DNA of 64,000 bases from Anaerovorax odorimutans (GTDB taxonomy: Bacteria; Bacillota; Clostridia; Peptostreptococcales; JAAYPU01), in the NCBI GenBank assembly GCA_016841185.1, contig JAENZQ010000008.1:1-64000 (forward strand), given 5' to 3'. The notes beneath the pieces are model-generated. The model was given only the letters and a program-made list of their open reading frames with translations. It was not told the origin of the DNA and made no database searches. The position numbers and the translations under genes are program-made. Positions 1-64,000 of this stretch are shown piece after piece (the stretch's first letter is position 1; every line of letters starts with the position of its first letter).

Positions 1-465
1 AACTTTGATATAATTTCAATAAACGTTACTGTGCCCTGTTTCGGTAATAACACCGTCACTTAGAAAGTTAATATCTATAGTTTTAGGAAAATAATAATCG
101 ATCCCCCGCTAAAATTTTTCGGTTTCATACACTGAATCGTAGCTGCTACGGAAGGTCGAAATGACCTGACCTTCATCCACAGGAGGAGAAAAAGCCAATT
201 GTTCATCTTTGTTTTGAATCAATCTGGCGGCTTGAAGCGGAAGTTCCGGTATTTTCTTTAAAAATCCAACGGTTCTTGACGGTATTTCTTTAAAATTATA
301 TTCTGTTGTAAGACTTGTTTCAATGATACTCAACAGTTTATTGGTCATAGTCAGATCTGCTTTCTTCAAACTGATAACAAATACCACAATAATGATACAT
401 ATCAGAATCTGAACTATCATTCTGCTGCCGGCCCTTTTGTTTTTTTTATAATATTTTATTCCCAT
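1..465 (-). pseudogene. M23-type (SpoIVFA-like) peptidase gene with in-frame stops, partial
   Basis: The open part (109-465) encodes 118 residues: a basic N-terminus, one membrane segment (about residues 17-33), a linker, and the beginning of an M23/LytM domain ending in YETEKF. A TAG follows at 109-111. Read past it in the same frame, the translation continues RGIDYYF... SDGVITETGHSNVY, then TGA at 16-18, then NYIKV. This matches the usual M23 pattern KFHxGID... DGxVxxxGxSxVYGNYI. The TAG falls exactly on the first zinc-ligand His and the TGA on a conserved Gly. The gene runs off the window edge. M23 genes with this N-terminal layout in Clostridia often precede a SpoIVFB-type protease; that neighbour is not visible here. 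It is either a decayed gene or a truncated membrane-anchor product; sequencing error cannot be excluded. Confidence 0.65.
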
Positions 466-731
466 AGTTCCCCTCCAAACATTTCCTCTATAAAAAGATA
501 TTTTTTATTCGTAAGAATTATTACATATATTAGGAAGAAAGTTGGAGGATAAGCAGGGACAATCTTTATAGTTATCAGGAAGTCAGAGAAAAAGAGAAGC
601 GTACCGCTAAAGCGAATGGCAACTCTTATCATAATATTCTGTTAGGGCTTCGCGCAGTCTCAAAAACGAAATTAAAATTTCTTTCTCGTTGCGAATGGCA
701 GCTCTAACTAATCATAGATTAGAGAGTCCCA

Positions 732-820
732 CTTTGAACCCTTTGCGGGTTCTGCGCCCCACTCAAAAAAAACAAGACCTCATAAAAGAAGTCTTGTTTC
801 TATTGGTGCGAAGAGCGGGA
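732..820. repeat. Direct repeat copy 1 (89 bp)
   Basis: Bases 732-820 are identical to 902-990, an offset of 170 bases. The unit contains a GAACCC-TTTGC-GGGTTC hairpin, the tRNA-Leu terminator hairpin and the last 17 bases of the tRNA-Leu gene including CCA. Copy 1 therefore carries only a 3' fragment of the tRNA followed by unrelated sequence. Confidence 0.9.
765..798 (-). terminator. Duplicated copy of the tRNA-Leu terminator
   Basis: On the minus strand, AACAAGAC pairs with GTCTTGTT across a 12-base loop, followed by an eight-base T run. It is identical to the terminator next to the intact tRNA and lies inside direct repeat copy 1. Confidence 0.7.
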
Positions 821-901
821 GCAGTAGCGATGACGAAATCACAGATTTCTATCGCCTTGCAAAAGACCTACATCAGAATCTAAGATTCTGTGTTAGGGCT
901 T

Positions 902-990
902 CTTTGAACCCTTTGCGGGTTCTGCGCCCCACTCAAAAAAAACAAGACCTCATAAAAGAAGTCTTGTTTCTATTGGTGCGAAGAGCGGGA
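902..990. repeat. Direct repeat copy 2 (89 bp), adjoining the intact tRNA-Leu
   Basis: Identical to 732-820. This copy ends inside the intact tRNA-Leu gene, so it is probably the parent copy. Confidence 0.9.
935..968 (-). terminator. Intrinsic terminator of tRNA-Leu
   Basis: An 8-bp stem (AACAAGAC / GTCTTGTT) followed on the minus strand by a run of eight T, a few bases beyond the CCA end of the tRNA. Confidence 0.85.
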
Positions 991-1058
991 CTTGAACCCG
1001 CACGGGTTGCCCCACACGCCCCTCAAACGTGCGCGTCTGCCGATTCCGCCATCCTCGC
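974..1058 (-). tRNA. tRNA-Leu (anticodon GAG)
   Basis: The 85-nt gene folds as a class II tRNA with a long variable arm. The acceptor strands are GCGAGGA and TCTTCGC with discriminator A and an encoded CCA (974-976). The anticodon stem CACGT/GCGTG encloses the loop TTGAGGG, giving anticodon GAG at 1022-1024, which reads CUC and CUU leucine codons. The T arm contains GGTTCAAGTCC. It is followed by an intrinsic terminator. Confidence 0.96.
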
Positions 1059-1061
1059 AGA

Positions 1062-2663
1062 TTAAGGCTCTTTAATGATCTGCCATGTTTCTGCTCCTTT
1101 GTAAAAATTATAAAAAACAGGATTTACTTCACCAACAAGTTCATTTGTTGAGATAGCGCCGTATTTTTTATACAACAGGCAGTAATATGGCAAATCTTCA
1201 TTTAAAATCGCTTTTATTTCTACAAATAGTTCTTTCTTTTTTTCATAGCTAAGGTTTCTTTGCAGTTCTACAAGCAAATAATCCAGATAATCATTCTGAT
1301 AACCGATAGGGTTCCCATAACCTGAATGAAGGGCAAATCGAAAGTCCATTAAATGAGAAACACGCCATCCACCCAGATACAAGTCAAAATTTCCCTGACT
1401 GATATATTGAGTGTAGGTGTCAAAGCCAATATATATTATATTAGAGGAAATACCTATTTTGTCAAGACTTTTCTTTATTATTTTTGCACAGTCCATCCTG
1501 GTTTTATTTTCCGAATTTACCAGTATATTTAATTTAAGTTCTTTTCCGTTTATGTCTTCAAGAATAGAATTGTTGTCCCTATCTTCATAACCGGCTTCTT
1601 TTAAAAGCGCGATGGCCTTATCAGAATTGAAGCGATAAAGATTATCGGCATTATTGCCGGTGTCTTTCAAAAAACCCGGATAATAAATGCTTTCACTTTC
1701 TGCAGCTGCTCCCAGATAAATATGCTTGATGATTTCACCTGTATCGATGGCATAACATATCGCTTGCCGTATCCGCCTGTCAGATAATATTTTGTTATCA
1801 AAATTAAAACCTAAAAATTCAGCTTCATTTGATACAAAGTCATCAATGGAAAGAGTTTTATCCTCCAGATACTTTCCCCAGTCGGAGTTGTGAGAATAGG
1901 CAATATGTATATTATTGATTTCCAATAACCCAATAGATTCTTCAGGAGAAGGAACAATTTTAAAAGTCAGATCATTTAAAGGTTTCTGACTCCCCCAATA
2001 TTGTTTATTCCCTTTTAATGAAATATATTTTAATTTTTCTATTTCATCAACCATATAAGGACCTGTTCCAACTGGAATAAATCCTGAAATGTTTTTATAT
2101 ATATTCCCTGACGATGCATCTTCCGGCAGAATAGGAAATACAAAATGTTCAATAGAATTATCGTAATTGTTATAGAAAATAATTTTTACCGTATTGTCAT
2201 CAACTTTTTCAGCTTTTTTTATATTGTTAACATAAATATTATAGGGAGATGCTTCATACCCGTTGTGATTGATATAGGTATTGATTGTAAAAATCACATC
2301 ATCTGAAGAAAATTCCGACCCATTATGCCAGGAAACATTTCTTCTCAAATGAAAGACGAGTTCATGGCCATCCTTCATGTATTCCCAACTTTCGGCAAGT
2401 AAAGGTACCGCCTTCAATGATTCATCCAAATCCACGAGGCTTTCATATATAAGCTTATTTAAATAATAGATGGATTCATCTTTACTGACCACCGGATTCA
2501 ATGTCTTGAAATTCAACATTGGTATTGATACTTCGTTGAGGATAATGGGAATCCCTTCAATCTCAGTGTTCTCTTCAGATTTTTCTTTTGGTTCATTGCA
2601 CCCTGGAATTGTAAAAAGCAGAACTATCAGGACGGCGGTTATAAATACTTTTAATCTATACAA
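1062..2663 (-). CDS. Oligopeptide ABC transporter substrate-binding lipoprotein (SBP family 5)
   Basis: A DppA/OppA-type extracellular solute-binding protein of about 533 residues. It starts with a lipoprotein signal: YRLK, a hydrophobic stretch, then IPGC with the lipidated Cys at about residue 22. The body shows family features such as ESLVDLDE, LAESWEY, FHLRRNVSWHNG, VGTGPYMV, RIRQAICYAID and the late GGWRVSHLMD segment. The start is uncertain: TTG at 2663 gives a normal-length signal peptide and follows a GGGAG motif; the frame can be extended to 2693 with another TTG. No permease or ATPase genes adjoin it, so it is an orphan binding protein that may work with a transporter elsewhere. Substrate specificity cannot be told from the sequence. 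Confidence 0.88.
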   Translation of the reverse strand: MYRLKVFITAVLIVLLFTIPGCNEPKEKSEENTEIEGIPIILNEVSIPMLNFKTLNPVVSKDESIYYLNKLIYESLVDLDESLKAVPLLAESWEYMKDGHELVFHLRRNVSWHNGSEFSSDDVIFTINTYINHNGYEASPYNIYVNNIKKAEKVDDNTVKIIFYNNYDNSIEHFVFPILPEDASSGNIYKNISGFIPVGTGPYMVDEIEKLKYISLKGNKQYWGSQKPLNDLTFKIVPSPEESIGLLEINNIHIAYSHNSDWGKYLEDKTLSIDDFVSNEAEFLGFNFDNKILSDRRIRQAICYAIDTGEIIKHIYLGAAAESESIYYPGFLKDTGNNADNLYRFNSDKAIALLKEAGYEDRDNNSILEDINGKELKLNILVNSENKTRMDCAKIIKKSLDKIGISSNIIYIGFDTYTQYISQGNFDLYLGGWRVSHLMDFRFALHSGYGNPIGYQNDYLDYLLVELQRNLSYEKKKELFVEIKAILNEDLPYYCLLYKKYGAISTNELVGEVNPVFYNFYKGAETWQIIKEP

Positions 2664-2806
2664 TTTTTGCACCACTCCCGGCCTTAAGGCCAAATTATAT
2701 GAAAAGACAGCTTATAGAGTATGAATATGGATTAAAGTTTTATAGTTTGTAGTTCTCAGATAGAGCTTAAGGGTTAATGGATTTCATATATATCTTAGAT
2801 ATTAGA

Positions 2807-3394
2807 TCATGAATCTTGCTGATTTTTAAGCGCTTCATCGATCTGACGGTACAAGTCTTTGAGGTTGCCGGAATTATCAAGAATCACGTCGGCATGTCTA
2901 TTTCTTTCGCTGCGCGATAATTGGGATTCCATACGCTTTTTTATTTCTTTAAAAGAGAGATTATCTCTATTTTTGATCCTTTCCATTTGTGTATTTTCAT
3001 CAATATCCACTACCCATATTTCATCAACGATTTTATCCAATCCGGTTTCAATCAATAATGGCGCATCAACGACCATAATTTTTTCATCGAATGTTTCTAA
3101 TTGATCTTTTATTTCACGAACAATTCTTTCATGCATAATCAGATTCAGCATTCTTAACTTTCTTTTATCATTAAAAACAATATCCGCTAATAATTTGCGA
3201 TTTAGTGTTCCGTCATGTTTCAATATTTCTTTTCCGAAATTCCGAACCAATTCATTCAAGGCATCTGAACCAGGCGAAACCATTTCCCTGGAAATTTTAT
3301 CTGCATCAATAACGGATACACCTTTCTCTGACAGATAGTTGGAAGCAGAGCTTTTTCCAGAGCCCATACCGCCTGTTAATCCAATAACTTTCAT
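2807..3394 (-). CDS. coaE: Dephospho-CoA kinase
   Basis: Catalyses the last step of coenzyme A synthesis, ATP-dependent phosphorylation of the 3'-hydroxyl of dephospho-CoA, in the cytoplasm. The 195 residues match the usual family length. The P-loop GLTGGMGSGKS lies at about residues 5-15, followed by DADKISREMV and the substrate-side motifs VVDAPLLIETG and NRDNLSFKEI. A GAGG motif precedes the ATG. It lies 12 bases downstream of polA, the same neighbour order as in many Firmicutes, and is probably cotranscribed with it. Confidence 0.96.
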   Translation of the reverse strand: MKVIGLTGGMGSGKSSASNYLSEKGVSVIDADKISREMVSPGSDALNELVRNFGKEILKHDGTLNRKLLADIVFNDKRKLRMLNLIMHERIVREIKDQLETFDEKIMVVDAPLLIETGLDKIVDEIWVVDIDENTQMERIKNRDNLSFKEIKKRMESQLSRSERNRHADVILDNSGNLKDLYRQIDEALKNQQDS

Positions 3395-3406
3395 AACACA
3401 TTACCT

Positions 3407-6070
3407 CTATTTTAAACAATACCAATTATCACCGATATGCAGATCCACTTTAAGAGGAACTTTTAATTCTACTGCATTTTCCATTTTTTCCACTAACAAT
3501 TGTTTGACTTTTTCTATTTCATCTTTATGAACTTCGATGATAAGCTCATCATGAACCTGCAGGATCAATCTGGATTTGGTATTGTCCTTCAAGGCCCTGT
3601 AAACATCTCTCATGGCAATTTTTATAATATCTGCTGCACTGCCCTGAATAGGTGTATTCATTGCCAGCCTTTCTCCGAAAGACCTAATATTGAAATTATT
3701 AGAAGTGATTTCAGGAACATGGCGTTTTCGATTCATGATCGTCTTTACATAGCCATTTGATTTACAGGATTCAATCATTTTATCCATATAAGCTTTTACA
3801 GTTGAATATTTTTTGAAATACTCCTGAATGTATTGAGAAGCTTCTTTTCTGGATATATTTAAATTTTCTGATAAACCATAGTCGCTCATACCGTAGATGA
3901 CACCAAAATTAACTGCTTTGGCCCGCGACCTTTGAAGGTTGGTAACATCTTCAGGTGCGACATTGAAAACTTTTGATGCCGTCATGGTATGAATATCTTC
4001 GTCATTCATAAAGGCTTCCATTAGAGAAGGATCTTCAGATATATGTGCTAAAACACGAAGTTCGATTTGTGAATAATCTGCGCCCATTAAAACATAATTT
4101 TCTTCCGGTATAAACGCTTTTCGTATAAGCCTGCCAGCTTCCTGTTTTATAGGGATATTCTGTAAATTAGGTTCTGTACAGCTGATTCTTCCGGTTGTCG
4201 TAACTGTCTGGTTAAAATGAGCATGTACTCTGTTAGTTTCTTTGTTAATTAAAGGAATCAGTCCTTCAATATATGTACTTTTTAATTTTGCAAGAGTTCG
4301 GTATTCTATGATCAAAGGTATAATATCATGAGATTCTTTAAGTTTCTCTAAAACATCAATGCTGGTAGAATAACCGGTCTTTGTTTTTTTAATAGCCGGC
4401 AGTTTAAGTTTATCAAACAAAATAGGTCCCAACTGCTTTGTAGAGTTAATATTAAATTGTTCTCCTGCCAGTTCATAGATTTTTTGAGAAATTTCTTCTA
4501 TTTCTTTTGTTAATCTCTCTCCGATTCTGGTAAGTTCACCGTCATCGATACCAAAACCAACGTATTCCATCTTTGCAAGAGCTTCTACCAAAGGAAGCTC
4601 AATTGTACGGTAGAGATCAATTAAATTCTCTTTCTTCAATCGTTCTTTCAATATTTCAGTTAATGTTTTAGTGATTTTACACCATCTAAATGCATAATCT
4701 GAATATTTTTCATTCATATCTCCAAAAAACTCTATTTGACCGTTCTGGTCAAAAAACTCCTTTTCGCCGGGCAAGTCCGTATTCAGATATTCCAGCGCCA
4801 AAGATTTCAAATCATAATTGCTTCTTTCCGGTTGGATCAAATATTGAGCAATGGCTGTATCAAATTCAATTTTAAAATCCTGTATCCCTAAATGAAACAG
4901 TTCATAGATATCATTTTTTATGTCATGACCTGTTATTCTTAAATTCAGTTTGTTGAAAGTATTATTTAATAAATTTTGAAATTCACTGTTTCCTATAGGA
5001 ATATAATAATAATGGTAATCCGACAATAAGCCGATTCCTATTAGATCAGGCCTTTTAATATGACTTTCATCAGAAAATACTTTTATTGTTACTTCCTGTT
5101 TTTTTAGAAGTGATTTTTCCATTTTTTCTATGGCTTTTATATCATTCACCAATATAAAGTCCACATCATCTCGGGTTATTTCTAAGGTGGATTCTTTATG
5201 AACATTCTTCTTTAATTTTGGGATCAGGCTGTAAAATTCGAGACGGTTATAGAGATTTACAAGTTTATCGGTATCCGGTTCATTGAAAGTGTATTCATCA
5301 AAGCAGATATCAATGGGAACATGGGTATTAATTTCTGCCAAGCGGCGGCTCATAACTGCAGTTTGTGAGTGATCAATAATTTTTTGACGAATTCTTTCAC
5401 TTTTCACTTCATTCACGTTGTTAACTAAATTATTAACAGAGCCGAATGTTTTGATGAGCTGCAATCCCGTTTTTTCACCAATTCCCGGAATGCCTGGAAT
5501 GTTATCGGATGCATCCCCCATTAATCCCTTGAGATCAATAAATTGCTCCGGCGTTATGCCATATTTATCCATAAATATTTTTTTATCATATACTTCGAAA
5601 TCACTGATTCCTTTTTTTGTAATAATCACTTGTGAAGAGTCGGAGGCAAGCTGCAGGGCATCCTTGTCACCGGTTATAACAAAAGTCTGTAGTTTGGCTT
5701 CCTCATTTTTTTTGACAACAGTGCCGATCAGATCGTCTGCCTCAAAGCCATCTAATTCAATTATTGAGATATTCATTGCCTCCAAAAGCTCTTTTAAAAG
5801 CGGAAGCTGTTGGGCAAGTTCCAGCGGCATTTTTTTTCTTCCGGCTTTGTACTCTGTATACTCTTTATGTCTGAAAGTCGGTGCTTTTTTATCAAATGCA
5901 ACCACCAGATATTCGGGATCATATTCTTCAATAATCTTATTCAACATATTGTTAAAGCCATAAACTGCATTGGTATACAGCCCTTCTTTTGTCATCAAAG
6001 GAGGCAGCGCATAGTATGCTCTGTTTATAAGGCTGTTTCCATCAATGATCACCATTCGTTTATTTATCAT
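3407..6070 (-). CDS. polA: DNA polymerase I
   Basis: An 887-residue repair and Okazaki-fragment-processing polymerase. The N-terminal 5' nuclease (about 1-290) shows VIIDGNSLINRAYYALP, VVAFDKKAPTFR, EYKAGRKKMP and GFEADDLIGTV. The C-terminal polymerase has motif A GADYSQIELRVLAH, motif B RSRAKAVNFGVIYG and motif C LQVHDELIIEV. The middle 3'-5' exonuclease domain is degenerate: the FDTET motif reads VFSDES and the last metal-binding Asp region reads YAFRWCKIT, so proofreading is probably absent, as in Bacillus. The ATG at 6070 is chosen because AAAGGAG sits in front of it; an upstream TTG would add nine residues without a better site. Confidence 0.97.
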   Translation of the reverse strand: MINKRMVIIDGNSLINRAYYALPPLMTKEGLYTNAVYGFNNMLNKIIEEYDPEYLVVAFDKKAPTFRHKEYTEYKAGRKKMPLELAQQLPLLKELLEAMNISIIELDGFEADDLIGTVVKKNEEAKLQTFVITGDKDALQLASDSSQVIITKKGISDFEVYDKKIFMDKYGITPEQFIDLKGLMGDASDNIPGIPGIGEKTGLQLIKTFGSVNNLVNNVNEVKSERIRQKIIDHSQTAVMSRRLAEINTHVPIDICFDEYTFNEPDTDKLVNLYNRLEFYSLIPKLKKNVHKESTLEITRDDVDFILVNDIKAIEKMEKSLLKKQEVTIKVFSDESHIKRPDLIGIGLLSDYHYYYIPIGNSEFQNLLNNTFNKLNLRITGHDIKNDIYELFHLGIQDFKIEFDTAIAQYLIQPERSNYDLKSLALEYLNTDLPGEKEFFDQNGQIEFFGDMNEKYSDYAFRWCKITKTLTEILKERLKKENLIDLYRTIELPLVEALAKMEYVGFGIDDGELTRIGERLTKEIEEISQKIYELAGEQFNINSTKQLGPILFDKLKLPAIKKTKTGYSTSIDVLEKLKESHDIIPLIIEYRTLAKLKSTYIEGLIPLINKETNRVHAHFNQTVTTTGRISCTEPNLQNIPIKQEAGRLIRKAFIPEENYVLMGADYSQIELRVLAHISEDPSLMEAFMNDEDIHTMTASKVFNVAPEDVTNLQRSRAKAVNFGVIYGMSDYGLSENLNISRKEASQYIQEYFKKYSTVKAYMDKMIESCKSNGYVKTIMNRKRHVPEITSNNFNIRSFGERLAMNTPIQGSAADIIKIAMRDVYRALKDNTKSRLILQVHDELIIEVHKDEIEKVKQLLVEKMENAVELKVPLKVDLHIGDNWYCLK

Positions 6071-6230
6071 TTCTAACTCCTTTACACTTCGATTCAAATT
6101 AATACGGACCGGAAGCGGTTACTATGCTTTAATCGACATATGAAAGTGTGCCCGAAAGCTCAACTTATACTTTCACTTGTCCTTACACTATACTTTTACT
6201 CTGCTTTCGCTTTTATTTATGTTTAAACTT

Positions 6231-7286
6231 TTACTTATAGTTAATGTCTATTAAAATGACAGATGTTTTGAATTCATTTTTTATTTTTTCCAGTGCATTG
6301 TTTTTTTCCGGAATCTGAACTGTTTCGATTTGCTCTAATCTTTTTTCATTACTTTCATTTTCTTCTTCATTTTCTGTTAAACCCATATCATTTTCTATCT
6401 TTGCGGCCAAACGGTTTAAAGCCATGATTTCGCTGTTCAGGGCATCATACTCTTCGGAATAATCACGGATATCCACATGATATTCTGTAATATTCGAATA
6501 TTGTGTTATATAATCCAGACAGCCTGTGAAAAGTTCTGAAGGCATTGTAAGTTTTATTTCCCAGTCTGCAGATTCATTATCGGCAGATACATTCATAACA
6601 ATATCCGGATGGGATTCCATGAACGGTTCAATAAAAGCTTCCACAGTCTCAAGAGAATCACTGCTAACATGTATCGATCCTTCATATGATTTAGCCGTAT
6701 CTACAGAAGAAGGAGCGGCTAATAAAAACATATCGGTACTTCTTACGTCTGATTCTCCGAAATCATGCGTCGAATCTTCTATTGCGGATGTATCTTGATC
6801 TGCCGCCATTGTTAACGGCTCCTGAGCAGCATCATCTGCCTTGGGCTGTGGGCTTCCGGCAGTATTCATTTCTTTCTGGAGCTTTTCGTCTGAATCATTG
6901 GCTAATGTCCATTTTGAACCGATTGAAGAAGATTCTTCCTGTGCCGTGTCCTGACTGGTATCTTTCATAAACATATTCTGGAAGGCGGATACAAAAACAA
7001 TTAGTACGGCGGCAGCAACAACACCATAAGTTCGCCAGTCTGTTCTAATCAGTTTATTTTTCCTTTTTTCAGTCAGCAGTTTCTTATGAAGGCCTTCTTT
7101 AAAATCAACGGGTAATTTAACCTCAGGTATATCATTGCACAGCTTTATATTTTCAGTAATCAATTGGTATTCTTCCCTGCAGGCAGAACATTCTGAAAGG
7201 TGCTTCTCGAATTTTTTTCTTTCCGAATCTTCAAGAAGATTATCTATATATAATGACATTTTTTCATTAATATCTTGGCAATTCAT
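6231..7286 (-). CDS. Anti-sigma factor: zinc-finger N-terminus with a DUF4349-like extracytoplasmic domain
   Basis: A 351-residue membrane protein directly downstream of the ECF sigma gene and probably its inhibitor. Residues 1-45 form a zinc-binding anti-sigma domain with the HLSECSACREEY motif (HxxxCxxC). A single membrane segment (YGVVAAAVLIVFVSAF, about residues 87-103) is followed by a low-complexity Ser/Asp/Gln-rich linker. The outer region (about 195-350) resembles DUF4349, including a predicted coiled coil (EEYDALNSEIMALNRLAAKIE). The N-terminus should bind the sigma factor in the cytoplasm and the outer part may sense the envelope. The signal and any cleaving protease are unknown. 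Confidence 0.85.
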   Translation of the reverse strand: MNCQDINEKMSLYIDNLLEDSERKKFEKHLSECSACREEYQLITENIKLCNDIPEVKLPVDFKEGLHKKLLTEKRKNKLIRTDWRTYGVVAAAVLIVFVSAFQNMFMKDTSQDTAQEESSSIGSKWTLANDSDEKLQKEMNTAGSPQPKADDAAQEPLTMAADQDTSAIEDSTHDFGESDVRSTDMFLLAAPSSVDTAKSYEGSIHVSSDSLETVEAFIEPFMESHPDIVMNVSADNESADWEIKLTMPSELFTGCLDYITQYSNITEYHVDIRDYSEEYDALNSEIMALNRLAAKIENDMGLTENEEENESNEKRLEQIETVQIPEKNNALEKIKNEFKTSVILIDINYK

Positions 7287-7326
7287 AGTACTGCTCCTTT
7301 CTTATACATATCTTTAGACCATACGG

Positions 7327-7911
7327 TTACCGGATTTGTTCCATAGTAGACACTACGATTTCCTTCAGCTTGCTTCGTGCCCGATTGATTCTTGACTTGA
7401 CAGTTCCTTCCGAGCAATTTAATATCTGAGCGATTTCATCGTATGAGAACCCTTGAATATCTCTTAATATAATGACTGTTTTGTGGTCATAAGATAATTT
7501 ATGAAGACAGTCTATAATTTGAGCTGAATTTTCTTTGTTATCCAGGATGATATCCGGCCGGTGAAGTTCATCTTTAATGTCCTCAATCTCTCCTGTCAGA
7601 GTATTCTGGTAATTGGTCAGGCTCATTGTATTGTTATCCCATTTATTTTTCTTTTTCAAAAAATCATAACAGGTGTTGGTTACAATTCTGTATATCCATG
7701 TATAGAAACTGCTGTCTCCACGAAATTTGCGGAGAGAACGGTATATTTTGATAAAGGAGTCCTGAATTACATCTTTTGCGTCTTCTTCATTGCCTAACAT
7801 TCTTAAAGCAATATTATAAGCTTTGGATTGATAGCGCTCAATGAGCTTTTCAAAGCTTTCAACATCACCTTTTATTGCACGTCCAAGCAATATTTTTTCC
7901 TCAGATGACAT
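7327..7911 (-). CDS. ECF RNA polymerase sigma factor (SigW/RpoE-like)
   Basis: A 194-residue sigma-70 family group IV factor. Region 2 (about 20-95) has RYQSKAYNIALRML, DAKDVIQDSFIKIYRSL and FYTWIYRIVTNTCYDFL. Region 4 (about 135-188) has LSYDHKTVIILRDIQGFSYDEIAQILN and the recognition helix SEGTVKSRINRARSKLKE. It is paired with the anti-sigma gene just downstream (40-base gap). A sigma-A type promoter lies upstream. It probably controls envelope-stress genes; its regulon cannot be read from this window. Confidence 0.93.
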   Translation of the reverse strand: MSSEEKILLGRAIKGDVESFEKLIERYQSKAYNIALRMLGNEEDAKDVIQDSFIKIYRSLRKFRGDSSFYTWIYRIVTNTCYDFLKKKNKWDNNTMSLTNYQNTLTGEIEDIKDELHRPDIILDNKENSAQIIDCLHKLSYDHKTVIILRDIQGFSYDEIAQILNCSEGTVKSRINRARSKLKEIVVSTMEQIR

Positions 7912-7945
7912 AACATTAACCTCCTGATATTATGAGTCAGACATA

Positions 7946-7974
7946 ATTATAACACATATCATTTCATCTTGTAA
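7946..7974 (-). promoter_or_regulatory. Sigma-A promoter of the ECF sigma gene
   Basis: On the minus strand TTACAA (7969-7974) is separated by 17 bases from TATAAT (7946-7951), about 35 bases upstream of the start codon. An AGGAGG ribosome binding site follows. No convincing ECF-type autoregulatory promoter was seen. Confidence 0.65.
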
Positions 7975-8127
7975 GATATACCGTAAATGTGTAATCTAAA
8001 TAAAAAATAGATAACACATCTTAATTAAATAAGCCCCGTATAAATAATTATCCGTTGAGACTTGAAAAGGATTTATATTTATACAGAGCTCATCTTTTTT
8101 ATACTAAGATATGTCTGCTTGATGGTT

Positions 8128-8343
8128 TCATTGAATTCTATTGTGTATGACTTCCATATTGCCCAGATTATTGATCAGGACACTTTTATCGATGTTATAC
8201 CTTCTGCAGGCTTCTGTAATCGTACGTTCAAGATCTCCGCCTTCCCCCATAGGCTGATATCGAATACCATATAGATCAAATACTCGTTTTGCTTCCGGTA
8301 TTTCTGTAATAATCTGTTGAACTGTTTTATTCTCATCAATCAT
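8128..8343 (-). CDS. Small DUF1858-like protein lacking the redox cysteines
   Basis: A 71-residue protein preceded by GAAAGGAGGGC. The layout MIDENKTVQQIITEIPEAKRVFDLYGI... LERTITEACRRYNIDKSVLINNLG follows the DUF1858 (hybrid-cluster-associated disulfide) and ScdA N-terminal fold: a docking helix, then the segment that usually holds CxGC, then two helices. Here the CxGC site reads RYQPMGEGG, and the only cysteine (EACRR) is in the next helix. A disulfide redox role is therefore unlikely. It lies alone between the sigma factor and the histidine operon. Family assignment is by pattern only. Confidence 0.65.
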   Translation of the reverse strand: MIDENKTVQQIITEIPEAKRVFDLYGIRYQPMGEGGDLERTITEACRRYNIDKSVLINNLGNMEVIHNRIQ

Positions 8344-8552
8344 TATGAGCCCTCCTTTCTCTTATCTGCTTAAATCCTGCCTCTTTATATCTTGGCTTTT
8401 AATTTTAACAGATACAATTAGGATGACTCAATTAAGAAATTATCATTCATATATTACTAAAGATTTCAACTTACGCACCTAATCAATGCATGTTCTAAAT
8501 GCGATATCCAATATCAATTGGATTGGATTTCAATTCATAAGATAAGAGTATT
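8344..8552. other. Intergenic spacer, no gene seen
   Basis: AT-rich sequence between the DUF1858-like gene and the histidine terminator. A weak minus-strand promoter candidate (TTGAGT, 18 bases, TAAAAT, around 8404-8433) could serve the small gene. Nothing else could be recognised. Confidence 0.4.
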
Positions 8553-8587
8553 AAAAAAGATGAAATAATCCGTATTTCATCTTTTTT
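8553..8587 (-). terminator. Intrinsic terminator of the histidine operon
   Basis: GATGAAATA pairs with TATTTCATC around a short loop, flanked by A and T runs. On the minus strand six T follow the stem, 27 bases after the hisIE stop codon. Confidence 0.85.
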
Positions 8588-8613
8588 CTCTATTGAATAG
8601 ATATGATTATTTC

Positions 8614-9243
8614 TTAACTATTATCTTCTTTCATGAATCTTTTCGTAAGTTCTTCTTTTATATCATTGATTTCTATGCCTTTCTGAACCATTAGAACAAG
8701 AATATGGTAGACCATATCAGATATTTCATAGATCAATTCTTCCTTATTGGTATTCTTAGAAGCAATAATGACCTCGCTTGCTTCTTCTCCTACTTTTTTT
8801 AGTATTTTATCAATGCCTTCACGTAAAAGATAATTGGTGTAAGATTTTTCTTTAGGATTATCCTTTCGATCTTTAATGATTTTCATGACATTATCGACTA
8901 TATCAGGATTTATCTTTAAATCTTTTTCGGCTTCCGTCAACAGCCGATAAAAACAGCTTCTATTTCCTGTATGGCATGCTGGTCCATGTTGGATCACTTC
9001 AAATAACAGTGTATCTTCATCACAATCATAGGATGCTTTAACCACTTCCTGATAATTTCCAGATGTTTCTCCTTTATTCCATAACTGATTTCTGCTTCTG
9101 CTATAAAACCAGGTCCTGCCTGTCTCAAAAGTTTTTTTCAGAGAAGTTTCATTCATATATGCCATCATTAATACTTCTTTAGTATGATGGTCCTGGATAA
9201 TTGCAGGAATAAGCCCTTTTTCATCATATTTTAACTCAATCAT
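8614..9243 (-). CDS. hisIE: Bifunctional phosphoribosyl-AMP cyclohydrolase / phosphoribosyl-ATP pyrophosphatase
   Basis: A 209-residue fusion carrying steps 2 and 3 of histidine synthesis. The N-terminal HisI domain (about 1-110) has the metal and active-site pattern [28 protein letters not shown] and [12 protein letters not shown]. The C-terminal HisE domain (about 115-205) has [20 protein letters not shown] and the following [12 protein letters not shown] helix. It is the last gene of the operon, two bases after hisF. Confidence 0.97.
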
Positions 9244-9245
9244 CT

Positions 9246-10022
9246 TTAACCTCCGTTTAAACCTCCGTTTATTCTCATATGGATACCATTATTATTAAGA
9301 TACTCTTTTAAATCTATTATATCTATTTCCCCAAAATGGAAGACTGATGCCGCAAGAGCAGCATCCACTTTTCCCTCTTTGAATACCTTTAAAAAATCTT
9401 CTTTCTTTCCTGCACCTCCGGATGCGATAATAGGTATATTCACCTTTTCGGAAATAATGCGGTTGAGTTCAATGTCATATCCTTGTTTTATTCCATCTGC
9501 ATCGATACTGTTCAGTACCAATTCACCCGCACCTGATTTTTCACCTTGTATTGCCCATTGGACAGCATCGAGACCCGTATCAATTCTTCCTCCGTTAATG
9601 AAAACATGCCAATTGTCCCCGACTTTTTTGGCATCTATTGATAAAACGACACACTGACTGCCGAATTTCAAAGCGGCTTCTTTAATAATATCAGGATTTC
9701 GGACTGCTGCTGAGTTAACAGATACTTTATCGGCTCCTGCCCGAAGTACTTTATTAAAATCATCAATGGTTCTAATGCCGCCGCCTATAGTAAAAGGGAT
9801 ATATACTTCGTAGGCAGTTTTTTCCACGATATTGATAAAAATGTCCCTTTCTTCATTTGAAGCAGTAATATCATAAAAAACAAGTTCATCTGCACCTGCT
9901 TCACTGTAGATTTTTGCAAGTTCAACAGGATCTGATACATCCTGAATGTTTTTAAATTTTGTTCCTTTTACAACTCGGCCTTTATCCACATCTAAGCAAG
10001 GTATGATTCTATTTGTAAGCAT
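9246..10022 (-). CDS. hisF: Imidazole glycerol phosphate synthase, cyclase subunit
   Basis: A 258-residue (beta-alpha)8 barrel that, with HisH, converts PRFAR and ammonia to IGP and AICAR. Diagnostic segments are [15 protein letters not shown] (catalytic Asp), [41 protein letters not shown] (second catalytic Asp) and IASGGAG. The ATG at 10022 follows the hisA stop after one base, implying translational coupling. The frame continues eight codons upstream inside hisA, which is not the likely start. Confidence 0.97.
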
Positions 10023-10023
10023 T

Positions 10024-10737
10024 TTACTCCTCCATCTTGTTTTCAATATCCTCTAATCTGATAGCTCCGGTATAGAGTGCCTTTCCTACAATGGCACCAT
10101 AAAGATCCATATTATTCAATTTCCTCAAATCATCAACAGTAGAAATACCGCCGGAAGCTATGAGGTTTTCAGCAACTGTATCCATGCGCTCCAATTCAAC
10201 AAAATTAGGGCCCTGAAGCATACCATCCTTTGCAATGTCCGTATAAATAACAGTTTCAAGCCCGGAATCCGTCAGTTCCCTTGCCAGATCCAGGGCCCTT
10301 ATCCCGCTGATTTCAGTCCATCCCTGAACAGCGACATTGCCTTTTTTAGCATCTATAGAGACAGCAATGTGCTCTTTGTATTTTTTTATCATAGATTTTG
10401 TAAACTGCTTATCCGATAGGGCACTGGTACCTAATATGACTCTTTCAACGCCTAAATCCAACATACGGATAACCGATTCTTCATTTCTTATACCGCCACC
10501 AAATTGGACTGGGATATGAACTTTGCTTATGATCTGTTTTATTGCAGCAATATTAACGGGATATCCTTTTAAAGCACCGTCAAGATCTACTACATGCAGA
10601 TACTTTCCTCCTTGTGATTCCCATTTTGTTGCCGCATCTGCCGGATCTGTGCTGAAAGTTTCCATTTGATCAAAATTCCCTTGTTTTAATCTTACACATT
10701 TTCCGTTTCTTATATCGATTGCAGGAAAAACAATCAT
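10024..10737 (-). CDS. hisA: Phosphoribosyl-formimino-AICAR ribotide isomerase (ProFAR isomerase)
   Basis: A 237-residue barrel enzyme for the Amadori rearrangement of ProFAR to PRFAR. Visible motifs are [18 protein letters not shown] (catalytic Asp), [48 protein letters not shown] (catalytic Asp) and LIASGGIST. It overlaps the hisH stop by four bases (ATGA). Confidence 0.97.
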
Positions 10738-11339
10738 CTGATCATCTCCCCAAAATTTTTTAAAAGTTTAAGGCCTGTGGGTCCGCTTTTTTCAGGATGA
10801 AACTGCATTCCCATAATATTATTACGCCGTACCACAGCCGGAACCTTTACGCCGTATTCCGTCCAGAATACAACATCCTTTGCATTTTCCGGTTTAGCAT
10901 AATAAGAATGGACAAAATAAACATATTCTTCCTCATTTATGTTCTGGGACAAAAAATCGTCTTTCCCTTTAATAAGATTATTCCATCCCATATGAGGAAC
11001 CTTATTGGTTGAATCAAACCGGATGATTTCGCCTTTTAATAAACCTAATCCTTTCCATATCCCATCCTCATAGCTATTTTCATATAAGAGCTGAAGCCCT
11101 AAGCATATTCCTAACAGATATTTTCCTTTATTTACATTTTCAATAATACACCGGTCCAAGCCTTTGGACCTCAGACTTTTCATGCAGTCTCCAAATGACC
11201 CGACCCCCGGTAATATCATGGCTTTGCTGTTATTTATATCTTCAAAGGAAGATGTAACAGCAGAATCCAGATCTAATCTTTCTAATGCTTTACTTACGCT
11301 TTTTAAATTTCCGGCACCATAGTCAATAATTGAAATCAT
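10734..11339 (-). CDS. hisH: Imidazole glycerol phosphate synthase, glutaminase subunit
   Basis: A 201-residue class I glutamine amidotransferase that feeds ammonia to HisF. The start ISIIDYGAGNLKSV, the oxyanion segment LPGVGSFGDC, the nucleophile region LLGICLGLQLL and the late catalytic His/Glu motif MQFHPEKSG are all present. It overlaps hisA by four bases. Confidence 0.97.
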   Translation of the reverse strand: MISIIDYGAGNLKSVSKALERLDLDSAVTSSFEDINNSKAMILPGVGSFGDCMKSLRSKGLDRCIIENVNKGKYLLGICLGLQLLYENSYEDGIWKGLGLLKGEIIRFDSTNKVPHMGWNNLIKGKDDFLSQNINEEEYVYFVHSYYAKPENAKDVVFWTEYGVKVPAVVRRNNIMGMQFHPEKSGPTGLKLLKNFGEMIR

Positions 11340-11365
11340 AAAATGTCAACATCCTTTCTGCTGAA

Positions 11366-11947
11366 TTAATCGATAAAACCTTTCGTGCTCATAATTTCAT
11401 CTCCATCTATATAAACAGCTTGTCTAATAATTCTTCCGACTCCTTTAAAAACAGCTTCAGTTATATGATGGCTGTTTTTTCCATACATCAAATTGATATG
11501 CAGCGTTATTTTTGCATGATTAACAAAAGCTCTGAAAAATTCTTCTACCAATTCCGTGTCAAATTCACCTATTTTTTCAGTTAGATAATCCACGTTAAAG
11601 ACCAGGTACGCACGACCGCTGATATCTATAGATGTTTGGACCAGCGCTTCATCCATAGGAGTAAAATCAGATGCATAACGGCGGATTCCTGTTTTATCTT
11701 CAAGACATTCAGCTAAAGCTTTCCCTAATACAATACCGATATCTTCTACGGAATGATGGAAATCAACATCCAGATCACCTTTACAGTCTAATGTCAAGTC
11801 CATTTTTCCATGACGGGAAAAAAGCGTCAACATATGATTCAAAAATCCTATGCCCGTATTTATCTCGGATTTTCCGGAACCGTCTAATTCCAATAATAAA
11901 GAAATGTCCGTTTCCGAAGTTTTTCTCTTGATATTTGTTTCTCTCAT
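11366..11947 (-). CDS. hisB: Imidazoleglycerol-phosphate dehydratase
   Basis: A 193-residue monofunctional IGPD; there is no fused phosphatase, and the plus-strand hisK supplies that step. Metal-binding motifs are FLNHMLTLFSRHG, DFHHSVEDIGIVLG, a FVNHAKITLHI segment and HHITEAVFKGVGR. The ATG at 11947 has GGAGGT seven bases upstream. The frame can be read 21 codons further, but through a palindromic repeat, so that start is rejected. Confidence 0.96.
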   Translation of the reverse strand: MRETNIKRKTSETDISLLLELDGSGKSEINTGIGFLNHMLTLFSRHGKMDLTLDCKGDLDVDFHHSVEDIGIVLGKALAECLEDKTGIRRYASDFTPMDEALVQTSIDISGRAYLVFNVDYLTEKIGEFDTELVEEFFRAFVNHAKITLHINLMYGKNSHHITEAVFKGVGRIIRQAVYIDGDEIMSTKGFID

Positions 11948-11983
11948 CAAAAATACCTCCATAAAAGTTAAAGTATAACTTGT

Positions 11984-12010
11984 ATGGGCTGGCCTTGCGC
12001 CTGCCCGCAC
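11984..12010. repeat. GC-rich palindromic intergenic element (hisD-hisB gap)
   Basis: The sequence GGGCTGGCCTTGCGCCTGCCC is an imperfect palindrome around TTGCG. It is closely similar to elements at 27157-27185 and 62291-62315. It occupies the place between hisD and hisB where hisC lies in many operons. Confidence 0.55.
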
Positions 12011-12038
12011 AATTATAAATTGTTCATTTTTAGTCCTA

Positions 12039-13334
12039 TCACATATTATCTTCTTTAAAGCGTGCTCTTATGGCGTTTCCATGGGCAGTCAGCCCTTCTT
12101 TTTCGGCAAAATCGATGATGTAATCCTTTTCGGCAGATAAAGCTTTTTTTGAATAATAAATCAAACTGGAGCGTTTCAAGAAATCATATACACCAAGAGG
12201 AGAAGCAAAAGAAGCAGTTCCTCCCGTAGGTAATGTATGATTAGGACCTGCCATGTAGTCGCCAAGAGGCTCAGGTGAGTACTTTCCGAGAAATACGGCA
12301 CCTGCATTTCTTATATGATTTAAATATTGAAAAGGATCTTCTATCATCAATTCCAAATGTTCCGGTGCAATTAAATTTGAGACTGTAAATGCCGAATCCA
12401 TATCTTCCGTTATAAAAGCAATGCCATTTTGTTCCATGGATTTTTGAGCAATATGAAGCCTTGGAAGCATTGACATTTGCGAAGCAGCCTCCTGTATTAC
12501 TTTTTCAGCAAGTTCCTCACAGGTGGTGATAAGAATAGATGCTGCCATTTCGTCATGCTCCGCTTGAGAAAGCAGGTCTGCTGCGACACAAGCTATATCC
12601 GCATTTTTGCCGGCAATAATACATATTTCACTGGGTCCGGCAATCATATCGATATCAACGGTTCCGTAAACAATTTTTTTTGCTCTGGCAACATAAATAT
12701 TTCCCGGGCCAACAATTTTTTTGACAGGCCGTATGGTTTTGCTGCCATAGGCAAAAGCTGCTACAGCCTGAGCGCCTCCAAGCTTATAGATTTCATCCAC
12801 GCCTGCAGTTTTTGCCGCTGCTATAATAGCAGGGTTTATTTTCCCATCTTTTCCTGCAGGTGTTGTCATTGCGATTCTATTCACTCCGGCAATTTTTGCA
12901 GGGATCACATTCATAAGTACGGTGGAAGGATACGCTGCTTTTCCTCCGGGAACATAAACACCTACACTTTCTATAGGATTAATGAGCTGTCCTAATACAA
13001 TGTCCTTTGATTTTTCATATTTCCAGCTTTTTTCATATTGTTTTTCGTGATAAGAACGAATATTATCCGATGCTTTTTTTAATACACAGAAAAAATCCTT
13101 ATCGACTTCCTGCAATGCCTGCTCAACTTCCGGCTCGGTGACTTTCAGATCATTTAAATCTGCCCCGTCTAATTCTCTCGTAATATCAAAGAGAGCTTCA
13201 TCCCCGCCTTTTATTACTTTTAAAATAATATCTCTGACGACGGTATCTACTGTTGAAAGGTCTTCTTCCTTCCTGTTTTTTAGTTCTTTTAGAACTTTTT
13301 CTTCATATCCTTTTTGCACTTTAATTACTTTCAT
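12039..13334 (-). CDS. hisD: Histidinol dehydrogenase
   Basis: A 431-residue zinc enzyme for the last two oxidations, histidinol to histidine with NAD+. Characteristic stretches are VGVYVPGGKAAYPSTVLMN, KIVGPGNIYVARAKK, DMIAGPSEICIIAG, DLLSQAEHDEMA, NLIAPEHLELM and MAGPNHTLPTGGTA. It overlaps the hisG stop by four bases. Confidence 0.97.
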   Translation of the reverse strand: MKVIKVQKGYEEKVLKELKNRKEEDLSTVDTVVRDIILKVIKGGDEALFDITRELDGADLNDLKVTEPEVEQALQEVDKDFFCVLKKASDNIRSYHEKQYEKSWKYEKSKDIVLGQLINPIESVGVYVPGGKAAYPSTVLMNVIPAKIAGVNRIAMTTPAGKDGKINPAIIAAAKTAGVDEIYKLGGAQAVAAFAYGSKTIRPVKKIVGPGNIYVARAKKIVYGTVDIDMIAGPSEICIIAGKNADIACVAADLLSQAEHDEMAASILITTCEELAEKVIQEAASQMSMLPRLHIAQKSMEQNGIAFITEDMDSAFTVSNLIAPEHLELMIEDPFQYLNHIRNAGAVFLGKYSPEPLGDYMAGPNHTLPTGGTASFASPLGVYDFLKRSSLIYYSKKALSAEKDYIIDFAEKEGLTAHGNAIRARFKEDNM

Positions 13335-13963
13335 AGTTGGTCCCCCTCGGAGCTTGTGCTGAGTGCTTTGATAATTCCAAGTATTTCAGTCCTTTTTGTC
13401 TTTAAGCTTACTTTATTGACAATTAATCTGGCACTGACATCTGATATTTCTTCTATGACAACAAGACCATTTTCCTTTAATGTGGTACCTGTTTCAACAA
13501 TATCCACGATAACATCAGCCAATCCCATTAAGGGTGCCAGCTCTACCGATCCGTTTATTTTTATGATTTCAATAGGCTTGCCATTTCTTTCAAAATAATT
13601 TTTTGCTACATTGGGGTATTTGGTTGCAACCCTGATCTTTTTATGAGATTCCTTCTTAAATCCCACAGGTGCCGCTACAGCAAATTTACATCTGCCGATT
13701 TTCAAATCCATCATTTCATATACGTCCGGCATGCTTTCCATAATCGTGTCTTTTCCTGCTACGCCTATGTCACATGCGCCTCTTTCCACGTATATTCCCA
13801 CATCACTTGCTTTTACAAAAACCAATTTGATAGAATTCATTGCATCAGTAAAAATAAGCTTTCTGCTTTTGGATGTATATTCAGGAAAATGTATCTTAAT
13901 CTCTTCCAGTTTTTTTAGTGTGATATCTGCTAACCTTCCTTTTCCAAGTGCTATATTCAACAT
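13331..13963 (-). CDS. hisG: ATP phosphoribosyltransferase catalytic subunit (short form)
   Basis: A 210-residue short-form HisG that catalyses the committed step, ATP + PRPP to PR-ATP. It has IALGKGRLADITLKKLEE, ERGACDIGVAGKDTIM and the PRPP-binding DVIVDIVETGTTLKENGL. The short form lacks the C-terminal regulatory domain and needs HisZ, encoded immediately upstream. The paired arrangement supports feedback control through the HisG-HisZ complex. Confidence 0.97.
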   Translation of the reverse strand: MLNIALGKGRLADITLKKLEEIKIHFPEYTSKSRKLIFTDAMNSIKLVFVKASDVGIYVERGACDIGVAGKDTIMESMPDVYEMMDLKIGRCKFAVAAPVGFKKESHKKIRVATKYPNVAKNYFERNGKPIEIIKINGSVELAPLMGLADVIVDIVETGTTLKENGLVVIEEISDVSARLIVNKVSLKTKRTEILGIIKALSTSSEGDQL

Positions 13964-13985
13964 CTTTATGACTCCTTATACCGAA

Positions 13986-15191
13986 TTAAAATTCTATAAT
14001 ATCCTTACCGAGGGCAGCAATGACTTTTTTATATCCGGATTGCCCATAAACCTCTTTCGGATTATTGACGCAACCTTCTACCTGCTTTGTTTCAACAATA
14101 TGTCCGGAAGTTCTAAGTTCCATACTTTTTTTGAATGCCCATTGGCGATGCAGCGCATCAAATAATAACAAATAATCTTTTGTATTGTTGAAATCGTTTA
14201 ACAGCCGGTATTGTCCGGCCGCCTCAAATACTTCATCCGTATTGATTCCAAATCCCGTTGCAGGAACTTCTTTTCCAAATTTCTTAAATAAGTCATCGTA
14301 GCGACCGCCGCTGATTACCGGTGTTCCGAAGTTTTCTATATAACCTTTAAATATCATTCCGGAATAGTAATCTAAATGATTGATCAGTCCCAGATCGGCA
14401 AAAACATATTTTGAATAACCATATTCACCAATAATTTTATAAATCTTTAATAAATTATCCGCTGAATTTTTCATTGTCTCGTTGATTGCTCTATCCTTTA
14501 CTTTGAGAACAATTTCTTCAAAATCACCATATAAATATGGTACTTCTGATAAGAGTTCTTTATGAATCGGTTCAATTTTCTGAGAGTCAAGAAAAATGCT
14601 TAAATCAGCAAAATTTTTATTCTCTATCAATTTGCGGATGGAATTTTTTATATCCGGTTCAATATCAATTTCTTTCATGATTCCTTTAAAATAATCCGTT
14701 TGCCCCATGTCAATATGAATCCGGTTAAATCCCATGTCCTTTAAACTGCTTATGGCAGTAACAATTACTTCCGCATCTGCCTCCGGATCCGGATTCCCTA
14801 AATACTCTATGCCCGCCTGCAGGAACTCCCTTTTTCCTCCTGCTCGGAAATCAGAACTTCTGAAAACCGGTGTAAAATACATAAATTTAAGGTATTCTTC
14901 AATAGTATCATATTTTGTTGCAACCATGCGGGCAATAGGTATTGTTACATCCGGACGAAGAACTAAAATTTTGCCGCTGGCATCAATGAGTTTATACATA
15001 TCTTCCGTATCTATTGCAGATTCAATCTCAGAAAACAAATCATAGTATTCAAATGTCGGCGTCTGTATCTGTCTGTATCCGAACCTTTTAAACACTTCTT
15101 TGACTTTTGACTGGATCAATTCTTTTTTTTCAAATTCAGATGCATTGATATCTTCCACCCCTTCAGGGATGAATTTTCTTTTATTAACCAT
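13986..15191 (-). CDS. hisZ: ATP phosphoribosyltransferase regulatory subunit
   Basis: A 401-residue paralogue of the histidyl-tRNA synthetase catalytic domain. It keeps the class II motifs FIPEGVEDINASE, FGYRQIQTPTFEYYDLF, LRPDVTIPIARMVA and YYSGMIFKGY but is too short to have the anticodon-binding domain. Next to a short hisG this identifies HisZ rather than HisS. It is the first gene of the operon, close behind a strong promoter. Confidence 0.95.
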   Translation of the reverse strand: MVNKRKFIPEGVEDINASEFEKKELIQSKVKEVFKRFGYRQIQTPTFEYYDLFSEIESAIDTEDMYKLIDASGKILVLRPDVTIPIARMVATKYDTIEEYLKFMYFTPVFRSSDFRAGGKREFLQAGIEYLGNPDPEADAEVIVTAISSLKDMGFNRIHIDMGQTDYFKGIMKEIDIEPDIKNSIRKLIENKNFADLSIFLDSQKIEPIHKELLSEVPYLYGDFEEIVLKVKDRAINETMKNSADNLLKIYKIIGEYGYSKYVFADLGLINHLDYYSGMIFKGYIENFGTPVISGGRYDDLFKKFGKEVPATGFGINTDEVFEAAGQYRLLNDFNNTKDYLLLFDALHRQWAFKKSMELRTSGHIVETKQVEGCVNNPKEVYGQSGYKKVIAALGKDIIEF

Positions 15192-15231
15192 AATTCTGCT
15201 TCCTCGCTTTTGCGCTTTATTACACTAAATT

Positions 15232-15261
15232 ACTATAGCACTTGGATTCAATCTTTGTCAA
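15232..15261 (-). promoter_or_regulatory. Sigma-A promoter of the histidine operon
   Basis: On the minus strand TTGACA (15256-15261), 18 bases, TATAGT (15232-15237). The transcript would start roughly 35 bases before hisZ, leaving no room for a T-box or other long leader. Confidence 0.75.
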
Positions 15262-15334
15262 GTGAAATATCATTGATTTTACTTGATCTTAATATACTTT
15301 TAAATTTAATGTATTATGATGACTTTATGAGAAC

Positions 15335-15363
15335 TTGCAAATAGGAATAAACTGCGATATGAT
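15335..15363 (+). promoter_or_regulatory. Sigma-A promoter of hisK
   Basis: TTGCAA (15335-15340), 17 bases, TATGAT (15358-15363), about 42 bases before the hisK start codon. It diverges from the hisZ promoter with about 75 bases between the two -35 boxes. Confidence 0.65.
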
Positions 15364-15405
15364 AACTTACGCATATTTTATATCATATTTTGAGGAGGTG
15401 CTTTA

Positions 15406-16203
15406 ATGTTTGACTATCATGTACATACTTCATATTCGGCAGATTGTAATATAAAAATGAGTGAAATGATAGATTCGGCAGTAGAAAAAGGTTTTAGTGA
15501 AATTGCCATTACGGATCATATTGATTTTGATTATCCGGATTCTGAAATTGAATTCATGCTTGATTTTGAGGGCTACCATAGAGCTCTTGAAAAGCATCAG
15601 GAAACATACAAAGATAAAATCAGAATTGTAAAAGGACTGGAAGTCGGTATCCAGCATCATATTATTGAGGAATGTAAGGATATGGTTATGGATTACTCAT
15701 ATGATTTTGTCATCTGTTCCTTGCATGGTGCGGAGGGAAAAGACTTACACAATGGCGATTTTTTCAAAGACAGAGAAACCAAAGATGCATATATTGCATA
15801 TTATACTTATATGTATGATTGTTTAAAGGCATTCAAGGCATACAATGTTGTAGGCCATTTGAATCTGATCGACCGCTATAAAAAATATATGACGGATAAC
15901 GTCCGGTACATACAATATAGTGATCTGGTGGAAACCATCCTGAAAAATATCATTTATGACGGTAAAGGGATCGAAATCAATACTTCAAGTTTCAGATACA
16001 ATATGGATGTTCTGACTCCCACAATAGAAATGCTTAAACTTTACAAAGAACTTTCAGGTGAAATCATAACCATAGGTTCCGATGCCCATACCCCGGATTA
16101 TATCGGATATCAATTTGATTATATCTATGCGTTATTAAATCAGATGGGATTTAAATATATTGCGGCTTATAAAAATATGAAGCCTGAATTTATCAGGCTT
16201 TAG
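15406..16203 (+). CDS. hisK: Histidinol-phosphatase, PHP family (HisK/HisJ type)
   Basis: A 265-residue PHP-fold metallophosphatase that removes phosphate from histidinol phosphate. The metal-binding motifs FDYHVHTSYSADC, IAITDHIDFD, CSLHGAEGKD, VVGHLNLIDRY and TIGSDAHTPDYIGY are all present. A perfect GAGGAGGTG precedes the ATG. It is divergent from the hisZGDBHAFIE operon and supplies the phosphatase step missing there. Confidence 0.9.
   Translation: MFDYHVHTSYSADCNIKMSEMIDSAVEKGFSEIAITDHIDFDYPDSEIEFMLDFEGYHRALEKHQETYKDKIRIVKGLEVGIQHHIIEECKDMVMDYSYDFVICSLHGAEGKDLHNGDFFKDRETKDAYIAYYTYMYDCLKAFKAYNVVGHLNLIDRYKKYMTDNVRYIQYSDLVETILKNIIYDGKGIEINTSSFRYNMDVLTPTIEMLKLYKELSGEIITIGSDAHTPDYIGYQFDYIYALLNQMGFKYIAAYKNMKPEFIRL
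16181..16199 (+). terminator. Hairpin overlapping the hisK stop
   Basis: AGCCTGA-ATTTA-TCAGGCT lies in the last codons of hisK, followed by only a short T-rich stretch. It may be a weak terminator or a 3'-end stabilising hairpin. Confidence 0.4.
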
Positions 16204-16211
16204 TTTGAAAA

Positions 16212-16395
16212 ATAATAATGCCCGGAATGCCGTTAGGCTAACCAATTCACACCCTCACTAACAATTAGGTGGATGTTCTGTTTTCTGTTTCTGACTTCCA
16301 CTCAAAGGAGGCTTGCCATACATAGAAAAACCCGAACTTCCGGATGCAAACTGTAGGTTGAATTAAATAACCTTTAACGAACACCCCAGGAACAT
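16212..16395 (-). ncRNA. ssrS: 6S RNA
   Basis: The spacer between hisK and yebC reads on the minus strand as a 6S RNA of about 180 nt. Its 5' end CCTGGGGTGTTCGTTA pairs with the 3' end TAACGGCATTCCGGG to form a long closing stem with several G-U pairs. These two strands parallel the ends of E. coli 6S RNA (GAGATGTTCGC and GCGGCATCTCGG). The interior forms hairpins separated by a large open region, including a CATCCACC...GGGTG arm. 6S RNA mimics an open promoter and binds sigma-A RNA polymerase in stationary phase. AT-rich sequence with TATAAT and TATAAG candidates precedes the 5' end. End positions are approximate. Confidence 0.82.
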
Positions 16396-16489
16396 ATCTT
16401 ATATTTTATTATATACGATAATAACATATTTATAAATAATGTCCAAATTGAAAATTCAAGAAATATAGGTTTTTTGTTACAATTTTATG

Positions 16490-17221
16490 TTAATCTTCTT
16501 CAGACAAGTCTTCCGAACAATTATGATAAACCTTCTGAACATCATCGTTATCTTCCAGAGCATTTATAAGCTTAGTAAGAGACTTTAACTCACCTTCTGT
16601 TGATGGTGCTGTTGTAGTATTTGGTATCAGTTCTATGTCAGATTCCAAAAGTTCAAATCCTGCTTCTTTCAAAGCACTTTTAACACTTTCATAGTCATCT
16701 GTAGAAGAGTATATTTCAAAACTGTCTTCATGGGCTGCCATATCTTCCATACCTGCTTCAAGAGCTGCTTCCATAAGAGATTCTTCGCTTATTTTTTCCG
16801 TTTTTTCTATAAGAAAATATCCTTTTCTTTCGAACATATATGTTACGCAGCCCGGAACACCGAGATTACCGTTGTGCCTGTCAAAATAATGCTTCATCTG
16901 GCTGCTGGTTCTGTTCTTATTATCGGTCAGAGTCTCAACAATGATTGCAACACCTCCCGGACCATATCCCTCGTAGCTGATGGCTTCATATGTTTCACCT
17001 TCCAGCTCACCGGTGCCCTTTTTTATTGCCCGGTTTATATTGTCGTTTGGCATATTTATAGATTTTGCTTTATCAATTGCATTTTTCAATGCAATATTAT
17101 AATCCGGATCTCCGCCTGACTTAGCAGCAACAGTGATAAGCCTTGCATATTTTGTAAAGATTTGGCCTCTTTTGGCATCCTGTTTCTCTTTTCTCCCTGC
17201 AATTGTACCATGTCTACCCAT
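16490..17221 (-). CDS. yebC: YebC/PmpR family (TACO1-like) regulator
   Basis: A 243-residue protein of the usual length, starting GRHGTIAGRKEKQDAKRGQIFTKYAR. Other family stretches are YNIALKNAIDKAKSINMPNDNINRAIKKG, YEGYGPGGVAIIVE, NLGVPGCVTYMFERKG and LIPNTTT. The family has been linked both to transcription control and to easing ribosome stalling on proline-rich nascent chains; the latter is the better-supported role for several members. It stands alone downstream of the PFL gene. Confidence 0.94.
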   Translation of the reverse strand: MGRHGTIAGRKEKQDAKRGQIFTKYARLITVAAKSGGDPDYNIALKNAIDKAKSINMPNDNINRAIKKGTGELEGETYEAISYEGYGPGGVAIIVETLTDNKNRTSSQMKHYFDRHNGNLGVPGCVTYMFERKGYFLIEKTEKISEESLMEAALEAGMEDMAAHEDSFEIYSSTDDYESVKSALKEAGFELLESDIELIPNTTTAPSTEGELKSLTKLINALEDNDDVQKVYHNCSEDLSEED

Positions 17222-17354
17222 AAAAACACTCCTAACTTAATTTACTTTATAAACTTATTATATAGTTAAATAAATACAATATCAAATAAAATGAGAGTAG
17301 TGATTGTGATTGGTGATATGGATTTTGTAATATCATTTCTCTACCTTCATCAAA

Positions 17355-17378
17355 AGAGAACGCATTTCTGCGTTCTCT
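17355..17378 (-). terminator. Intrinsic terminator after the PFL gene
   Basis: A 10-bp stem AGAGAACGCA / TGCGTTCTCT with a GAAA loop, followed by TTTTG on the minus strand, 23 bases beyond the stop codon at 17401. Confidence 0.85.
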
Positions 17379-17400
17379 GCTAAAACATTATTAAAATCTT

Positions 17401-18759
17401 TTAGTTTTTCATACTATGGACGGGAGCAGGAATCCGGCCGCCTCTTTCTATAAAAGATTTACTTGAAAATCCATTAATATCCATTACGGGCGCATTGCCC
17501 AAAAGCCCCCCGAAAACAACTTCATCTCCCACATCTTTGCCAAATACGGGAATAATTCGTACAGCAGTGGTTTTATTATTGATGACACCGATTGCAGCTT
17601 CATCTGCAATGATTGCAGATATTGTTTCCGGAGACGTCTTTCCTGGTATGGCGATCATGTCCAGCCCTACTGAACAGACACAAGTCATCGCTTCAAGTTT
17701 TTCAATATTCAAAGCACCTATTTTTACAGCATGGATCATTCCTTCATCCTCGCTGACAGGAATGAATGCGCCACTTAGCCCTCCAACATGTGAAGAGGCC
17801 ATGATTCCGCCTTTTTTTACTGCATCATTTAATAAAGCAAGAGCTGCCGTTGTACCCGGAGCACCGCAAGCCTCCAATCCCATTTCTTCAAGAATACGTG
17901 CAATGCTGTCTCCTACAGCAGGAGTAGGCGCAAGGGATAAATCCACGATGCCGAAAGGAACATTCAGTCTTTTGGATGCTTCCGATGCAACCAGTTGGCC
18001 CATCCGTGTAATTTTAAATGCTGTCTTTTTTATCGTGTCTGAGACCACATCAAAAGGCTCATCTTTACAAGATTCCAGAGCCACTTTCACAACACCCGGG
18101 CCGCTTACACCCACATTGATAACGGTATCCGGTTCACCAATACCATGAAAAGCACCAGCCATAAAAGGATTATCTTCAACTGCATTTGCAAATACCACCA
18201 ATTTTGCACAGCCGATTCCGTCCTGTTTTTCAGTTAATTTTGCAGTATGTGAAATGATCTTTCCCATTTGCCGTACAGCATCCATATTGATGCCGGTTTT
18301 TGTGCTTCCTACATTGACCGATGCACAAACTCTTTCTGTTTCGCTGAGAGCTTTCGGTATCGATTTAATGAGAATATCATCTCCCTTTGTATATCCTTTA
18401 TGAACCAGTGAAGAAAAACCGCCTATGAAATTGACGCCTACTGCAATAGCAGCCTTGTCCAATACTTGGGCGAATTTAACATAATCCGTATCCTCGCATG
18501 CCTGGGCAATCAAAGATATGGGTGTTACAGAAATCCTTTTATTAATAATGGGTATCCCATATTCTTTTTCAATGTGTTCACCGGTCATGACAAGCTTTTC
18601 GGCTTTTTTAGTAACTTTATCATATATTTTATTCCGGCAAATCTGTCCATTTTCGCTGATACAATCCAAAAGTGAAATCCCCATTGTAATAGTTCGGATA
18701 TCCAGTTTTTCTTTTTCTATCATAGAAATGGTTTCCATAATATAGTTATAGTTAATCAT
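17401..18759 (-). CDS. PFL family protein (DUF711/UPF0210)
   Basis: A 452-residue member of the DUF711 family, which has a glycyl-radical-enzyme-like fold but no proven enzymatic role. Conserved stretches include [31 protein letters not shown]-like residues, [73 protein letters not shown] and [20 protein letters not shown]. The ACT-domain gene immediately upstream (14-base gap) is a very common partner in Firmicutes, suggesting the two proteins act together, possibly with a small ligand bound by the ACT domain. Confidence 0.92.
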
Positions 18760-18773
18760 ATAATGACCTCCGA

Positions 18774-19043
18774 TTAAATATTATGCATAGAATTAAAAAT
18801 GTCTTCGTGTTGGATTCTTATGGACAGGTCCATTTCTTCACCTTTTACCCTCAGTCGAGTCTGCAAATCTTCAAACTTTAATTCACATTTCTTTGTATCT
18901 ACGATCATTACCATCGTAAAAAAATCCTGTAAAATAGTCTGGCTGATATCCAATATGTTGATTTGGTTTTCAGCAAGTAACGCAGTGACACCTGCAATTA
19001 TTCCTATTCTATCTTTCCCTATAACTGTAATAACTGCTCTCAT
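18774..19043 (-). CDS. ACT domain protein (UPF0237)
   Basis: An 89-residue single ACT domain: [34 protein letters not shown] at the start, then [16 protein letters not shown] domains bind amino acids or similar ligands. The start at 19043 is set by AAGGAGATAATA before the ATG; an upstream start would add ten residues. It is probably cotranscribed with the PFL gene downstream and possibly with the activase gene, which ends 20 bases upstream. Confidence 0.92.
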
Positions 19044-19063
19044 TATTATCTCCTTCCTGAATT

Positions 19064-22000
19064 TTATACACAATTCTTGGTATTTTCATATATTTTTTTA
19101 TAAGCAGTGGACATCATAAGTTTGATTCTGTTTAATTGATTGACTTCACTTGCACCCGGATCGTAATCAACTGCAACAATATTCGCGTATTCATATTTTT
19201 TTCTAAGTGCTTTTATCATGCCTTTTCCGGTAACATGATTGGGAAGGCATGCAAAAGGCTGTAAACATACAATATTTGAAACTCCGCTTTCAAGCAATTC
19301 TACCATTTCTTCGGTAAGAAGCCAACCTTCACCATATTGATTCTCTAAAGATATAGTGGTTTGGGCTTTTTTTGCCAGTACTTGAATGCTGATAGGCGGC
19401 TCAAAATGATTGCTTTCTTCAAGAGCCTTTCTCATGGTGTTTCTGAGGGTCTCGATAATACTTATAACCACTTTATTTAAAAACATAGTGTTCCATTTGC
19501 CGGATAATTTATTATAATTAAATTCTTTACTATGCATACCATAAAGAAAGAAATCCATCAAATCGGGGACTACAGCTTCTCCTCCTTCTTTTTCAATAGT
19601 CTTTACAATATCATTGTTGGCAGTAGGGTGATACTTTACTAATATTTCTCCTACAACGCCGACTTTTGGTATTAATTTTTCCACAATTTCAATACCATCA
19701 AATTCTTTTACGATATTTTTTATATTTTTTTTGAACTCTCTGATATTTCCGTTTTTTACATTATCCAAACATACTTCAGACCATTTACTGTAAAGGCGAT
19801 TGGTTGTACCTTTAATCTTTTCATAAGGCCGTATTTTATAAATGACCCGCATTAATAAATCACCATATAATATACCCATTACGATTTTCTTTAACATACG
19901 AAAATTGAGTTTAAATCCTTCATGCTTTTCAAGTCCGACAAAATTAGCAGAAATAACAGGTATCTGAGGCATTCCCATTTCTTTTAAAGCCTTTCTCAGT
20001 AAAGCAATATAATTACTTGCTCTGCAGCCTCCTCCTGTCTGCGAGATGATAACAGATGTTTTATTGATGTCATAGTTTCCTGATTTCAAAGCATCTATTA
20101 TTTGTCCCAAAGTGACAATAGTAGGATAACAAGCGTCATTATTGACATGTTTAAGACCTTCCTCTACAGCATTCTTATTCACTGACGGCAGTACAACAAT
20201 GTTATAGCCTTCAGTTTTCATAGCACCTTCTAAAAATTGAAAATGAATGGGAGACATTTGAGGGCATAAGATCGTATGTTCTTCTCTCATGGATTTTTTG
20301 AATTCTACACGATTGAAACGGTTGACATTATTTTGGGGAACAATATGGTGTTTTTCCCTCTCCTTCATAGCTGCTTTCAAGGAACGTATTCTGATCTTTG
20401 CAGCCCCTAAGTTACTGCCTTCATCTATTTTAATAACATTATACAGTTTATTATGATTCAATAATATTTCTTCTACCTGATCCGTTGTGATGGCATCAAG
20501 ACCACACCCAAAAGAGTTTAACTGAATTAATTCGAGATTTTTCTGAGTTGATACAAAAGCTGTTGCATTATAAAGTCTGGTATGGTACATCCATTGATCC
20601 AGTACTCTTAAAGGGCGATCCACTTTTCCCATATGAGCCACCGCATCTTCAGTCAAAACTGCCATACCGAAAGAAAGAATGATGTTTGCGATACCATGAT
20701 TGATTTCAGGATCCAAATGATATGGTCTTCCTGCTAATACAATTCCCTTTTTATTTTGATCATTAAGCTGATTAACAAGTTCTGCTCCTTTATTTCGTAT
20801 ATCCTGCTTGAACTTTTGATCTTCTTTTTCTCCGGCTATTACCGCATGCTTAGCTTCTTTTAAGCTCACATTATATTCCTTGAATTCCTCACAAAGCCTG
20901 GATATTAATCTTTTTTTATTATCATAAGGTAAAAACGGATGTAAAAATGTAACATCATGGTCTTTGAAAAGGTCATCCATATTATTTTTAATCACTTCCG
21001 GAAAAGAAGCCACAATAGGACAGTTATAATGATTATTGGATTCTTTATCTTCTATAACTTCATGTACAATAGAAGGATAGAATATGGTTTTGACACCGTG
21101 ATTCACCAACCACCTGATATGTCCATGAACAATTTTTGCAGGATAACAGACCGTATCCGAAGATATGTTCTCCATTCCGAGTTCGTAAATCTTTTTATTG
21201 GAGAAAGGAGAAAGCACCACTTTAAAGCCTAAATCCGTTAAAACCGTAAACCAGAAGGGATAGTTTTCATACATATTCAATACCCTTGGAATACCTATGA
21301 TCCCCCTATTTTTTTCTGGTTTTTCCAAAGGCTGATAGTTGAACAGCCTTTTTAATTTGTAATCAAACATGTTGGGAATATTATTTTCCGTGTTTTCCAA
21401 ACCTTCTCCTTTTTCACATCGGTTTCCGGTGGTAAATCTTTTCCCATTGCTGAAAATATTGATGGTCAATTGGCAATTATTTTCACAACCCCTGCATCTG
21501 GAAAACATTACTTTGTATTTGAAAAGATCAATATCTTTTTCATGGATAAGGGTGGATGTCATTCCCGGAACATATTTTTCTTTTGCAATAAGTGCAATTC
21601 CAAAAGCACCCATTATCCCTGCTATGGATGGCCTTATAACTTCTCTTCCCAATATTTTTTCAATACTTCTAAGCACCGCATTGTTATAAAAGGTACCACC
21701 CTGTACAATGACTTTTTCACCTGCATCATTGGGATTTCGCATTTTTATTACTTTATACAAAGCATTTTTTACCACAGAATAAGATAATCCTGCGGAAATA
21801 TCACCAATGGTAGCCCCTTCCTTTTGTGCCTGCTTGACCTTTGAATTCATAAATACAGTACATCTGGTACCCAAATCCACAGGTGATTCGGCAAAATAGG
21901 CGGATTTTGCGAAATTTTCCACTTCCATATTCAAAGACTTTGCAAAAGTTTCGATAAAGGATCCACAGCCCGATGAACAAGCTTCATTCAGCATAATATT

Positions 22001-23314
22001 ATGAATGACACCTTCTTTTATTTTCATGCACTTCATATCCTGCCCGCCGATATCCAGTATAAAGTCAACTCCCGGCAAAAAGAATTCGGCAGCTTTATAA
22101 TGAGCCATCGTTTCGATCTCACCAATATCAACAGATAAGGCTGTTTTAAGCAAGCCTTCACCATAGCCTGTAACCGCAGAATATGCAATATAAGCTGTTT
22201 CCGGAAGCAGGGAGTAAAGCTCTTTAAGCATCTCTTTGGCGGCTTCCAAGGGCTTTCCTTCATTATTCTTATAAAAGGTATAAAGCAAGCTTCCTTTCAG
22301 ATCAATCAATGCAGCTTTTGTTGTAGTTGAACCTGCATCTATGCCTAAAAAACAAGGGCCGGCTGCTTTTGAGATATCAAGTGTTCTTATAAAATTTTTG
22401 CTGTGTCTTTCAGTAAAGTGATTATATTCCTCTTGACTGGTAAACAATGGATCCAGATACTTAATATCGGATATACCATTTTGGGGCACATTTTTTATAA
22501 GATCACAAATATCCTTCATTCTCACCGGAGCGTTCTTTTCAGATAGAAGTGCAGCTCCTAAAGCAACATAATAATGAGAATTTTCCGGAAAAATAATTTC
22601 TTCATCTTTTATATGCAAAGTTTCAATAAATCTTTTCCGCAGCTCCGGTAAAAAATAAAGCGGACCTCCCAAAAAAGCAATATTTCCTTTTATAGTCCGG
22701 CCGCAAGCAAGTCCGCCAATGGTTTGATTGACAACCGACTGAAAGATGGAAGCAGCAATATCTTCTTTCCTCGCACCTTCATTCAATAAAGGCTGGATAT
22801 CTGTTTTTGCAAAAACACCGCATCTTGCAGCAATGGGGTAAAGGGTAGAATTTTTATTTGCTAAAGTATTTAATCCCAGAGCATCTGTTTTAAGCAATAC
22901 GGCCATCTGATCGATAAAGGCGCCAGTCCCCCCGGCGCAGGTTCCGTTCATCCTTTGTTCTATTGTACTGCCATAGAAGGTTATTTTCGCATCTTCTCCT
23001 CCAAGCTCTATGGCAACATCCGTTTGCGGAATAAAAGATTCTACTGCTTTGCTGCAGGCAATTACTTCCTGTTCAAAAGGAAGATCAAGCTTTTGCGAAA
23101 GTGCCAATCCGCTGGAGCCTGTAATAGCTACGGTAACCTTTGAATCCGGGAATTCAGAATATATATCATTAATCACATCAGCCGTCTTTTTCCAAATGTT
23201 CGACATATGTCTGTCATAGTATTTATAAACAATTTGGTTGCTCTCGTCTAATAATACAGTTTTTATAGTTGTGGAACCAATATCAACGCCGAATTTTAAG
23301 ATCTGATGAGTCAT
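19064..23314 (-). CDS. 2-hydroxyacyl-CoA dehydratase activase / reductase-like fusion (BadF/BadG/HgdC family, DUF2229)
   Basis: A 1416-residue soluble protein with modules in series. Two ASKHA ATPase (activase) domains come first. The first has VDIGSTTIK (9-17) and [10 protein letters not shown] with a cluster Cys near residue 126. The second has [10 protein letters not shown] (about 322) and CSSGCGSF near residue 445. Next is a DUF2229 domain (about 670-830; [28 protein letters not shown]) and an HgdB-like C-terminal region (about 850-1400) with [30 protein letters not shown] and [10 protein letters not shown]. Known relatives use ATP hydrolysis to drive low-potential electrons from [4Fe-4S] or double-cubane clusters for difficult reductions. 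The substrate here is unknown and no separate dehydratase subunits adjoin it. Confidence 0.9.
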
Positions 23315-23477
23315 TTCGTTTCACTCCGAAAGAAGAATTTTATATAATTATAACTCAATTATATCAAAATGAAAGCTAAAAGAATTCTTTTTGTGATAAA
23401 TTTTATTGATATAATCAAAACAAAGTTATCATTAAACATTCCTATATATACGAACATCGATTTTTCATACTAAACTT

Positions 23478-23504
23478 AAAAAAACAGTTTAATAACTGTT
23501 TTTT
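23478..23504 (-). terminator. Intrinsic terminator of the Tad/DUF192 operon
   Basis: AAAAACAGTT pairs with AACTGTTTTT across a 3-base loop right after the DUF192 stop codon, followed by a T-rich run on the minus strand. It closes the long operon that starts at the c-di-GMP riboswitch. Confidence 0.8.
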
Positions 23505-23860
23505 CATTCATGTGAAATAATCTTTAATTGATCGTATAATGCGATCTTCTTTTTTTGAATGGATTTGACGGGCATTTCTATAACACATTGGGCATGACTG
23601 ACAATTTTGCTTATTTCCCAAGGCTGCATTGATTCTATCAAATAAAGGACCTCTTCTCTTTTGCCTAAAAAAACTGCATCAATTGGAAATTTCATAAAAA
23701 GCATATGAATGCCGTTACAGGGTTTTATACATAAAGCACTATCTTCATTCAGGCCTTTTTTTCCAATCAAGCCTGAAAGCCGTTCGTGAAAATTAGTTGT
23801 CATTTTGGCATTATTAAAGAGTATTTCGTTAGATTGATTAGTAATCATTACTTTTTTCAT
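23504..23860 (-). CDS. DUF192 family protein
   Basis: A 118-residue DUF192 protein. It shows ARMTTNF-like residues (NAKMTTNFHERLSGLIGKKGL), the conserved CIKPCNGIHMLFMKFPIDAVFL and the late HAQCVIEMP. It has no signal peptide, unlike many relatives. The family is of unknown function. It follows tadC by 13 bases and is the last gene before the terminator, so it is cotranscribed with the pilus genes. DUF192 genes are seen beside Tad loci in other Firmicutes. Confidence 0.88.
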   Translation of the reverse strand: MKKVMITNQSNEILFNNAKMTTNFHERLSGLIGKKGLNEDSALCIKPCNGIHMLFMKFPIDAVFLGKREEVLYLIESMQPWEISKIVSHAQCVIEMPVKSIQKKKIALYDQLKIISHE

Positions 23861-23873
23861 TTCAGGTTTCCTT

Positions 23874-24794
23874 CTATTCGGATAAAAGTTGTGTGAATTT
23901 TATAATAGACGGGCCCAGGATGATTACAAATATAGTTGGAAAAATAAAAAATATCAGAGGGAATAGAATTTTCACCGGTGCTTTCAAAGCTTTTTCTTGA
24001 GCTTTTTGCCGCCTTTTCTCCCGCATTTGTTTTGATTGGACCCTTAAAACATTTGCAATGCCAATACCAAGTTCATCTGCTTGTATCAGCGAACCGATGA
24101 ACAAGGACAAGTCTGAAACGTCACATCTTTTGCTCATATTCATTAATGCCTCTTTTCGGTTTTTCCCAACCCGTATTTCATGTAAAGTCCTGCTGAACTC
24201 ATCTGATATAACACCGTTCATCTTTTCTACAAGTTTATTGACTGCACTGTCGAAAGAAAGACCTGCTTCTACACTGACTGTTAATAAATCCAGAACATCA
24301 GGAAGAATCTTTTCTATCTCTTTTTTTCTTCTGCGGGCTGATTGTTTCAGATATAGTTCTGGAAAGTAAAATAGAAACAATGCTGACATCATTATAAAAA
24401 TAATAGCACCTCTGCTCAGCAGGATATCCCTGATTGAAAAAAGACCTATGCTTATACAGGGAAATAACAACCCAAATACATATTTAAACAAAAGCCATCT
24501 GTCTGCATATGGGGATATCGGCTTACCTGCGGATTGCAGGTATTGCTCAATTCTGCTTTTCATCCTTTTCGGCGTTATTTTAGTAATTAACCTTTCTGTT
24601 TTTTTAAAGAAGGGAAAAATAATCCTCTGTCTGAAAGGTATATCTAATTCTGAAAGTTCATTCTTTACATCCGATTCACGGATTTTATTTACTCTTGTGA
24701 GCATCCGGATCCTGTCCTTATATAGAAAACTCAGAAGCAGGTAACCTATACAAAATACAATTATAAATATAAACGAAGATAAAATATACACCAT
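23874..24794 (-). CDS. tadC: Tad pilus inner-membrane platform protein TadC (T2SSF family)
   Basis: A 306-residue GspF-domain membrane protein. Membrane segments lie at about residues 1-20, 105-150 and 280-300. The cytoplasmic GspF domain has LPDVLDLLTVSVEAGLSFDSAVNKL, RVGKNRKEALMNMSKRCDVSDLSLFIGSLIQADELG and QMREKRRQKAQEKALKAPVKILFPL. With TadB it forms the platform on which the TadA ATPase works. It lies 12 bases after tadB. Confidence 0.92.
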   Translation of the reverse strand: MVYILSSFIFIIVFCIGYLLLSFLYKDRIRMLTRVNKIRESDVKNELSELDIPFRQRIIFPFFKKTERLITKITPKRMKSRIEQYLQSAGKPISPYADRWLLFKYVFGLLFPCISIGLFSIRDILLSRGAIIFIMMSALFLFYFPELYLKQSARRRKKEIEKILPDVLDLLTVSVEAGLSFDSAVNKLVEKMNGVISDEFSRTLHEIRVGKNRKEALMNMSKRCDVSDLSLFIGSLIQADELGIGIANVLRVQSKQMREKRRQKAQEKALKAPVKILFPLIFFIFPTIFVIILGPSIIKFTQLLSE

Positions 24795-24806
24795 GTTGGG
24801 GTCCTC

Positions 24807-25784
24807 CTAAAAATCTATTTTTATAATTTTATTAATAATAAGGTATCCAAGAAACTCATTTAAAAAAGCCGTACCCAATAATACGATCCCTATCTTAGTT
24901 GTATATAAAGGCTTCATATATTGAGGATCGATCATAAAAATAGCTGCTGCGATAACAATAGGAAGAATGGAGACAATAAGCCCTGACAGTTTTCCCTGTG
25001 CTGTAAGGGTTTTTATTTCACCCTTTATTCTGATACGTTCACGGATGGTTTTTGAAATATTGTCTAATATTTCGGCAAGGTTTCCTCCGGTCTGTCTTTG
25101 TATATTGACAGCTGTAATCATAAGGCTCAGGTCATCGCTCTCCATCCTTTTCAACAAATTCTCAAATGCTGATTCAAGAGTTACGCCAAGCCTTATTTCA
25201 TTAACAAGTTTTGCAAACTCTTTTGAGATCGGTTCAGGCATTTCCCTGGAGGCTGTATCCACAGCTTGTAAGAAACTATGCCCTACTTTAAGAGAATTGG
25301 AAATCAATACGATGGTGTCCCCCAATTGGTCATTAAACACTTTTATTCTTTTGTTTTTCTTGATCTTTACAATGGACACTGGAATATAAAAGCCGATCAT
25401 TAATAAAATAAACCCTGCTATTATTGTTCCAAACACTTTAAATGCCGCTATGAAAAAAGAAAGTCCAACAATTATTTGAATAGCAGTAAATTCTTCGCCT
25501 TTCAAAGGAATGCCGGCTTTTATCAGCTCCTTTTGATTTTTCTCTTTAAGTTTCGTCATAAGATTTAATTTAGTAATGGCTTTTCCGAATAAAGACAGGA
25601 TTCCTGAAAACTTTAGATACTGTTTACGGCCTTCATTATCTGCCGGCTTTCCTACATTGTTTTTTTCTGTGAAAACATGCACTCTATTAATGAGTCGTGG
25701 TCGATTAAACAGGAGATTCAGTATAAAGTACAAATTCAGTAAACAACAGAAAAAGAATAAAACAATCAATAAGTGTTTCATCAT
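24807..25784 (-). CDS. tadB: Tad pilus inner-membrane platform protein TadB (T2SSF family)
   Basis: A 325-residue GspF-domain protein with an N-terminal membrane segment, a pair of segments at about 105-140 and C-terminal segments at about 265-320. Conserved residues include QLGDTIVLISNSLKVGHSFLQAVDTASREMPEPISKEFAKLVNEIRLG, LMITAVNIQRQTGGNLAEILDNIS and IRERIRIKGEIKTLTAQGKLSG. It pairs with TadC downstream and follows tadA by nine bases. Confidence 0.93.
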   Translation of the reverse strand: MMKHLLIVLFFFCCLLNLYFILNLLFNRPRLINRVHVFTEKNNVGKPADNEGRKQYLKFSGILSLFGKAITKLNLMTKLKEKNQKELIKAGIPLKGEEFTAIQIIVGLSFFIAAFKVFGTIIAGFILLMIGFYIPVSIVKIKKNKRIKVFNDQLGDTIVLISNSLKVGHSFLQAVDTASREMPEPISKEFAKLVNEIRLGVTLESAFENLLKRMESDDLSLMITAVNIQRQTGGNLAEILDNISKTIRERIRIKGEIKTLTAQGKLSGLIVSILPIVIAAAIFMIDPQYMKPLYTTKIGIVLLGTAFLNEFLGYLIINKIIKIDF

Positions 25785-25793
25785 GTCCCTCCA

Positions 25794-27122
25794 CTAAAAT
25801 ATTCCCGGCGGCATAGTAAGGCCTCTTGATGTCAGATTATCTAAAAATGAAGGTTTGATTCCGGTGAACTTAAATTCTCCCGAAACCTTTCCTTTATTAT
25901 CCAGTCCATGTTGATGAAACATGAAAATATCCTGCAGTATGATAACATCTCCTTCCATCCCCTGAACTTCAGTTATATGTGTGATCTTTCTGCTGCCATC
26001 TTTCAATCTTGTTTGCTGAATAATCAAATTAATAGCAGAAGCGATCTGTTCCCTTATCGCTTTAACAGGGAGATCCATACCTGCCATCAGAACCATTGTT
26101 TCAAGTCTGGACAACATATCTCGGGGTGAGTTTGCATGCCCGGTGGTTAATGAACCATCATGCCCTGTATTCATGGCCTGAAGCATATCCAGAGCTTCAC
26201 CGGACCTGACTTCTCCTACTATAATTCTATCAGGACGCATTCTAAGACTGTTTCGTACTAAATCCCTTATGGTGATTTCCCCTTTCCCTTCAATATTTGG
26301 AGGCCGGGTTTCCAGACTGACCACATGTTCCTGAGATAATTGAAGTTCTGCTGCATCTTCGATGGTTACAATCCGTTCATTATGAGGAATGAAAGAAGAT
26401 AATACATTCAAAGTTGTTGTTTTTCCGCTGCCGGTTCCGCCGGATACCAGAACATTCAGTTTCCCTTCTACACATATTTTTATAAATTCTGCCATTTGAT
26501 AAGTAAGGGTCCCAAAGCTTACAAGATTGTTTATATCAAAAGGATCATCTGAAAACTTTCTTATGGTCAAAGAGGGACCCTTTATAGAAAGAGGGGGAAC
26601 AATGGCATTGACTCTTGAACCATTGGGAAGTCTTGCATCTACCATAGGTGAACTTTCATCGATCCTTCTTCCGAGAGGAGCTACGATTTTTTCGATAACA
26701 TGATAAACATGTGCATTATCCTTGAATTTTTTTTCTGTTTTCACTAATTTTCCGTTTCTTTCCACATATATCTGAGAAGGGCCGTTTATCATAATTTCAG
26801 TAACTTCTTTGTCTCTTAAAAAAGGCGTAATAGGGCCAAACCCAATGATCTCATCTAAAATTTCCGAGATTATTTTTTCTTTTTCTTTGACTGTAAATTT
26901 AATTTTTTCGCTTTGGAACATTTCTTCAGAAAGATTCCGGATATTTTCCTTCAGTTCATCGTATTTTTCTTTTGCCTTCTTATAATCTACTGCAAGTTCT
27001 TGAATAATCTTATTCTGGATTTTATTTTTTATTATCTCATTTGAATTTTCCTGAACATCATTGTGCCGCAACTCAAGTTTATGTTCAGATCTGTCTTTTT
27101 CTAACCTATCCCTTAAGGACAT
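25794..27122 (-). CDS. tadA: Tad pilus assembly/secretion ATPase TadA (CpaF)
   Basis: A 442-residue type II/IV secretion ATPase that powers Flp pilus assembly at the inner face of the membrane. It has Walker A SGGTGSGKTTTLNVLSSF, the Asp box IVTIEDAAELQL, Walker B-region RIIVGEVRSGEALDMLQAM and the His box NTGHDGSLTTGHANS. The start at 27122 is chosen because AGGGTGATAAT precedes the ATG. The frame is open further upstream, but through a palindromic repeat (27157-27185). Confidence 0.95.
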   Translation of the reverse strand: MSLRDRLEKDRSEHKLELRHNDVQENSNEIIKNKIQNKIIQELAVDYKKAKEKYDELKENIRNLSEEMFQSEKIKFTVKEKEKIISEILDEIIGFGPITPFLRDKEVTEIMINGPSQIYVERNGKLVKTEKKFKDNAHVYHVIEKIVAPLGRRIDESSPMVDARLPNGSRVNAIVPPLSIKGPSLTIRKFSDDPFDINNLVSFGTLTYQMAEFIKICVEGKLNVLVSGGTGSGKTTTLNVLSSFIPHNERIVTIEDAAELQLSQEHVVSLETRPPNIEGKGEITIRDLVRNSLRMRPDRIIVGEVRSGEALDMLQAMNTGHDGSLTTGHANSPRDMLSRLETMVLMAGMDLPVKAIREQIASAINLIIQQTRLKDGSRKITHITEVQGMEGDVIILQDIFMFHQHGLDNKGKVSGEFKFTGIKPSFLDNLTSRGLTMPPGIF

Positions 27123-27156
27123 ATTATCACCCTGCCTTATAGTGTAAGTATGCTCC

Positions 27157-27185
27157 GTAGGGACAGCCCTTGCGGCTGTCCGAAC
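27157..27185. repeat. GC-rich palindromic intergenic element (cpaE-tadA gap)
   Basis: The palindrome GGACAGCCCTTGCGGCTGTCC lies inside the Tad operon between cpaE and tadA. Its core is the same as the element at 62291-62315. On RNA it would form a stable hairpin without a T run, so it is more likely a processing or stability element than a terminator. Confidence 0.65.
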
Positions 27186-27222
27186 CAATTGCAAGTTCTG
27201 TAAGATCTCTGATCTTTAATTC

Positions 27223-28371
27223 CTAACCGGTTAATTGCTTTGCCAGTTTTGTAATACATTTGGAGATTTTATTCCTGCCTGAAGATAATACAAAAGGCGT
27301 TCCTTTATTAATGGAGGTGACGACGGTTTTTATATCTTCAACAATAACCTGTCCAACAGGCCTATCAAAAATAGAATATATATCCTTAAGTTTTATTCCG
27401 AATTTTTCGTTGGCTTTATTGATGACCAGATTTACTTTTTCATCGGTATAGCCCAATGATTTCATGATTCCTAAGCCTACTTTTACATTTTTAATGGATA
27501 CAATATCCATTGTGGTAACGAATAGAATAGTATCGGAAACATCCAATGCTGTTAAAGTAACCTCATCAAAACTATTTGGATTATCAATAATAATATAATC
27601 ATAAGCCTGTTTTAATAAATCAATTATTTCTTTAATGTGCTCTTCAGTTATATATTCTGCAAGCTCAGGGCTTACGGGAGAAGATAATATGGAAATGCCT
27701 TGAAAGTCCTGCATGAACAATTTAAGATTATCCAGTGTATACTCATCGCTCTGATTGATAAAATCCACTATGGAAGTAACCGGTTCCTTATCAACCATTA
27801 AGAGTATGTCTCCGAATTGAAGGTCCAAGTCGATTACAGCGACCTTTTTATTTATCTCTTTATGCAATTTTAATGCAGTATTTATGGCAATGGTGGATTT
27901 GCCTACACCCCCCTTAGTGCTGAAAACACTGATTATTTTACATTTAGTATTTTTAGTACGTTCCAAATCAACCTGATTATACTTTTCCTTTTTAATAAAT
28001 TCCTTTTCATATACGGTTCGTATTGTATCAATCAGCGTTTCTTGGACAAAAGGCGTTTTGATATATTCCTTTGCACCGTGTACCATTGCTTTCTTTATCA
28101 AATGGACATCTTCCTTTTCGGAAGTCATGATTACAATTGTATGATCAGATTCGGAAGTTACTTTTTCAATAACTTCAAAACTATCCATTTCAATCATATT
28201 ATAATAAATCAATAAAATATCCGGCTTTAGCTGCAGCGAAAGTTCCAGCGCTCTTTTACCATTTTCAGCTTCACCAATGACTTTAATGGTTCGATCCTTT
28301 GATAGATAAGTTTTGATAAGCTCACGGGTATCTCTTCTGTTATCGGCGATCAGTATTTTTATTTTATTCAA
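27223..28371 (-). CDS. cpaE: Tad pilus localisation ATPase CpaE/TadZ with pseudo-receiver domain
   Basis: A 382-residue protein. Residues 1-120 form a response-regulator-like domain (IKILIADNRRDTRELI). The usual phospho-acceptor Asp is replaced by Tyr (ILLIYYNMIEMDS), so it is an atypical receiver. Residues about 140-382 form a ParA/MinD-type ATPase with the deviant Walker A FSTKGGVGKSTIAINTA, the VIDLDLQFGDILLM segment and YIIIDNPNSFDEVTL. CpaE/TadZ proteins place the Tad machinery in the cell. A CACCT-complement ribosome site precedes the ATG, and the gene follows cpaB by 16 bases. Confidence 0.92.
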   Translation of the reverse strand: MNKIKILIADNRRDTRELIKTYLSKDRTIKVIGEAENGKRALELSLQLKPDILLIYYNMIEMDSFEVIEKVTSESDHTIVIMTSEKEDVHLIKKAMVHGAKEYIKTPFVQETLIDTIRTVYEKEFIKKEKYNQVDLERTKNTKCKIISVFSTKGGVGKSTIAINTALKLHKEINKKVAVIDLDLQFGDILLMVDKEPVTSIVDFINQSDEYTLDNLKLFMQDFQGISILSSPVSPELAEYITEEHIKEIIDLLKQAYDYIIIDNPNSFDEVTLTALDVSDTILFVTTMDIVSIKNVKVGLGIMKSLGYTDEKVNLVINKANEKFGIKLKDIYSIFDRPVGQVIVEDIKTVVTSINKGTPFVLSSGRNKISKCITKLAKQLTG

Positions 28372-28387
28372 TGGAAATTCACCTCTA

Positions 28388-29143
28388 TTACTTATAAATT
28401 ACTACCTTTCCCTTTTCTGTCACCAAATCTTCTCTGATTACTCCGGGTGTATAATGAATAGAGTCATCCCCGATACCTCTTAATGCCAGTTTTATATTGC
28501 CCATTTCTTCTCCCAATACTAATTTCTCACCGTCAGAAGGCTTTACTGCAACTGTAACAGCGTATTCTTCCGGCACATCCTCCCTTTCATTTTTTTTCTT
28601 GAGCACTTCTTTACTTACTGCTATAACCTGAATATTTTGTAATAAAAGAATAGATGTTTTTGGATGGACGATTTTGCTGTCCTTCATATCGATTACTTTT
28701 TCTTCAACTGTTACATAAATATCTACAAAATCATTGGGCTTTATCAGGTCTGCAACGCCGCTGAATTCATCAATAGCAATGGAAATTGCACGTTTGCCTT
28801 CAGGTATCAAAAATGGAAGGTGTGTTTCACCATCCTGCAGTAATCTTTCATCCGGAATTGATTCACCTTTTATGATTTTTTCTTTAGCTATTTTTCCTGA
28901 AATATCTCCTATGTTTCGAATCCCCATATTCAAGAGATCACTTTCCGGGACCTTTATCTCGGTAATCATGTTTTCTGAAATTGTCTCCCCGGGCAGTATA
29001 TCTCTTGAGGCTACCGGAATTGTTGCGGTTTCTTTTACAGCACTCCCTTGCTGGATATTATTTAAATAATCATAAGCTAAATATGCCGTAATAAAGGAAA
29101 TGATCATTGCAAAAATTAGTATTTTCTTATTCAGAGTTTTCAT
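28388..29143 (-). CDS. cpaB: Flp pilus assembly protein CpaB (SAF domain)
   Basis: A 251-residue protein with one N-terminal membrane anchor (ILIFAMIISFITAYLAYDYL) and an extracytoplasmic SAF domain (IPVASRDILPGETISENMI... GKIAKEKIIKGESI). It also has the CpaB/RcpC signature KRAISIAIDEFSGVADLIKPNDFVDIY. The ATG at 29143 follows GTGGAGGTGCAT. In Gram-negatives CpaB is periplasmic and associates with the secretin; in Firmicutes, which lack the secretin, its role at the cell wall is unclear. Confidence 0.9.
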   Translation of the reverse strand: MKTLNKKILIFAMIISFITAYLAYDYLNNIQQGSAVKETATIPVASRDILPGETISENMITEIKVPESDLLNMGIRNIGDISGKIAKEKIIKGESIPDERLLQDGETHLPFLIPEGKRAISIAIDEFSGVADLIKPNDFVDIYVTVEEKVIDMKDSKIVHPKTSILLLQNIQVIAVSKEVLKKKNEREDVPEEYAVTVAVKPSDGEKLVLGEEMGNIKLALRGIGDDSIHYTPGVIREDLVTEKGKVVIYK

Positions 29144-29189
29144 ATGCACCTCCACATTATCTCATTAAACAACACTGAGGGAACTCGCT

Positions 29190-30092
29190 TCATTGAATAA
29201 GTTTAAGCCCATATAATCCGTAATTATTCTGGCTTTCTGAAATATCCCCATTGGTCACAAATTCTATGAACCTTCCCGTGATTTCTGCTTTCCCTGCTTT
29301 TTTATCTGCACCTTCCAGGAAGAAGAGCGCAAATCCAACGATCTCCACAGTAGAACGCCCATGATTTTGTAATGAATCTACCACAGGAATTGTCCATAGT
29401 CTTTTTGAATCCGGAGAATAATTGTCAAATGTGCTGCAATCTCCTGAAATAATACTGTATACGCCGCTGATTGTAGGCCCTGCCATGTTTCCCGGTTCTG
29501 TATCGATTATATCTCCTACTTTAAGACATGCTTCATATCCGTTTATAATGTTTTTTTTGTAGGCATTGGCTCCTGTACCGCCTAAAGCAATGGCACCATA
29601 ATTTCCATGATAGCCGTCACCACTATTTTCTTTTAGAATAACCTGTTGTCCGTAAGTAAATTGCTGTTGTTCAACAGCAAAAGGACGAATGCCTTCATAA
29701 ACCTCTGTAACAGACCCAAGAAGTGCTTTTGAAGCAACATCAATTTCGGTATCCGTATAACCCAATACTCTGGCAAATATATAATCCATGCGGTTTTTCA
29801 GCGCTACTTGAATACCATGATTACTATCTGTAACGGTAATGGATGCAATTTCTCTTGGAAATCCGTTTTTTTCAACATACTCCAAAGCGGTTTCTTTTGC
29901 TTTAACCGGTGAAGAAGGCAATTCTAAAGCACCGGCCAAAGCAGCAGCATCTGCTGTATTTTTCAACTTATTTTCTTCTATAAACGCAAGCCCTATATCC
30001 GTTACCAAAGTAACAAAACCCATAAGAACAGTCATTCCGATAACTACGATTATTAACGCAGACCCCTTCTGTTCGTTAAGCAGTTTTTTCAT
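29190..30092 (-). CDS. TadG-like pilus assembly protein (Tad_N domain)
   Basis: A 300-residue exported protein. The N-terminus KKLLNEQKGSALIIVVIGMTVLMGFVTLVTDIGLAFIEENKLKNTADAAALAGAL is typical of the Tad-associated (TadE/G-like) domain: a prepilin-like segment followed by an ADAAALAG stretch. The rest (about 130-300) is an unassigned extracellular domain; no von Willebrand A domain is visible. The start at 30092 follows GAAGGTGAAAAC; a longer frame to 30146 would overlap tadE. It lies 46 bases upstream of cpaB. Confidence 0.85.
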   Translation of the reverse strand: MKKLLNEQKGSALIIVVIGMTVLMGFVTLVTDIGLAFIEENKLKNTADAAALAGALELPSSPVKAKETALEYVEKNGFPREIASITVTDSNHGIQVALKNRMDYIFARVLGYTDTEIDVASKALLGSVTEVYEGIRPFAVEQQQFTYGQQVILKENSGDGYHGNYGAIALGGTGANAYKKNIINGYEACLKVGDIIDTEPGNMAGPTISGVYSIISGDCSTFDNYSPDSKRLWTIPVVDSLQNHGRSTVEIVGFALFFLEGADKKAGKAEITGRFIEFVTNGDISESQNNYGLYGLKLIQ

Positions 30093-30108
30093 GTTTTCAC
30101 CTTCTTTA

Positions 30109-30510
30109 TTATTCCACACGCATACTGGTACGGCACTCAACAACATAAGGATCAGAAATGATATGACCGATTAAAGGTGTTATGATTTCTACTTCACAGG
30201 AAACTGATACCTTCGCTTCAGTTCCTCTTTTCCTTTCTGATTGCTGAGGATAGACAGTAATTTGCAGTGTTGAAGAATCAAGAGAAACTGCAGTTTGCCG
30301 GACCGTATGAATAATTTCCGTATCCGATTTGCCGACTGCAGCTTGTCTTGCTCCTTCTCTTGATGCTTGATTTGCAATAAGGTAAGCATTCATGACCCTG
30401 CCAAAATCAATCATTCCCATGATAAGTAAAAGAAGCAAGGGAAGTACAAGTGCTAATTCCACAACTGCCTGGCCTTTATTGTTTCTGATCAATTTCTTAA
30501 CCAACTGCAT
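30109..30510 (-). CDS. tadE: TadE-like minor pilin
   Basis: A 133-residue TadE family pseudopilin. After a short basic leader comes NNKGQAVVELALVLPLLLLLIMGMIDFGRVMNAYLIANQASREGARQAA, which holds the prepilin-type cleavage site (Gly then QAVVEL) and the TadE signature. The C-terminal domain has three cysteines. It precedes the tadG-like gene by 16 bases. Confidence 0.92.
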   Translation of the reverse strand: MQLVKKLIRNNKGQAVVELALVLPLLLLLIMGMIDFGRVMNAYLIANQASREGARQAAVGKSDTEIIHTVRQTAVSLDSSTLQITVYPQQSERKRGTEAKVSVSCEVEIITPLIGHIISDPYVVECRTSMRVE

Positions 30511-30594
30511 TGTACTTCCTCCTTTGCTTTATGATATTTTGCCTATTTTTTTAACAATATTTGCGTTGTTGACTGTACATCTGAAAATTACGTA

Positions 30595-30768
30595 TTACAG
30601 AGCATTGGTAATAGTAGTAAATACACCTGAAATTTCATCTTTCAGTAAGGTAAGAGCACCTATAAGTAAAATAGCTACACCTGCAATGATCAGAGCATAT
30701 TCCACCATGCCCTGCCCTTTCTGGTTGCAAATAAACGATTTGGTTCGAAAAATCAAATTTCTTAACAT
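30595..30768 (-). CDS. flp: Flp/Fap major pilin
   Basis: A 57-residue Flp pilin. The leader MLRNLIFRTKSFICNQKG is followed by QGMVEYALIIAGVAILLIGALTLL. The Glu and Tyr at +5 and +6 of the mature chain are the defining Flp motif. The start at 30768 has a strong AAAGGAGGAATT site; the frame is open to 30840 but without a site. A Flp prepilin peptidase (TadV/CpaA) gene is not in the window. Confidence 0.93.
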   Translation of the reverse strand: MLRNLIFRTKSFICNQKGQGMVEYALIIAGVAILLIGALTLLKDEISGVFTTITNAL

Positions 30769-30852
30769 TTGAATTCCTCCTTTATAATTGATAGTATCTG
30801 CTAATGATGGCTGAATAAAAAACACCGGGAAATAAAACAAGAAAGCTCAGAT

Positions 30853-31407
30853 TTAATTCAACTCAGTATTCACCTCCTGATTTTTTAATGTAATAACACC
30901 AGTTTCTGAATCATATTGTACATCCAACCCAAATTCCTCGGATACAAATCTCAATGGCACATAGGTCCTGCTGCAGAATATTTTTGCAGGAACATCTATT
31001 TTTTTTTCTTTTTGATTTACGGTTACTGTTTTATTTTCAATAAATAAAATAATTTGTATTGATTCCTTTTGGATAGAAACTTTTTTCTCCTGTGGATACC
31101 ACACGACATTTGCCCCCAAACTTTCGGTAACAGCTCTAACAGGAATAAGTGTCCGGTTCTCATAAATAATAGGAGGCGTATCGAATTTAAAACTCAACGT
31201 AGGAGAAACTATTTTTTCAACTGATATGGCAGTAACATCATCATATTCTTCTTCTATTTCGGCTTCTAAATTTTTCAAAATCTCCAATTCTCTTTCAGAA
31301 TAGTCCATGACCGGCTCATTCGCCCGGCTGTAGAGATCAACTGAATTAAAGGGTATAAAAGTAAAAACGAGTAAAAACAGAATCATAATAAAAAATTTTT
31401 TTTTCAT
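30853..31407 (-). CDS. Exported stalk-domain protein (copper amine oxidase N-terminal-like)
   Basis: A 184-residue protein with a signal peptide (KKKFFIMILFLLVFTFIPF) and a C-terminal copper-amine-oxidase N-like stalk domain (about 75-175). That domain shows NRTLIPVRAVTESLGANVVW and SRTYVPLRFVSEEFGLDVQYDSETGVITL. In Clostridia such domains occur on cell-surface proteins and are thought to bind the wall or self-associate; no amine oxidase activity is implied. It is the first gene after the c-di-GMP riboswitch and the terminator, 84 bases before flp, and may help display the pilus. Confidence 0.88.
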   Translation of the reverse strand: MKKKFFIMILFLLVFTFIPFNSVDLYSRANEPVMDYSERELEILKNLEAEIEEEYDDVTAISVEKIVSPTLSFKFDTPPIIYENRTLIPVRAVTESLGANVVWYPQEKKVSIQKESIQIILFIENKTVTVNQKEKKIDVPAKIFCSRTYVPLRFVSEEFGLDVQYDSETGVITLKNQEVNTELN

Positions 31408-31429
31408 GTGATCACCTCTTTAAAATAAA

Positions 31430-31461
31430 AATAGCTTCAACCGATAATGGTTAAAGCTATT
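31430..31461 (-). terminator. Conditional leader terminator downstream of the c-di-GMP riboswitch
   Basis: AATAGCTTTAACC pairs with GGTTGAAGCTATT around a 6-base loop, followed on the minus strand by TTTATTTT. It ends only about 12 bases before the GAGGTG ribosome site of the stalk-protein gene and about 90 bases after the riboswitch. Its position between aptamer and first gene suggests that readthrough is controlled. Confidence 0.75.
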
Positions 31462-31546
31462 CCATACGCAAATAAATATATTTAATAATCACAATTTTAA
31501 AACAAAAATTATGATATTTCATATATTTTTTTACAAATAAAATAAA

Positions 31547-31634
31547 AACTTCGGCGACCCAGCCACCTTAGTCTATTGACCTTAGGCCTGTGATTTTGCG
31601 TCCTTACCTTTCGATAAGTTTGCCAGTATCGGTT
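31547..31634 (-). promoter_or_regulatory. Cyclic di-GMP-I riboswitch (GEMM-I)
   Basis: On the minus strand the leader carries the GEMM-I hallmarks in order. First GGCAAAC, then a P2 hairpin CTTATC-GAAA-GGTAAG with a GNRA tetraloop, then GGACGCAAA, the tetraloop-receptor region GGCCTAAGG, and finally GGTGGCTGGGTCGCCGA. This follows the V. cholerae Vc2 aptamer element for element. The flanking AAACTT/AAGTTT can close P1. It lies between a sigma-A promoter and a terminator hairpin, upstream of the stalk-protein and Flp/Tad genes, so it should couple pilus transcription to c-di-GMP. Whether it is an on- or off-switch cannot be decided by eye. Confidence 0.9.
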
Positions 31635-31669
31635 TTTCATATTATATTCATATTTTATTTTTCGACTTT

Positions 31670-31698
31670 ATTTTACTTTATTTGTCGTATCTTGTCAA
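31670..31698 (-). promoter_or_regulatory. Sigma-A promoter of the Tad pilus operon
   Basis: TTGACA (31693-31698), 17 bases, TAAAAT (31670-31675) on the minus strand, about 30 bases upstream of the riboswitch and just after the RNase P RNA gene. A second TATAAT lies at about 31641-31646 without a good -35 box. Confidence 0.7.
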
Positions 31699-31728
31699 TA
31701 AAACTCAAAAATTTGTTTAAATTTTTGC

Positions 31729-32162
31729 AAAAAAAAAATGAGCAAGTCTGTAAGCCGAGTTCTGTATTAGACAGCCATCTATCTAGGCCTGCAGTTGCCA
31801 GCAGGCTCAAGCGACCTACCAACCGGGCGGCAGCGGGCTACTGCCTTTCATGCCCTGATTTGGTCTTGCTCCGGGTGGGGTTTACATAGCCAGCCAGTCA
31901 CCAGGCTGCTGGTAAGCTCTTACCTTACCATTTCACCCTTACCCGGCACTCAACATAAATATTATCGTACATTTTAAAGATATTTCTTAGTTGATTTTAT
32001 TACCAAAATGTTAATAATACTCAGGTTGATTGCCGGGCGGTATCTTTCTGTTGCACTTTCCTTAGAGTTGCCTCCACTGGGAGTTACCCAGCACCTTGCC
32101 CTACGGAGCTCGGACTTTCCTCGAATATCAAATGATACTCGCAGCTGTCTGACTTACTCATT
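31729..32162 (-). ncRNA. rnpB: RNase P RNA (bacterial type A)
   Basis: Catalytic RNA that matures tRNA 5' ends. The P1 helix is formed by AATGAGTAAGTC (32151-32162) and GACTTGCTCATT (31737-31748), and a run of eight T follows (31729-31736), so P1 doubles as the terminator. Conserved segments include GAGGAAAGTCCGAGCTC, GTGCAACAGAAAG, GGGTAAGGGTGAAA, GGTAAGAGC and the 3' ACAGAACTCGGCTTAC. One helix (GCCCGGCA at 32031 / TGCCGGG at 31942) is extended by about 80 AT-rich bases compared with the short form usual in this group. The gene is about 426 nt, excluding the T run. Confidence 0.96.
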
Positions 32163-32167
32163 AAGAC

Positions 32168-32195
32168 ATTATAACATATTTTTTATATCAAACAA
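32168..32195 (-). promoter_or_regulatory. Sigma-A promoter of rnpB
   Basis: TTGTTT (32190-32195), 16 bases, TATAAT (32168-32173). The expected start point, 6-7 bases downstream, coincides with the first base of the P1 helix. Confidence 0.7.
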
Positions 32196-32440
32196 CCGGT
32201 AAAATTAGATATCAGATACAGTTTATGGTTAATGGACTTAAACTACGGAGTATGGATTATAGAATATGGAGTATAGAGTATGGAGTATGAATGAATTTAG
32301 AGGTTAGCGATTAGTGGTGTCAGAAAATAGGGTAACATCCATAGTTTCTACCTTTTCTATTATATATATGATATCTATTTTTTTTCTGCGTTTTTATCTG
32401 GCTTTGATCTACCTCCTGTGCCATATTCTACATTCTCTGT
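32196..32440. repeat. Spacer with degenerate TATGGAGTA tandem repeats
   Basis: Between rnpB and the nif3-like gene, bases about 32245-32290 contain several near-copies of TATGGAGTA / TATAGAGTA. The string GAATTTAGAGGT that follows also occurs at about 47357. No gene or clear terminator was seen in the rest. Confidence 0.5.
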
Positions 32441-33553
32441 TTATACATATTGAAACGGGTTCAGATTTGCTTCCGACATCATTACAACAGCTCTGTTATT
32501 TAAAGCCTTGTTTAATTTATCCGCCATATTTTTAACAAATATTTTTTCCGTATGAAAGTGCTTTGCATCGATCAGTGCGATACCGGACTGGCGTGCAAAA
32601 TGCGCATCATGATATTTCACATCTCCGGTTATAAACAATTGGCAGCCGTTATTTATTGCATCCTGAAGCAAGTCTACGCCGCTGCCGGTGCAGATACCGA
32701 TTGTTTTTATTCTCTTTTCTGCTGTTCCGACAAATGAAACCGGTTCTTCTATAACAAGCTTGTTTTTTATCATATAACATATCTCTTCAAGCGTGCTCTC
32801 CTGTTTCAGGTCTCCTATTCTGCCAAGACCCTCAGAATTAATCTTGTTTTCCAGTTTTAGGACATCATATGCCGGTTCTTCATATGGGTGCGCTGAAATC
32901 ATACAAGACAATACCTTTTCCAACTTCTCCCCGGGTACAATACTTTCCAGTCTATACTCACTGACCTTTTCTAATTTATCAGCTTTTCCTATGTAAGGAT
33001 CAGCATTTATATTCGGCATAAAGGTACCGGTTCCTTTATGATAAAACGTACATCGGCTGTAATTATTTATCTCTCCTGCACCGGCATCACATATGGCATT
33101 TCTTACCTTATCTAAAGATTCTTCCGGTACAAATACAATCAATTTGTAATATCCCGTAACAGAATAATCCCTCAAAAGTCTTACATTTTCCAAACCCATA
33201 ACTTCTGCCAGATAATCATTGTTCCCCCCGTATGCGGAATCAAAAGATGTATGAGCCGAATAGACCATGATGTTCTTCTTCAACAGATTTATGATGATTT
33301 CACCCGTTCGGTTTTCACTTGTGATTTTTTTTAAAGGACTGAAAATCAATGGATGATGGGTCACAATCAGGTCGATTCCGTTTTCCATGGATTCTTTCAT
33401 AACCTCTTCATTTATTTCCAGGCATATCAATATTTTTCCTATTTCGTTAATCCCGGGTAAAAGCTGTATTCCTGAGTTGTCCCAATCTTCTGCAAGGCTT
33501 TCCGGTGCAATATTCTGAATGATTTTCAAAATGTCTTTAACAAGAATGGACAT
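32441..33553 (-). CDS. Nif3-like dinuclear metal-centre protein (YqfO type)
   Basis: A 370-residue member of the Nif3/GTP cyclohydrolase I type 2 family, the length of the form with an inserted PII-like central domain (about 125-225, YKLIVFVPEESLDKVRNAI... AYDVLKLE). Metal-ligand motifs are LAEDWDNSGIQLL, DLIVTHHPLIFSPLK, YSAHTSFDSAYGGNNDYLAE, FITGDVKYHDAH and IDAKHFHTEK. Function is not settled. It overlaps trmK by 17 bases, the order seen in Bacillus (yqfN-yqfO). Confidence 0.93.
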   Translation of the reverse strand: MSILVKDILKIIQNIAPESLAEDWDNSGIQLLPGINEIGKILICLEINEEVMKESMENGIDLIVTHHPLIFSPLKKITSENRTGEIIINLLKKNIMVYSAHTSFDSAYGGNNDYLAEVMGLENVRLLRDYSVTGYYKLIVFVPEESLDKVRNAICDAGAGEINNYSRCTFYHKGTGTFMPNINADPYIGKADKLEKVSEYRLESIVPGEKLEKVLSCMISAHPYEEPAYDVLKLENKINSEGLGRIGDLKQESTLEEICYMIKNKLVIEEPVSFVGTAEKRIKTIGICTGSGVDLLQDAINNGCQLFITGDVKYHDAHFARQSGIALIDAKHFHTEKIFVKNMADKLNKALNNRAVVMMSEANLNPFQYV

Positions 33554-34241
33554 ATTTCAATACCTCCTCTAATTTTTGTATTCTGTTTCTTGAATACTCA
33601 TATTGGCTTGCCGCCTTTTCACTATCCTTATTTTTTGTATCTTTAAGGATTTTCCTTTCAATTTCTATTTTTCTAAGAATAAATGTTTTTAAGAGCGGGT
33701 CCTTTTTTTCTATAAGTTTATATCCTATTTCATAGTAAATGTCTTTATAATGGTGATCTGTTCCTGGAACTGCTATGATGATTTCGCAAATATACTTGCC
33801 TTCCCGGGCAAGTTTTTCATCTTGAATCTTAAAACCATTTTCAACCAACCATTGCCGCAGTTTGTCCTGTGCATTTCTGGGCTGGAGAATGAGCTTATTG
33901 AAGGATAAACTTTTCTTTTTATCCGTTGAGAGAATATCTTTGATTAAAATCCCGCCCATTCCGGCTATTATTACAGCATCGACTTCCTCATATCTCAGAA
34001 CATACAAACCATTTCCCATTCTGAAATCCAACTTGCCTGCCCTCGCAATTCTTGTGTAAATATTATTCTTTGCAATATCAAGGGGATCTTTCCTGATATC
34101 CGTTACGATTATTTTATCTGATATACCATTTTCGTAAAGATATACAGGAATATATCCGTGATCGCTTCCGATATCCGCCACACTTTCACCTGATTGAATA
34201 CTGTCAGCGATTTTTTGTAATCTTTCTGTTAATTGAATCAT
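33537..34241 (-). CDS. trmK: tRNA (adenine(22)-N1)-methyltransferase
   Basis: A 234-residue SAM-dependent Rossmann methyltransferase. The SAM motif is SVADIGSDHGYIPVYL, followed by IVTDIRKDPLDIAKNN and VIIAGMGGILIKDIL. The C-terminal part is a helical coiled-coil domain, as in YqfN. It methylates A22 in class II tRNAs such as tRNA-Ser and tRNA-Leu. It lies downstream of rpoD with its own spacer. Confidence 0.93.
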   Translation of the reverse strand: MIQLTERLQKIADSIQSGESVADIGSDHGYIPVYLYENGISDKIIVTDIRKDPLDIAKNNIYTRIARAGKLDFRMGNGLYVLRYEEVDAVIIAGMGGILIKDILSTDKKKSLSFNKLILQPRNAQDKLRQWLVENGFKIQDEKLAREGKYICEIIIAVPGTDHHYKDIYYEIGYKLIEKKDPLLKTFILRKIEIERKILKDTKNKDSEKAASQYEYSRNRIQKLEEVLKYVHSC

Positions 34242-34301
34242 TCTAAACCTCTTTTCACAAGGTATAATTCTAAACCATAATTTTTAAATCTTAAATACAT
34301 T

Positions 34302-34330
34302 AAAAAAATCTCCGTTGAGAAGATTTTTTT
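34302..34330 (-). terminator. Intrinsic terminator of dnaG-rpoD
   Basis: AAAAAAATCT pairs with AGATTTTTTT directly after the rpoD stop codon. Confidence 0.8.
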
Positions 34331-34334
34331 AATG

Positions 34335-35453
34335 TTATTCTAAATAGTCTTTTAACTTTTTGCTTCTGCTTGGGTGTCTTAACTTTCTCAGGGCTTTTGC
34401 CTCAATTTGTCTGATTCTTTCTCTTGTTACATCAAATTTTTTACCCACCTCTTCAAGAGTCCTTGCTCTTCCGTCATCCAAGCCGAATCTAAGTTTCAAT
34501 ACATTTTGTTCTCTCTCAGTTAAAGTATCCAGTACTTCGATCAATTGCTCTTTCAACATTGAAAAAGCAGCTGCTTCTGCCGGTGCCGGTACATCTTCAT
34601 CCGGTATAAAGTCTCCGAGATGACTGTCTTCTTCTTCTCCGATAGGTGTTTCCAATGATACCGGCTCTTGAGCAATTTTTAAAATTTCTCTTACTTTTTC
34701 TTCAGGCAAATCCATTTCTGCGGCAATTTCATCAGGCCGAGGTTCACGACCGAATTCCTGAAGCAATTGTCGGGATACCCTGATTAATTTATTTATAGTT
34801 TCCACCATATGGACCGGAATCCTTATGGTTCTGGCCTGATCTGCTATGGCTCTTGTAATAGCTTGCCGTATCCACCATGTTGCATAAGTGCTGAACTTAT
34901 AACCTTTTCTCCAGTCAAATTTATCGACTGCTTTTATAAGACCCAAGTTTCCCTCCTGAATCAAATCAAGAAAAAGCATGCCTCGGCCAACATAACGTTT
35001 GGCAATGCTGACAACAAGTCGAAGATTTGCTTCGCACAATTTTTGTTTTGCCTCTTCATCACCATTTTCCATAAGTTTTGCCAGATTGATTTCTTCATTT
35101 GCAGAAAGTAACGGAACTTTTCCTATTTCTTTTAAATACATCCTGACAGGATCATCCACACTGATCCCTTTCGGTATACTAAATTCTAAATCAATATCAT
35201 CGACATCCACTTCCGATTCCGAATCATCTTCTGATATAATTTCCAGATCACCTTCAGTTTCAGACACGATATCTATTCCCATGGAAGCAAATGCATCATA
35301 TAGATCATCCATTTGCTCTTTATCAAGCTCAACGTTTTCCAAATAATCCGCTATTTCCCTATAGGTGATCGTCCCCTTCTGCTTTGCTTTTTCCAATAGT
35401 TGTCGTATGTATTCAGTTTTGTTTTCATCTATATTGTTTTGTTCGAGACTCAT
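34335..35453 (-). CDS. rpoD: RNA polymerase primary sigma factor SigA
   Basis: A 372-residue housekeeping sigma-70. Region 1.1 occupies about residues 15-70, followed by an acidic linker. Region 1.2 has [16 protein letters not shown]. Region 2 has [56 protein letters not shown]. Region 3 follows, and region 4 has [31 protein letters not shown]. It overlaps dnaG by one base (TAATG), the conserved dnaG-rpoD macromolecular synthesis arrangement. Confidence 0.98.
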
Positions 35454-37240
35454 TAATAATCTCCTCTTTCTATGGAATTATCCTTGCTAAGATTTTTCTG
35501 TATATCCAATAATTCATTGGTCAACTGCCGAATGTGTGATGCATCTTCTTCTTCATCCAGCACTTGTAAAACCTCTATAATTTCTTTCTGTCTTTTCTTT
35601 ATTCTGTCGATTTTTATTCTGTTTATACAATCATGGAAGATTTGAACTTCTTTACCTGAAAATTGTATGTTTTCCAGGATATTATCCAGTGTCGGAATAT
35701 CTTCATCAGTCAGATTATCTTTTAGTTTACTTACATCTATCTCTTCATCTTCCTCATAAAGAAGGTCAATAATATCATAGATACGTTGATGAGCAGTATT
35801 GCTGAACACTTCGGAGTATTTTCTTATTTCAGGGATGAATTCACTCCTTATAATCATGAGTTTAATTAAATTTTTCTCGAGAAGATTATTGTTCTTATCT
35901 GCAGTAGATAAATTATCAGGTTTTCCTTTTTTCTCATCATACTTTACTTTTGTTACTTCTCTATTATTACCATGTATTTCTAATTTAAAAGCATTTTCAG
36001 AAATTTTAGTTTCATCCGCTATTTTTTTAATATATGCTTCAACTTCCACTTGGCTCTTTATTTTTCTGAGAATTCTCGCAGCGACCTTTAAATAAGCTAC
36101 TTTTCCTTCTGTTGTATGGATATTATTGTTTTTTTTAGCTTCTTCAAGTTTATATTCAATAAAAGGAACTGCTTCCGATGCAAGTTTCATAAAAGCTTCT
36201 TTACCGTATGTTTTAACATATTCATCAGGGTCCTTATATCCTTCTATTTTCAAAACTTTAACATTACATCCGGCTTCGTACAAAATATCCATTCCTCTTA
36301 ATGCAGCAATTTTTCCCGCTTCATCCGAATCATAGGCCAGAATAATATTATTGGAATATCTTTTCAACATTTGTGCCTGTTGAACAGTAAGAGCAGTACC
36401 CAAAGATGCTGCCGTATTTTTTATCCCTTTTTGGTAAAGAGAAATAACATCCATATATCCTTCCACCAAAATAACGGAATCCAATTTCTGTATTTCCTGT
36501 CGAGATAAATTTAAACCGTATAAATTATTCTTTTTTTGAAAAATGATAGATTCAGGGGAATTAAGATATTTAGGAAGCGCATTCTTATCAATCGTTCGTC
36601 CGCCAAAACCGATGATCTTGCCTCTCGTATTGATAATAGGAAAAATGACTCTGTTTCGAAATTTATCAAAATATTTTCCTTTGCTGTGCGATAGTAGACC
36701 TAAATCAAAAAGAATTCTATCTTCTATATTCTTACCCTTAAAATATTTGTACAAACCATCCCAAGCATCTTTTGCATAACCGATGCCGAATTTTTTCAGT
36801 GTAGCATTATTAATTCCCCGAGACTTCATATAGGCATACCCGGCATTATTAGTTTCACAGAGGTTGTGATAAAAAAATAATGCCGCATCCCGATTAATCT
36901 GATAAAAAAATTCTTTCTTTTTTTCGCTTTTCTTTTCTGAAGTGGTTTTTATTTCAACACCGCATTCTCCTGCAAGCTTTTCTATGGCATCGACAAATTC
37001 AATATTTTCAATACGTTTGATGAACTCTATAACGTCTCCTGTTGCACCGCAACCGAAACATGTGAATATTTGTTTATCTTCGGAGACAATAAAAGATGGC
37101 GTATCTTCGCTGTGAAAAGGACAAAGCCCTTTATAGTTGGCGCCTGCTCTCTTGAGTGTTACATATCTTCCTACAATATCAACAATATTGCTTCTCGATT
37201 TTATTTCATCAATAATCTCCTCTTTAATAATTGTACTCAT
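35453..37240 (-). CDS. dnaG: DNA primase
   Basis: A 595-residue primase that makes RNA primers at the fork. It has an N-terminal CHC2 zinc finger ([12 protein letters not shown]... [16 protein letters not shown]), the catalytic Toprim core ([47 protein letters not shown]) and a helical C-terminal domain for helicase contact. The ATG at 37240 is used; a TTG nine codons upstream is possible, and the ribosome site (TGGTGAT) is weak. Confidence 0.97.
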
Positions 37241-37331
37241 TAAAAAATCACCAGAAAACTTTATCAATTTAAATTAAATTCGACATAGTAATCATTTTTC
37301 CTTCTTTTTTTGTGAAAAAAATATATTTCTT

Positions 37332-38342
37332 TCATTGCCATCCTTTAGGAACAAAAATCTCTGTAAAAATATTAATGGCGTAACGATCTGTCATGCCTGC
37401 TATCTGGTCTTTTACGATTTCGTCGACACCCCATTCCCCTATCATTTTTTGATATTCTTCAGGTATTTTATCGATATTTTTTCTATAATAATCATATAGT
37501 GTTTCTATAATATTAAATATTTTATCCATTTCTTCATCTTTTTTTACAACGCTGCTGCAATAAACTCTTTCAAACATAAAAGATCTCAGTTTATTCATGA
37601 AATGAAGAAATTCTTCGCTCATTATAATCTCTGGCTTTCCTGTACTGTTTGTAACCACGTCAATTACTAAATTATTGATTCTCTCACGATTGGTATGTCC
37701 TAATGCACGAATACAATCCGATGGCAAGTGATTTTCCTTGATGATACCTGCCCGGATGGCATCATCAATATCATGATTGATATAGGCAATTCGGTCACTG
37801 ATTTTTACAATCTGCCCTTCCAGTGTATATGGATCAATTTTTCCTGTATGATTTAATATTCCGTCTCTGACTTCATCTGTTAGGTTCATACCTCGTTTGC
37901 TGCTTCCTTTCTCCAGATAGTCAACGACTCTGAGGCTTTGCTCATTATGTTTAAATCCGTTAGGGTGAATTCTATCCAGATATTTTTCGCCGCTGTGTCC
38001 AAAAGGCGTATGTCCTAAATCATGGCCCATGGCGATGGCCTCCGTCAGATCTTCATTCAATGCCAATGCTCTTGCAATGGTTCTGGATATCTGAGATACT
38101 TCTAATGTATGTGTCAGTCTTGTTCTGAAATGATCTCCTTCAGGTGCTAAAAATACTTGTGTTTTATGCATTAACCGCCTGAATGATTTAGAATGAATAA
38201 TCCTGTCACGATCTCTTTGAAATTCTGTTCGAAGGGTACAGCATTCTTCATGAATGCACCTGCCTTTTGATTCAGCTGATTTACATGCAAATTCAGATAA
38301 TCTATTATATTCCTGTTCTTCCAATTGTTCTCTCATTCTCAT
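37332..38342 (-). CDS. dgt: Deoxyguanosinetriphosphate triphosphohydrolase-like protein
   Basis: A 336-residue HD-domain phosphohydrolase that releases triphosphate from dNTPs. HD motifs are RLTHTLEVSQISRTIARAL and AMGHDLGHTPFGHSGE, with DRIAYINHDIDDAIRAG further on. The N-terminus RDRDRIIHSKSFRRLMHKTQVFLAPEGDHFRTR is diagnostic of the dGTPase family. It lies upstream of dnaG, a common clostridial order. The start could be the second Met (38336). Confidence 0.93.
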   Translation of the reverse strand: MRMREQLEEQEYNRLSEFACKSAESKGRCIHEECCTLRTEFQRDRDRIIHSKSFRRLMHKTQVFLAPEGDHFRTRLTHTLEVSQISRTIARALALNEDLTEAIAMGHDLGHTPFGHSGEKYLDRIHPNGFKHNEQSLRVVDYLEKGSSKRGMNLTDEVRDGILNHTGKIDPYTLEGQIVKISDRIAYINHDIDDAIRAGIIKENHLPSDCIRALGHTNRERINNLVIDVVTNSTGKPEIIMSEEFLHFMNKLRSFMFERVYCSSVVKKDEEMDKIFNIIETLYDYYRKNIDKIPEEYQKMIGEWGVDEIVKDQIAGMTDRYAINIFTEIFVPKGWQ

Positions 38343-38638
38343 TTTTTTAACCTCTAAAGTATTTTTATTTATTTTCTCCCTTCAGGTTGATTCTTAATTC
38401 TACAAATGATTTTAAATTCCTTTATTTTTTATTAAGAAATATAAAAAGCAATATTGATGATACTATTTTTTTAAACAAGATGTCAATGATTTGTAATCTA
38501 TTTTTAACTATATTATTTACGTTGATAAGGCTATAATATTATTGAATTTAAATATTGGAAAAGCCCTTTTAGGAAATACAAAAATATTAAAAATGCAGAC
38601 TGAAATTTTTATCATTTATAAGAAAGGAACATCAAAAA
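38343..38638. other. Divergent promoter spacer (dgt / glycosidase-like gene)
   Basis: Very AT-rich. TATAAT at about 38532 lies about 100 bases upstream of the plus-strand gene but lacks a good -35 box. No structured RNA or gene was recognised. Confidence 0.4.
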
Positions 38639-41476
38639 ATGAAAAGGCCTATTAAGCTTACGGTATCTTTAATAACCGTTTTTACATTTCTGTTTACATT
38701 ATCAAGTACATATTCTTACGCAAATTGGCAGAATCCATATTATGAAGAAGCAAAGCATCAAATTATCAGATCAGGCGTCGAGCATGAACAGATCCTTAGA
38801 TTTACAGATAAAGGCTGGTACAATGTTAATATTCTGAGAGCGGATTTAGATGATCCTTATGTATCCCTTGATCTATTGTTCAATAAGGATGGAATCGGCA
38901 ACAGAAAGAAATTGTCAGATTTGGCAAACCAGAATAATGAGGTCGCAGGGGGAATTAACGGAGATTTTTTTAATACCCAGGGAGCTGCAAGTCTGGGACC
39001 AATGCTTCATCAAGGAGAATTATTAACAACGCCATTTTACTTACCTTCTCAAATGGCAGTATTCAATATGACAGAAAAAGAACTTCCTTTTATAAATTAT
39101 TGGTCTCTACCGGACATCACTGTTGAAAACCGTGAAAACCGTGCTGTACTAACCATCCATGCAATGAATAAAGAAACCGAATCTGGGGATATTGCCGTTG
39201 TCTATACCCCGGCATGGGGGGAATATACACCTCCTGTCAGCCCAAAGTTGAGTGCTGCAGTTCAAATGTCGATTTCCGACGGTAAAGTACAGTCCGTCAG
39301 CCCTGCTGAAAGTACCGGAAATCCAATCCCTTCTGATGGGTATGTGGTTTTTGCAACGGGCAGTTATGGAGAATATATCGTAAATTCATTTAAAAATAGA
39401 GACGAAGTTACCTTTGACATTCAATCTGATATAGATTATGAAGAATTAGCTCTTGCCTTTGGAGGAGGTGCTCTGCTTGTAGAAAATGGTGTTGTAAGAG
39501 AAACATTTTCTCACGAAATCACAGGCAGTCATCCAAGATCTGCACTGGGCATTGCAAGAAATGAAGACGAGGTTCTTTTGGTTACTGTAGACGGCCGTAC
39601 GGCATCATTTCCTGGTGTTACACAAAAAGAATTAGCTCAGATCATGCTGGATTTAGGCGCTTATACAGCAATAAATCTGGATGGCGGCGGATCTACGGAC
39701 ATGATCCTGAAGCAGCTGGGACAAGATAATCTTCAGGTTGTCAATCACCTTTCGGATGGCAGGGAAAGAAATATCACCAATGGTATCGGAATAATTAGTT
39801 CGGCACCTTCTTCTGCTCTAAAAGGCCTGATATTGAATGTTGAAGATACAAATGTATTTTTAGGGACCACAAAAGAAATTAAAATATGCGGCTATGATAA
39901 AAACTACAATCCGGAAGATATAGACCCGTCAAGAGCTAATTGGTCTGTAAACGAAGGTATGGGAGAAATCAAAAACGGTATTTTCACACCCGTTCAGCCG
40001 GGCAAGGCTGTCATTACTGCGGAATATAAAGGAAAAGAGGAATCAATAGAGCTTACAGTTTTAAATGCACCCACTGCACTTTCCATTTCTCCCGAAAAAA
40101 TAATCGTTTCACCCGGTGAATCCGTACAACTGAATATAAATGGTATTAATAATGAAGGCTATATGGGACCTATCGACCCTGAGTTCATAAAGTTTCAGGT
40201 GCCTTTCAATCTTGGTTTTATTAATAAGCAGGGTTTGTTTCAGTCCTCAGATCAAAACGGCACCGGAATTATAAAAGTTTCATTTGGAGAACTAGTTGCT
40301 TATGTACCTGTAATAGTAGGGTCTCAAAAAATAATTGCAGATGACTTTGAGAAATTAAACGGGACATTCCTCTCCTACCCTTCGGTAGTCACTGGTAATT
40401 ACAATATTGTTCCTTTTAATAAAGACGGCAGGTTCTCAGGTGAATTGTCTTATGATTTCACCACTACAGATGCCACAAGAGCGGCATATCTCGTTTTCAA
40501 CAACAATGGCATCACATTGGAGCAAAAACCGCAAAGTATTGGCATATGGGTTTATGGTAATGAAGGCGGAGGTCACGGGTTGAAAATAAAAGTTACGGAT
40601 GCAAAAGGTGTATCAGAAAACATTACCCTTTCGCAGGCCGTTGATTGGAATGGGTGGAAATATGTTGAATCAGTACTGCCTGCTTCGTTAACGGCTCCCC
40701 TCAAAATCGAACGTGTATATGTCGTTGAAATCAATCCTGCTATTAAAGATACCGGTAAAGTCTATCTTGACAACTTGACACTTTCATATCCTTTAACTTT
40801 ATCGGAAGAAGTCCCGGAAGCTGTGACTAAAGTCACCGATTCAGCCAACATTAAATCCGAATTGGAAAGCGAAAATGCTTTTCGTTTTTTCGCTCATGGA
40901 AGTGTAACGGATATTGATACACTGAAAGATAATTTAGTCATATCTCAAATGACCGAGAGCATTAATACGTTCAGTTCCATCAATATATTTGCCGGATTAT
41001 TGGATACGGAAATAACCGGCCGGTTAAAAGCGCCGATAACCATAGCCGACAAAGGCTACTCCTATTCGGAATTCAATGACAGTGGTTTCATAACTCTGGA
41101 TAATAGCAACAAAGGGCTCAGGCTTTCCAATGTAGCCCAATGGCCATGGATCCTTGATACACTGGATCATATTACAGTTAAAAATCTTTTTATCACTCTT
41201 CCTGAACCGCTGGGTTTTTATGACCCATTGGAAGAAAAGTTGTTTAAACAGATTCTGACAGCACTCAAGGAGGAAGAGAACATCGATGTATGGGTATTAT
41301 ACGGTGGGAATAATGAATATAAAGTACACATGGAAAACGGCATTCACTATGTGGCATTAAAAGACTACCCGACAGATAATAAATATGATATTTATAAAGA
41401 TCTTGACATGATGATTTTCACTGTCAATGGAGATAAAGTAACCTACCAGATTAAGCCCCTTTATACAAGAAATTAA
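38639..41476 (+). CDS. Exported phosphodiester glycosidase (NAGPA)-domain protein with Ig-like and carbohydrate-binding-like modules
   Basis: A 945-residue secreted protein with a signal peptide (residues 1-27, cleavage near SYA-NW). The NAGPA catalytic domain (about 60-390) has the conserved GGINGDFF (about 103), SHPRSALGIARNEDEVLLVTVDGR (about 295-320) and AINLDGGGSTDM (about 341). Two Ig-like (Big) modules follow (about 394-475 and 480-560), then a beta-sandwich, CBM-like module (about 566-717; RAAYLVFNNNGI, IGIWVYGNEGGG, VYLDNLTLSYP). The C-terminal about 210 residues look like a degenerate metallophosphoesterase-type domain. Bacterial NAGPA proteins act on cell-wall sugar phosphodiesters or exopolysaccharide; the substrate here is unknown. 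AAGAAAGGA precedes the ATG. Confidence 0.85.
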   Translation: MKRPIKLTVSLITVFTFLFTLSSTYSYANWQNPYYEEAKHQIIRSGVEHEQILRFTDKGWYNVNILRADLDDPYVSLDLLFNKDGIGNRKKLSDLANQNNEVAGGINGDFFNTQGAASLGPMLHQGELLTTPFYLPSQMAVFNMTEKELPFINYWSLPDITVENRENRAVLTIHAMNKETESGDIAVVYTPAWGEYTPPVSPKLSAAVQMSISDGKVQSVSPAESTGNPIPSDGYVVFATGSYGEYIVNSFKNRDEVTFDIQSDIDYEELALAFGGGALLVENGVVRETFSHEITGSHPRSALGIARNEDEVLLVTVDGRTASFPGVTQKELAQIMLDLGAYTAINLDGGGSTDMILKQLGQDNLQVVNHLSDGRERNITNGIGIISSAPSSALKGLILNVEDTNVFLGTTKEIKICGYDKNYNPEDIDPSRANWSVNEGMGEIKNGIFTPVQPGKAVITAEYKGKEESIELTVLNAPTALSISPEKIIVSPGESVQLNINGINNEGYMGPIDPEFIKFQVPFNLGFINKQGLFQSSDQNGTGIIKVSFGELVAYVPVIVGSQKIIADDFEKLNGTFLSYPSVVTGNYNIVPFNKDGRFSGELSYDFTTTDATRAAYLVFNNNGITLEQKPQSIGIWVYGNEGGGHGLKIKVTDAKGVSENITLSQAVDWNGWKYVESVLPASLTAPLKIERVYVVEINPAIKDTGKVYLDNLTLSYPLTLSEEVPEAVTKVTDSANIKSELESENAFRFFAHGSVTDIDTLKDNLVISQMTESINTFSSINIFAGLLDTEITGRLKAPITIADKGYSYSEFNDSGFITLDNSNKGLRLSNVAQWPWILDTLDHITVKNLFITLPEPLGFYDPLEEKLFKQILTALKEEENIDVWVLYGGNNEYKVHMENGIHYVALKDYPTDNKYDIYKDLDMMIFTVNGDKVTYQIKPLYTRN

Positions 41477-41490
41477 TTTAATAATATTGT

Positions 41491-41532
41491 AAATAAATAA
41501 AAAAGAACAAATTTGTTCTTTTTTATTTATTT
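41491..41532. terminator. Bidirectional terminator, 42-base perfect palindrome
   Basis: Bases 41491-41511 are the exact reverse complement of 41512-41532 (half-site ends GAACAAA). The A/T-rich arms give T runs on both strands, so it can stop the glycosidase-like gene on the plus strand and the minus-strand gene at 41614. Confidence 0.85.
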
Positions 41533-41613
41533 CAGACTGAAGCCAAAGTAACTTATGAATTGAATACTGTTGTATAAATATGAATGACTTTAGCTATTTG
41601 GTTAAAAAAAACT

Positions 41614-42039
41614 TTAAAAGTATTGCAGAGATGCCGTAACAATTCCTATAAAATATTCTGATTCTCGGCGAATATGGTTAATTACTACCACTGCTATTTC
41701 ATTGTTTTTTATTGCTTCACTCTCTGCCACAAGCTGATTTAAAAATGCTACAAAGCTTTTGCTCTCGTTGAGTGAAAAAACTGTAAACCTTCTAATATTT
41801 TCTGTCATAGCCGGAGAAATTATTCCCTTAGATCTGGTAATTGCTTCAATATAACGTACTGCATTACCTTCTGTTTTAGCAAAGGCCAGTTCCCAATTCA
41901 TAAGCTTTTCCACATAATCCTGTTCCAAATTATCTGCTATTTGACGTATTACAACAGTGTGCTCACTTTCTTGATTTTTCCAGAATTCAATTTCATCTAT
42001 AATCCTAAGCGGAGTTTTACATCCATAATAATACTGCAC
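41614..42039 (-). CDS. Small helical protein, possibly DUF2935/hemerythrin-like
   Basis: About 141 residues, predicted all-alpha. EIEFWKNQESEHTVVIRQIA near the start and NHIRRESEYFIGIV near the end resemble the EFWxxxxxEH and ExxxF metal-ligand helices of DUF2935 proteins, but only about half the usual two-repeat length is present. The GTG at 42039 is preferred because GGGAGAGGTG sits five bases upstream; an ATG at 42075 would add 12 residues. It stands alone between a terminator and a non-coding spacer. Assignment is tentative. Confidence 0.55.
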   Translation of the reverse strand: MQYYYGCKTPLRIIDEIEFWKNQESEHTVVIRQIADNLEQDYVEKLMNWELAFAKTEGNAVRYIEAITRSKGIISPAMTENIRRFTVFSLNESKSFVAFLNQLVAESEAIKNNEIAVVVINHIRRESEYFIGIVTASLQYF

Positions 42040-42216
42040 AAAAACACCTCTCCCATTTTTAATAAGTGCTGCCATTACTTACTATTATTGTATTCAGAAA
42101 AAATTAAAAAGTTATATTCTAATGACATACTTCAAACCTACGGCCCACCCCACTTCAAAAATCTCCGCTATAACTAACAATAGCCACTTTATATTCTTCA
42201 TTCCTTTATTTAAAAT

Positions 42217-42249
42217 AAAAAGTCCGGAAGATATATCTCCCAGACTTTT
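42217..42249 (-). terminator. Intrinsic terminator
   Basis: AAAAGTC and GACTTTT flank an inner AGATATATCT palindrome; on the minus strand TTTTTATTTT follows. It probably ends transcription of the membrane protein gene at 42484-42879, more than 230 bases upstream. Confidence 0.65.
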
Positions 42250-42483
42250 ATTTTTCAGTGAACACAAATATAAATTGTGGTTGTCATTTCCGTAAAATTT
42301 TATCTCATCGCTTTTTCTTAATTGCCGCTTGTGCCGAAGCTATCAAAATAGACCAATCACTGTTTTTGCACATTATGGAACACTTTTTGTAACCATTGAT
42401 TTTGTAGCTACTATAGTAAATGCACAAAAAATAAATGTTGGGGCTTAACTACAGATGCAGATTATGCTCATAATAATGTTATT
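42250..42483. other. Spacer without a recognised gene
   Basis: On the minus strand a frame of about 50 codons (about 42315-42445, ending WSILIASAQAAIKKKR) is open but lacks a ribosome site and any family likeness. It may be the 3' untranslated region of the membrane protein gene or a decayed small gene. Confidence 0.35.
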
Positions 42484-42879
42484 TTAATGTAACTTGTTGC
42501 TGTATAAATAATAAGTAGCCATATACACTAACGGAAGTATTGCAAGAAATGATACTATATTTATTACGGTAAAATTCACACTATTAGATACCTCACCAAA
42601 TTCAATAAAATATCGGCAAATCATTCCTACCAACAAACTAATAAATGAAACACTATATGCTTTTATAACCTTTCCCTTACCAAGTAAAGCAACAAGCATT
42701 GATGGCGTTATATACACTGCATTTGCTAAGTGTAAAATTATATTTGAATAGCCTGTATATTGTGGGAATAGTGGAAAAGCTGCACAACCAACGAATATTG
42801 CAATGTAAGTTATAAAAATTGTCCAGGATAGTTTCCTATTTTTATTTACCATCTTACTTAAATAGTTTATCTGTACCAT
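42484..42879 (-). CDS. Hypothetical four-helix membrane protein
   Basis: A 131-residue protein with four predicted membrane segments: about 20-40 (IFITYIAIFVGCAAFPLF), 45-65 (IILHLANAVYITPSMLVALL), 74-92 and 103-125. The ATG is preceded by GGAGTATTTG. No family is recognised. The neighbours are a long spacer and ppdK, with no sign of an operon. It could be a small transporter-like or regulatory membrane protein. Confidence 0.65.
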   Translation of the reverse strand: MVQINYLSKMVNKNRKLSWTIFITYIAIFVGCAAFPLFPQYTGYSNIILHLANAVYITPSMLVALLGKGKVIKAYSVSFISLLVGMICRYFIEFGEVSNSVNFTVINIVSFLAILPLVYMATYYLYSNKLH

Positions 42880-42983
42880 CTTACAAATACTCCTATTATA
42901 TAAATATTACCTATTGCACATTAATCTACTGATATTAATTATAACATGTTTTTTCATAGGCTCAGCTGATAAATAACAAAAGG

Positions 42984-43015
42984 AGGGTACCGCCATTAAA
43001 AAGTGACAGTACCCT
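42984..43015 (-). terminator. Intrinsic terminator of ppdK
   Basis: AGGGTACTG pairs with CGGTACCCT, followed by CCTTTTGTT on the minus strand, 20 bases after the ppdK stop. Confidence 0.75.
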
Positions 43016-43034
43016 TGTATTTTTATTTCAAGTC

Positions 43035-45671
43035 TTACTTCGATTGGTCTTTGGCGATTACAGCTGCCTGAGCTGCTGCAATTCGGGCAATGGGAACCCT
43101 GTATGGCGAGCAAGAAACATAATCCAGTCCCACAGATTGACAGAAATCTATAGAATCGGGATCTCCTCCGTGTTCTCCGCATATCCCCAGCTTTATGTCA
43201 TTTCTTGTTTTTCGTCCTAATTCAACTGCAATTTCAATTAATTTGCCCACACCTTGCTTGTCAAGTGTTTGAAAGGGATCTGATTCCAGCACTTTTTTAT
43301 CTTTGTATTCCCTTATGAATTTGCCGGCATCATCTCTGGAGAATGCATAGGTCATCTGAGTCAGATCATTGGTTCCGAATGAAAAGAAATCCGCATGTTC
43401 CGCTATTTCATCTGCCGTTACTGCAGCCCGTGGCACTTCGATCATCGTTCCGATTTTATATGAAATCTCAGTATCACATTCTTTCAAAACCTGTACGGCT
43501 GTTTCATTAACAATTTTTCTGACATATTCAAGTTCTTTACCGGATCCGATTAAGGGAATCATGATTTCAGGTATGATGTCAAGATTTTCTTCTTCTTTCA
43601 CCTCAATCGCTGCCAGAATAATGGCTTTCGTCTGCATTTCGTAAATCTCAGGATAGGTTACGGCTAACCGGCACCCTCTATGGCCCAGCATCGGGTTAAA
43701 CTCTTTCAATTCTTCAACCCTTGTTTTCAACTTATAAAATTCAATGCCGATTTGCTTTGATAAAGCTTGGATCTCCTCATCATGATGAGGAAGGAACTCG
43801 TGTAATGGAGGATCCAATAACCTAATGGTCACAGGCCTATCTTCCATGGCTTTAAAAATGCCTTTAAAATCCTCCCGTTGATAATCAATTAAACTGTCCA
43901 AAGCCTTTAACCGTTCTTCTACAGTATCAGCTACAATCATTTTTCTTACTGCAGGAATACGTTCTTCTTCAAAAAACATATGCTCTGTCCTGCACAACCC
44001 GATACCTTCTGCGCCGAATTTAACGGCTATGGAAGCATCCTTTGGATTATCTGCATTTGCTCTTACTTTCATATTTCGTATTTCGTCTGCCCAGCTCATC
44101 AACAGGCTGAAATCGCCGGAAAGTTCAGGCTCCTTAGTCTGTATCCGACCGCTGTATACAAATCCCGTATTGCCGTCAAGAGAGAGATACCTGCCTTCTT
44201 TGAATTCTTCTGAGCCGATATAGACCGTTTTTTTATGCTCATCCACCCGGATATCCGAACAGCCGGATACACAGCATTTCCCCATGCCTCTTGCAACAAC
44301 CGCAGCATGAGAGGTCATTCCTCCTCTTGCCGTAAGAATACCTTCTGAAGCAATCATTCCTTCAATATCTTCCGGAGAAGTTTCAAGCCGGACCAAAATT
44401 ACTTTTTCTCCATTTTTTGCTGCCGCTACCGCATCTTCTGCTGTAAAGCAGATTTTTCCGCTTGCTGCTCCCGGAGAAGCCGGAAGTCCCTGAGCTATTT
44501 TTTCGGCATTATCTAATTCTTTAGAATCAAAAGTGGGATGAAGCAATTGATCTATTTGTGATGGTTCAACTCTGGATACGGCCGTTTCTTTGCTGATTAT
44601 ATTTTCTGATACCATATCTACCGCTACTTTGACGGCAGCTTTAGCCGTTCGTTTTCCATTTCTTGTCTGCAGCATAAAAAGCTTGCCTTTTTCAATGGTA
44701 AACTCTATATCCTGCATATCCTTATAGTGGTTTTCAAGTAAATTTGCTATGTCTTTAAATTCAAGGAAAACTTCAGGTAAAGTTTTATCCATTTCGGAAA
44801 TCGGCTGAGGTGTTCTGATGCCGGCTACAACATCTTCCCCTTGAGCATTGATCAAAAACTCTCCGAACAAATTCTTCTCGCCTGTTATCGGGTTTCGTGT
44901 AAATGCCACACCGGTTCCGGATGTATTCCCCATATTCCCAAAGACCATTGACTGAACATTAACTGCTGTACCTAAATCTGAAGGAATACGGTTCAGTTGT
45001 CTGTAAACATTTGCCCTCGGATTGTTCCACGAATTGAAAACGGCTTTTACGGCCATTATTAATTGAGTTTTGGGGTCTTGAGGAAAATTTTCAAGTGTTT
45101 CCTGCCTTACCAGTCTTTTATAAGCTTCAATAATTGCCTGATTATCTTCAGAACTCATATCCACATCGGATTCATATCCCTTCTCAGCCTTTCTGGCTTC
45201 CAGAATCGCATCAAATTTATGTTTTGGGATATGCAGAACAACATCGCAGAACATCTGAATAAACCGTCTGTAACTGTCATAAGCAAATCTTTCATTCTGT
45301 GTCAAATCTGCAAGCCCTGCAACACTTTCATCATTCAAACCGAGATTTAAAATGGTATCCATCATTCCAGGCATGGAAATCACAGCACCTGAGCGGACTG
45401 AAACCAGCAAAGGGTTTTCGGGGTCTCCGAATTTTTTCTGTGTTTTTTCCTCAAGCTTCTTTAAATTATACGATATCTGTTGAGCAACATCGTCAGATAT
45501 TTGCTGACCCTCTGCATAATAACGATTGCAGGCTTCTGTGGAAATAGTAAAACCAAAAGGAACAGGAAGACCAATTTTTGTCATCTCTGCTAAATTAGCA
45601 CCTTTTCCGCCTAAAAGGTTTTTCATTTCTTTATTACCTTCATCAAAAGAATAAACATATTTTTTTTCCAT
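43035..45671 (-). CDS. ppdK: Pyruvate, phosphate dikinase
   Basis: An 878-residue enzyme interconverting pyruvate + ATP + Pi with PEP + AMP + PPi, used in anaerobes for PPi-linked glycolysis or gluconeogenesis. The ATP-grasp domain begins YSFDEGNKEMKNLLGGKGANLAEM. The swivelling domain has the phosphohistidine motif TARGGMTSHAAVVARGMGKCCVSG (about 450). The C-terminal PEP barrel has GIGLCRTEHMF, FGTNDLTQMTYAFSRDD and GICGEHGGDPDSIDFC. The regulatory protein gene lies 11 bases upstream, so the pair is cotranscribed and the dikinase is probably controlled by reversible phosphorylation. Confidence 0.98.
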   Translation of the reverse strand: MEKKYVYSFDEGNKEMKNLLGGKGANLAEMTKIGLPVPFGFTISTEACNRYYAEGQQISDDVAQQISYNLKKLEEKTQKKFGDPENPLLVSVRSGAVISMPGMMDTILNLGLNDESVAGLADLTQNERFAYDSYRRFIQMFCDVVLHIPKHKFDAILEARKAEKGYESDVDMSSEDNQAIIEAYKRLVRQETLENFPQDPKTQLIMAVKAVFNSWNNPRANVYRQLNRIPSDLGTAVNVQSMVFGNMGNTSGTGVAFTRNPITGEKNLFGEFLINAQGEDVVAGIRTPQPISEMDKTLPEVFLEFKDIANLLENHYKDMQDIEFTIEKGKLFMLQTRNGKRTAKAAVKVAVDMVSENIISKETAVSRVEPSQIDQLLHPTFDSKELDNAEKIAQGLPASPGAASGKICFTAEDAVAAAKNGEKVILVRLETSPEDIEGMIASEGILTARGGMTSHAAVVARGMGKCCVSGCSDIRVDEHKKTVYIGSEEFKEGRYLSLDGNTGFVYSGRIQTKEPELSGDFSLLMSWADEIRNMKVRANADNPKDASIAVKFGAEGIGLCRTEHMFFEEERIPAVRKMIVADTVEERLKALDSLIDYQREDFKGIFKAMEDRPVTIRLLDPPLHEFLPHHDEEIQALSKQIGIEFYKLKTRVEELKEFNPMLGHRGCRLAVTYPEIYEMQTKAIILAAIEVKEEENLDIIPEIMIPLIGSGKELEYVRKIVNETAVQVLKECDTEISYKIGTMIEVPRAAVTADEIAEHADFFSFGTNDLTQMTYAFSRDDAGKFIREYKDKKVLESDPFQTLDKQGVGKLIEIAVELGRKTRNDIKLGICGEHGGDPDSIDFCQSVGLDYVSCSPYRVPIARIAAAQAAVIAKDQSK

Positions 45672-45682
45672 ATTACTCCTCC

Positions 45683-46480
45683 CTATCTGAACCTCATAAG
45701 ATCAAAAATAATACTTGCTGTCTCTTCTACAGCTTTTGTTGAAACATCAATTACAGGGCATCCTACCTTTTTCATGATCTCTTCAGCATAGTCCAATTCT
45801 TTAAGAATTCTTTCCATGCTGGCATAGTTTGCATCATTATTCAGTCCAAGAGCCTTTAATCTTTCCTGACGTATTTCATTCAGTTTAATTGGATTTGTCG
45901 TTAACCCGATGATTTTCTTTTTATCTATTTTATATAGCTCTTCAGAAACAGGAACTTCGGGAACCAATGGAACATTTGCGGCCTTTATATTTTTATGCGC
46001 CAAAAACATACACAAGGGCGTTTTGGATGTTCTGGATACACCAATAATGACCACATCGGCTTCCTTGATACCCCTTACGTTTTTTCCATCATCGTATTTC
46101 ACTGCAAACTCGATGGCTTCAACTTTCCGAAAATACTTATCATCCAATTTTCTGATAAGGCCGGGTTCATTGGCAGGCTCTTGCTTAAACAGTGATGAGA
46201 AGGTATTCACTACATTAGACATGATATCCATCGTGGGAACCTGATGAATTTCAGCTGCTTCCAGTAGTTTTTCCCTAAGTTGCGGAACTACAATAGTAAA
46301 TACGATAATTGCTTTTTCATTTGCAGCATCCGTTACAATATCTTCTATCTGACGGCCATTGGATATGTAAGAATATCTTTTCACCTCATAAGATACATCA
46401 TTGAATTGACTGACTGCAGCTTTTACAATCTGGTCTGCAGTCTCACCGATAGAATCTGATACAACATATATATTATACAT
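45683..46480 (-). CDS. ppsR: Pyruvate, phosphate dikinase regulatory protein (kinase/Pi-dependent phosphorylase)
   Basis: A 265-residue DUF299 protein that inactivates PPDK by ADP-dependent phosphorylation of a Thr near the catalytic His and reverses this with Pi. The N-terminus YNIYVVSDSIGETADQIVKAA and the P-loop GVSRTSKTPLCMFLAHK (about 150) are typical. An AGGAGG six bases upstream sets the ATG at 46480; the ATG two codons earlier overlaps that site. The partner ppdK follows. Confidence 0.95.
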   Translation of the reverse strand: MYNIYVVSDSIGETADQIVKAAVSQFNDVSYEVKRYSYISNGRQIEDIVTDAANEKAIIVFTIVVPQLREKLLEAAEIHQVPTMDIMSNVVNTFSSLFKQEPANEPGLIRKLDDKYFRKVEAIEFAVKYDDGKNVRGIKEADVVIIGVSRTSKTPLCMFLAHKNIKAANVPLVPEVPVSEELYKIDKKKIIGLTTNPIKLNEIRQERLKALGLNNDANYASMERILKELDYAEEIMKKVGCPVIDVSTKAVEETASIIFDLMRFR

Positions 46481-46490
46481 AATCATCCTC

Positions 46491-47150
46491 CTAAATTTTC
46501 ATCCTGGCAAGATCAACCAATAATCGAGTGATATTGGTTTTAGATACTTTCCCGGTTATCTTAAGATGCTTTTTATCATCCACAAAGATTTCTTCAACCA
46601 CAGGGAGACTATCTACCTCATGCTCAATAATTTTTATGGCAGCTTCCAAGGCGGAATCCGTATCTTTAATGGTAATAATATTGGGCATACGGGTCATAAT
46701 CATGCCTACAGGAACCTTATTCATATCCGTGCCGCCCATGATATTTTTCAGTAAATCCTTTCTGGATACAACACCTCCAAGATATCCGCCGGAAAGCACA
46801 TATAATGCACCTGTATCTTCTAAAAATAGCGTTACGATGGCATCATATAAGGATGATTGCTCGTCTACTACCGTCGGCAGGGATTTTATGTCCGATACAC
46901 TGATTTTTTTAATCTTTACAGATATGATCTCGGCTTCTGAATTCCCTGAGTAATAATATCCGACTTTAGGTCTTGCATCGAATATTCCGATCATAGTCAG
47001 AACAGAAAGATCCGTCCTTAATGTTGACCTTGTCATGTTCATCTTTTCTGCAATCTGATCACTGGTGATTGGCTGATTTTTTTTTACAATTTCTATGATC
47101 TCTTTCTGTCGATTTGTTAATTCTATGAGGATCACCCCTTTCATACACAT
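46491..47150 (-). CDS. CcpN-like HTH/CBS-pair transcription regulator
   Basis: A 219-residue protein with an N-terminal winged-helix domain (LTNRQKEIIEIVKKNQPITSDQIAEKMNMTRSTLRTDLSVLTMIG, then DARPKVGYYYSG) and two CBS domains (about 85-140 and 150-205). B. subtilis CcpN has the same layout, represses gluconeogenic genes and sits beside the ppsR homologue yqfL, as here. It probably senses adenylates through the CBS pair and controls carbon-flow genes such as ppdK. The start is uncertain: ATG at 47150 has little ribosome site, and a GTG five codons on gives a length closer to CcpN. Confidence 0.88.
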   Translation of the reverse strand: MCMKGVILIELTNRQKEIIEIVKKNQPITSDQIAEKMNMTRSTLRTDLSVLTMIGIFDARPKVGYYYSGNSEAEIISVKIKKISVSDIKSLPTVVDEQSSLYDAIVTLFLEDTGALYVLSGGYLGGVVSRKDLLKNIMGGTDMNKVPVGMIMTRMPNIITIKDTDSALEAAIKIIEHEVDSLPVVEEIFVDDKKHLKITGKVSKTNITRLLVDLARMKI

Positions 47151-47349
47151 TAAACCTAATTGTGTTACAATATTTAATATTTATGATATATTATATACCG
47201 AATTATTTTAAATGTTAATACAAAAAAATAAAAGTTTAAAATATTATTTCAAACTTTTAATCCAAACATGCATTTATCAATCATAAATGGATTATAGATT
47301 ATGGTTCGTAGTTCGTGATTCAAAGTATTTGTTTTAAATTAAGGTGTGA

Positions 47350-47402
47350 GTGAAAGAATTTAGAGGTACGGGCAAGGAGACCCGCCACTACATCTTTCAC
47401 TC
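47350..47402. repeat. Palindromic intergenic element with 10-bp terminal arms
   Basis: GAGTGAAAGA (about 47350) and TCTTTCACTC (about 47393) form inverted arms around a second GC-rich inverted pair (GGGCAAGGAGACCC). The element lies just downstream of glyS on the minus strand but lacks a T run there. Its inner part resembles the GC-rich palindromes found elsewhere in the window. Confidence 0.55.
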
Positions 47403-47420
47403 CTCCTCTCTTTTGTTTTT

Positions 47421-48812
47421 TTAAATCACTATCTTTTCTTCGATGTAATTTTTTAATTCAGAAATATTTACCCGTATTTGCTGCATTGAGTCCCTGTCCC
47501 TGACAGTAACCGCCTGGTCTTCAAGAGAGTCAAAATCGTAGGTAATGCAAAATGGCGTTCCGATTTCATCCTGCCTTCTGTATCTTTTCCCGATACTGCC
47601 GGTCACATCATAATCCACCATAAAATACTTGGATAATTCCTGATATATCTTCTCCGCCCCATCGCTTAATTTCTTAGAAAGGGGCAGCACGGCGGCTTTA
47701 AATGGTGCAATAGCCGGATGAAACCTGAGAACAATCCTTTCACTGCCGTCCTCAAGTTTTTCCTCTTCGTAGGCATCAAGTAATAAAGCCAAGGTTACCC
47801 GGTCAGCACCTAAAGAAGGTTCAATGCAAAAAGGCACATATTTTTCATTGGTCACAGGGTCCTGATAAGAAAGGTCCTGCCCCGAATGTTCCATATGCTG
47901 CTTTAGGTCAAAATCCGTTCGATCTGCAATTCCCCAAAGCTCACCCCATCCGAATGGAAATCTATATTCAATATCTGTTGTGGCATTGCTGTAATGTGAA
48001 AGCTCTTCCGCATTATGATCTCTCAATCTTATATTCTCAGGTTTCATATTTAATGTGTTCAGCCATTGTACACAAAAATCTTTCCAATAATCAAACCATT
48101 GAAGGTCTTCACCCGGTTTACAGAAAAATTCCAACTCCATCTGTTCAAATTCTCTGGTCCTGAATGTGAAATTTCCCGGGGTGATTTCATTTCTGAAAGA
48201 CTTTCCGATTTGACCAATACCAAAAGGAATCTTTTTACGAGTGGTTCTTGCGACATTTTTAAAATTCACAAATATACCTTGAGCTGTTTCCGGCCTTAAA
48301 AAAAGTTCAGCTTTCGAATCTTCCGTTACACCCTGAAAAGTTTTGAACATAAGGTTAAACTGCCTGATCTGAGTGAAATCGGATGCCCCGCAGTCAGGAC
48401 AAACAATTTTTTCCTGCTGAATATAGTTCTCTATTTTGTCGTTTGCCCAACCGTCAACAGTTATATTATCTTTTTTTTGATTTAAAATATAATCCTCCAC
48501 AAGCTTGTCCGCTCTGAATCTGGATTTGCATTTTTTACAATCGATCAAAGGATCATTGAACCCGCCTACATGCCCTGAAGCTTCCCATGTTCTCGGGTTC
48601 ATTAAAATAGCGGAATCTAACCCCACATTATATTCCGATTCCTGTATAAATTTTTTCCACCATGCTTTTTTGATGTTGTTTTTTAACTCTACTCCAAGCG
48701 GGCCGTAATCCCATGTATTTGCCAGTCCTCCATAGATTTCCGATCCGGCAAATATAAATCCTCTGGTTTTACATAATGCTGAAATCTTTTCCATATCATT
48801 TTCTTTGCTCAT
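47421..48812 (-). CDS. glyS: Glycine--tRNA ligase, single-chain dimeric type
   Basis: A 463-residue class II synthetase of the alpha2 type; the two-gene alpha2-beta2 enzyme is not seen. It has [31 protein letters not shown], the [12 protein letters not shown] region with zinc-type cysteines ([19 protein letters not shown]), motif 2 [19 protein letters not shown] and motif 3 [11 protein letters not shown]. The C-terminal anticodon-binding domain starts near [11 protein letters not shown]. The ATG at 48812 follows AAAGGAGAG. It is controlled by the glycine T-box upstream. Confidence 0.97.
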
Positions 48813-48852
48813 TTTTAACTCTCCTTTATGTATGATTTGTTCAGTATAGCCA

Positions 48853-49060
48853 AACAAAACAAAAAGCCCTTCATCCCGACAAAGGGACGAAAGACTTTCT
48901 TCCGCGGTTCCACCCTAATTGATACAAACTGAATTTGTATCCGCTTAACAATATATGCTCAGGAGTTCCCTTCGTCAAGTGTTCATACCGGTTCACAGCA
49001 ACCCGGTTCTCTGAAAATGAAAAGCCTCAACTACTCTTCTCCGTCCATGCGTTGTGAAAT
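48853..49060 (-). promoter_or_regulatory. Glycine T-box riboswitch (specifier GGA)
   Basis: The leader of glyS contains stem I with an AGAGTAGT strand, an apical ACCGG/CCGGT hairpin and the segment GACGAAGGGAACTCCTGAGCA. By alignment with the B. subtilis glyQS leader the specifier is GGA at 48967-48969. The T-box core GGGTGGAACCGCGG lies at 48902-48915. The terminator stem (GTCTTTCGTCCC / GGGATGAAGGGC, 48861-48899) ends in TTTTTGTTTTGTTT. Uncharged tRNA-Gly should favour the antiterminator and raise glyS expression. Confidence 0.93.
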
Positions 49061-49087
49061 TTTTCATGAATTATTTTAACACGGGAT

Positions 49088-49093
49088 ATTATA
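49088..49093 (-). promoter_or_regulatory. -10 box for the glyS T-box transcript
   Basis: TATAAT on the minus strand, about 30-40 bases before stem I of the T-box. No strong -35 hexamer is seen at the expected distance. Confidence 0.45.
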
Positions 49094-49112
49094 CTTGTAA
49101 AGTATTAAAGTT

Positions 49113-49682
49113 TTAGATATCTTCATCATCATCATCTTCTTCTTCTTCTTCGGCTTCTTGGTCCGGTTCTTTATCCTTTTTATCATTCATTTTATTCTTC
49201 ACCGACTTGAAAGCATTTTCTGATTTTTTCTTTACTTCATCCATTACTTCATCGGCTTTAGATTTTAAATCATCCAATTTTCCATTAGAAATCTCATTAA
49301 AATCTATTATTTCTCCGTCATCCTTAACTATTTCTATTTTGCATTTGGATACTAAAGCTGCAGCAGTGCCTGCAATTGCAGCCCAAGGAGCAAGTGCAAA
49401 TCCGATTACACCTGCATTGACCGGGATGTTCAGAATGATCTCATCATCTTTTTTGAAAATGATTTTAGATACATTTCCTTTTTTTACAAATTCTTTAAGC
49501 TTTTCAAGGACATCTTTTTCATTGGCAAATTTAAATTTATTTTTTGTGTCAATGGTTTCTTCTATGTATATAATTGCATCCACAACATTTCCATCTGCTT
49601 TTTCCAATGCTTCCTTAGCTTCCTTGTAGCTCACGCCTGTACGGTCTTTTACCAGTTCAATTTTCTCTAAAGATATTTCCAA
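49113..49682 (-). CDS. DUF4342-like protein with N-terminal UBA/EF-Ts-type helix bundle
   Basis: About 189 residues. The N-terminal about 45 residues (EKIELVKDRTGVSYKEAKEALEKADGNVVDAIIYIEE) match the UBA-like fold found at the start of EF-Ts. A DUF4342-like segment follows (about 55-115; NVSKIIFKKDDEIILNIPVNAGVIGFALAPWAAIAGTAAAL). The tail is charged and ends in a run of Glu and Asp. TTG at 49682 is chosen because AAGGTGGTG lies just upstream; GTG at 49691 is an alternative. It follows recO and may have a chaperone-like or membrane-adjacent role; the function is unknown. Confidence 0.75.
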   Translation of the reverse strand: MEISLEKIELVKDRTGVSYKEAKEALEKADGNVVDAIIYIEETIDTKNKFKFANEKDVLEKLKEFVKKGNVSKIIFKKDDEIILNIPVNAGVIGFALAPWAAIAGTAAALVSKCKIEIVKDDGEIIDFNEISNGKLDDLKSKADEVMDEVKKKSENAFKSVKNKMNDKKDKEPDQEAEEEEEDDDDEDI

Positions 49683-49755
49683 AAACAACACCACCTTTTT
49701 ATTATTTTTTTGATTTTGCAATGTCATTGCAAAATCATTCCAAGCTTTCGAAATA

Positions 49756-50502
49756 TTAATCACTGATACTGCAGGTATCAATAAAATCCATACTCTTCAT
49801 ATTATTTAATCCCAAATGATATTCCAAGTATCGTTTCATAAGTTTATTTAACAAATCAAGTATCTTATCATCAATAGACACTTTTTCCAGTTTTTTTATC
49901 GAATTGTTTATAATGTATCTCATCACTTCAATTGTATCATGATTTAGATTAAAAATCAATGTGTTGTTGCCGTAACATTCATTACATAGCAGCCCTCCTT
50001 CTTCAATACTAAAATAAACTCCTGTTTCTTTGTTTCCGCATCGGACACATTCATTTAACTGAGGCATTATTCCCAGATGTTTGAGAGACTTTATCTCATA
50101 AGCTCTGATAATGGGCAGATACTTTTTATTCCTATTCTCAATTATTTCCAAAAAATCTATAAGTAATTCAAATAAATACGGATCCGATTGATTTTCAGGC
50201 AAAATTCTTTCGGTAAATTCTAAAATATAAGAGCAATAAGCATATTTTTCGATACTTTCCCCTATTTTATAAAAGCTTTTTATAATATCTCCATAATTTA
50301 TATTATAAATCTGTCTTCCCTTATATAAAGTATATTTACCATAAGTAAAAGGATGAAGTATTCCTGAAGATTTGCTTTTAGAGTGATACATGGTTCCGGA
50401 AGCTGCGCTTATCTTTCCAAGCTTTTCAGTAAAAAGCATGATGATCCTTCTGTCCTCTCCTGTCTTTACCTGTTTTAGAACAATACCTTCAGTATTTATC
50501 AT
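49756..50502 (-). CDS. recO: DNA repair protein RecO
   Basis: A 248-residue protein that helps load RecA at gaps. It has an N-terminal OB fold (INTEGIVLKQVKTGEDRRIIMLFTEKLGKISA) and a helical domain with a Cys4 zinc site (CVRCGN... LLCNEC, about 155-185). It follows era by four bases, as in many Firmicutes. Confidence 0.95.
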   Translation of the reverse strand: MINTEGIVLKQVKTGEDRRIIMLFTEKLGKISAASGTMYHSKSKSSGILHPFTYGKYTLYKGRQIYNINYGDIIKSFYKIGESIEKYAYCSYILEFTERILPENQSDPYLFELLIDFLEIIENRNKKYLPIIRAYEIKSLKHLGIMPQLNECVRCGNKETGVYFSIEEGGLLCNECYGNNTLIFNLNHDTIEVMRYIINNSIKKLEKVSIDDKILDLLNKLMKRYLEYHLGLNNMKSMDFIDTCSISD

Positions 50503-50506
50503 TTAA

Positions 50507-51394
50507 TCACCTGCTGAAATAGCCAAAGTTTTTTAATATGGAATTGTTCTCCCTCCAGTTTTCTCTTACTTTTACCCAAAGTTCCAGAAAAACTTTAGCA
50601 CCAAACAACCTTTCTATTTCGATTCTTGAACTTTTCCCTATTCCTTTTAATTTTCGACCTTCTTTACCTATTATGATACCTTTATGAGATTTTTTTTCGC
50701 AATAAATCTCTGCCTTGATGGTAATCAGATCGTCTTCATCACTTAGAGAAACAATACTTACTGCGATACCATGAGGAATTTCATCTTCCAGGTAAAGGAG
50801 CGTTTTTTCTCTGATTATTTCACTGATTAGGAATTTTTCATGCTGGTCCGTTAATGTATCTTCCGGAAAAAACTTAGGCCCCTCCGGCAGCATCTCCTCA
50901 ATTTTTGACAATAGTGCTTCAATGTTTTTTCCGTTTATGGCGGAAACACCATATATCTCATCAAATATACCAAGATTTTCATAGGATTCATAAATTTCTT
51001 TGAAAAGATCAGGCTCTATTTTATCTATTTTATTAATAACAAGAATCTTTGGTGTTTTGATATCTTTCAAAAGATTTAAAATATACTCATTTCCGGGTCC
51101 AAAATCTGCTCTCTCATCCAGAATGAATAATATGATGTCAACTTCATTTAGAGTTCTTACTGCCGAATCCGTCATATACTCTCCAAGTTTATTTTTGGGT
51201 TTGTGAATACCCGGTGTATCAATAAAAACCATCTGGGCATTCTCTTTTGTATAAACACCTCTTATAACATTTCTTGTAGTCTGCGGCTTATCGGATATAA
51301 TTGCAACTTTTTCTTCGAGAACTGCATTCATTAACGTAGATTTTCCTACATTTGGCCTTCCCACTATACCGATAAAACCTGATTTATAACCCAT
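50507..51394 (-). CDS. era: GTPase Era
   Basis: A 295-residue GTPase for 30S ribosome assembly that binds the 3' end of 16S rRNA. G motifs are GRPNVGKSTLMN (G1), TRNVIRGVY, FIDTPGIH (G3), VINKIDKIE (G4) and VSAINGKN (G5). The C-terminal KH domain has HKGIIIGKEGRKLKGIGKSSRIEIERLFG. The ATG at 51394 follows AAAGGAGATAACG. Confidence 0.97.
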   Translation of the reverse strand: MGYKSGFIGIVGRPNVGKSTLMNAVLEEKVAIISDKPQTTRNVIRGVYTKENAQMVFIDTPGIHKPKNKLGEYMTDSAVRTLNEVDIILFILDERADFGPGNEYILNLLKDIKTPKILVINKIDKIEPDLFKEIYESYENLGIFDEIYGVSAINGKNIEALLSKIEEMLPEGPKFFPEDTLTDQHEKFLISEIIREKTLLYLEDEIPHGIAVSIVSLSDEDDLITIKAEIYCEKKSHKGIIIGKEGRKLKGIGKSSRIEIERLFGAKVFLELWVKVRENWRENNSILKNFGYFSR

Positions 51395-51506
51395 CGTTAT
51401 CTCCTTTGTCATAAATAAATTTAATAAGAATTGGGGATGAAATTTGTTTAATGCAAATTTCTACATAAATTATTCATTGTACATTATTCATTATTCATTA
51501 ACAAAA

Positions 51507-51887
51507 TTACAATTTAAATCCTTTCGGTAACAATTCCGATATTGTGTAGGTTTTTAATTTTCCCCGTTCTTTCAATATAATTCGAATATCACTTCCGAAT
51601 TCAAAAATAAATTGTCTGCAAATACCACACGGAAAGGAAGGGACGCTTTCATCGCTTCCGGCAATGGCAATGGCTTCAAATTCTTTATTCCCTTCGGAAA
51701 TAGCTTTTACCAGTGCCGTTCGTTCACCGCAAATGGTTGCACCATAGGATGCATTCTCAATATTACAACCGGTAAATACTTTTCCGCATTTTGTAAGAAC
51801 AGCTGCACCGATTTTATAATTTGAATAGGGTGAATATGAAAACAGCATTGCTTCTTCAGCCTTGTCATACAGTTCTTTATCCGTCAT
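51507..51887 (-). CDS. cdd: Cytidine deaminase
   Basis: A 126-residue tetrameric-type zinc deaminase for pyrimidine salvage. The zinc and active-site motifs NIENASYGATICGERTALVKAI (CxE) and SFPCGICRQFIFEF (PCxxC) are intact. The ATG at 51887 follows AAGGTGATTATA. It overlaps the end of the DUF502 gene by 11 bases. Confidence 0.96.
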   Translation of the reverse strand: MTDKELYDKAEEAMLFSYSPYSNYKIGAAVLTKCGKVFTGCNIENASYGATICGERTALVKAISEGNKEFEAIAIAGSDESVPSFPCGICRQFIFEFGSDIRIILKERGKLKTYTISELLPKGFKL

Positions 51888-52542
51888 TATAATCACCTTC
51901 TTTTTGATTCATATGATCATTCATAAGCTTATTTTCATAAGCATTTAATTTCCCACAGAAATCGGGGGAAAGAATCCCTCCGCTGACTACAAGTTTAATC
52001 GCTGTATCTACGGGCATATTCAAATATATCAGATCATTTTCCGGTATCATTACATACATCCCTGATGTGGGATTTGGGGTTGTTGGAACAAAAACGCTTT
52101 TTAATTTTTTCTTCACAACACCTTCTATTGCTGCAGGAGCAGATGCCGTAATAAAGCCTATAGTAAAAATGCCCTTTGACGGATATTCCAGCAAAACAAC
52201 ACTTTTAAAAGCCTTTCTTTTTTTCTGATAAAACAGAGTATCTCTGAGTTGTTTGATTGAAGTGTAAAGTACGCTCACCACCGGAACTTTTAGGATTGCG
52301 TTTTCCGTATTGGTTATGATACGTTTACCAATATAATTCGTAGCCAAAAAACCTGTTACAAATATCAGGAGAAGCGTCAGGATCAATCCCAGGCCCATAA
52401 AGCTTTTTCCGGTTACGGCTTGTACCGGCTTTCTGAATAAAGCATCAACTTTGAATACAAACCAGACAATAATAGTAACCGTTACTACTAAAGGTATCAG
52501 TATGGATAAACCGGTAAGAAATAGCTTTCTGAACTTTTTCAT
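51877..52542 (-). CDS. DUF502 family membrane protein
   Basis: A 221-residue protein with two N-terminal membrane segments (about 9-29 and 50-70) and a DUF502 soluble part (PVVSVLYTSIKQLRDTLF, VVLLEYPSKGIFTIGFITA, VFVPTTPNPTSGMYVMIPENDLIYL). The family has no established role. It lies between ybeY and cdd, the place taken by dgkA in Bacillus, and overlaps both neighbours. Confidence 0.92.
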   Translation of the reverse strand: MKKFRKLFLTGLSILIPLVVTVTIIVWFVFKVDALFRKPVQAVTGKSFMGLGLILTLLLIFVTGFLATNYIGKRIITNTENAILKVPVVSVLYTSIKQLRDTLFYQKKRKAFKSVVLLEYPSKGIFTIGFITASAPAAIEGVVKKKLKSVFVPTTPNPTSGMYVMIPENDLIYLNMPVDTAIKLVVSGGILSPDFCGKLNAYENKLMNDHMNQKEGDYNDG

Positions 52543-53006
52543 TCCTTATCCAACCTTTCCAACTGAAGCTCATTCATTATATTTTCTTCTTTTTCTCTCA
52601 TTACAGTCTTTTCTTCTTCATTCATATGATCATATCCAAGTAAATGTAAGATGCTGTGAACGATAAGATAAATGATTTCTCTTGTTTTGGAATGCCCGAA
52701 TTCAGCAGCTTGTTCTATGGTTTTTTCCAAAGAAATCACGATATCCCCAAGGCAAACACAGGGTTCATTGAAAGTAATCTCTTCTTTGTTTGCATATTGA
52801 GAAAATGATAATACATCGGTTACAGAATCTTTATTTCTGTATTGAGCATTTAAATTTCTAATCTCTTCATTATTAACAAAGGAAATACTGATTTCAACTT
52901 TTTTGTAGTCAATATTTTCTTTCTTCAAACATATTTCTGCCGCTTTATATATCTGCTCCGTCAATTGACTGTCTATGACAGTTTCATCGTTAAAAACAAT
53001 CTGCAT
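52539..53006 (-). CDS. ybeY: Endoribonuclease YbeY
   Basis: A 155-residue metal-dependent RNase for 16S rRNA maturation and ribosome quality control. The zinc motif IVHSILHLLGYDHMNEEE (HxxxHxxxxxH) is present, with YRNKDSVTDVLSFSQ before it. It lies directly after phoH (11-base gap), the conserved phoH-ybeY pair. Confidence 0.96.
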   Translation of the reverse strand: MQIVFNDETVIDSQLTEQIYKAAEICLKKENIDYKKVEISISFVNNEEIRNLNAQYRNKDSVTDVLSFSQYANKEEITFNEPCVCLGDIVISLEKTIEQAAEFGHSKTREIIYLIVHSILHLLGYDHMNEEEKTVMREKEENIMNELQLERLDKE

Positions 53007-53017
53007 CCTGTCACTCC

Positions 53018-53986
53018 TTATTTTTTTCCTTTGTGTGTTTCATATGCATTGATAATTTTCTGGACCAATTGATGCCTTACAACGTCACTGTCTTTTAAAA
53101 AAGAAAAAGCAATGCCATCAATGCCTTTAAGTACTTTTACAACTTCTTTCAATCCTGAATCTTTTCCTTTTGGCAAGTCTATTTGTGTGATATCTCCGGT
53201 AACCACAACTTTCGATCCGAATCCAAACCTTGTAAGGAACATTTTCATTTGTTCCCTGGTAGTATTCTGTGCTTCGTCCAGTATAATAAATGAAGTGTCT
53301 AAAGTCCGTCCTCGCATATACGCTAACGGAACGATTTCAATCATTTCTCTTTCCCTGTATCTTGCAACACTTTCCTGACCCCATATGTCATATAAAGCAT
53401 CATAAAGAGGTCTTAAATAGGGGTCTACCTTATCCTGCAAATCCCCGGGCAAAAAACCCAGCCTCTCACCTGCTTCTACAGCCGGCCTCGTCAGAATGAT
53501 TTTATTAACTTCTTTATTCTTAAAGGCATTTATGGCCATAGCAATTGCAAGGTATGTTTTACCGGTCCCGGCAGGACCTATCCCGAAAACCACATCATTA
53601 TTTTTCATGTTGTCTGTATAATGCTTCTGCCCTAAAGTTTTCGGTCTTATTGTTTTACCCTGATAAGTAACACATATTATATCCTTATTAATATTATTTT
53701 CGGAAAAGGATATCCCTTCTTTTTCAAGTCTGATCACATAATTCACCTTTTGAGTATCAAGAGTCTCTCCGGAATTAATGATCCTTCGTAACTCCGATAA
53801 TGCCCTTTCTGCTTTTGTTGCATCCTTTCCTCTGATTATCACTTCATCCTGTCTTTGAGTTATATTTACATTAAAATTTTCATTGATAATCTTCAGATTC
53901 TTATCCAAGTTTCCGAATAATTCAGTTGTCTCATGGGGGTCATCAATCATTATTCGAACTTCTTCGTTCTTTTCAATGTTCTCCAA
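53018..53986 (-). CDS. phoH: PhoH family protein (ATPase, PhoH-like/YbeZ)
   Basis: A 322-residue protein with an N-terminal KH-like segment (about 35-80), Walker A FGIGPAGTGKTYLAIAMA (about 145), TRPAVEAGERLGFLPGDL and Walker B TSFIILDEAQNTT. It is a P-loop ATPase, possibly RNA helicase-like, and functionally linked with YbeY downstream. It follows yqfD by 24 bases. Confidence 0.95.
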   Translation of the reverse strand: MENIEKNEEVRIMIDDPHETTELFGNLDKNLKIINENFNVNITQRQDEVIIRGKDATKAERALSELRRIINSGETLDTQKVNYVIRLEKEGISFSENNINKDIICVTYQGKTIRPKTLGQKHYTDNMKNNDVVFGIGPAGTGKTYLAIAMAINAFKNKEVNKIILTRPAVEAGERLGFLPGDLQDKVDPYLRPLYDALYDIWGQESVARYREREMIEIVPLAYMRGRTLDTSFIILDEAQNTTREQMKMFLTRFGFGSKVVVTGDITQIDLPKGKDSGLKEVVKVLKGIDGIAFSFLKDSDVVRHQLVQKIINAYETHKGKK

Positions 53987-54010
53987 AAAAATCCTCCTGT
54001 TATATAACGA

Positions 54011-55189
54011 TTAATATATTGGAATCATCTTGACTTCACAGCCGATTTCTTCTAATGATTCTATGATTACACTTATCTTTATTATATTTCTTTCTTCATC
54101 ATACATCAAATCTTTATTTAATATTTCTGCATCTTCAGGAATATTTTTCTTTATGTATTCACTAATTTTTTTAGAGATACTGTTCTCCATCTCATTTTGT
54201 TCTTTCTGTCGATAAGAAATATCCAGTTCACTTAATTCAATCAGGCTTACTTTTATCGGAAACGGTATCATAACATCAAAGATATTTGAATCTTGCCGGA
54301 TATAGTTTTTATATTCGATATTCTGATGACCGGTTTCTATGTCTATAGTTCCTGCTTTCAACCTTAAACCATATGATTTTTCTCCTGTTTCATTCTTTAT
54401 TATTTCCTTTTTTTCTTCTGTAATGTTAAATCTATAAATAATTTTTGCATATACTTCGCCAAGAGAATGTATATATTTGATTTCTTCTGTTTCTTCATCA
54501 GGCACTATACCGGAAATCAAAATATCCCCTTCCTTTACAAATTCACCTGCCTGTACTACCGGCCTGCCATACTTGGTTATGACTTTCTCAATGTATCCTG
54601 TTTTTTTTGCTACAATATCACAGGGAATATCATAAGAAATGATTTCAGGTGCTTCAGATTTTTCAGCTATATCGATAATCATTTTGTTTCCTGTATATTG
54701 GATGCCTATCCATGCCAATTCATCATATTTTAGATAAAAATATTCTTTTAAAGCTTCAATATCTTCAACTTTCTTATTCCCCTCTGCAACACCAAACTCC
54801 ATAAGGGCAGTACGGAACTCATCTTCATTGATGGTTTCAATTCCTTTTATCTCTATTTCAGTAATAAATAAGGATTGATAATACAAAAGATAAAGAAAAA
54901 TAAGAAGCCCTGCTGCAAATCCTTTCTTTTGTCTTGCCTTTTTTTTAAACTTGGAAAAACCTGTACTTTTCAGTCTGGTGATCCTATATCTATTGCCGTA
55001 TTTTTTTTTAATTATTTCATTGTAGCTTTTTTCTGAAATCATACATTCCAAGGTGAAATCATTTTTATTTTTGATTTGGGTTACCTCTATACCATTTTTC
55101 AGACATTCGGAAAGGAATTGATTGAGCCTTAAACCCTCGACACGAATTTTATATGAACCTTTAAAAAAATTTCTTGATAATACCGACAC
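54011..55189 (-). CDS. yqfD: Sporulation protein YqfD
   Basis: A 392-residue membrane protein with one hydrophobic segment (about 92-112, GLLIFLYLLYYQSLFITEIEI) and a long extracytoplasmic part. Family stretches include RITRLKSTGFSKFKKKARQKKGF, YDELAWIGIQYTGNKMIIDI and KTGYIEKVITKYGRPVVQAGEFVKEGDILISG. In B. subtilis it is mother-cell expressed and needed at an intermediate stage of sporulation. It starts with GTG, one base after the yqfC stop. Confidence 0.93.
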   Translation of the reverse strand: MSVLSRNFFKGSYKIRVEGLRLNQFLSECLKNGIEVTQIKNKNDFTLECMISEKSYNEIIKKKYGNRYRITRLKSTGFSKFKKKARQKKGFAAGLLIFLYLLYYQSLFITEIEIKGIETINEDEFRTALMEFGVAEGNKKVEDIEALKEYFYLKYDELAWIGIQYTGNKMIIDIAEKSEAPEIISYDIPCDIVAKKTGYIEKVITKYGRPVVQAGEFVKEGDILISGIVPDEETEEIKYIHSLGEVYAKIIYRFNITEEKKEIIKNETGEKSYGLRLKAGTIDIETGHQNIEYKNYIRQDSNIFDVMIPFPIKVSLIELSELDISYRQKEQNEMENSISKKISEYIKKNIPEDAEILNKDLMYDEERNIIKISVIIESLEEIGCEVKMIPIY

Positions 55190-55447
55190 CTAATCACCCT
55201 TCTTGTTTAAAAAAAATTCGACTGAAATGATATTACCGGTAATAATTAAACGATGATCTTTTAAATCCTTGATTTCGATATTCTCACCATTGACTGTAGT
55301 AAACCGCTTACCCGTATCTGCTACCAACCCTTTATCCGTAAATGAAAGTATTTTATTTACATTGTCTAAAATGGCATAATTTCCGGATATGATCACTCGA
55401 GGGATATTTATAGAAAAATCATAAAGTAAATCCATATCAATATCCAT
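55190..55447 (-). CDS. yqfC: Sporulation protein YqfC
   Basis: An 85-residue YabP/YqfC family protein (DFSINIPRVIISGNYAILDN... IEIKDLKDHRLIITGNIISVEF). It is encoded ahead of yqfD, as throughout spore-forming Firmicutes. AAGGGAGAAAGA precedes the ATG. The pair supports the view that the organism makes endospores. Confidence 0.93.
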   Translation of the reverse strand: MDIDMDLLYDFSINIPRVIISGNYAILDNVNKILSFTDKGLVADTGKRFTTVNGENIEIKDLKDHRLIITGNIISVEFFLNKKGD

Positions 55448-55479
55448 TTATTCTTTCTCCCTTGTTCTTACTCTTATAA

Positions 55480-55508
55480 ATAGTATGCTTAATCCTTGTT
55501 ATAAATGC
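55480..55508 (-). promoter_or_regulatory. Sigma-E-like promoter of yqfC-yqfD
   Basis: On the minus strand CATACTAT (55480-55487) resembles the sigma-E -10 (CATACAnT). GCATTTAT (55501-55508) lies 13 bases upstream as a -35 candidate. yqfCD is known to be sigma-E dependent in B. subtilis. The call is by resemblance only. Confidence 0.5.
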
Positions 55509-55545
55509 TAAATGTGTTTTCTTGTTGCTTTTTATATACAAAGAA

Positions 55546-55686
55546 AAAAGGCTAAATGATGAAGATAAATCAGCAGTTGAAACGGAAGGTGTAAACAACA
55601 AGATTAAAGTATTAAAAAGAAATGCATATGGGGTGAGAGGCTTTAATAGATTTAGAAACAGAATATTACATGTTATGAGTAGCTAA
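55546..55686 (+). pseudogene. ISL3-family transposase C-terminal remnant
   Basis: The plus strand encodes about 45 residues ending GVNNKIKVLKRNAYGVRGFNRFRNRILHVMSS and a stop. This is the characteristic end of ISL3-type DDE transposases (EGxNNKIKxxKRxAYGxRxFxxFRxRI). The rest of the gene and the terminal repeats are missing; sequence upstream is unrelated. It marks a past insertion between yqfC and cstA. Confidence 0.8.
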
Positions 55687-55691
55687 AATAA

Positions 55692-55713
55692 GAGGCTGAC
55701 TCTCGCCAGCCTC
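55692..55713 (-). terminator. Terminator downstream of cstA
   Basis: GAGGCTG pairs with CAGCCTC, followed by TTATTTTA on the minus strand. It is 55 bases beyond the cstA stop and can also act after the transposase remnant on the plus strand. Confidence 0.6.
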
Positions 55714-55768
55714 ATTGACTTTGTTTTACAAGTGCTCTACCCCAACATTTGAAATAGAGCCCTTTATC

Positions 55769-57379
55769 TTAATTTGATTCTTCGCTAAGACTCTCTTTTT
55801 TAGTAAGGACTTTATAAGACTGGGCAATGAGTATAACTGCAAGTATCAGTAAAAGGATTGCAATAATAACCAGCAGGAAATTACCTGAAGCGATGTTGTC
55901 TCTTATTAAGAATCCTAATGCGGTTATTGTAACAAAGAACATAATAATCATTGGTATAATGATCATCTTATTGGATTTATTAATATGTTTCAAGTAAGCA
56001 GCGACAGCCAAAAGTGCCAGAGCTGCCAGTAATTGATTGGATGATCCGAAGATCGGCCATACGGTCGTATATCCCATGAAACCCAAACCGCCGCCTGCAC
56101 AAACCGTGACTGCAGTGGCAAAGTATTTATTTGTAGATAACGAAGTTGATTGTTCTTCATCCTTTTTTGTAAAGAATTCCTGAAACAGGAATCTTCCCAG
56201 TCTTGCAGTGGTATCCAGAGTTGTTAATGCAAAAGCAGATATAGCCAGGGCAACAAAAGAACTGCCGATATCATAGTTGATGCCAAAAGTGGTCATGAAA
56301 GTCCCGACACCATTCGAAAAGATATTGATAGGCGTGCCAAGTTCAGCTGCTTTATCTGCTGTTATAAATGCCACAGAAATAAGAGCAATTGTTGCAAGAA
56401 CACCTTCAATTAGCATGGAACCATATCCGATCTTTTGTGCATCCTTTTCATTATCGATCTGTTTGGATGTTGTTCCTGATGCCACCAATGAATGGAAGCC
56501 TGATATGGCTCCACATGCAACAATAACAAAAAGCATAGGGAATAAAAATTGCCCATTGACATTGAATCCTGTAAAAGCAGGAATTTCAAAACTTGGACGG
56601 TAAAGAAGCAATCCTAATATGCCTCCTGCCATCATAGCGTAAAGTAAATAGGAATTAAGATAATCCCTTGGCTGCAATAAAATCCAAACCGGTGTGACAG
56701 CAGCAATTAAAATATATACCAATAGTATTACCATCCACACTTCAGTGGATAGCATGATCGGAAAGGCATTGCCAATCCAGATGCCCGCAAATAAAAGAAT
56801 AACGCCTCCTACAGTTGCGACACCCAATGATATACCTTTTTTATTCACCAGTAAACCAAATATAATTGCCAGTGCAATGAAATACAATGATGTTGTGGCA
56901 ACTGCTCCATTGCTTGCAAAAGTAGAAGCTACGATATTATTAAAAGCTGCTATAACCAGAATAAGTGCAAGCCATGCGAAAAGAATAAAAAGTTTCTGTC
57001 CTGAAGCCCCGATGTTCTTGTTGATGATTTCTCCGATAGATTTCCCGTCATGTCTCATGGATGCAAAAAGGGCTCCAAAATCATGTACGCCTCCGAAGAA
57101 TATACTTCCGATAACAATCCAAAGTGCTACCGGTACCCATCCAAAAAATGCAGCGCTTATGGGCCCTACAATAGGGCCTGCTCCTGCAATGGAAGCAAAA
57201 TGATGACCCAATACAACATAATATTTAGTTGGAACATAGTCAATGCCATCCTGTAATCGATGGGACGGTGAAGGATTTGACACTGAAATGCCCCATTTTT
57301 TTGCCAGCCAAGCACCATATGTTGCATAAGCAATAATAAAAATAATAATTACGCCAATGATCAATATTAGTCCGTTCAT
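55769..57379 (-). CDS. cstA: CstA family carbon starvation protein / pyruvate or peptide transporter
   Basis: A 536-residue integral membrane protein with about 14-16 predicted helices. Family signatures are HHFASIAGAGPIVGPISAAFFGWVP, the FFGGVHDFGALFASMRHDGKSIGEI loop, PRDYLNSYLLYAMMAGG and FGSSNQLLAALALLAVAAYL. Relatives import pyruvate (BtsT) or peptides during carbon limitation. It is a short-type CstA (E. coli forms exceed 700 residues). The upstream unknown gene is 37 bases away and may be cotranscribed. Confidence 0.94.
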   Translation of the reverse strand: MNGLILIIGVIIIFIIAYATYGAWLAKKWGISVSNPSPSHRLQDGIDYVPTKYYVVLGHHFASIAGAGPIVGPISAAFFGWVPVALWIVIGSIFFGGVHDFGALFASMRHDGKSIGEIINKNIGASGQKLFILFAWLALILVIAAFNNIVASTFASNGAVATTSLYFIALAIIFGLLVNKKGISLGVATVGGVILLFAGIWIGNAFPIMLSTEVWMVILLVYILIAAVTPVWILLQPRDYLNSYLLYAMMAGGILGLLLYRPSFEIPAFTGFNVNGQFLFPMLFVIVACGAISGFHSLVASGTTSKQIDNEKDAQKIGYGSMLIEGVLATIALISVAFITADKAAELGTPINIFSNGVGTFMTTFGINYDIGSSFVALAISAFALTTLDTTARLGRFLFQEFFTKKDEEQSTSLSTNKYFATAVTVCAGGGLGFMGYTTVWPIFGSSNQLLAALALLAVAAYLKHINKSNKMIIIPMIIMFFVTITALGFLIRDNIASGNFLLVIIAILLLILAVILIAQSYKVLTKKESLSEESN

Positions 57380-57416
57380 TCCTTTTTCCTCCTTTCATAC
57401 ACTAAACCATACAGGG

Positions 57417-57911
57417 TCAGAATTCATATACTTTTCCTATTTGGCCACCTCCTTTACTTGTATATATTTTTTCAAGAGTCAGATCTGCAAGAACAAATCT
57501 GATCTTGGCCCAACCTTTTAAATTAAATAAAAATGATCTATTGAAACGGTATTTTTCAAGTGTTGAAATGATACCGTCATTAGCAATCTTATCTGATATA
57601 ATGATACAGGTGAAAATTGTAGACATATGTTCAAATGAAGGCTCGACTATATCGGCCAATGCTTCTTCTAAAATATGGGTTAAAATAATGAAATGGTTTT
57701 TGTTCACATTTTCAATATACTTAAAAAAACAATATTCATTATTTTCAGCTGCATCCAGTACAATTTTTTTTGAAGCGAAGTATTTTTCATTGCGCTCGTG
57801 GAATTCTGCTGTAAAATCAAACTGGTAATCGCCTATGCTGTATGATTCTTGAATATCAAAATGCCGCCTGAATTTCTTCAAAATATTCTGAATATACTCT
57901 TCATACTTCAT
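57417..57911 (-). CDS. Hypothetical cytosolic protein
   Basis: A 164-residue protein, YEEYIQNILKKFRRHFDIQESYSIGDYQFDFTAEFHERNEKYFASKK and onward. Mixed alpha/beta character, no membrane segment, and a glycine-rich end (SKGGGQIGKVYEF). The ATG at 57911 follows GAAAGGATT. No family is recognised. It precedes cstA closely, so an accessory or regulatory role for the transporter is possible but unproven. Confidence 0.7.
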   Translation of the reverse strand: MKYEEYIQNILKKFRRHFDIQESYSIGDYQFDFTAEFHERNEKYFASKKIVLDAAENNEYCFFKYIENVNKNHFIILTHILEEALADIVEPSFEHMSTIFTCIIISDKIANDGIISTLEKYRFNRSFLFNLKGWAKIRFVLADLTLEKIYTSKGGGQIGKVYEF

Positions 57912-58051
57912 AAAAAATCCTTTCAAAATATTCCATCTGTGTAGTATCCATATATATCCATTATTTACTATAAATATATCACTTTTTTATGTTATATTCA
58001 ACTGATATTTGTCTTATGCCCATAAAAAAATGATTTTTCCTTAAACAATAA

Positions 58052-58078
58052 AAAATGACCCAGTTTTTGGGTCATTTT
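58052..58078 (-). terminator. Intrinsic terminator of the dnaK-to-yqeY gene group
   Basis: AAAATGACCC pairs with GGGTCATTTT and six T follow on the minus strand. It overlaps the yqeY stop codon. Confidence 0.85.
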
Positions 58079-58515
58079 AAAATGCTTTCGACTATTTTTC
58101 GTACAAGGTTTCCGTCTGCCTTACCTTTAACTTTTGGCATTACAGCGCCCATCAATCTGCCCATCTCTTTCTTATCTTGTACACCTTCTTTACGTGCGGT
58201 ATCCAATACAATTTGTCTTACTTCATCTTCGGAAAGCTGTACCGGCATGTATTCCATCAGAATATCTATTTCAGCTTCATATTGTTCAATTAAATCAGCT
58301 CGATTTCCTTTTTTGAAGTCTTCAAGGGCATCTTTTCGCATTTTTACCTGTTTTGTAATTATATCTACAACACCATCATCATTCAATTCTTTTCGATTAT
58401 CAATCTCAGATTGCTTGATGGCTGCTCTTACCATATTGACTACATTTTTACGTATGCTATCCTTATTTTTCAAGGCATTCTTAAAATCAGAGCTAAGCCT
58501 GTCTTTTAAAGACAT
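58072..58515 (-). CDS. yqeY: GatB/YqeY domain-containing protein
   Basis: A 147-residue YqeY protein (SLKDRLSSDFKNALKNKDSIRKNVVNMVRAAIKQ... DEVRQIVLDTARKEGVQDKKEMGRLMGAVMPKVKGKADGNLVRKIVESIL). It is an all-helical tail domain related to the C-terminus of GatB and possibly binds tRNA. GAGGTG precedes the ATG at 58515. It follows rpsU by 18 bases, a conserved pair. Confidence 0.94.
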   Translation of the reverse strand: MSLKDRLSSDFKNALKNKDSIRKNVVNMVRAAIKQSEIDNRKELNDDGVVDIITKQVKMRKDALEDFKKGNRADLIEQYEAEIDILMEYMPVQLSEDEVRQIVLDTARKEGVQDKKEMGRLMGAVMPKVKGKADGNLVRKIVESILK

Positions 58516-58533
58516 ATACTTACACCTCATTCA

Positions 58534-58713
58534 TTAAAACTTTTTAGCCTTTTTTCTTGCTGCTTCGGATTTTTTCTTTCTTTTTACGCTGGGTTTTTCA
58601 TAGTGTTCTCTTTTTCTTAATTCAGACATTACTCCATCTCTTGCACATGAGCGCTTAAATCTCTTTAATGCACTTTCCAGACTTTCATTATCTCTTACGA
58701 TTACTTGTGCCAT
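58534..58713 (-). CDS. rpsU: 30S ribosomal protein S21
   Basis: A 59-residue protein, [20 protein letters not shown], then [20 protein letters not shown], ending in a basic Lys/Arg-rich tail. The length and sequence are typical of S21. A strong GGAGGGAGGG site precedes the ATG. It sits between the HIT gene and yqeY, as in other Firmicutes. Confidence 0.98.
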
Positions 58714-58821
58714 ATTTATCCCTCCCTCCGTACAGTGAATATTCTGCCATCACTACTACCTTTTAAAGCAAGTTAATTATAGCAGATAATATTATACTAC
58801 AGTTGATGAAAATAATCAATA

Positions 58822-59163
58822 TCAACCTGGCGGCCACTGCATTTTTCTTCCGCCTAATAAATGGAAATGAAGATGTTTGACGGTTTGAAAGCCATCTTCT
58901 CCACAGTTATTTACCACACGGTATCCATTATCTAATTTAAGAATAGATGCAATTTCTCTAATTTTAATCATCATTTTTCCTAAAAGATTTTGGTCTTCAA
59001 TACTTACCTGATCCATCGATTGGATATGTATTTTAGGAATAATCAGGATATGGATCGGAGCTTTAGGCTCAATATCTTTAAATGCCAACATATCGTCATC
59101 TTCATATACGATGTCAGCAGGAATTTCTTTGGAAACGATCTTACAGAAAATGCAGTCACTCAT
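58822..59163 (-). CDS. HIT (histidine triad) family nucleotide-binding protein
   Basis: A 113-residue HIT hydrolase of the HinT type. It has DCIFCKIVSKEIPADIVYEDD, FKDIEPKAPIHILIIPK, NCGEDGFQTVKHLHFHLLGG (the HxHxH triad) and a C-terminal Trp-Pro. Such enzymes hydrolyse AMP-lysine and other nucleoside phosphoramidates. The ATG at 59163 follows GGGAGGTG. Confidence 0.95.
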   Translation of the reverse strand: MSDCIFCKIVSKEIPADIVYEDDDMLAFKDIEPKAPIHILIIPKIHIQSMDQVSIEDQNLLGKMMIKIREIASILKLDNGYRVVNNCGEDGFQTVKHLHFHLLGGRKMQWPPG

Positions 59164-59228
59164 TTTTTTCACCTCCCAACAGATATAACATGAGTATAAC
59201 ATATTATTATTTTTTTTGAAAATAAGTT

Positions 59229-60533
59229 TCAGTATATTTTTTCTATTTTGCCTGTTAATCCGTCTTTGAAAATATTTTCAACGTACACCAAAGCAAAACG
59301 GTCTTTTAAATCCGACTTATTTTTGCAGTATACTTTCAGATAATTATCTGAAAGGCCTTCGTAATATCCTGTTTTTTCATCTTTAGTTTCAAATAATACC
59401 TCGACAGAAGTGCAAATAAACTTTTTCATATAGTCATAAGCGGCATGATCCGCAAGCTGTAACAGATATTCGCTTCTCTTGTTTTTCGTAGAAGGATCAA
59501 CCTGATGCTCCATTTCGGCAGCTTTTGTTCCTTTTCGTTTAGAATATTTAAAAACATGAACCTTTCCAAATCCTATTGATTTGACAAAATTACAGGTGTC
59601 CTCGAAGTCTTTTTGGGTTTCGCCGGGGAATCCTACGATAATATCTGTAGTAATATTCATATTATACCTCTGCTCACGCAATTTGTGAACAATCTCCTTA
59701 TACCGGTCAGTTGAATACTTTCGGTTCATTGACTTTAATATTTTATCACTGCCGTTTTGAAGTGATAAATGAAGGTGTGAACACAACTTAGAAAACGACA
59801 TCAGTTTGTCTATAAATACCTGATCCATTACCGCAGGTTCCAGAGAACTGAGCCTTATTCGGAATTTACCGCTAATTGCGTTAATATTTTCAATAACATC
59901 TAACAAGGAACCTTCTCCAGAATCAACTCCGTAAAGAGCTGCATTTATACCTGTAATTACGATTTCCTTATACCCATTGGCAATAAGCGTTTTCGCCTCT
60001 TTAAGAATATGTTCCCCTTTTCTGCTTCTGATATTGCCTCTGGCATAAGGAATGATACAATAAGAACAGAACTGATTACAACCCTCCTGTATCTTGATAT
60101 AAGCGCGTGTTCGCATATCCATTGACGTAATTAACATTTCTTCATAATCAAGGAGTTCGTCATAATCTCTGATCTTTACGGTTTTTTCTTTCCCTTTAAA
60201 TGCATCAGCATACTCTACAATTTTATTTTTTTCATTTATTCCTATTACAATATTCACATCTTCGAGGGCTTCTATTTCTTTTGGACTTATTTGAGCATAA
60301 CATCCCGTCACAATTACAATACTGTCCGGGTTCAGCCGTTTGGCACGCCGGATATATTGCCGGGATTTTCGGTCAGATAAATTCGTAACGGTACATGTAT
60401 TAATAACATTTACATCTGCCGGCTCATTTTCATGAACGATTTCATAACCTTTCTGTATGAATTTTTCTTTTATTGCCTGTGTTTCATATTGATTCACTTT
60501 GCAGCCAAGCGTATAAAAAGCAACTTTTTTCAT
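59229..60533 (-). CDS. mtaB: tRNA (N6-threonylcarbamoyladenosine(37)-C2)-methylthiotransferase MtaB
   Basis: A 434-residue radical-SAM methylthiotransferase that makes ms2t6A37 in ANN-decoding tRNAs. The N-terminal UPF0004 domain has FYTLGCKVNQYETQAI, NTCTVTNLSDRKSRQ and VIVTGCYAQ with its three cluster cysteines. The radical SAM motif is IQEGCNQFCSYCIIPYARG. A C-terminal TRAM domain follows (VLFETKDEKTGYYEGLSDNYLKVY). It lies six bases after rsmE. Confidence 0.96.
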   Translation of the reverse strand: MKKVAFYTLGCKVNQYETQAIKEKFIQKGYEIVHENEPADVNVINTCTVTNLSDRKSRQYIRRAKRLNPDSIVIVTGCYAQISPKEIEALEDVNIVIGINEKNKIVEYADAFKGKEKTVKIRDYDELLDYEEMLITSMDMRTRAYIKIQEGCNQFCSYCIIPYARGNIRSRKGEHILKEAKTLIANGYKEIVITGINAALYGVDSGEGSLLDVIENINAISGKFRIRLSSLEPAVMDQVFIDKLMSFSKLCSHLHLSLQNGSDKILKSMNRKYSTDRYKEIVHKLREQRYNMNITTDIIVGFPGETQKDFEDTCNFVKSIGFGKVHVFKYSKRKGTKAAEMEHQVDPSTKNKRSEYLLQLADHAAYDYMKKFICTSVEVLFETKDEKTGYYEGLSDNYLKVYCKNKSDLKDRFALVYVENIFKDGLTGKIEKIY

Positions 60534-60539
60534 CAGATT

Positions 60540-61280
60540 TTAACCTTCCAATTCATACAAAATCATTGCCAAAGCAGCTGCTCCGGCAGTTTCTGTTCTT
60601 AATATGGTTTTCCCCAAAGAAACAGAAATTGCACCTGCCTCTTTTGCATGCTTTACTTCACTTAAAGAAAATCCGCCTTCCGAACCTACAATTACAGCCA
60701 AATTATTAATCTTATTCTTATTCTGTTTTTTCAAAATATTTTTTATCATTGTAATTTTTTCGTCTTCATATAAAAATAAAACAAGTTCTTTATTCTGTAT
60801 ATCCACTAACATGTCATGAAAATCCAGCGGGTCTTCCACCTTCGGAATAATTCCTCTTTTACATTGCTTGGAAGCTTCATTGGATATTTTCTGCCATCTC
60901 TCCACCTTTTTATGAAAATTGCCTCTGTCCTTGACTACCGTTCTTTCGGAAAAAAAAGGAGTAATTTTAAAAACACCTAATTCAACAGATTTTTGGACAA
61001 TGCTTTCCATTTTACTATGTTTTGGAATACTCTGATACAAGGTAATAAGAGTCAACGGTTCTCTTTGAAAAGGCTGTTTTTCTAAAACAACTGCTTCAAC
61101 ATGATCACGGGAAACATTTGATATTTCCGCCAAATACTCATATTGCTCTCCATCGGATACTTCTATTTTTTCTTTTGGTTTTAACCTGAGCACTTTTGAA
61201 ATGTGTTTCACCTCTTCCGGATCTTGAATAGAGATAGTTGTTTCATTGATATTGTTTTTTAACACAAAAAATCTATTCAT
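60540..61280 (-). CDS. rsmE: 16S rRNA (uracil(1498)-N3)-methyltransferase
   Basis: A 246-residue SPOUT methyltransferase. It has an N-terminal PUA-like part (NRFFVLKNNINETTISIQDPEEVKHISKVLRLKPKEKIEV). The C-terminal knot motifs are AVIVGSEGGFSLSEV and SVSLGKTILRTETAGAAALAM. The ATG at 61280 follows AGGGTGAAGC. It sits between prmA and mtaB in the conserved heat-shock cluster. Confidence 0.96.
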   Translation of the reverse strand: MNRFFVLKNNINETTISIQDPEEVKHISKVLRLKPKEKIEVSDGEQYEYLAEISNVSRDHVEAVVLEKQPFQREPLTLITLYQSIPKHSKMESIVQKSVELGVFKITPFFSERTVVKDRGNFHKKVERWQKISNEASKQCKRGIIPKVEDPLDFHDMLVDIQNKELVLFLYEDEKITMIKNILKKQNKNKINNLAVIVGSEGGFSLSEVKHAKEAGAISVSLGKTILRTETAGAAALAMILYELEG

Positions 61281-61292
61281 TAGCTTCACCCT

Positions 61293-62219
61293 TTATTTCC
61301 CTGAAAATTGAAGAGCCGCAGCCATCCAATCTTCTTTTCTCATGCGTACTAAAACGTTGAAACCGTTTAAATTAAGGGCATCCATTACCAAACCTTCTTT
61401 CTCAATCAATATACCGGATATAATAAAAATTTTACGCCCTTTTAGAATATTATGTATATTTTTTGATAAAGATATAATCATTTCAGCCGTAATATTTGCA
61501 ACGACAATGTCTGCTTCCTTTTCAATATTTTTTACTAAATCCCCATGCCTAATTCGTATTTTATCAGTTAATCCGTTTTTTTCGACATTCTCTTTAGCAA
61601 CCTCAACGGCGGTTTCATCAATATCTATTCCGGTAACGGATTTTGCTCCTAATTTTGCTGCTGCAATGGATAATATACCGGACCCGCACCCAATATCCAG
61701 TACTTCTGCTTTTTCATCTACATATGCCTCTAATAATTCTATGCACAGTGATGTGGTCTCATGGGTACCGGTTCCGAAAGCCATTCCGGGGTCGATTTCT
61801 ATTATTATCTCATTGCTTTTTTTACTCACATATTCTTCCCACTCTGGTTTGATGATGATCCTGTCAGTAATTCTTACAGGTTTGAAATATTTCTTCCAGC
61901 CCTCCGTCCATTCTTTCTCAAAGACCTCTTCTGTCTTGATATCAATAGAGAAACCATTTTCAAAAGCTACTTTTTTCAGGCTGCTTATTACTTTTTTAGG
62001 TTTACCATAATCATTTTTTTGTAAATAAAAAATGATTTTGTTCCCACAGGACGACTGCTGTTCATCATAATAATCCCAGCTTCTTTCATTTCTATTAAGG
62101 GTAAGAAATTCTGTACTCTCAATTTCAATACCATCTATTCCGGACCTATATAAAATACCATACATCATGTCCACCTGCCAAGGTTCAGGTACCTCCACGA
62201 TAAATTTTCTCCACTCCAT
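61293..62219 (-). CDS. prmA: Ribosomal protein L11 methyltransferase
   Basis: A 308-residue protein that trimethylates L11. The N-terminal substrate domain is followed by PGMAFGTGTHETTSLCIELLE, the SAM-binding VLDIGCGSGILSIAAAKLGAKSVTGIDID and the catalytic VVANITAEMI. The ATG at 62219 follows AAGGTGG. It lies 12 bases before rsmE. Confidence 0.96.
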   Translation of the reverse strand: MEWRKFIVEVPEPWQVDMMYGILYRSGIDGIEIESTEFLTLNRNERSWDYYDEQQSSCGNKIIFYLQKNDYGKPKKVISSLKKVAFENGFSIDIKTEEVFEKEWTEGWKKYFKPVRITDRIIIKPEWEEYVSKKSNEIIIEIDPGMAFGTGTHETTSLCIELLEAYVDEKAEVLDIGCGSGILSIAAAKLGAKSVTGIDIDETAVEVAKENVEKNGLTDKIRIRHGDLVKNIEKEADIVVANITAEMIISLSKNIHNILKGRKIFIISGILIEKEGLVMDALNLNGFNVLVRMRKEDWMAAALQFSGK

Positions 62220-62290
62220 AAAAACCACCTTCTTTAAAATTTTCAAATGGATAATTGAAAATTTGAAAAAATTCTCACTTTTAAATTGTT

Positions 62291-62315
62291 AGGGACAGCC
62301 CTTGCGGCTGTCCCT
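62291..62315. repeat. GC-rich palindromic intergenic element (dnaJ-prmA gap)
   Basis: AGGGACAGCC-CTTGC-GGCTGTCCCT is a near-perfect palindrome with the same core as the element at 27157-27185. Confidence 0.65.
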
Positions 62316-62409
62316 GCAAACCGTCTTTTTCCTATTAATTGATTATTTAATTCGGCTTAATTCGACACTTAACACTCAATTTCATAATTTTTTTCCATTT
62401 TTTTCAAAA

Positions 62410-62433
62410 AGGGTTTTGCATATGCAAAACCCT
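62410..62433 (-). terminator. Terminator after dnaJ, 24-base perfect palindrome
   Basis: AGGGTTTTGCAT and ATGCAAAACCCT are exact complements; five T follow on the minus strand. It may separate dnaK-dnaJ from prmA and the downstream genes, wholly or in part. Confidence 0.8.
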
Positions 62434-62472
62434 ATCTGTAATATTAATTCTGGAACTCTAAGTTTTTATGCT

Positions 62473-63606
62473 TTATATACCTAATAAATCTTTTACATTT
62501 TCAAAAAAACTTTTTCTTTGCTCATGACCTTCCATATCAAAAGATGAAGCAAGTTTCTGCAACAACTTCTTCTGTTCGCCGGTCAGCTTTTTGGGTATTT
62601 CTACAATAACTTTTACGTATAAATCTCCCATTCTGCTGCTGTTTACATGTTTAATCCCTTTTCCCTTTATTCTGAATACCGTTCCGGATTGAGTACCTGA
62701 GGGAATCTTATAAGAAATTTTTCCATCAAGTGTAGGTACCACCAGTTCATCTCCAAGAGCTGCCTGGGGAAAAGTAACAGGAAATTCCAGTATCAGGTCC
62801 TTTCCGTCTCTTTTGAATAATTTATGAGGCTTAACTTCGATGATTACATAAAAATCTCCGTTAGGTCCTCCGTTTGTACCGGGTTCACCTTCACCCCTTA
62901 TGGAAATCACTGATTCGCTGTCTACTCCTGCGGGAACCTTTACTTTTAATGTAACTTTCTTTCTGATCTTGCCTGAACCGTTACAAGCTTTACAGGGATG
63001 CTCTATAACAGTACCTTTTCCTCCACAGCGCTCACACGGTCTTACATTGACAAATTGACCAAAAGGTGTTCGCTGCTGAGATCTGATTTCACCTGTTCCA
63101 TTACATGTAGGGCAAGTTTTTCTTGAAGTATTTTTTTCGGCTCCGGTACCATTGCATTCATCACATTCTTCATATCGCATTACATTAATTTCTTTTTCTG
63201 TACCAAATGCTGCTTCTTCAAATGAAATGGTTAATTTTTGTTGTATATCGGATCCCTTTGCAGGTCCGTTGCGCCTTCTGCCGGATGAAAAGCCGCCTCC
63301 AAACATATCAAAGATATCACTGAATATATCTTCAAAACCACCGAAACCTGCACCGCCTCCAAAACCGCCTGAATTGGGATCAACACCTGCATGGCCAAAC
63401 CGGTCATACCTTTCACGCTTTTTAGGGTCTGCCAGAATTTCATATGCCTCATTGATTTCTTTGAACTTTTCTTCAGCTTCTTTATTACCCGGATTTTTAT
63501 CAGGATGATATTGGATAGCTTTCTTTCTATAGGCTTTCTTAATTTCTTCAATGGTTGCACCTTGACTTAGTTCCAATACTTCATAATAATCTCGTTTTGA
63601 CAACAT
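62473..63606 (-). CDS. dnaJ: Chaperone protein DnaJ
   Basis: A 377-residue type I Hsp40. It has a J domain (residues 4-66) with HPD in [16 protein letters not shown], a Gly/Phe-rich region (about 75-115) and four zinc repeats ([32 protein letters not shown]). The C-terminal substrate domains end near [13 protein letters not shown]. The ATG at 63606 follows GAGGGTGAG. Confidence 0.98.
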
Positions 63607-63655
63607 CTCACCCTCTTTAAGCAATATAATCGTTCAGTCTGTATTTTAACAGCTT

Positions 63656-63676
63656 GAGGCACCAAGCTGGTGCCTC
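63656..63676 (-). other. Hairpin in the dnaK-dnaJ spacer
   Basis: GAGGCACC pairs with GGTGCCTC around a 5-base loop. There is no T run, so it is more likely an mRNA stability or processing hairpin, or an attenuator, than a full terminator. Confidence 0.5.
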
Positions 63677-63683
63677 GTGGATT

Positions 63684-64000
63684 TTATTTCTTGTCTTCAT
63701 CATCTACAACTTCGTAATCTGCATCAACAACATTATCGTCTTCCGATTTGGTTTCCTCGTTAGATTCCTCCTGTGGATTCTGTTGAGCAGCTTCCTCGTA
63801 TAATTTTTGTGACAATGTATGGAAAGCATTGGTTAATTCTTCTGTTTTTGATTTTATATCGTCAACATCATCGCCTTCTAATGCTTTCTTTAATGCATCT
63901 GCTGAAGATTGTATTTTTTCTTTTTCGGATGCATCCACTTTGTCTCCGACTTCCTTAAGTGCTTTTTCTGTTTCATATATCAGAGAATCTGCTTTATTTC
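63684..64000 (-). CDS. dnaK: Chaperone protein DnaK, C-terminal part (5' end outside window)
   Basis: The last about 104 residues of Hsp70 DnaK. They comprise the helical lid (NKADSLIYETEKALKEVGDKV... ADALKKALEGDDVDDIKSKTEELTNAFHTLSQKLYEEA) and the acidic tail (VVDADYEVVDDEDKK), typical of Firmicute DnaK. The gene continues beyond position 64000. It lies directly ahead of dnaJ. Confidence 0.96.
   Translation of the reverse strand, partial: NKADSLIYETEKALKEVGDKVDASEKEKIQSSADALKKALEGDDVDDIKSKTEELTNAFHTLSQKLYEEAAQQNPQEESNEETKSEDDNVVDADYEVVDDEDKK

Follow-up and report, generated by a model that had tools for sequence, protein, structure and literature searches.

Our analysis points to a class I c-di-GMP riboswitch that most likely acts as a transcriptional OFF switch, terminating transcription prematurely before a Tad (type IVc) pilus operon of Anaerovorax odorimutans. 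We give this reading a probability of roughly 0.68, and that the Tad operon is under some form of c-di-GMP riboswitch control is very likely. The locus lies in the 64,000 nucleotides of contig JAENZQ010000008.1 analyzed here (positions 1 to 64,000, in the following the window), and all window features described below are on its minus strand. A riboswitch with a terminator ahead of the Tad operon had already been proposed in a first-pass annotation of this DNA; this part stands, based on the Rfam match, the synteny in a relative and the recurrence at other Tad loci, while the direction of control, which had not been given, is proposed here.

The order on the minus strand is rnpB, promoter, c-di-GMP-I aptamer, terminator, ribosome binding site, stalk gene and Tad genes, and all leader parts named in the first-pass annotation were found at or near the positions it had given. 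The sigma-70 type promoter TTGACA-17-TAAAAT spans 31698–31670 (TTGACA at 31698–31693, a spacer of 17 nt and TAAAAT ending at 31670) and agrees with the consensus at 11 of 12 positions. Immediately upstream of the leader, and absent from that annotation, we found rnpB, encoding the class A RNase P RNA (31735–32160; RF00010, 297 bits), which is a neighbour outside the switch. The intrinsic terminator (31463–31428; −17.4 kcal/mol) has a 15 bp stem, a 6-nt loop and a T-rich tail, directly followed by the ribosome binding site AAGAGGTGAT (31411–31420, read from the sequence) and the ATG at 31407. Promoter and terminator-like hairpin were both obtained from consensus scans; since such scans also match shuffled sequence, weight was put on position and conservation. 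The leader fold as a whole was more stable than 200/200 shuffles (z −5.7). Further RNA elements detected with Rfam in the window were a T-box leader (49056–48880), a 6S RNA (16395–16215) and a tRNA (1058–977).

The claimed GEMM-I aptamer passed the covariance-model check that had been suggested along with it. Using cmscan, positions 31634–31550 matched c-di-GMP-I (GEMM-I, RF01051) over the full length (model 1–87 of 87) with 75.1 bits, the gathering threshold being 35; the E-value was 6.6e-13 when the whole window was scanned and 8.5e-15 when the genome was searched. In the RF01051 alignment, the GAAA tetraloop (CGAAAG) and its receptor CCUAAG/CUAAGG are intact, and the ligand-contact segments read GGCAAA, with G before C, and GCCGAA. 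The positions which we take to be equivalent to 20 and 92, following the Vc2 numbering, carry G and C, respectively. An A at position 20 confers recognition of cGAMP, and the A20G change switches specificity (PMC6456294). This A, the mark of the cGAMP-sensing GEMM-Ib subclass, is not found in the window aptamer; as it carries G instead, c-di-GMP rather than cGAMP is the expected ligand.

The proposed gene order, from a stalk protein through flp-tadE-tadG-cpaB-cpaE-tadA-tadB-tadC to a DUF192 gene, is borne out by Pfam. As claimed, the first product is a stalk-domain protein (30853–31407; copper amine oxidase N-terminal-like, Cu_amine_oxidN1, PF07833, E 3e-35), and a similar protein comes first in the operon of the relative G001. 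It is followed by flp for the Tad major pilin (30595–30771; Flp_Fap, PF04964, E 3.6e-11), which is the sole Flp match in the genome, tadE (30109–30510; PF07811, E 2.8e-18), a tadG-like gene with a Tad domain (29190–30092; PF13400, E 1.2e-11), cpaB/rcpC (28388–29143; PF16976, E 2e-25, and NCBIfam TIGR03177 over cut-off) and cpaE/tadZ (27223–28371), which combines a receiver domain (REC, PF00072) with a ParA/MinD-like ATPase (AAA_31, PF13614). The tadA/cpaF ATPase gene (25794–27122; T2SSE, PF00437, E 3.5e-67) precedes the genes of the two T2SSF platform proteins, tadB (24807–25784; PF00482, E 2.5e-19) and tadC (23874–24794; PF00482, E 2.9e-18). The last gene of the cluster encodes the DUF192 protein (23504–23860; PF02643, E 1.1e-13), and similar proteins follow tadC in G001 and in the more distant G015. 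With Flp, TadE/TadG, CpaB, CpaE/TadZ, TadA and two T2SSF proteins, all over the Pfam cut-offs, the gene set of a Tad (type IVc) locus is present; the NCBIfam TadA-family match for the window operon lies below its cut-off. No prepilin peptidase is encoded in the Tad operon (window 23504–31407), and the only PF01478 (Peptidase_A24) match in the genome is located on another contig (G000:C57:111558–111872); its product may serve Flp. A second TadA-like ATPase gene with 46% identity is found at G000:C21:53735–54895, on a contig carrying no c-di-GMP-I match. Besides the leader terminator, the coding strand of the operon contains one 8-bp hairpin only, at shuffle level, and promoter-like sites within the operon occur at chance level. 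All Tad genes probably depend on the leader promoter, with internal promoters as a possible addition.

The same arrangement is kept in G001, the nearest operon-bearing relative, which belongs to the same family and has a TadA that is 84% identical. Its locus (L092) retains the order rnpB, promoter, aptamer, terminator, stalk gene, Flp-type pilins, tad genes and DUF192, with rnpB at 4569–4915, the promoter TTGACA-17-TACAAT and an RF01051 match at 5034–5119 (71.6 bits). In the pairwise alignment with the window, the aptamer and the segment CGTATGGAATAGCTTTAA are conserved, separated by a diverged A+T-rich linker. The terminator hairpin is kept with changed stem pairs, and its loop sequence TTATCGGTT is common to both leaders. 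At the equivalent of C92, the G001 aptamer has a U (TCATCGAAG, L092 about 5108–5119, versus TCGCCGAAG in the window), and it may bind another ligand preferentially, or c-di-GMP with another affinity, than the window aptamer does. In G015, a member of another family (TadA 62%; L093), an RF01051 match lies 32 nt upstream of a terminator, directly before flp.

To survey Tad loci, we used a covariance model based on ten aptamers, onto which the Rfam structure was mapped, RNAalifold on the first alignment having returned the P2 region only. A census by regular expression was abandoned in favour of this model owing to many false matches at two mismatches. Among 80 named contigs with TadA and the relatives' loci, GEMM-I aptamers precede the Tad genes on the strand of these genes in Fredinandcohnia onubensis (L019) and Neobacillus muris (L028), and also in three MAGs of unclassified Bacillota or Clostridiales (L048, twice, L049 and L059). 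Further cases occur within the same order, and of 20 loci from the same class, L128 and L131 have aptamers in tandem and L129 has a single one. Aptamers near the Tad genes of L098, L114 and L120 were dropped as they lie on the opposite strand. L129 was also dropped as a clear case: its aptamer (6314–6403) is followed about 0.5 kb on by a tyrosine-recombinase-like frame (about 6940 onward), and the Tad genes lie beyond this frame, possibly reflecting an element integrated between switch and operon.

Of 60 Tad loci sampled across the matches in the phylum, 14 loci from 11 families (as labelled by the search tool) carried one to three GEMM-I aptamers upstream; several loci are cut by contig ends, which makes these frequencies lower bounds. 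All upstream aptamers of these 14 loci (20/20) are on the TadA strand. The 60 sampled genomes contain 365 RF01051 matches in sum, and from the genome-wide density and about 10 kb scanned per locus, 0.63 loci would be expected on the Tad strand by chance. The probability of at least 14 loci is then about 1e-14, a value to be read with the non-independence of genomes within one family in mind. Rescanning with Rfam confirmed the aptamers in nine out of nine Tad loci, with some extra copies fitting RF03167 better, the c-di-GMP-I-GGC variant, of which Weinberg 2017 is a likely source. Rfam scans of 32 loci gave no c-di-GMP-II aptamer above the gathering threshold. Judged by sequence motifs, the gene right after the aptamer is usually flp or a prepilin peptidase gene. 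L152 (8756–7474) and L155 (3382–4807) have three aptamers each, most with their own terminator, which stand one after another ahead of flp, prepilin peptidase and other genes; for several of them RF03167 is the best fit. The GEMM-I–Tad link is thus common among Bacillota-type Tad loci and not peculiar to this genome.

How aptamer and terminator might communicate was assessed by their pairing, with strands named after PMC9262584: P and A form the aptamer P1, and the two arms of the terminator are called T and H. In the OFF switch Cd1 of Clostridioides difficile, the T+H terminator coexists with the bound aptamer and the antiterminator is made with A (PMC9262584). The window leader has the separate terminator of this type, starting 87 nt past the aptamer without overlap, so both can coexist. 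A terminator built on the aptamer 3' strand, as in the ON switch of pilM, was not found in the leader, the stem (31463–31428) lying entirely on the 3' side of the aptamer.

Most of 34 Tad-linked leaders have an intrinsic terminator downstream of the aptamer, and 32 leaders, five with terminators placed by hand, formed the pairing set. Pooling aptamer core and downstream bases, the cognate duplex of A side and T side (terminator 5' arm and loop) reached −12.7 kcal/mol versus −9.9 kcal/mol for non-cognate combinations (0/20000 permutations). The test was repeated separately for these parts with one leader per family group, and the last 14 bases of the aptamer alone gave 10/20000 permutations. 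Typical cases are L059, pairing GUUGCC with GGCAAC, and L158, pairing GGGUUGCC with the terminator sequence GGCAACC. Cognate A–T pairing is the Cd1 pattern, and therefore Tad leaders as a class look like OFF switches. Pairing of P with H (5' flank with 3' arm) showed no enrichment across all leaders (1663/20000). In the window itself, A and T form a weak duplex (−5.1 kcal/mol), ranking 25th among the 32 leaders.

The candidate antiterminator of the window uses the 5' side of the aptamer. Here, the P strand AACCGAUACUGG (31623–31634) can pair with CCAUUAUCGGUU (31439–31450) in the terminator loop and 3' arm, forming up to 11 pairs with one mismatch (duplex −11.6 kcal/mol). Taken for this leader alone, the significance is modest, with 62/5000 shuffled partners (0.012) and 6/2000 shuffled whole leaders (0.003) doing as well. 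In G001, UAUCGGUU and an 8-bp pairing are kept, and this core (AACCGAUA/UAUCGGUU) is weaker (233/5000, 0.05, and 342/2000, 0.17). The direction suggested for the window would rest on this 5'-flank pairing. On the other side of the aptamer, the A strand GUUUUU (31544–31549, read from the sequence) can pair with AAAAAC (31637–31632) as an outer P1 helix, and the leader fold with P1 enforced has −60.8 kcal/mol.

Stepwise folding gave a P–H probability of about 1.0 at transcript lengths of 222 to 229 (bases up to about 31435), and in soft-constraint folding the pairing is worth up to 7.1 kcal/mol when the segment has just emerged. The terminator displaces P–H only once the lower part of its 3' arm has also emerged. 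About ten or more of the newest RNA bases are hidden by a polymerase standing on the U-tract, so the RNA exposed at the decision point would end about where P–H dominates. At full-length equilibrium the terminator is the favoured structure of the window leader, and in G001 it and P–H are roughly equal; switching in the window would therefore have to be kinetic.

We infer ligand binding, the co-transcriptional order of events and the direction as follows. At low c-di-GMP, the aptamer 5' strand would be free as the terminator region emerges and would pair with the terminator loop and 3' arm; the terminator would not form in time and the polymerase would continue through the stalk gene and on into the Tad genes. 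With c-di-GMP high and the aptamer occupied, the 5' strand would stay in P1, the terminator would form and the operon would be off before its first gene. This sign is predicted because P–H needs bases which the ligand-bound P1 would hold. Nearly all class I switches of C. difficile repress at high c-di-GMP (PMC3649979).

The same parts could also work with the opposite sign, the terminator being the default and the bound aptamer somehow preventing it, which would turn the Tad operon ON. This is fairly unlikely in our view. As a rule, c-di-GMP promotes pili and attachment, which runs against an OFF switch, and the free RNA favours the terminator at equilibrium. In Bc1 of Bacillus thuringiensis, separate terminators unfold upon c-di-GMP binding (PMC11218506), so a separate terminator is no proof of an OFF switch; moreover, pilM (PMC9262584) and the class II type IV pilus switch of C. 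difficile are both ON. The window terminator, however, does not involve the aptamer 3' strand, unlike that of pilM, and no strong alternative pairing was found other than those made with aptamer strands which the bound ligand would tie up.

A different possibility is that c-di-GMP binding acts mainly on translation of the stalk gene or on RNA stability, the hairpin blocking ribosomes or marking the RNA for processing and other promoters driving the pilus genes. The ribosome site just 3' of the hairpin would fit, as would the promoter-like sites within the operon, which occur at chance level; but a hairpin with a T-tract is what a standard intrinsic terminator looks like, and one is present within 100 nt in most of the other GEMM-I leaders at Tad loci, and we consider this explanation improbable. 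That the aptamer is a degenerate or non-functional remnant beside the operon is hardly credible: it scores 75 bits against 89 for the best genomic copies and the G001 copy has the U at the C92 position, but the match is full-length with all conserved segments, the aptamer is among the best-conserved stretches of the leader next to a diverged linker, and the recurrence at Tad loci far exceeds chance.

Among known systems, Cd1 (Cdi1_3) of the C. difficile flgB operon shares the class I aptamer, the separate, coexisting terminator and the OFF layout (PMC9262584, PMC3649979), but it controls flagella rather than a pilus, and its antiterminator uses the aptamer 3' strand, whereas the window candidate joins the 5' strand to the loop and 3' arm of the terminator. 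The type IV pilus precedent from C. difficile cited in the first-pass annotation, Cdi-2-4 before pilA1, is indeed a c-di-GMP riboswitch with a terminator ahead of a pilus operon; it is, however, a class II ON switch of a type IVa rather than a Tad pilus (PMC6366702), the reverse of the sign predicted here. The GEMM-Ib switch of pilM in Geobacter metallireducens likewise places a GEMM-I fold before a pilus gene and acts by transcription termination (PMC9262584), but the gene is of type IVa, A is found at position 20 and the terminator shares the aptamer 3' strand; the Geobacter GEMM-Ib pilus switches sense cGAMP and are ON (PMC6456294, PMC9262584). Bc1 and Bc3-5 of B. thuringiensis, also in the Bacillota, combine class I aptamers, some in tandem, with terminators (PMC11218506, PMC4759541), but have other targets (mcpE, chemotaxis, for Bc1) and no Tad operon. 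An account of monoderm Tad/Flp (type IVc) systems describes Flp, two minor pilins, TadA, two platform proteins and TadZ as found here and, in the portion considered, does not mention riboswitch control of Tad pili (PMC6916266). A full-text search of the open literature gave no article in which a Tad pilus is controlled by a riboswitch. Provisionally, the GEMM-I–Tad regulon, its breadth and the predicted repression by c-di-GMP appear to be new; the aptamer and the pilus are of known kinds. The fuller proposal of a widespread GEMM-I regulon that places the Tad pili of Bacillota under repression by c-di-GMP, with a 5'-strand antiterminator platform here that differs from Cd1 and pilM, we put forward tentatively, as somewhat short of an even chance.

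Tad pili are important attachment organelles, and little is known of how Gram-positive and related groups control them. With a riboswitch before roughly a fifth of the sampled loci, c-di-GMP would regulate these pili directly and without a protein in between. Should the OFF direction hold, c-di-GMP would shut off the Tad pilus, contrary to the rule that high c-di-GMP favours attachment; Tad pili might then belong to an early or motile phase, or give way to other adhesins.

Genome-wide searches revealed 13 GGDEF domains and 11 c-di-GMP-I aptamers in this organism, several of the latter preceding chemotaxis-receptor-like proteins and a surface protein, as judged from sequence. Two tandem pairs (four copies) lie before one predicted surface protein (G000:C14:50224–50859; L108), and three aptamers, two of them divergent, precede chemotaxis-receptor-like genes (G000:C20:49861–52780; L109).
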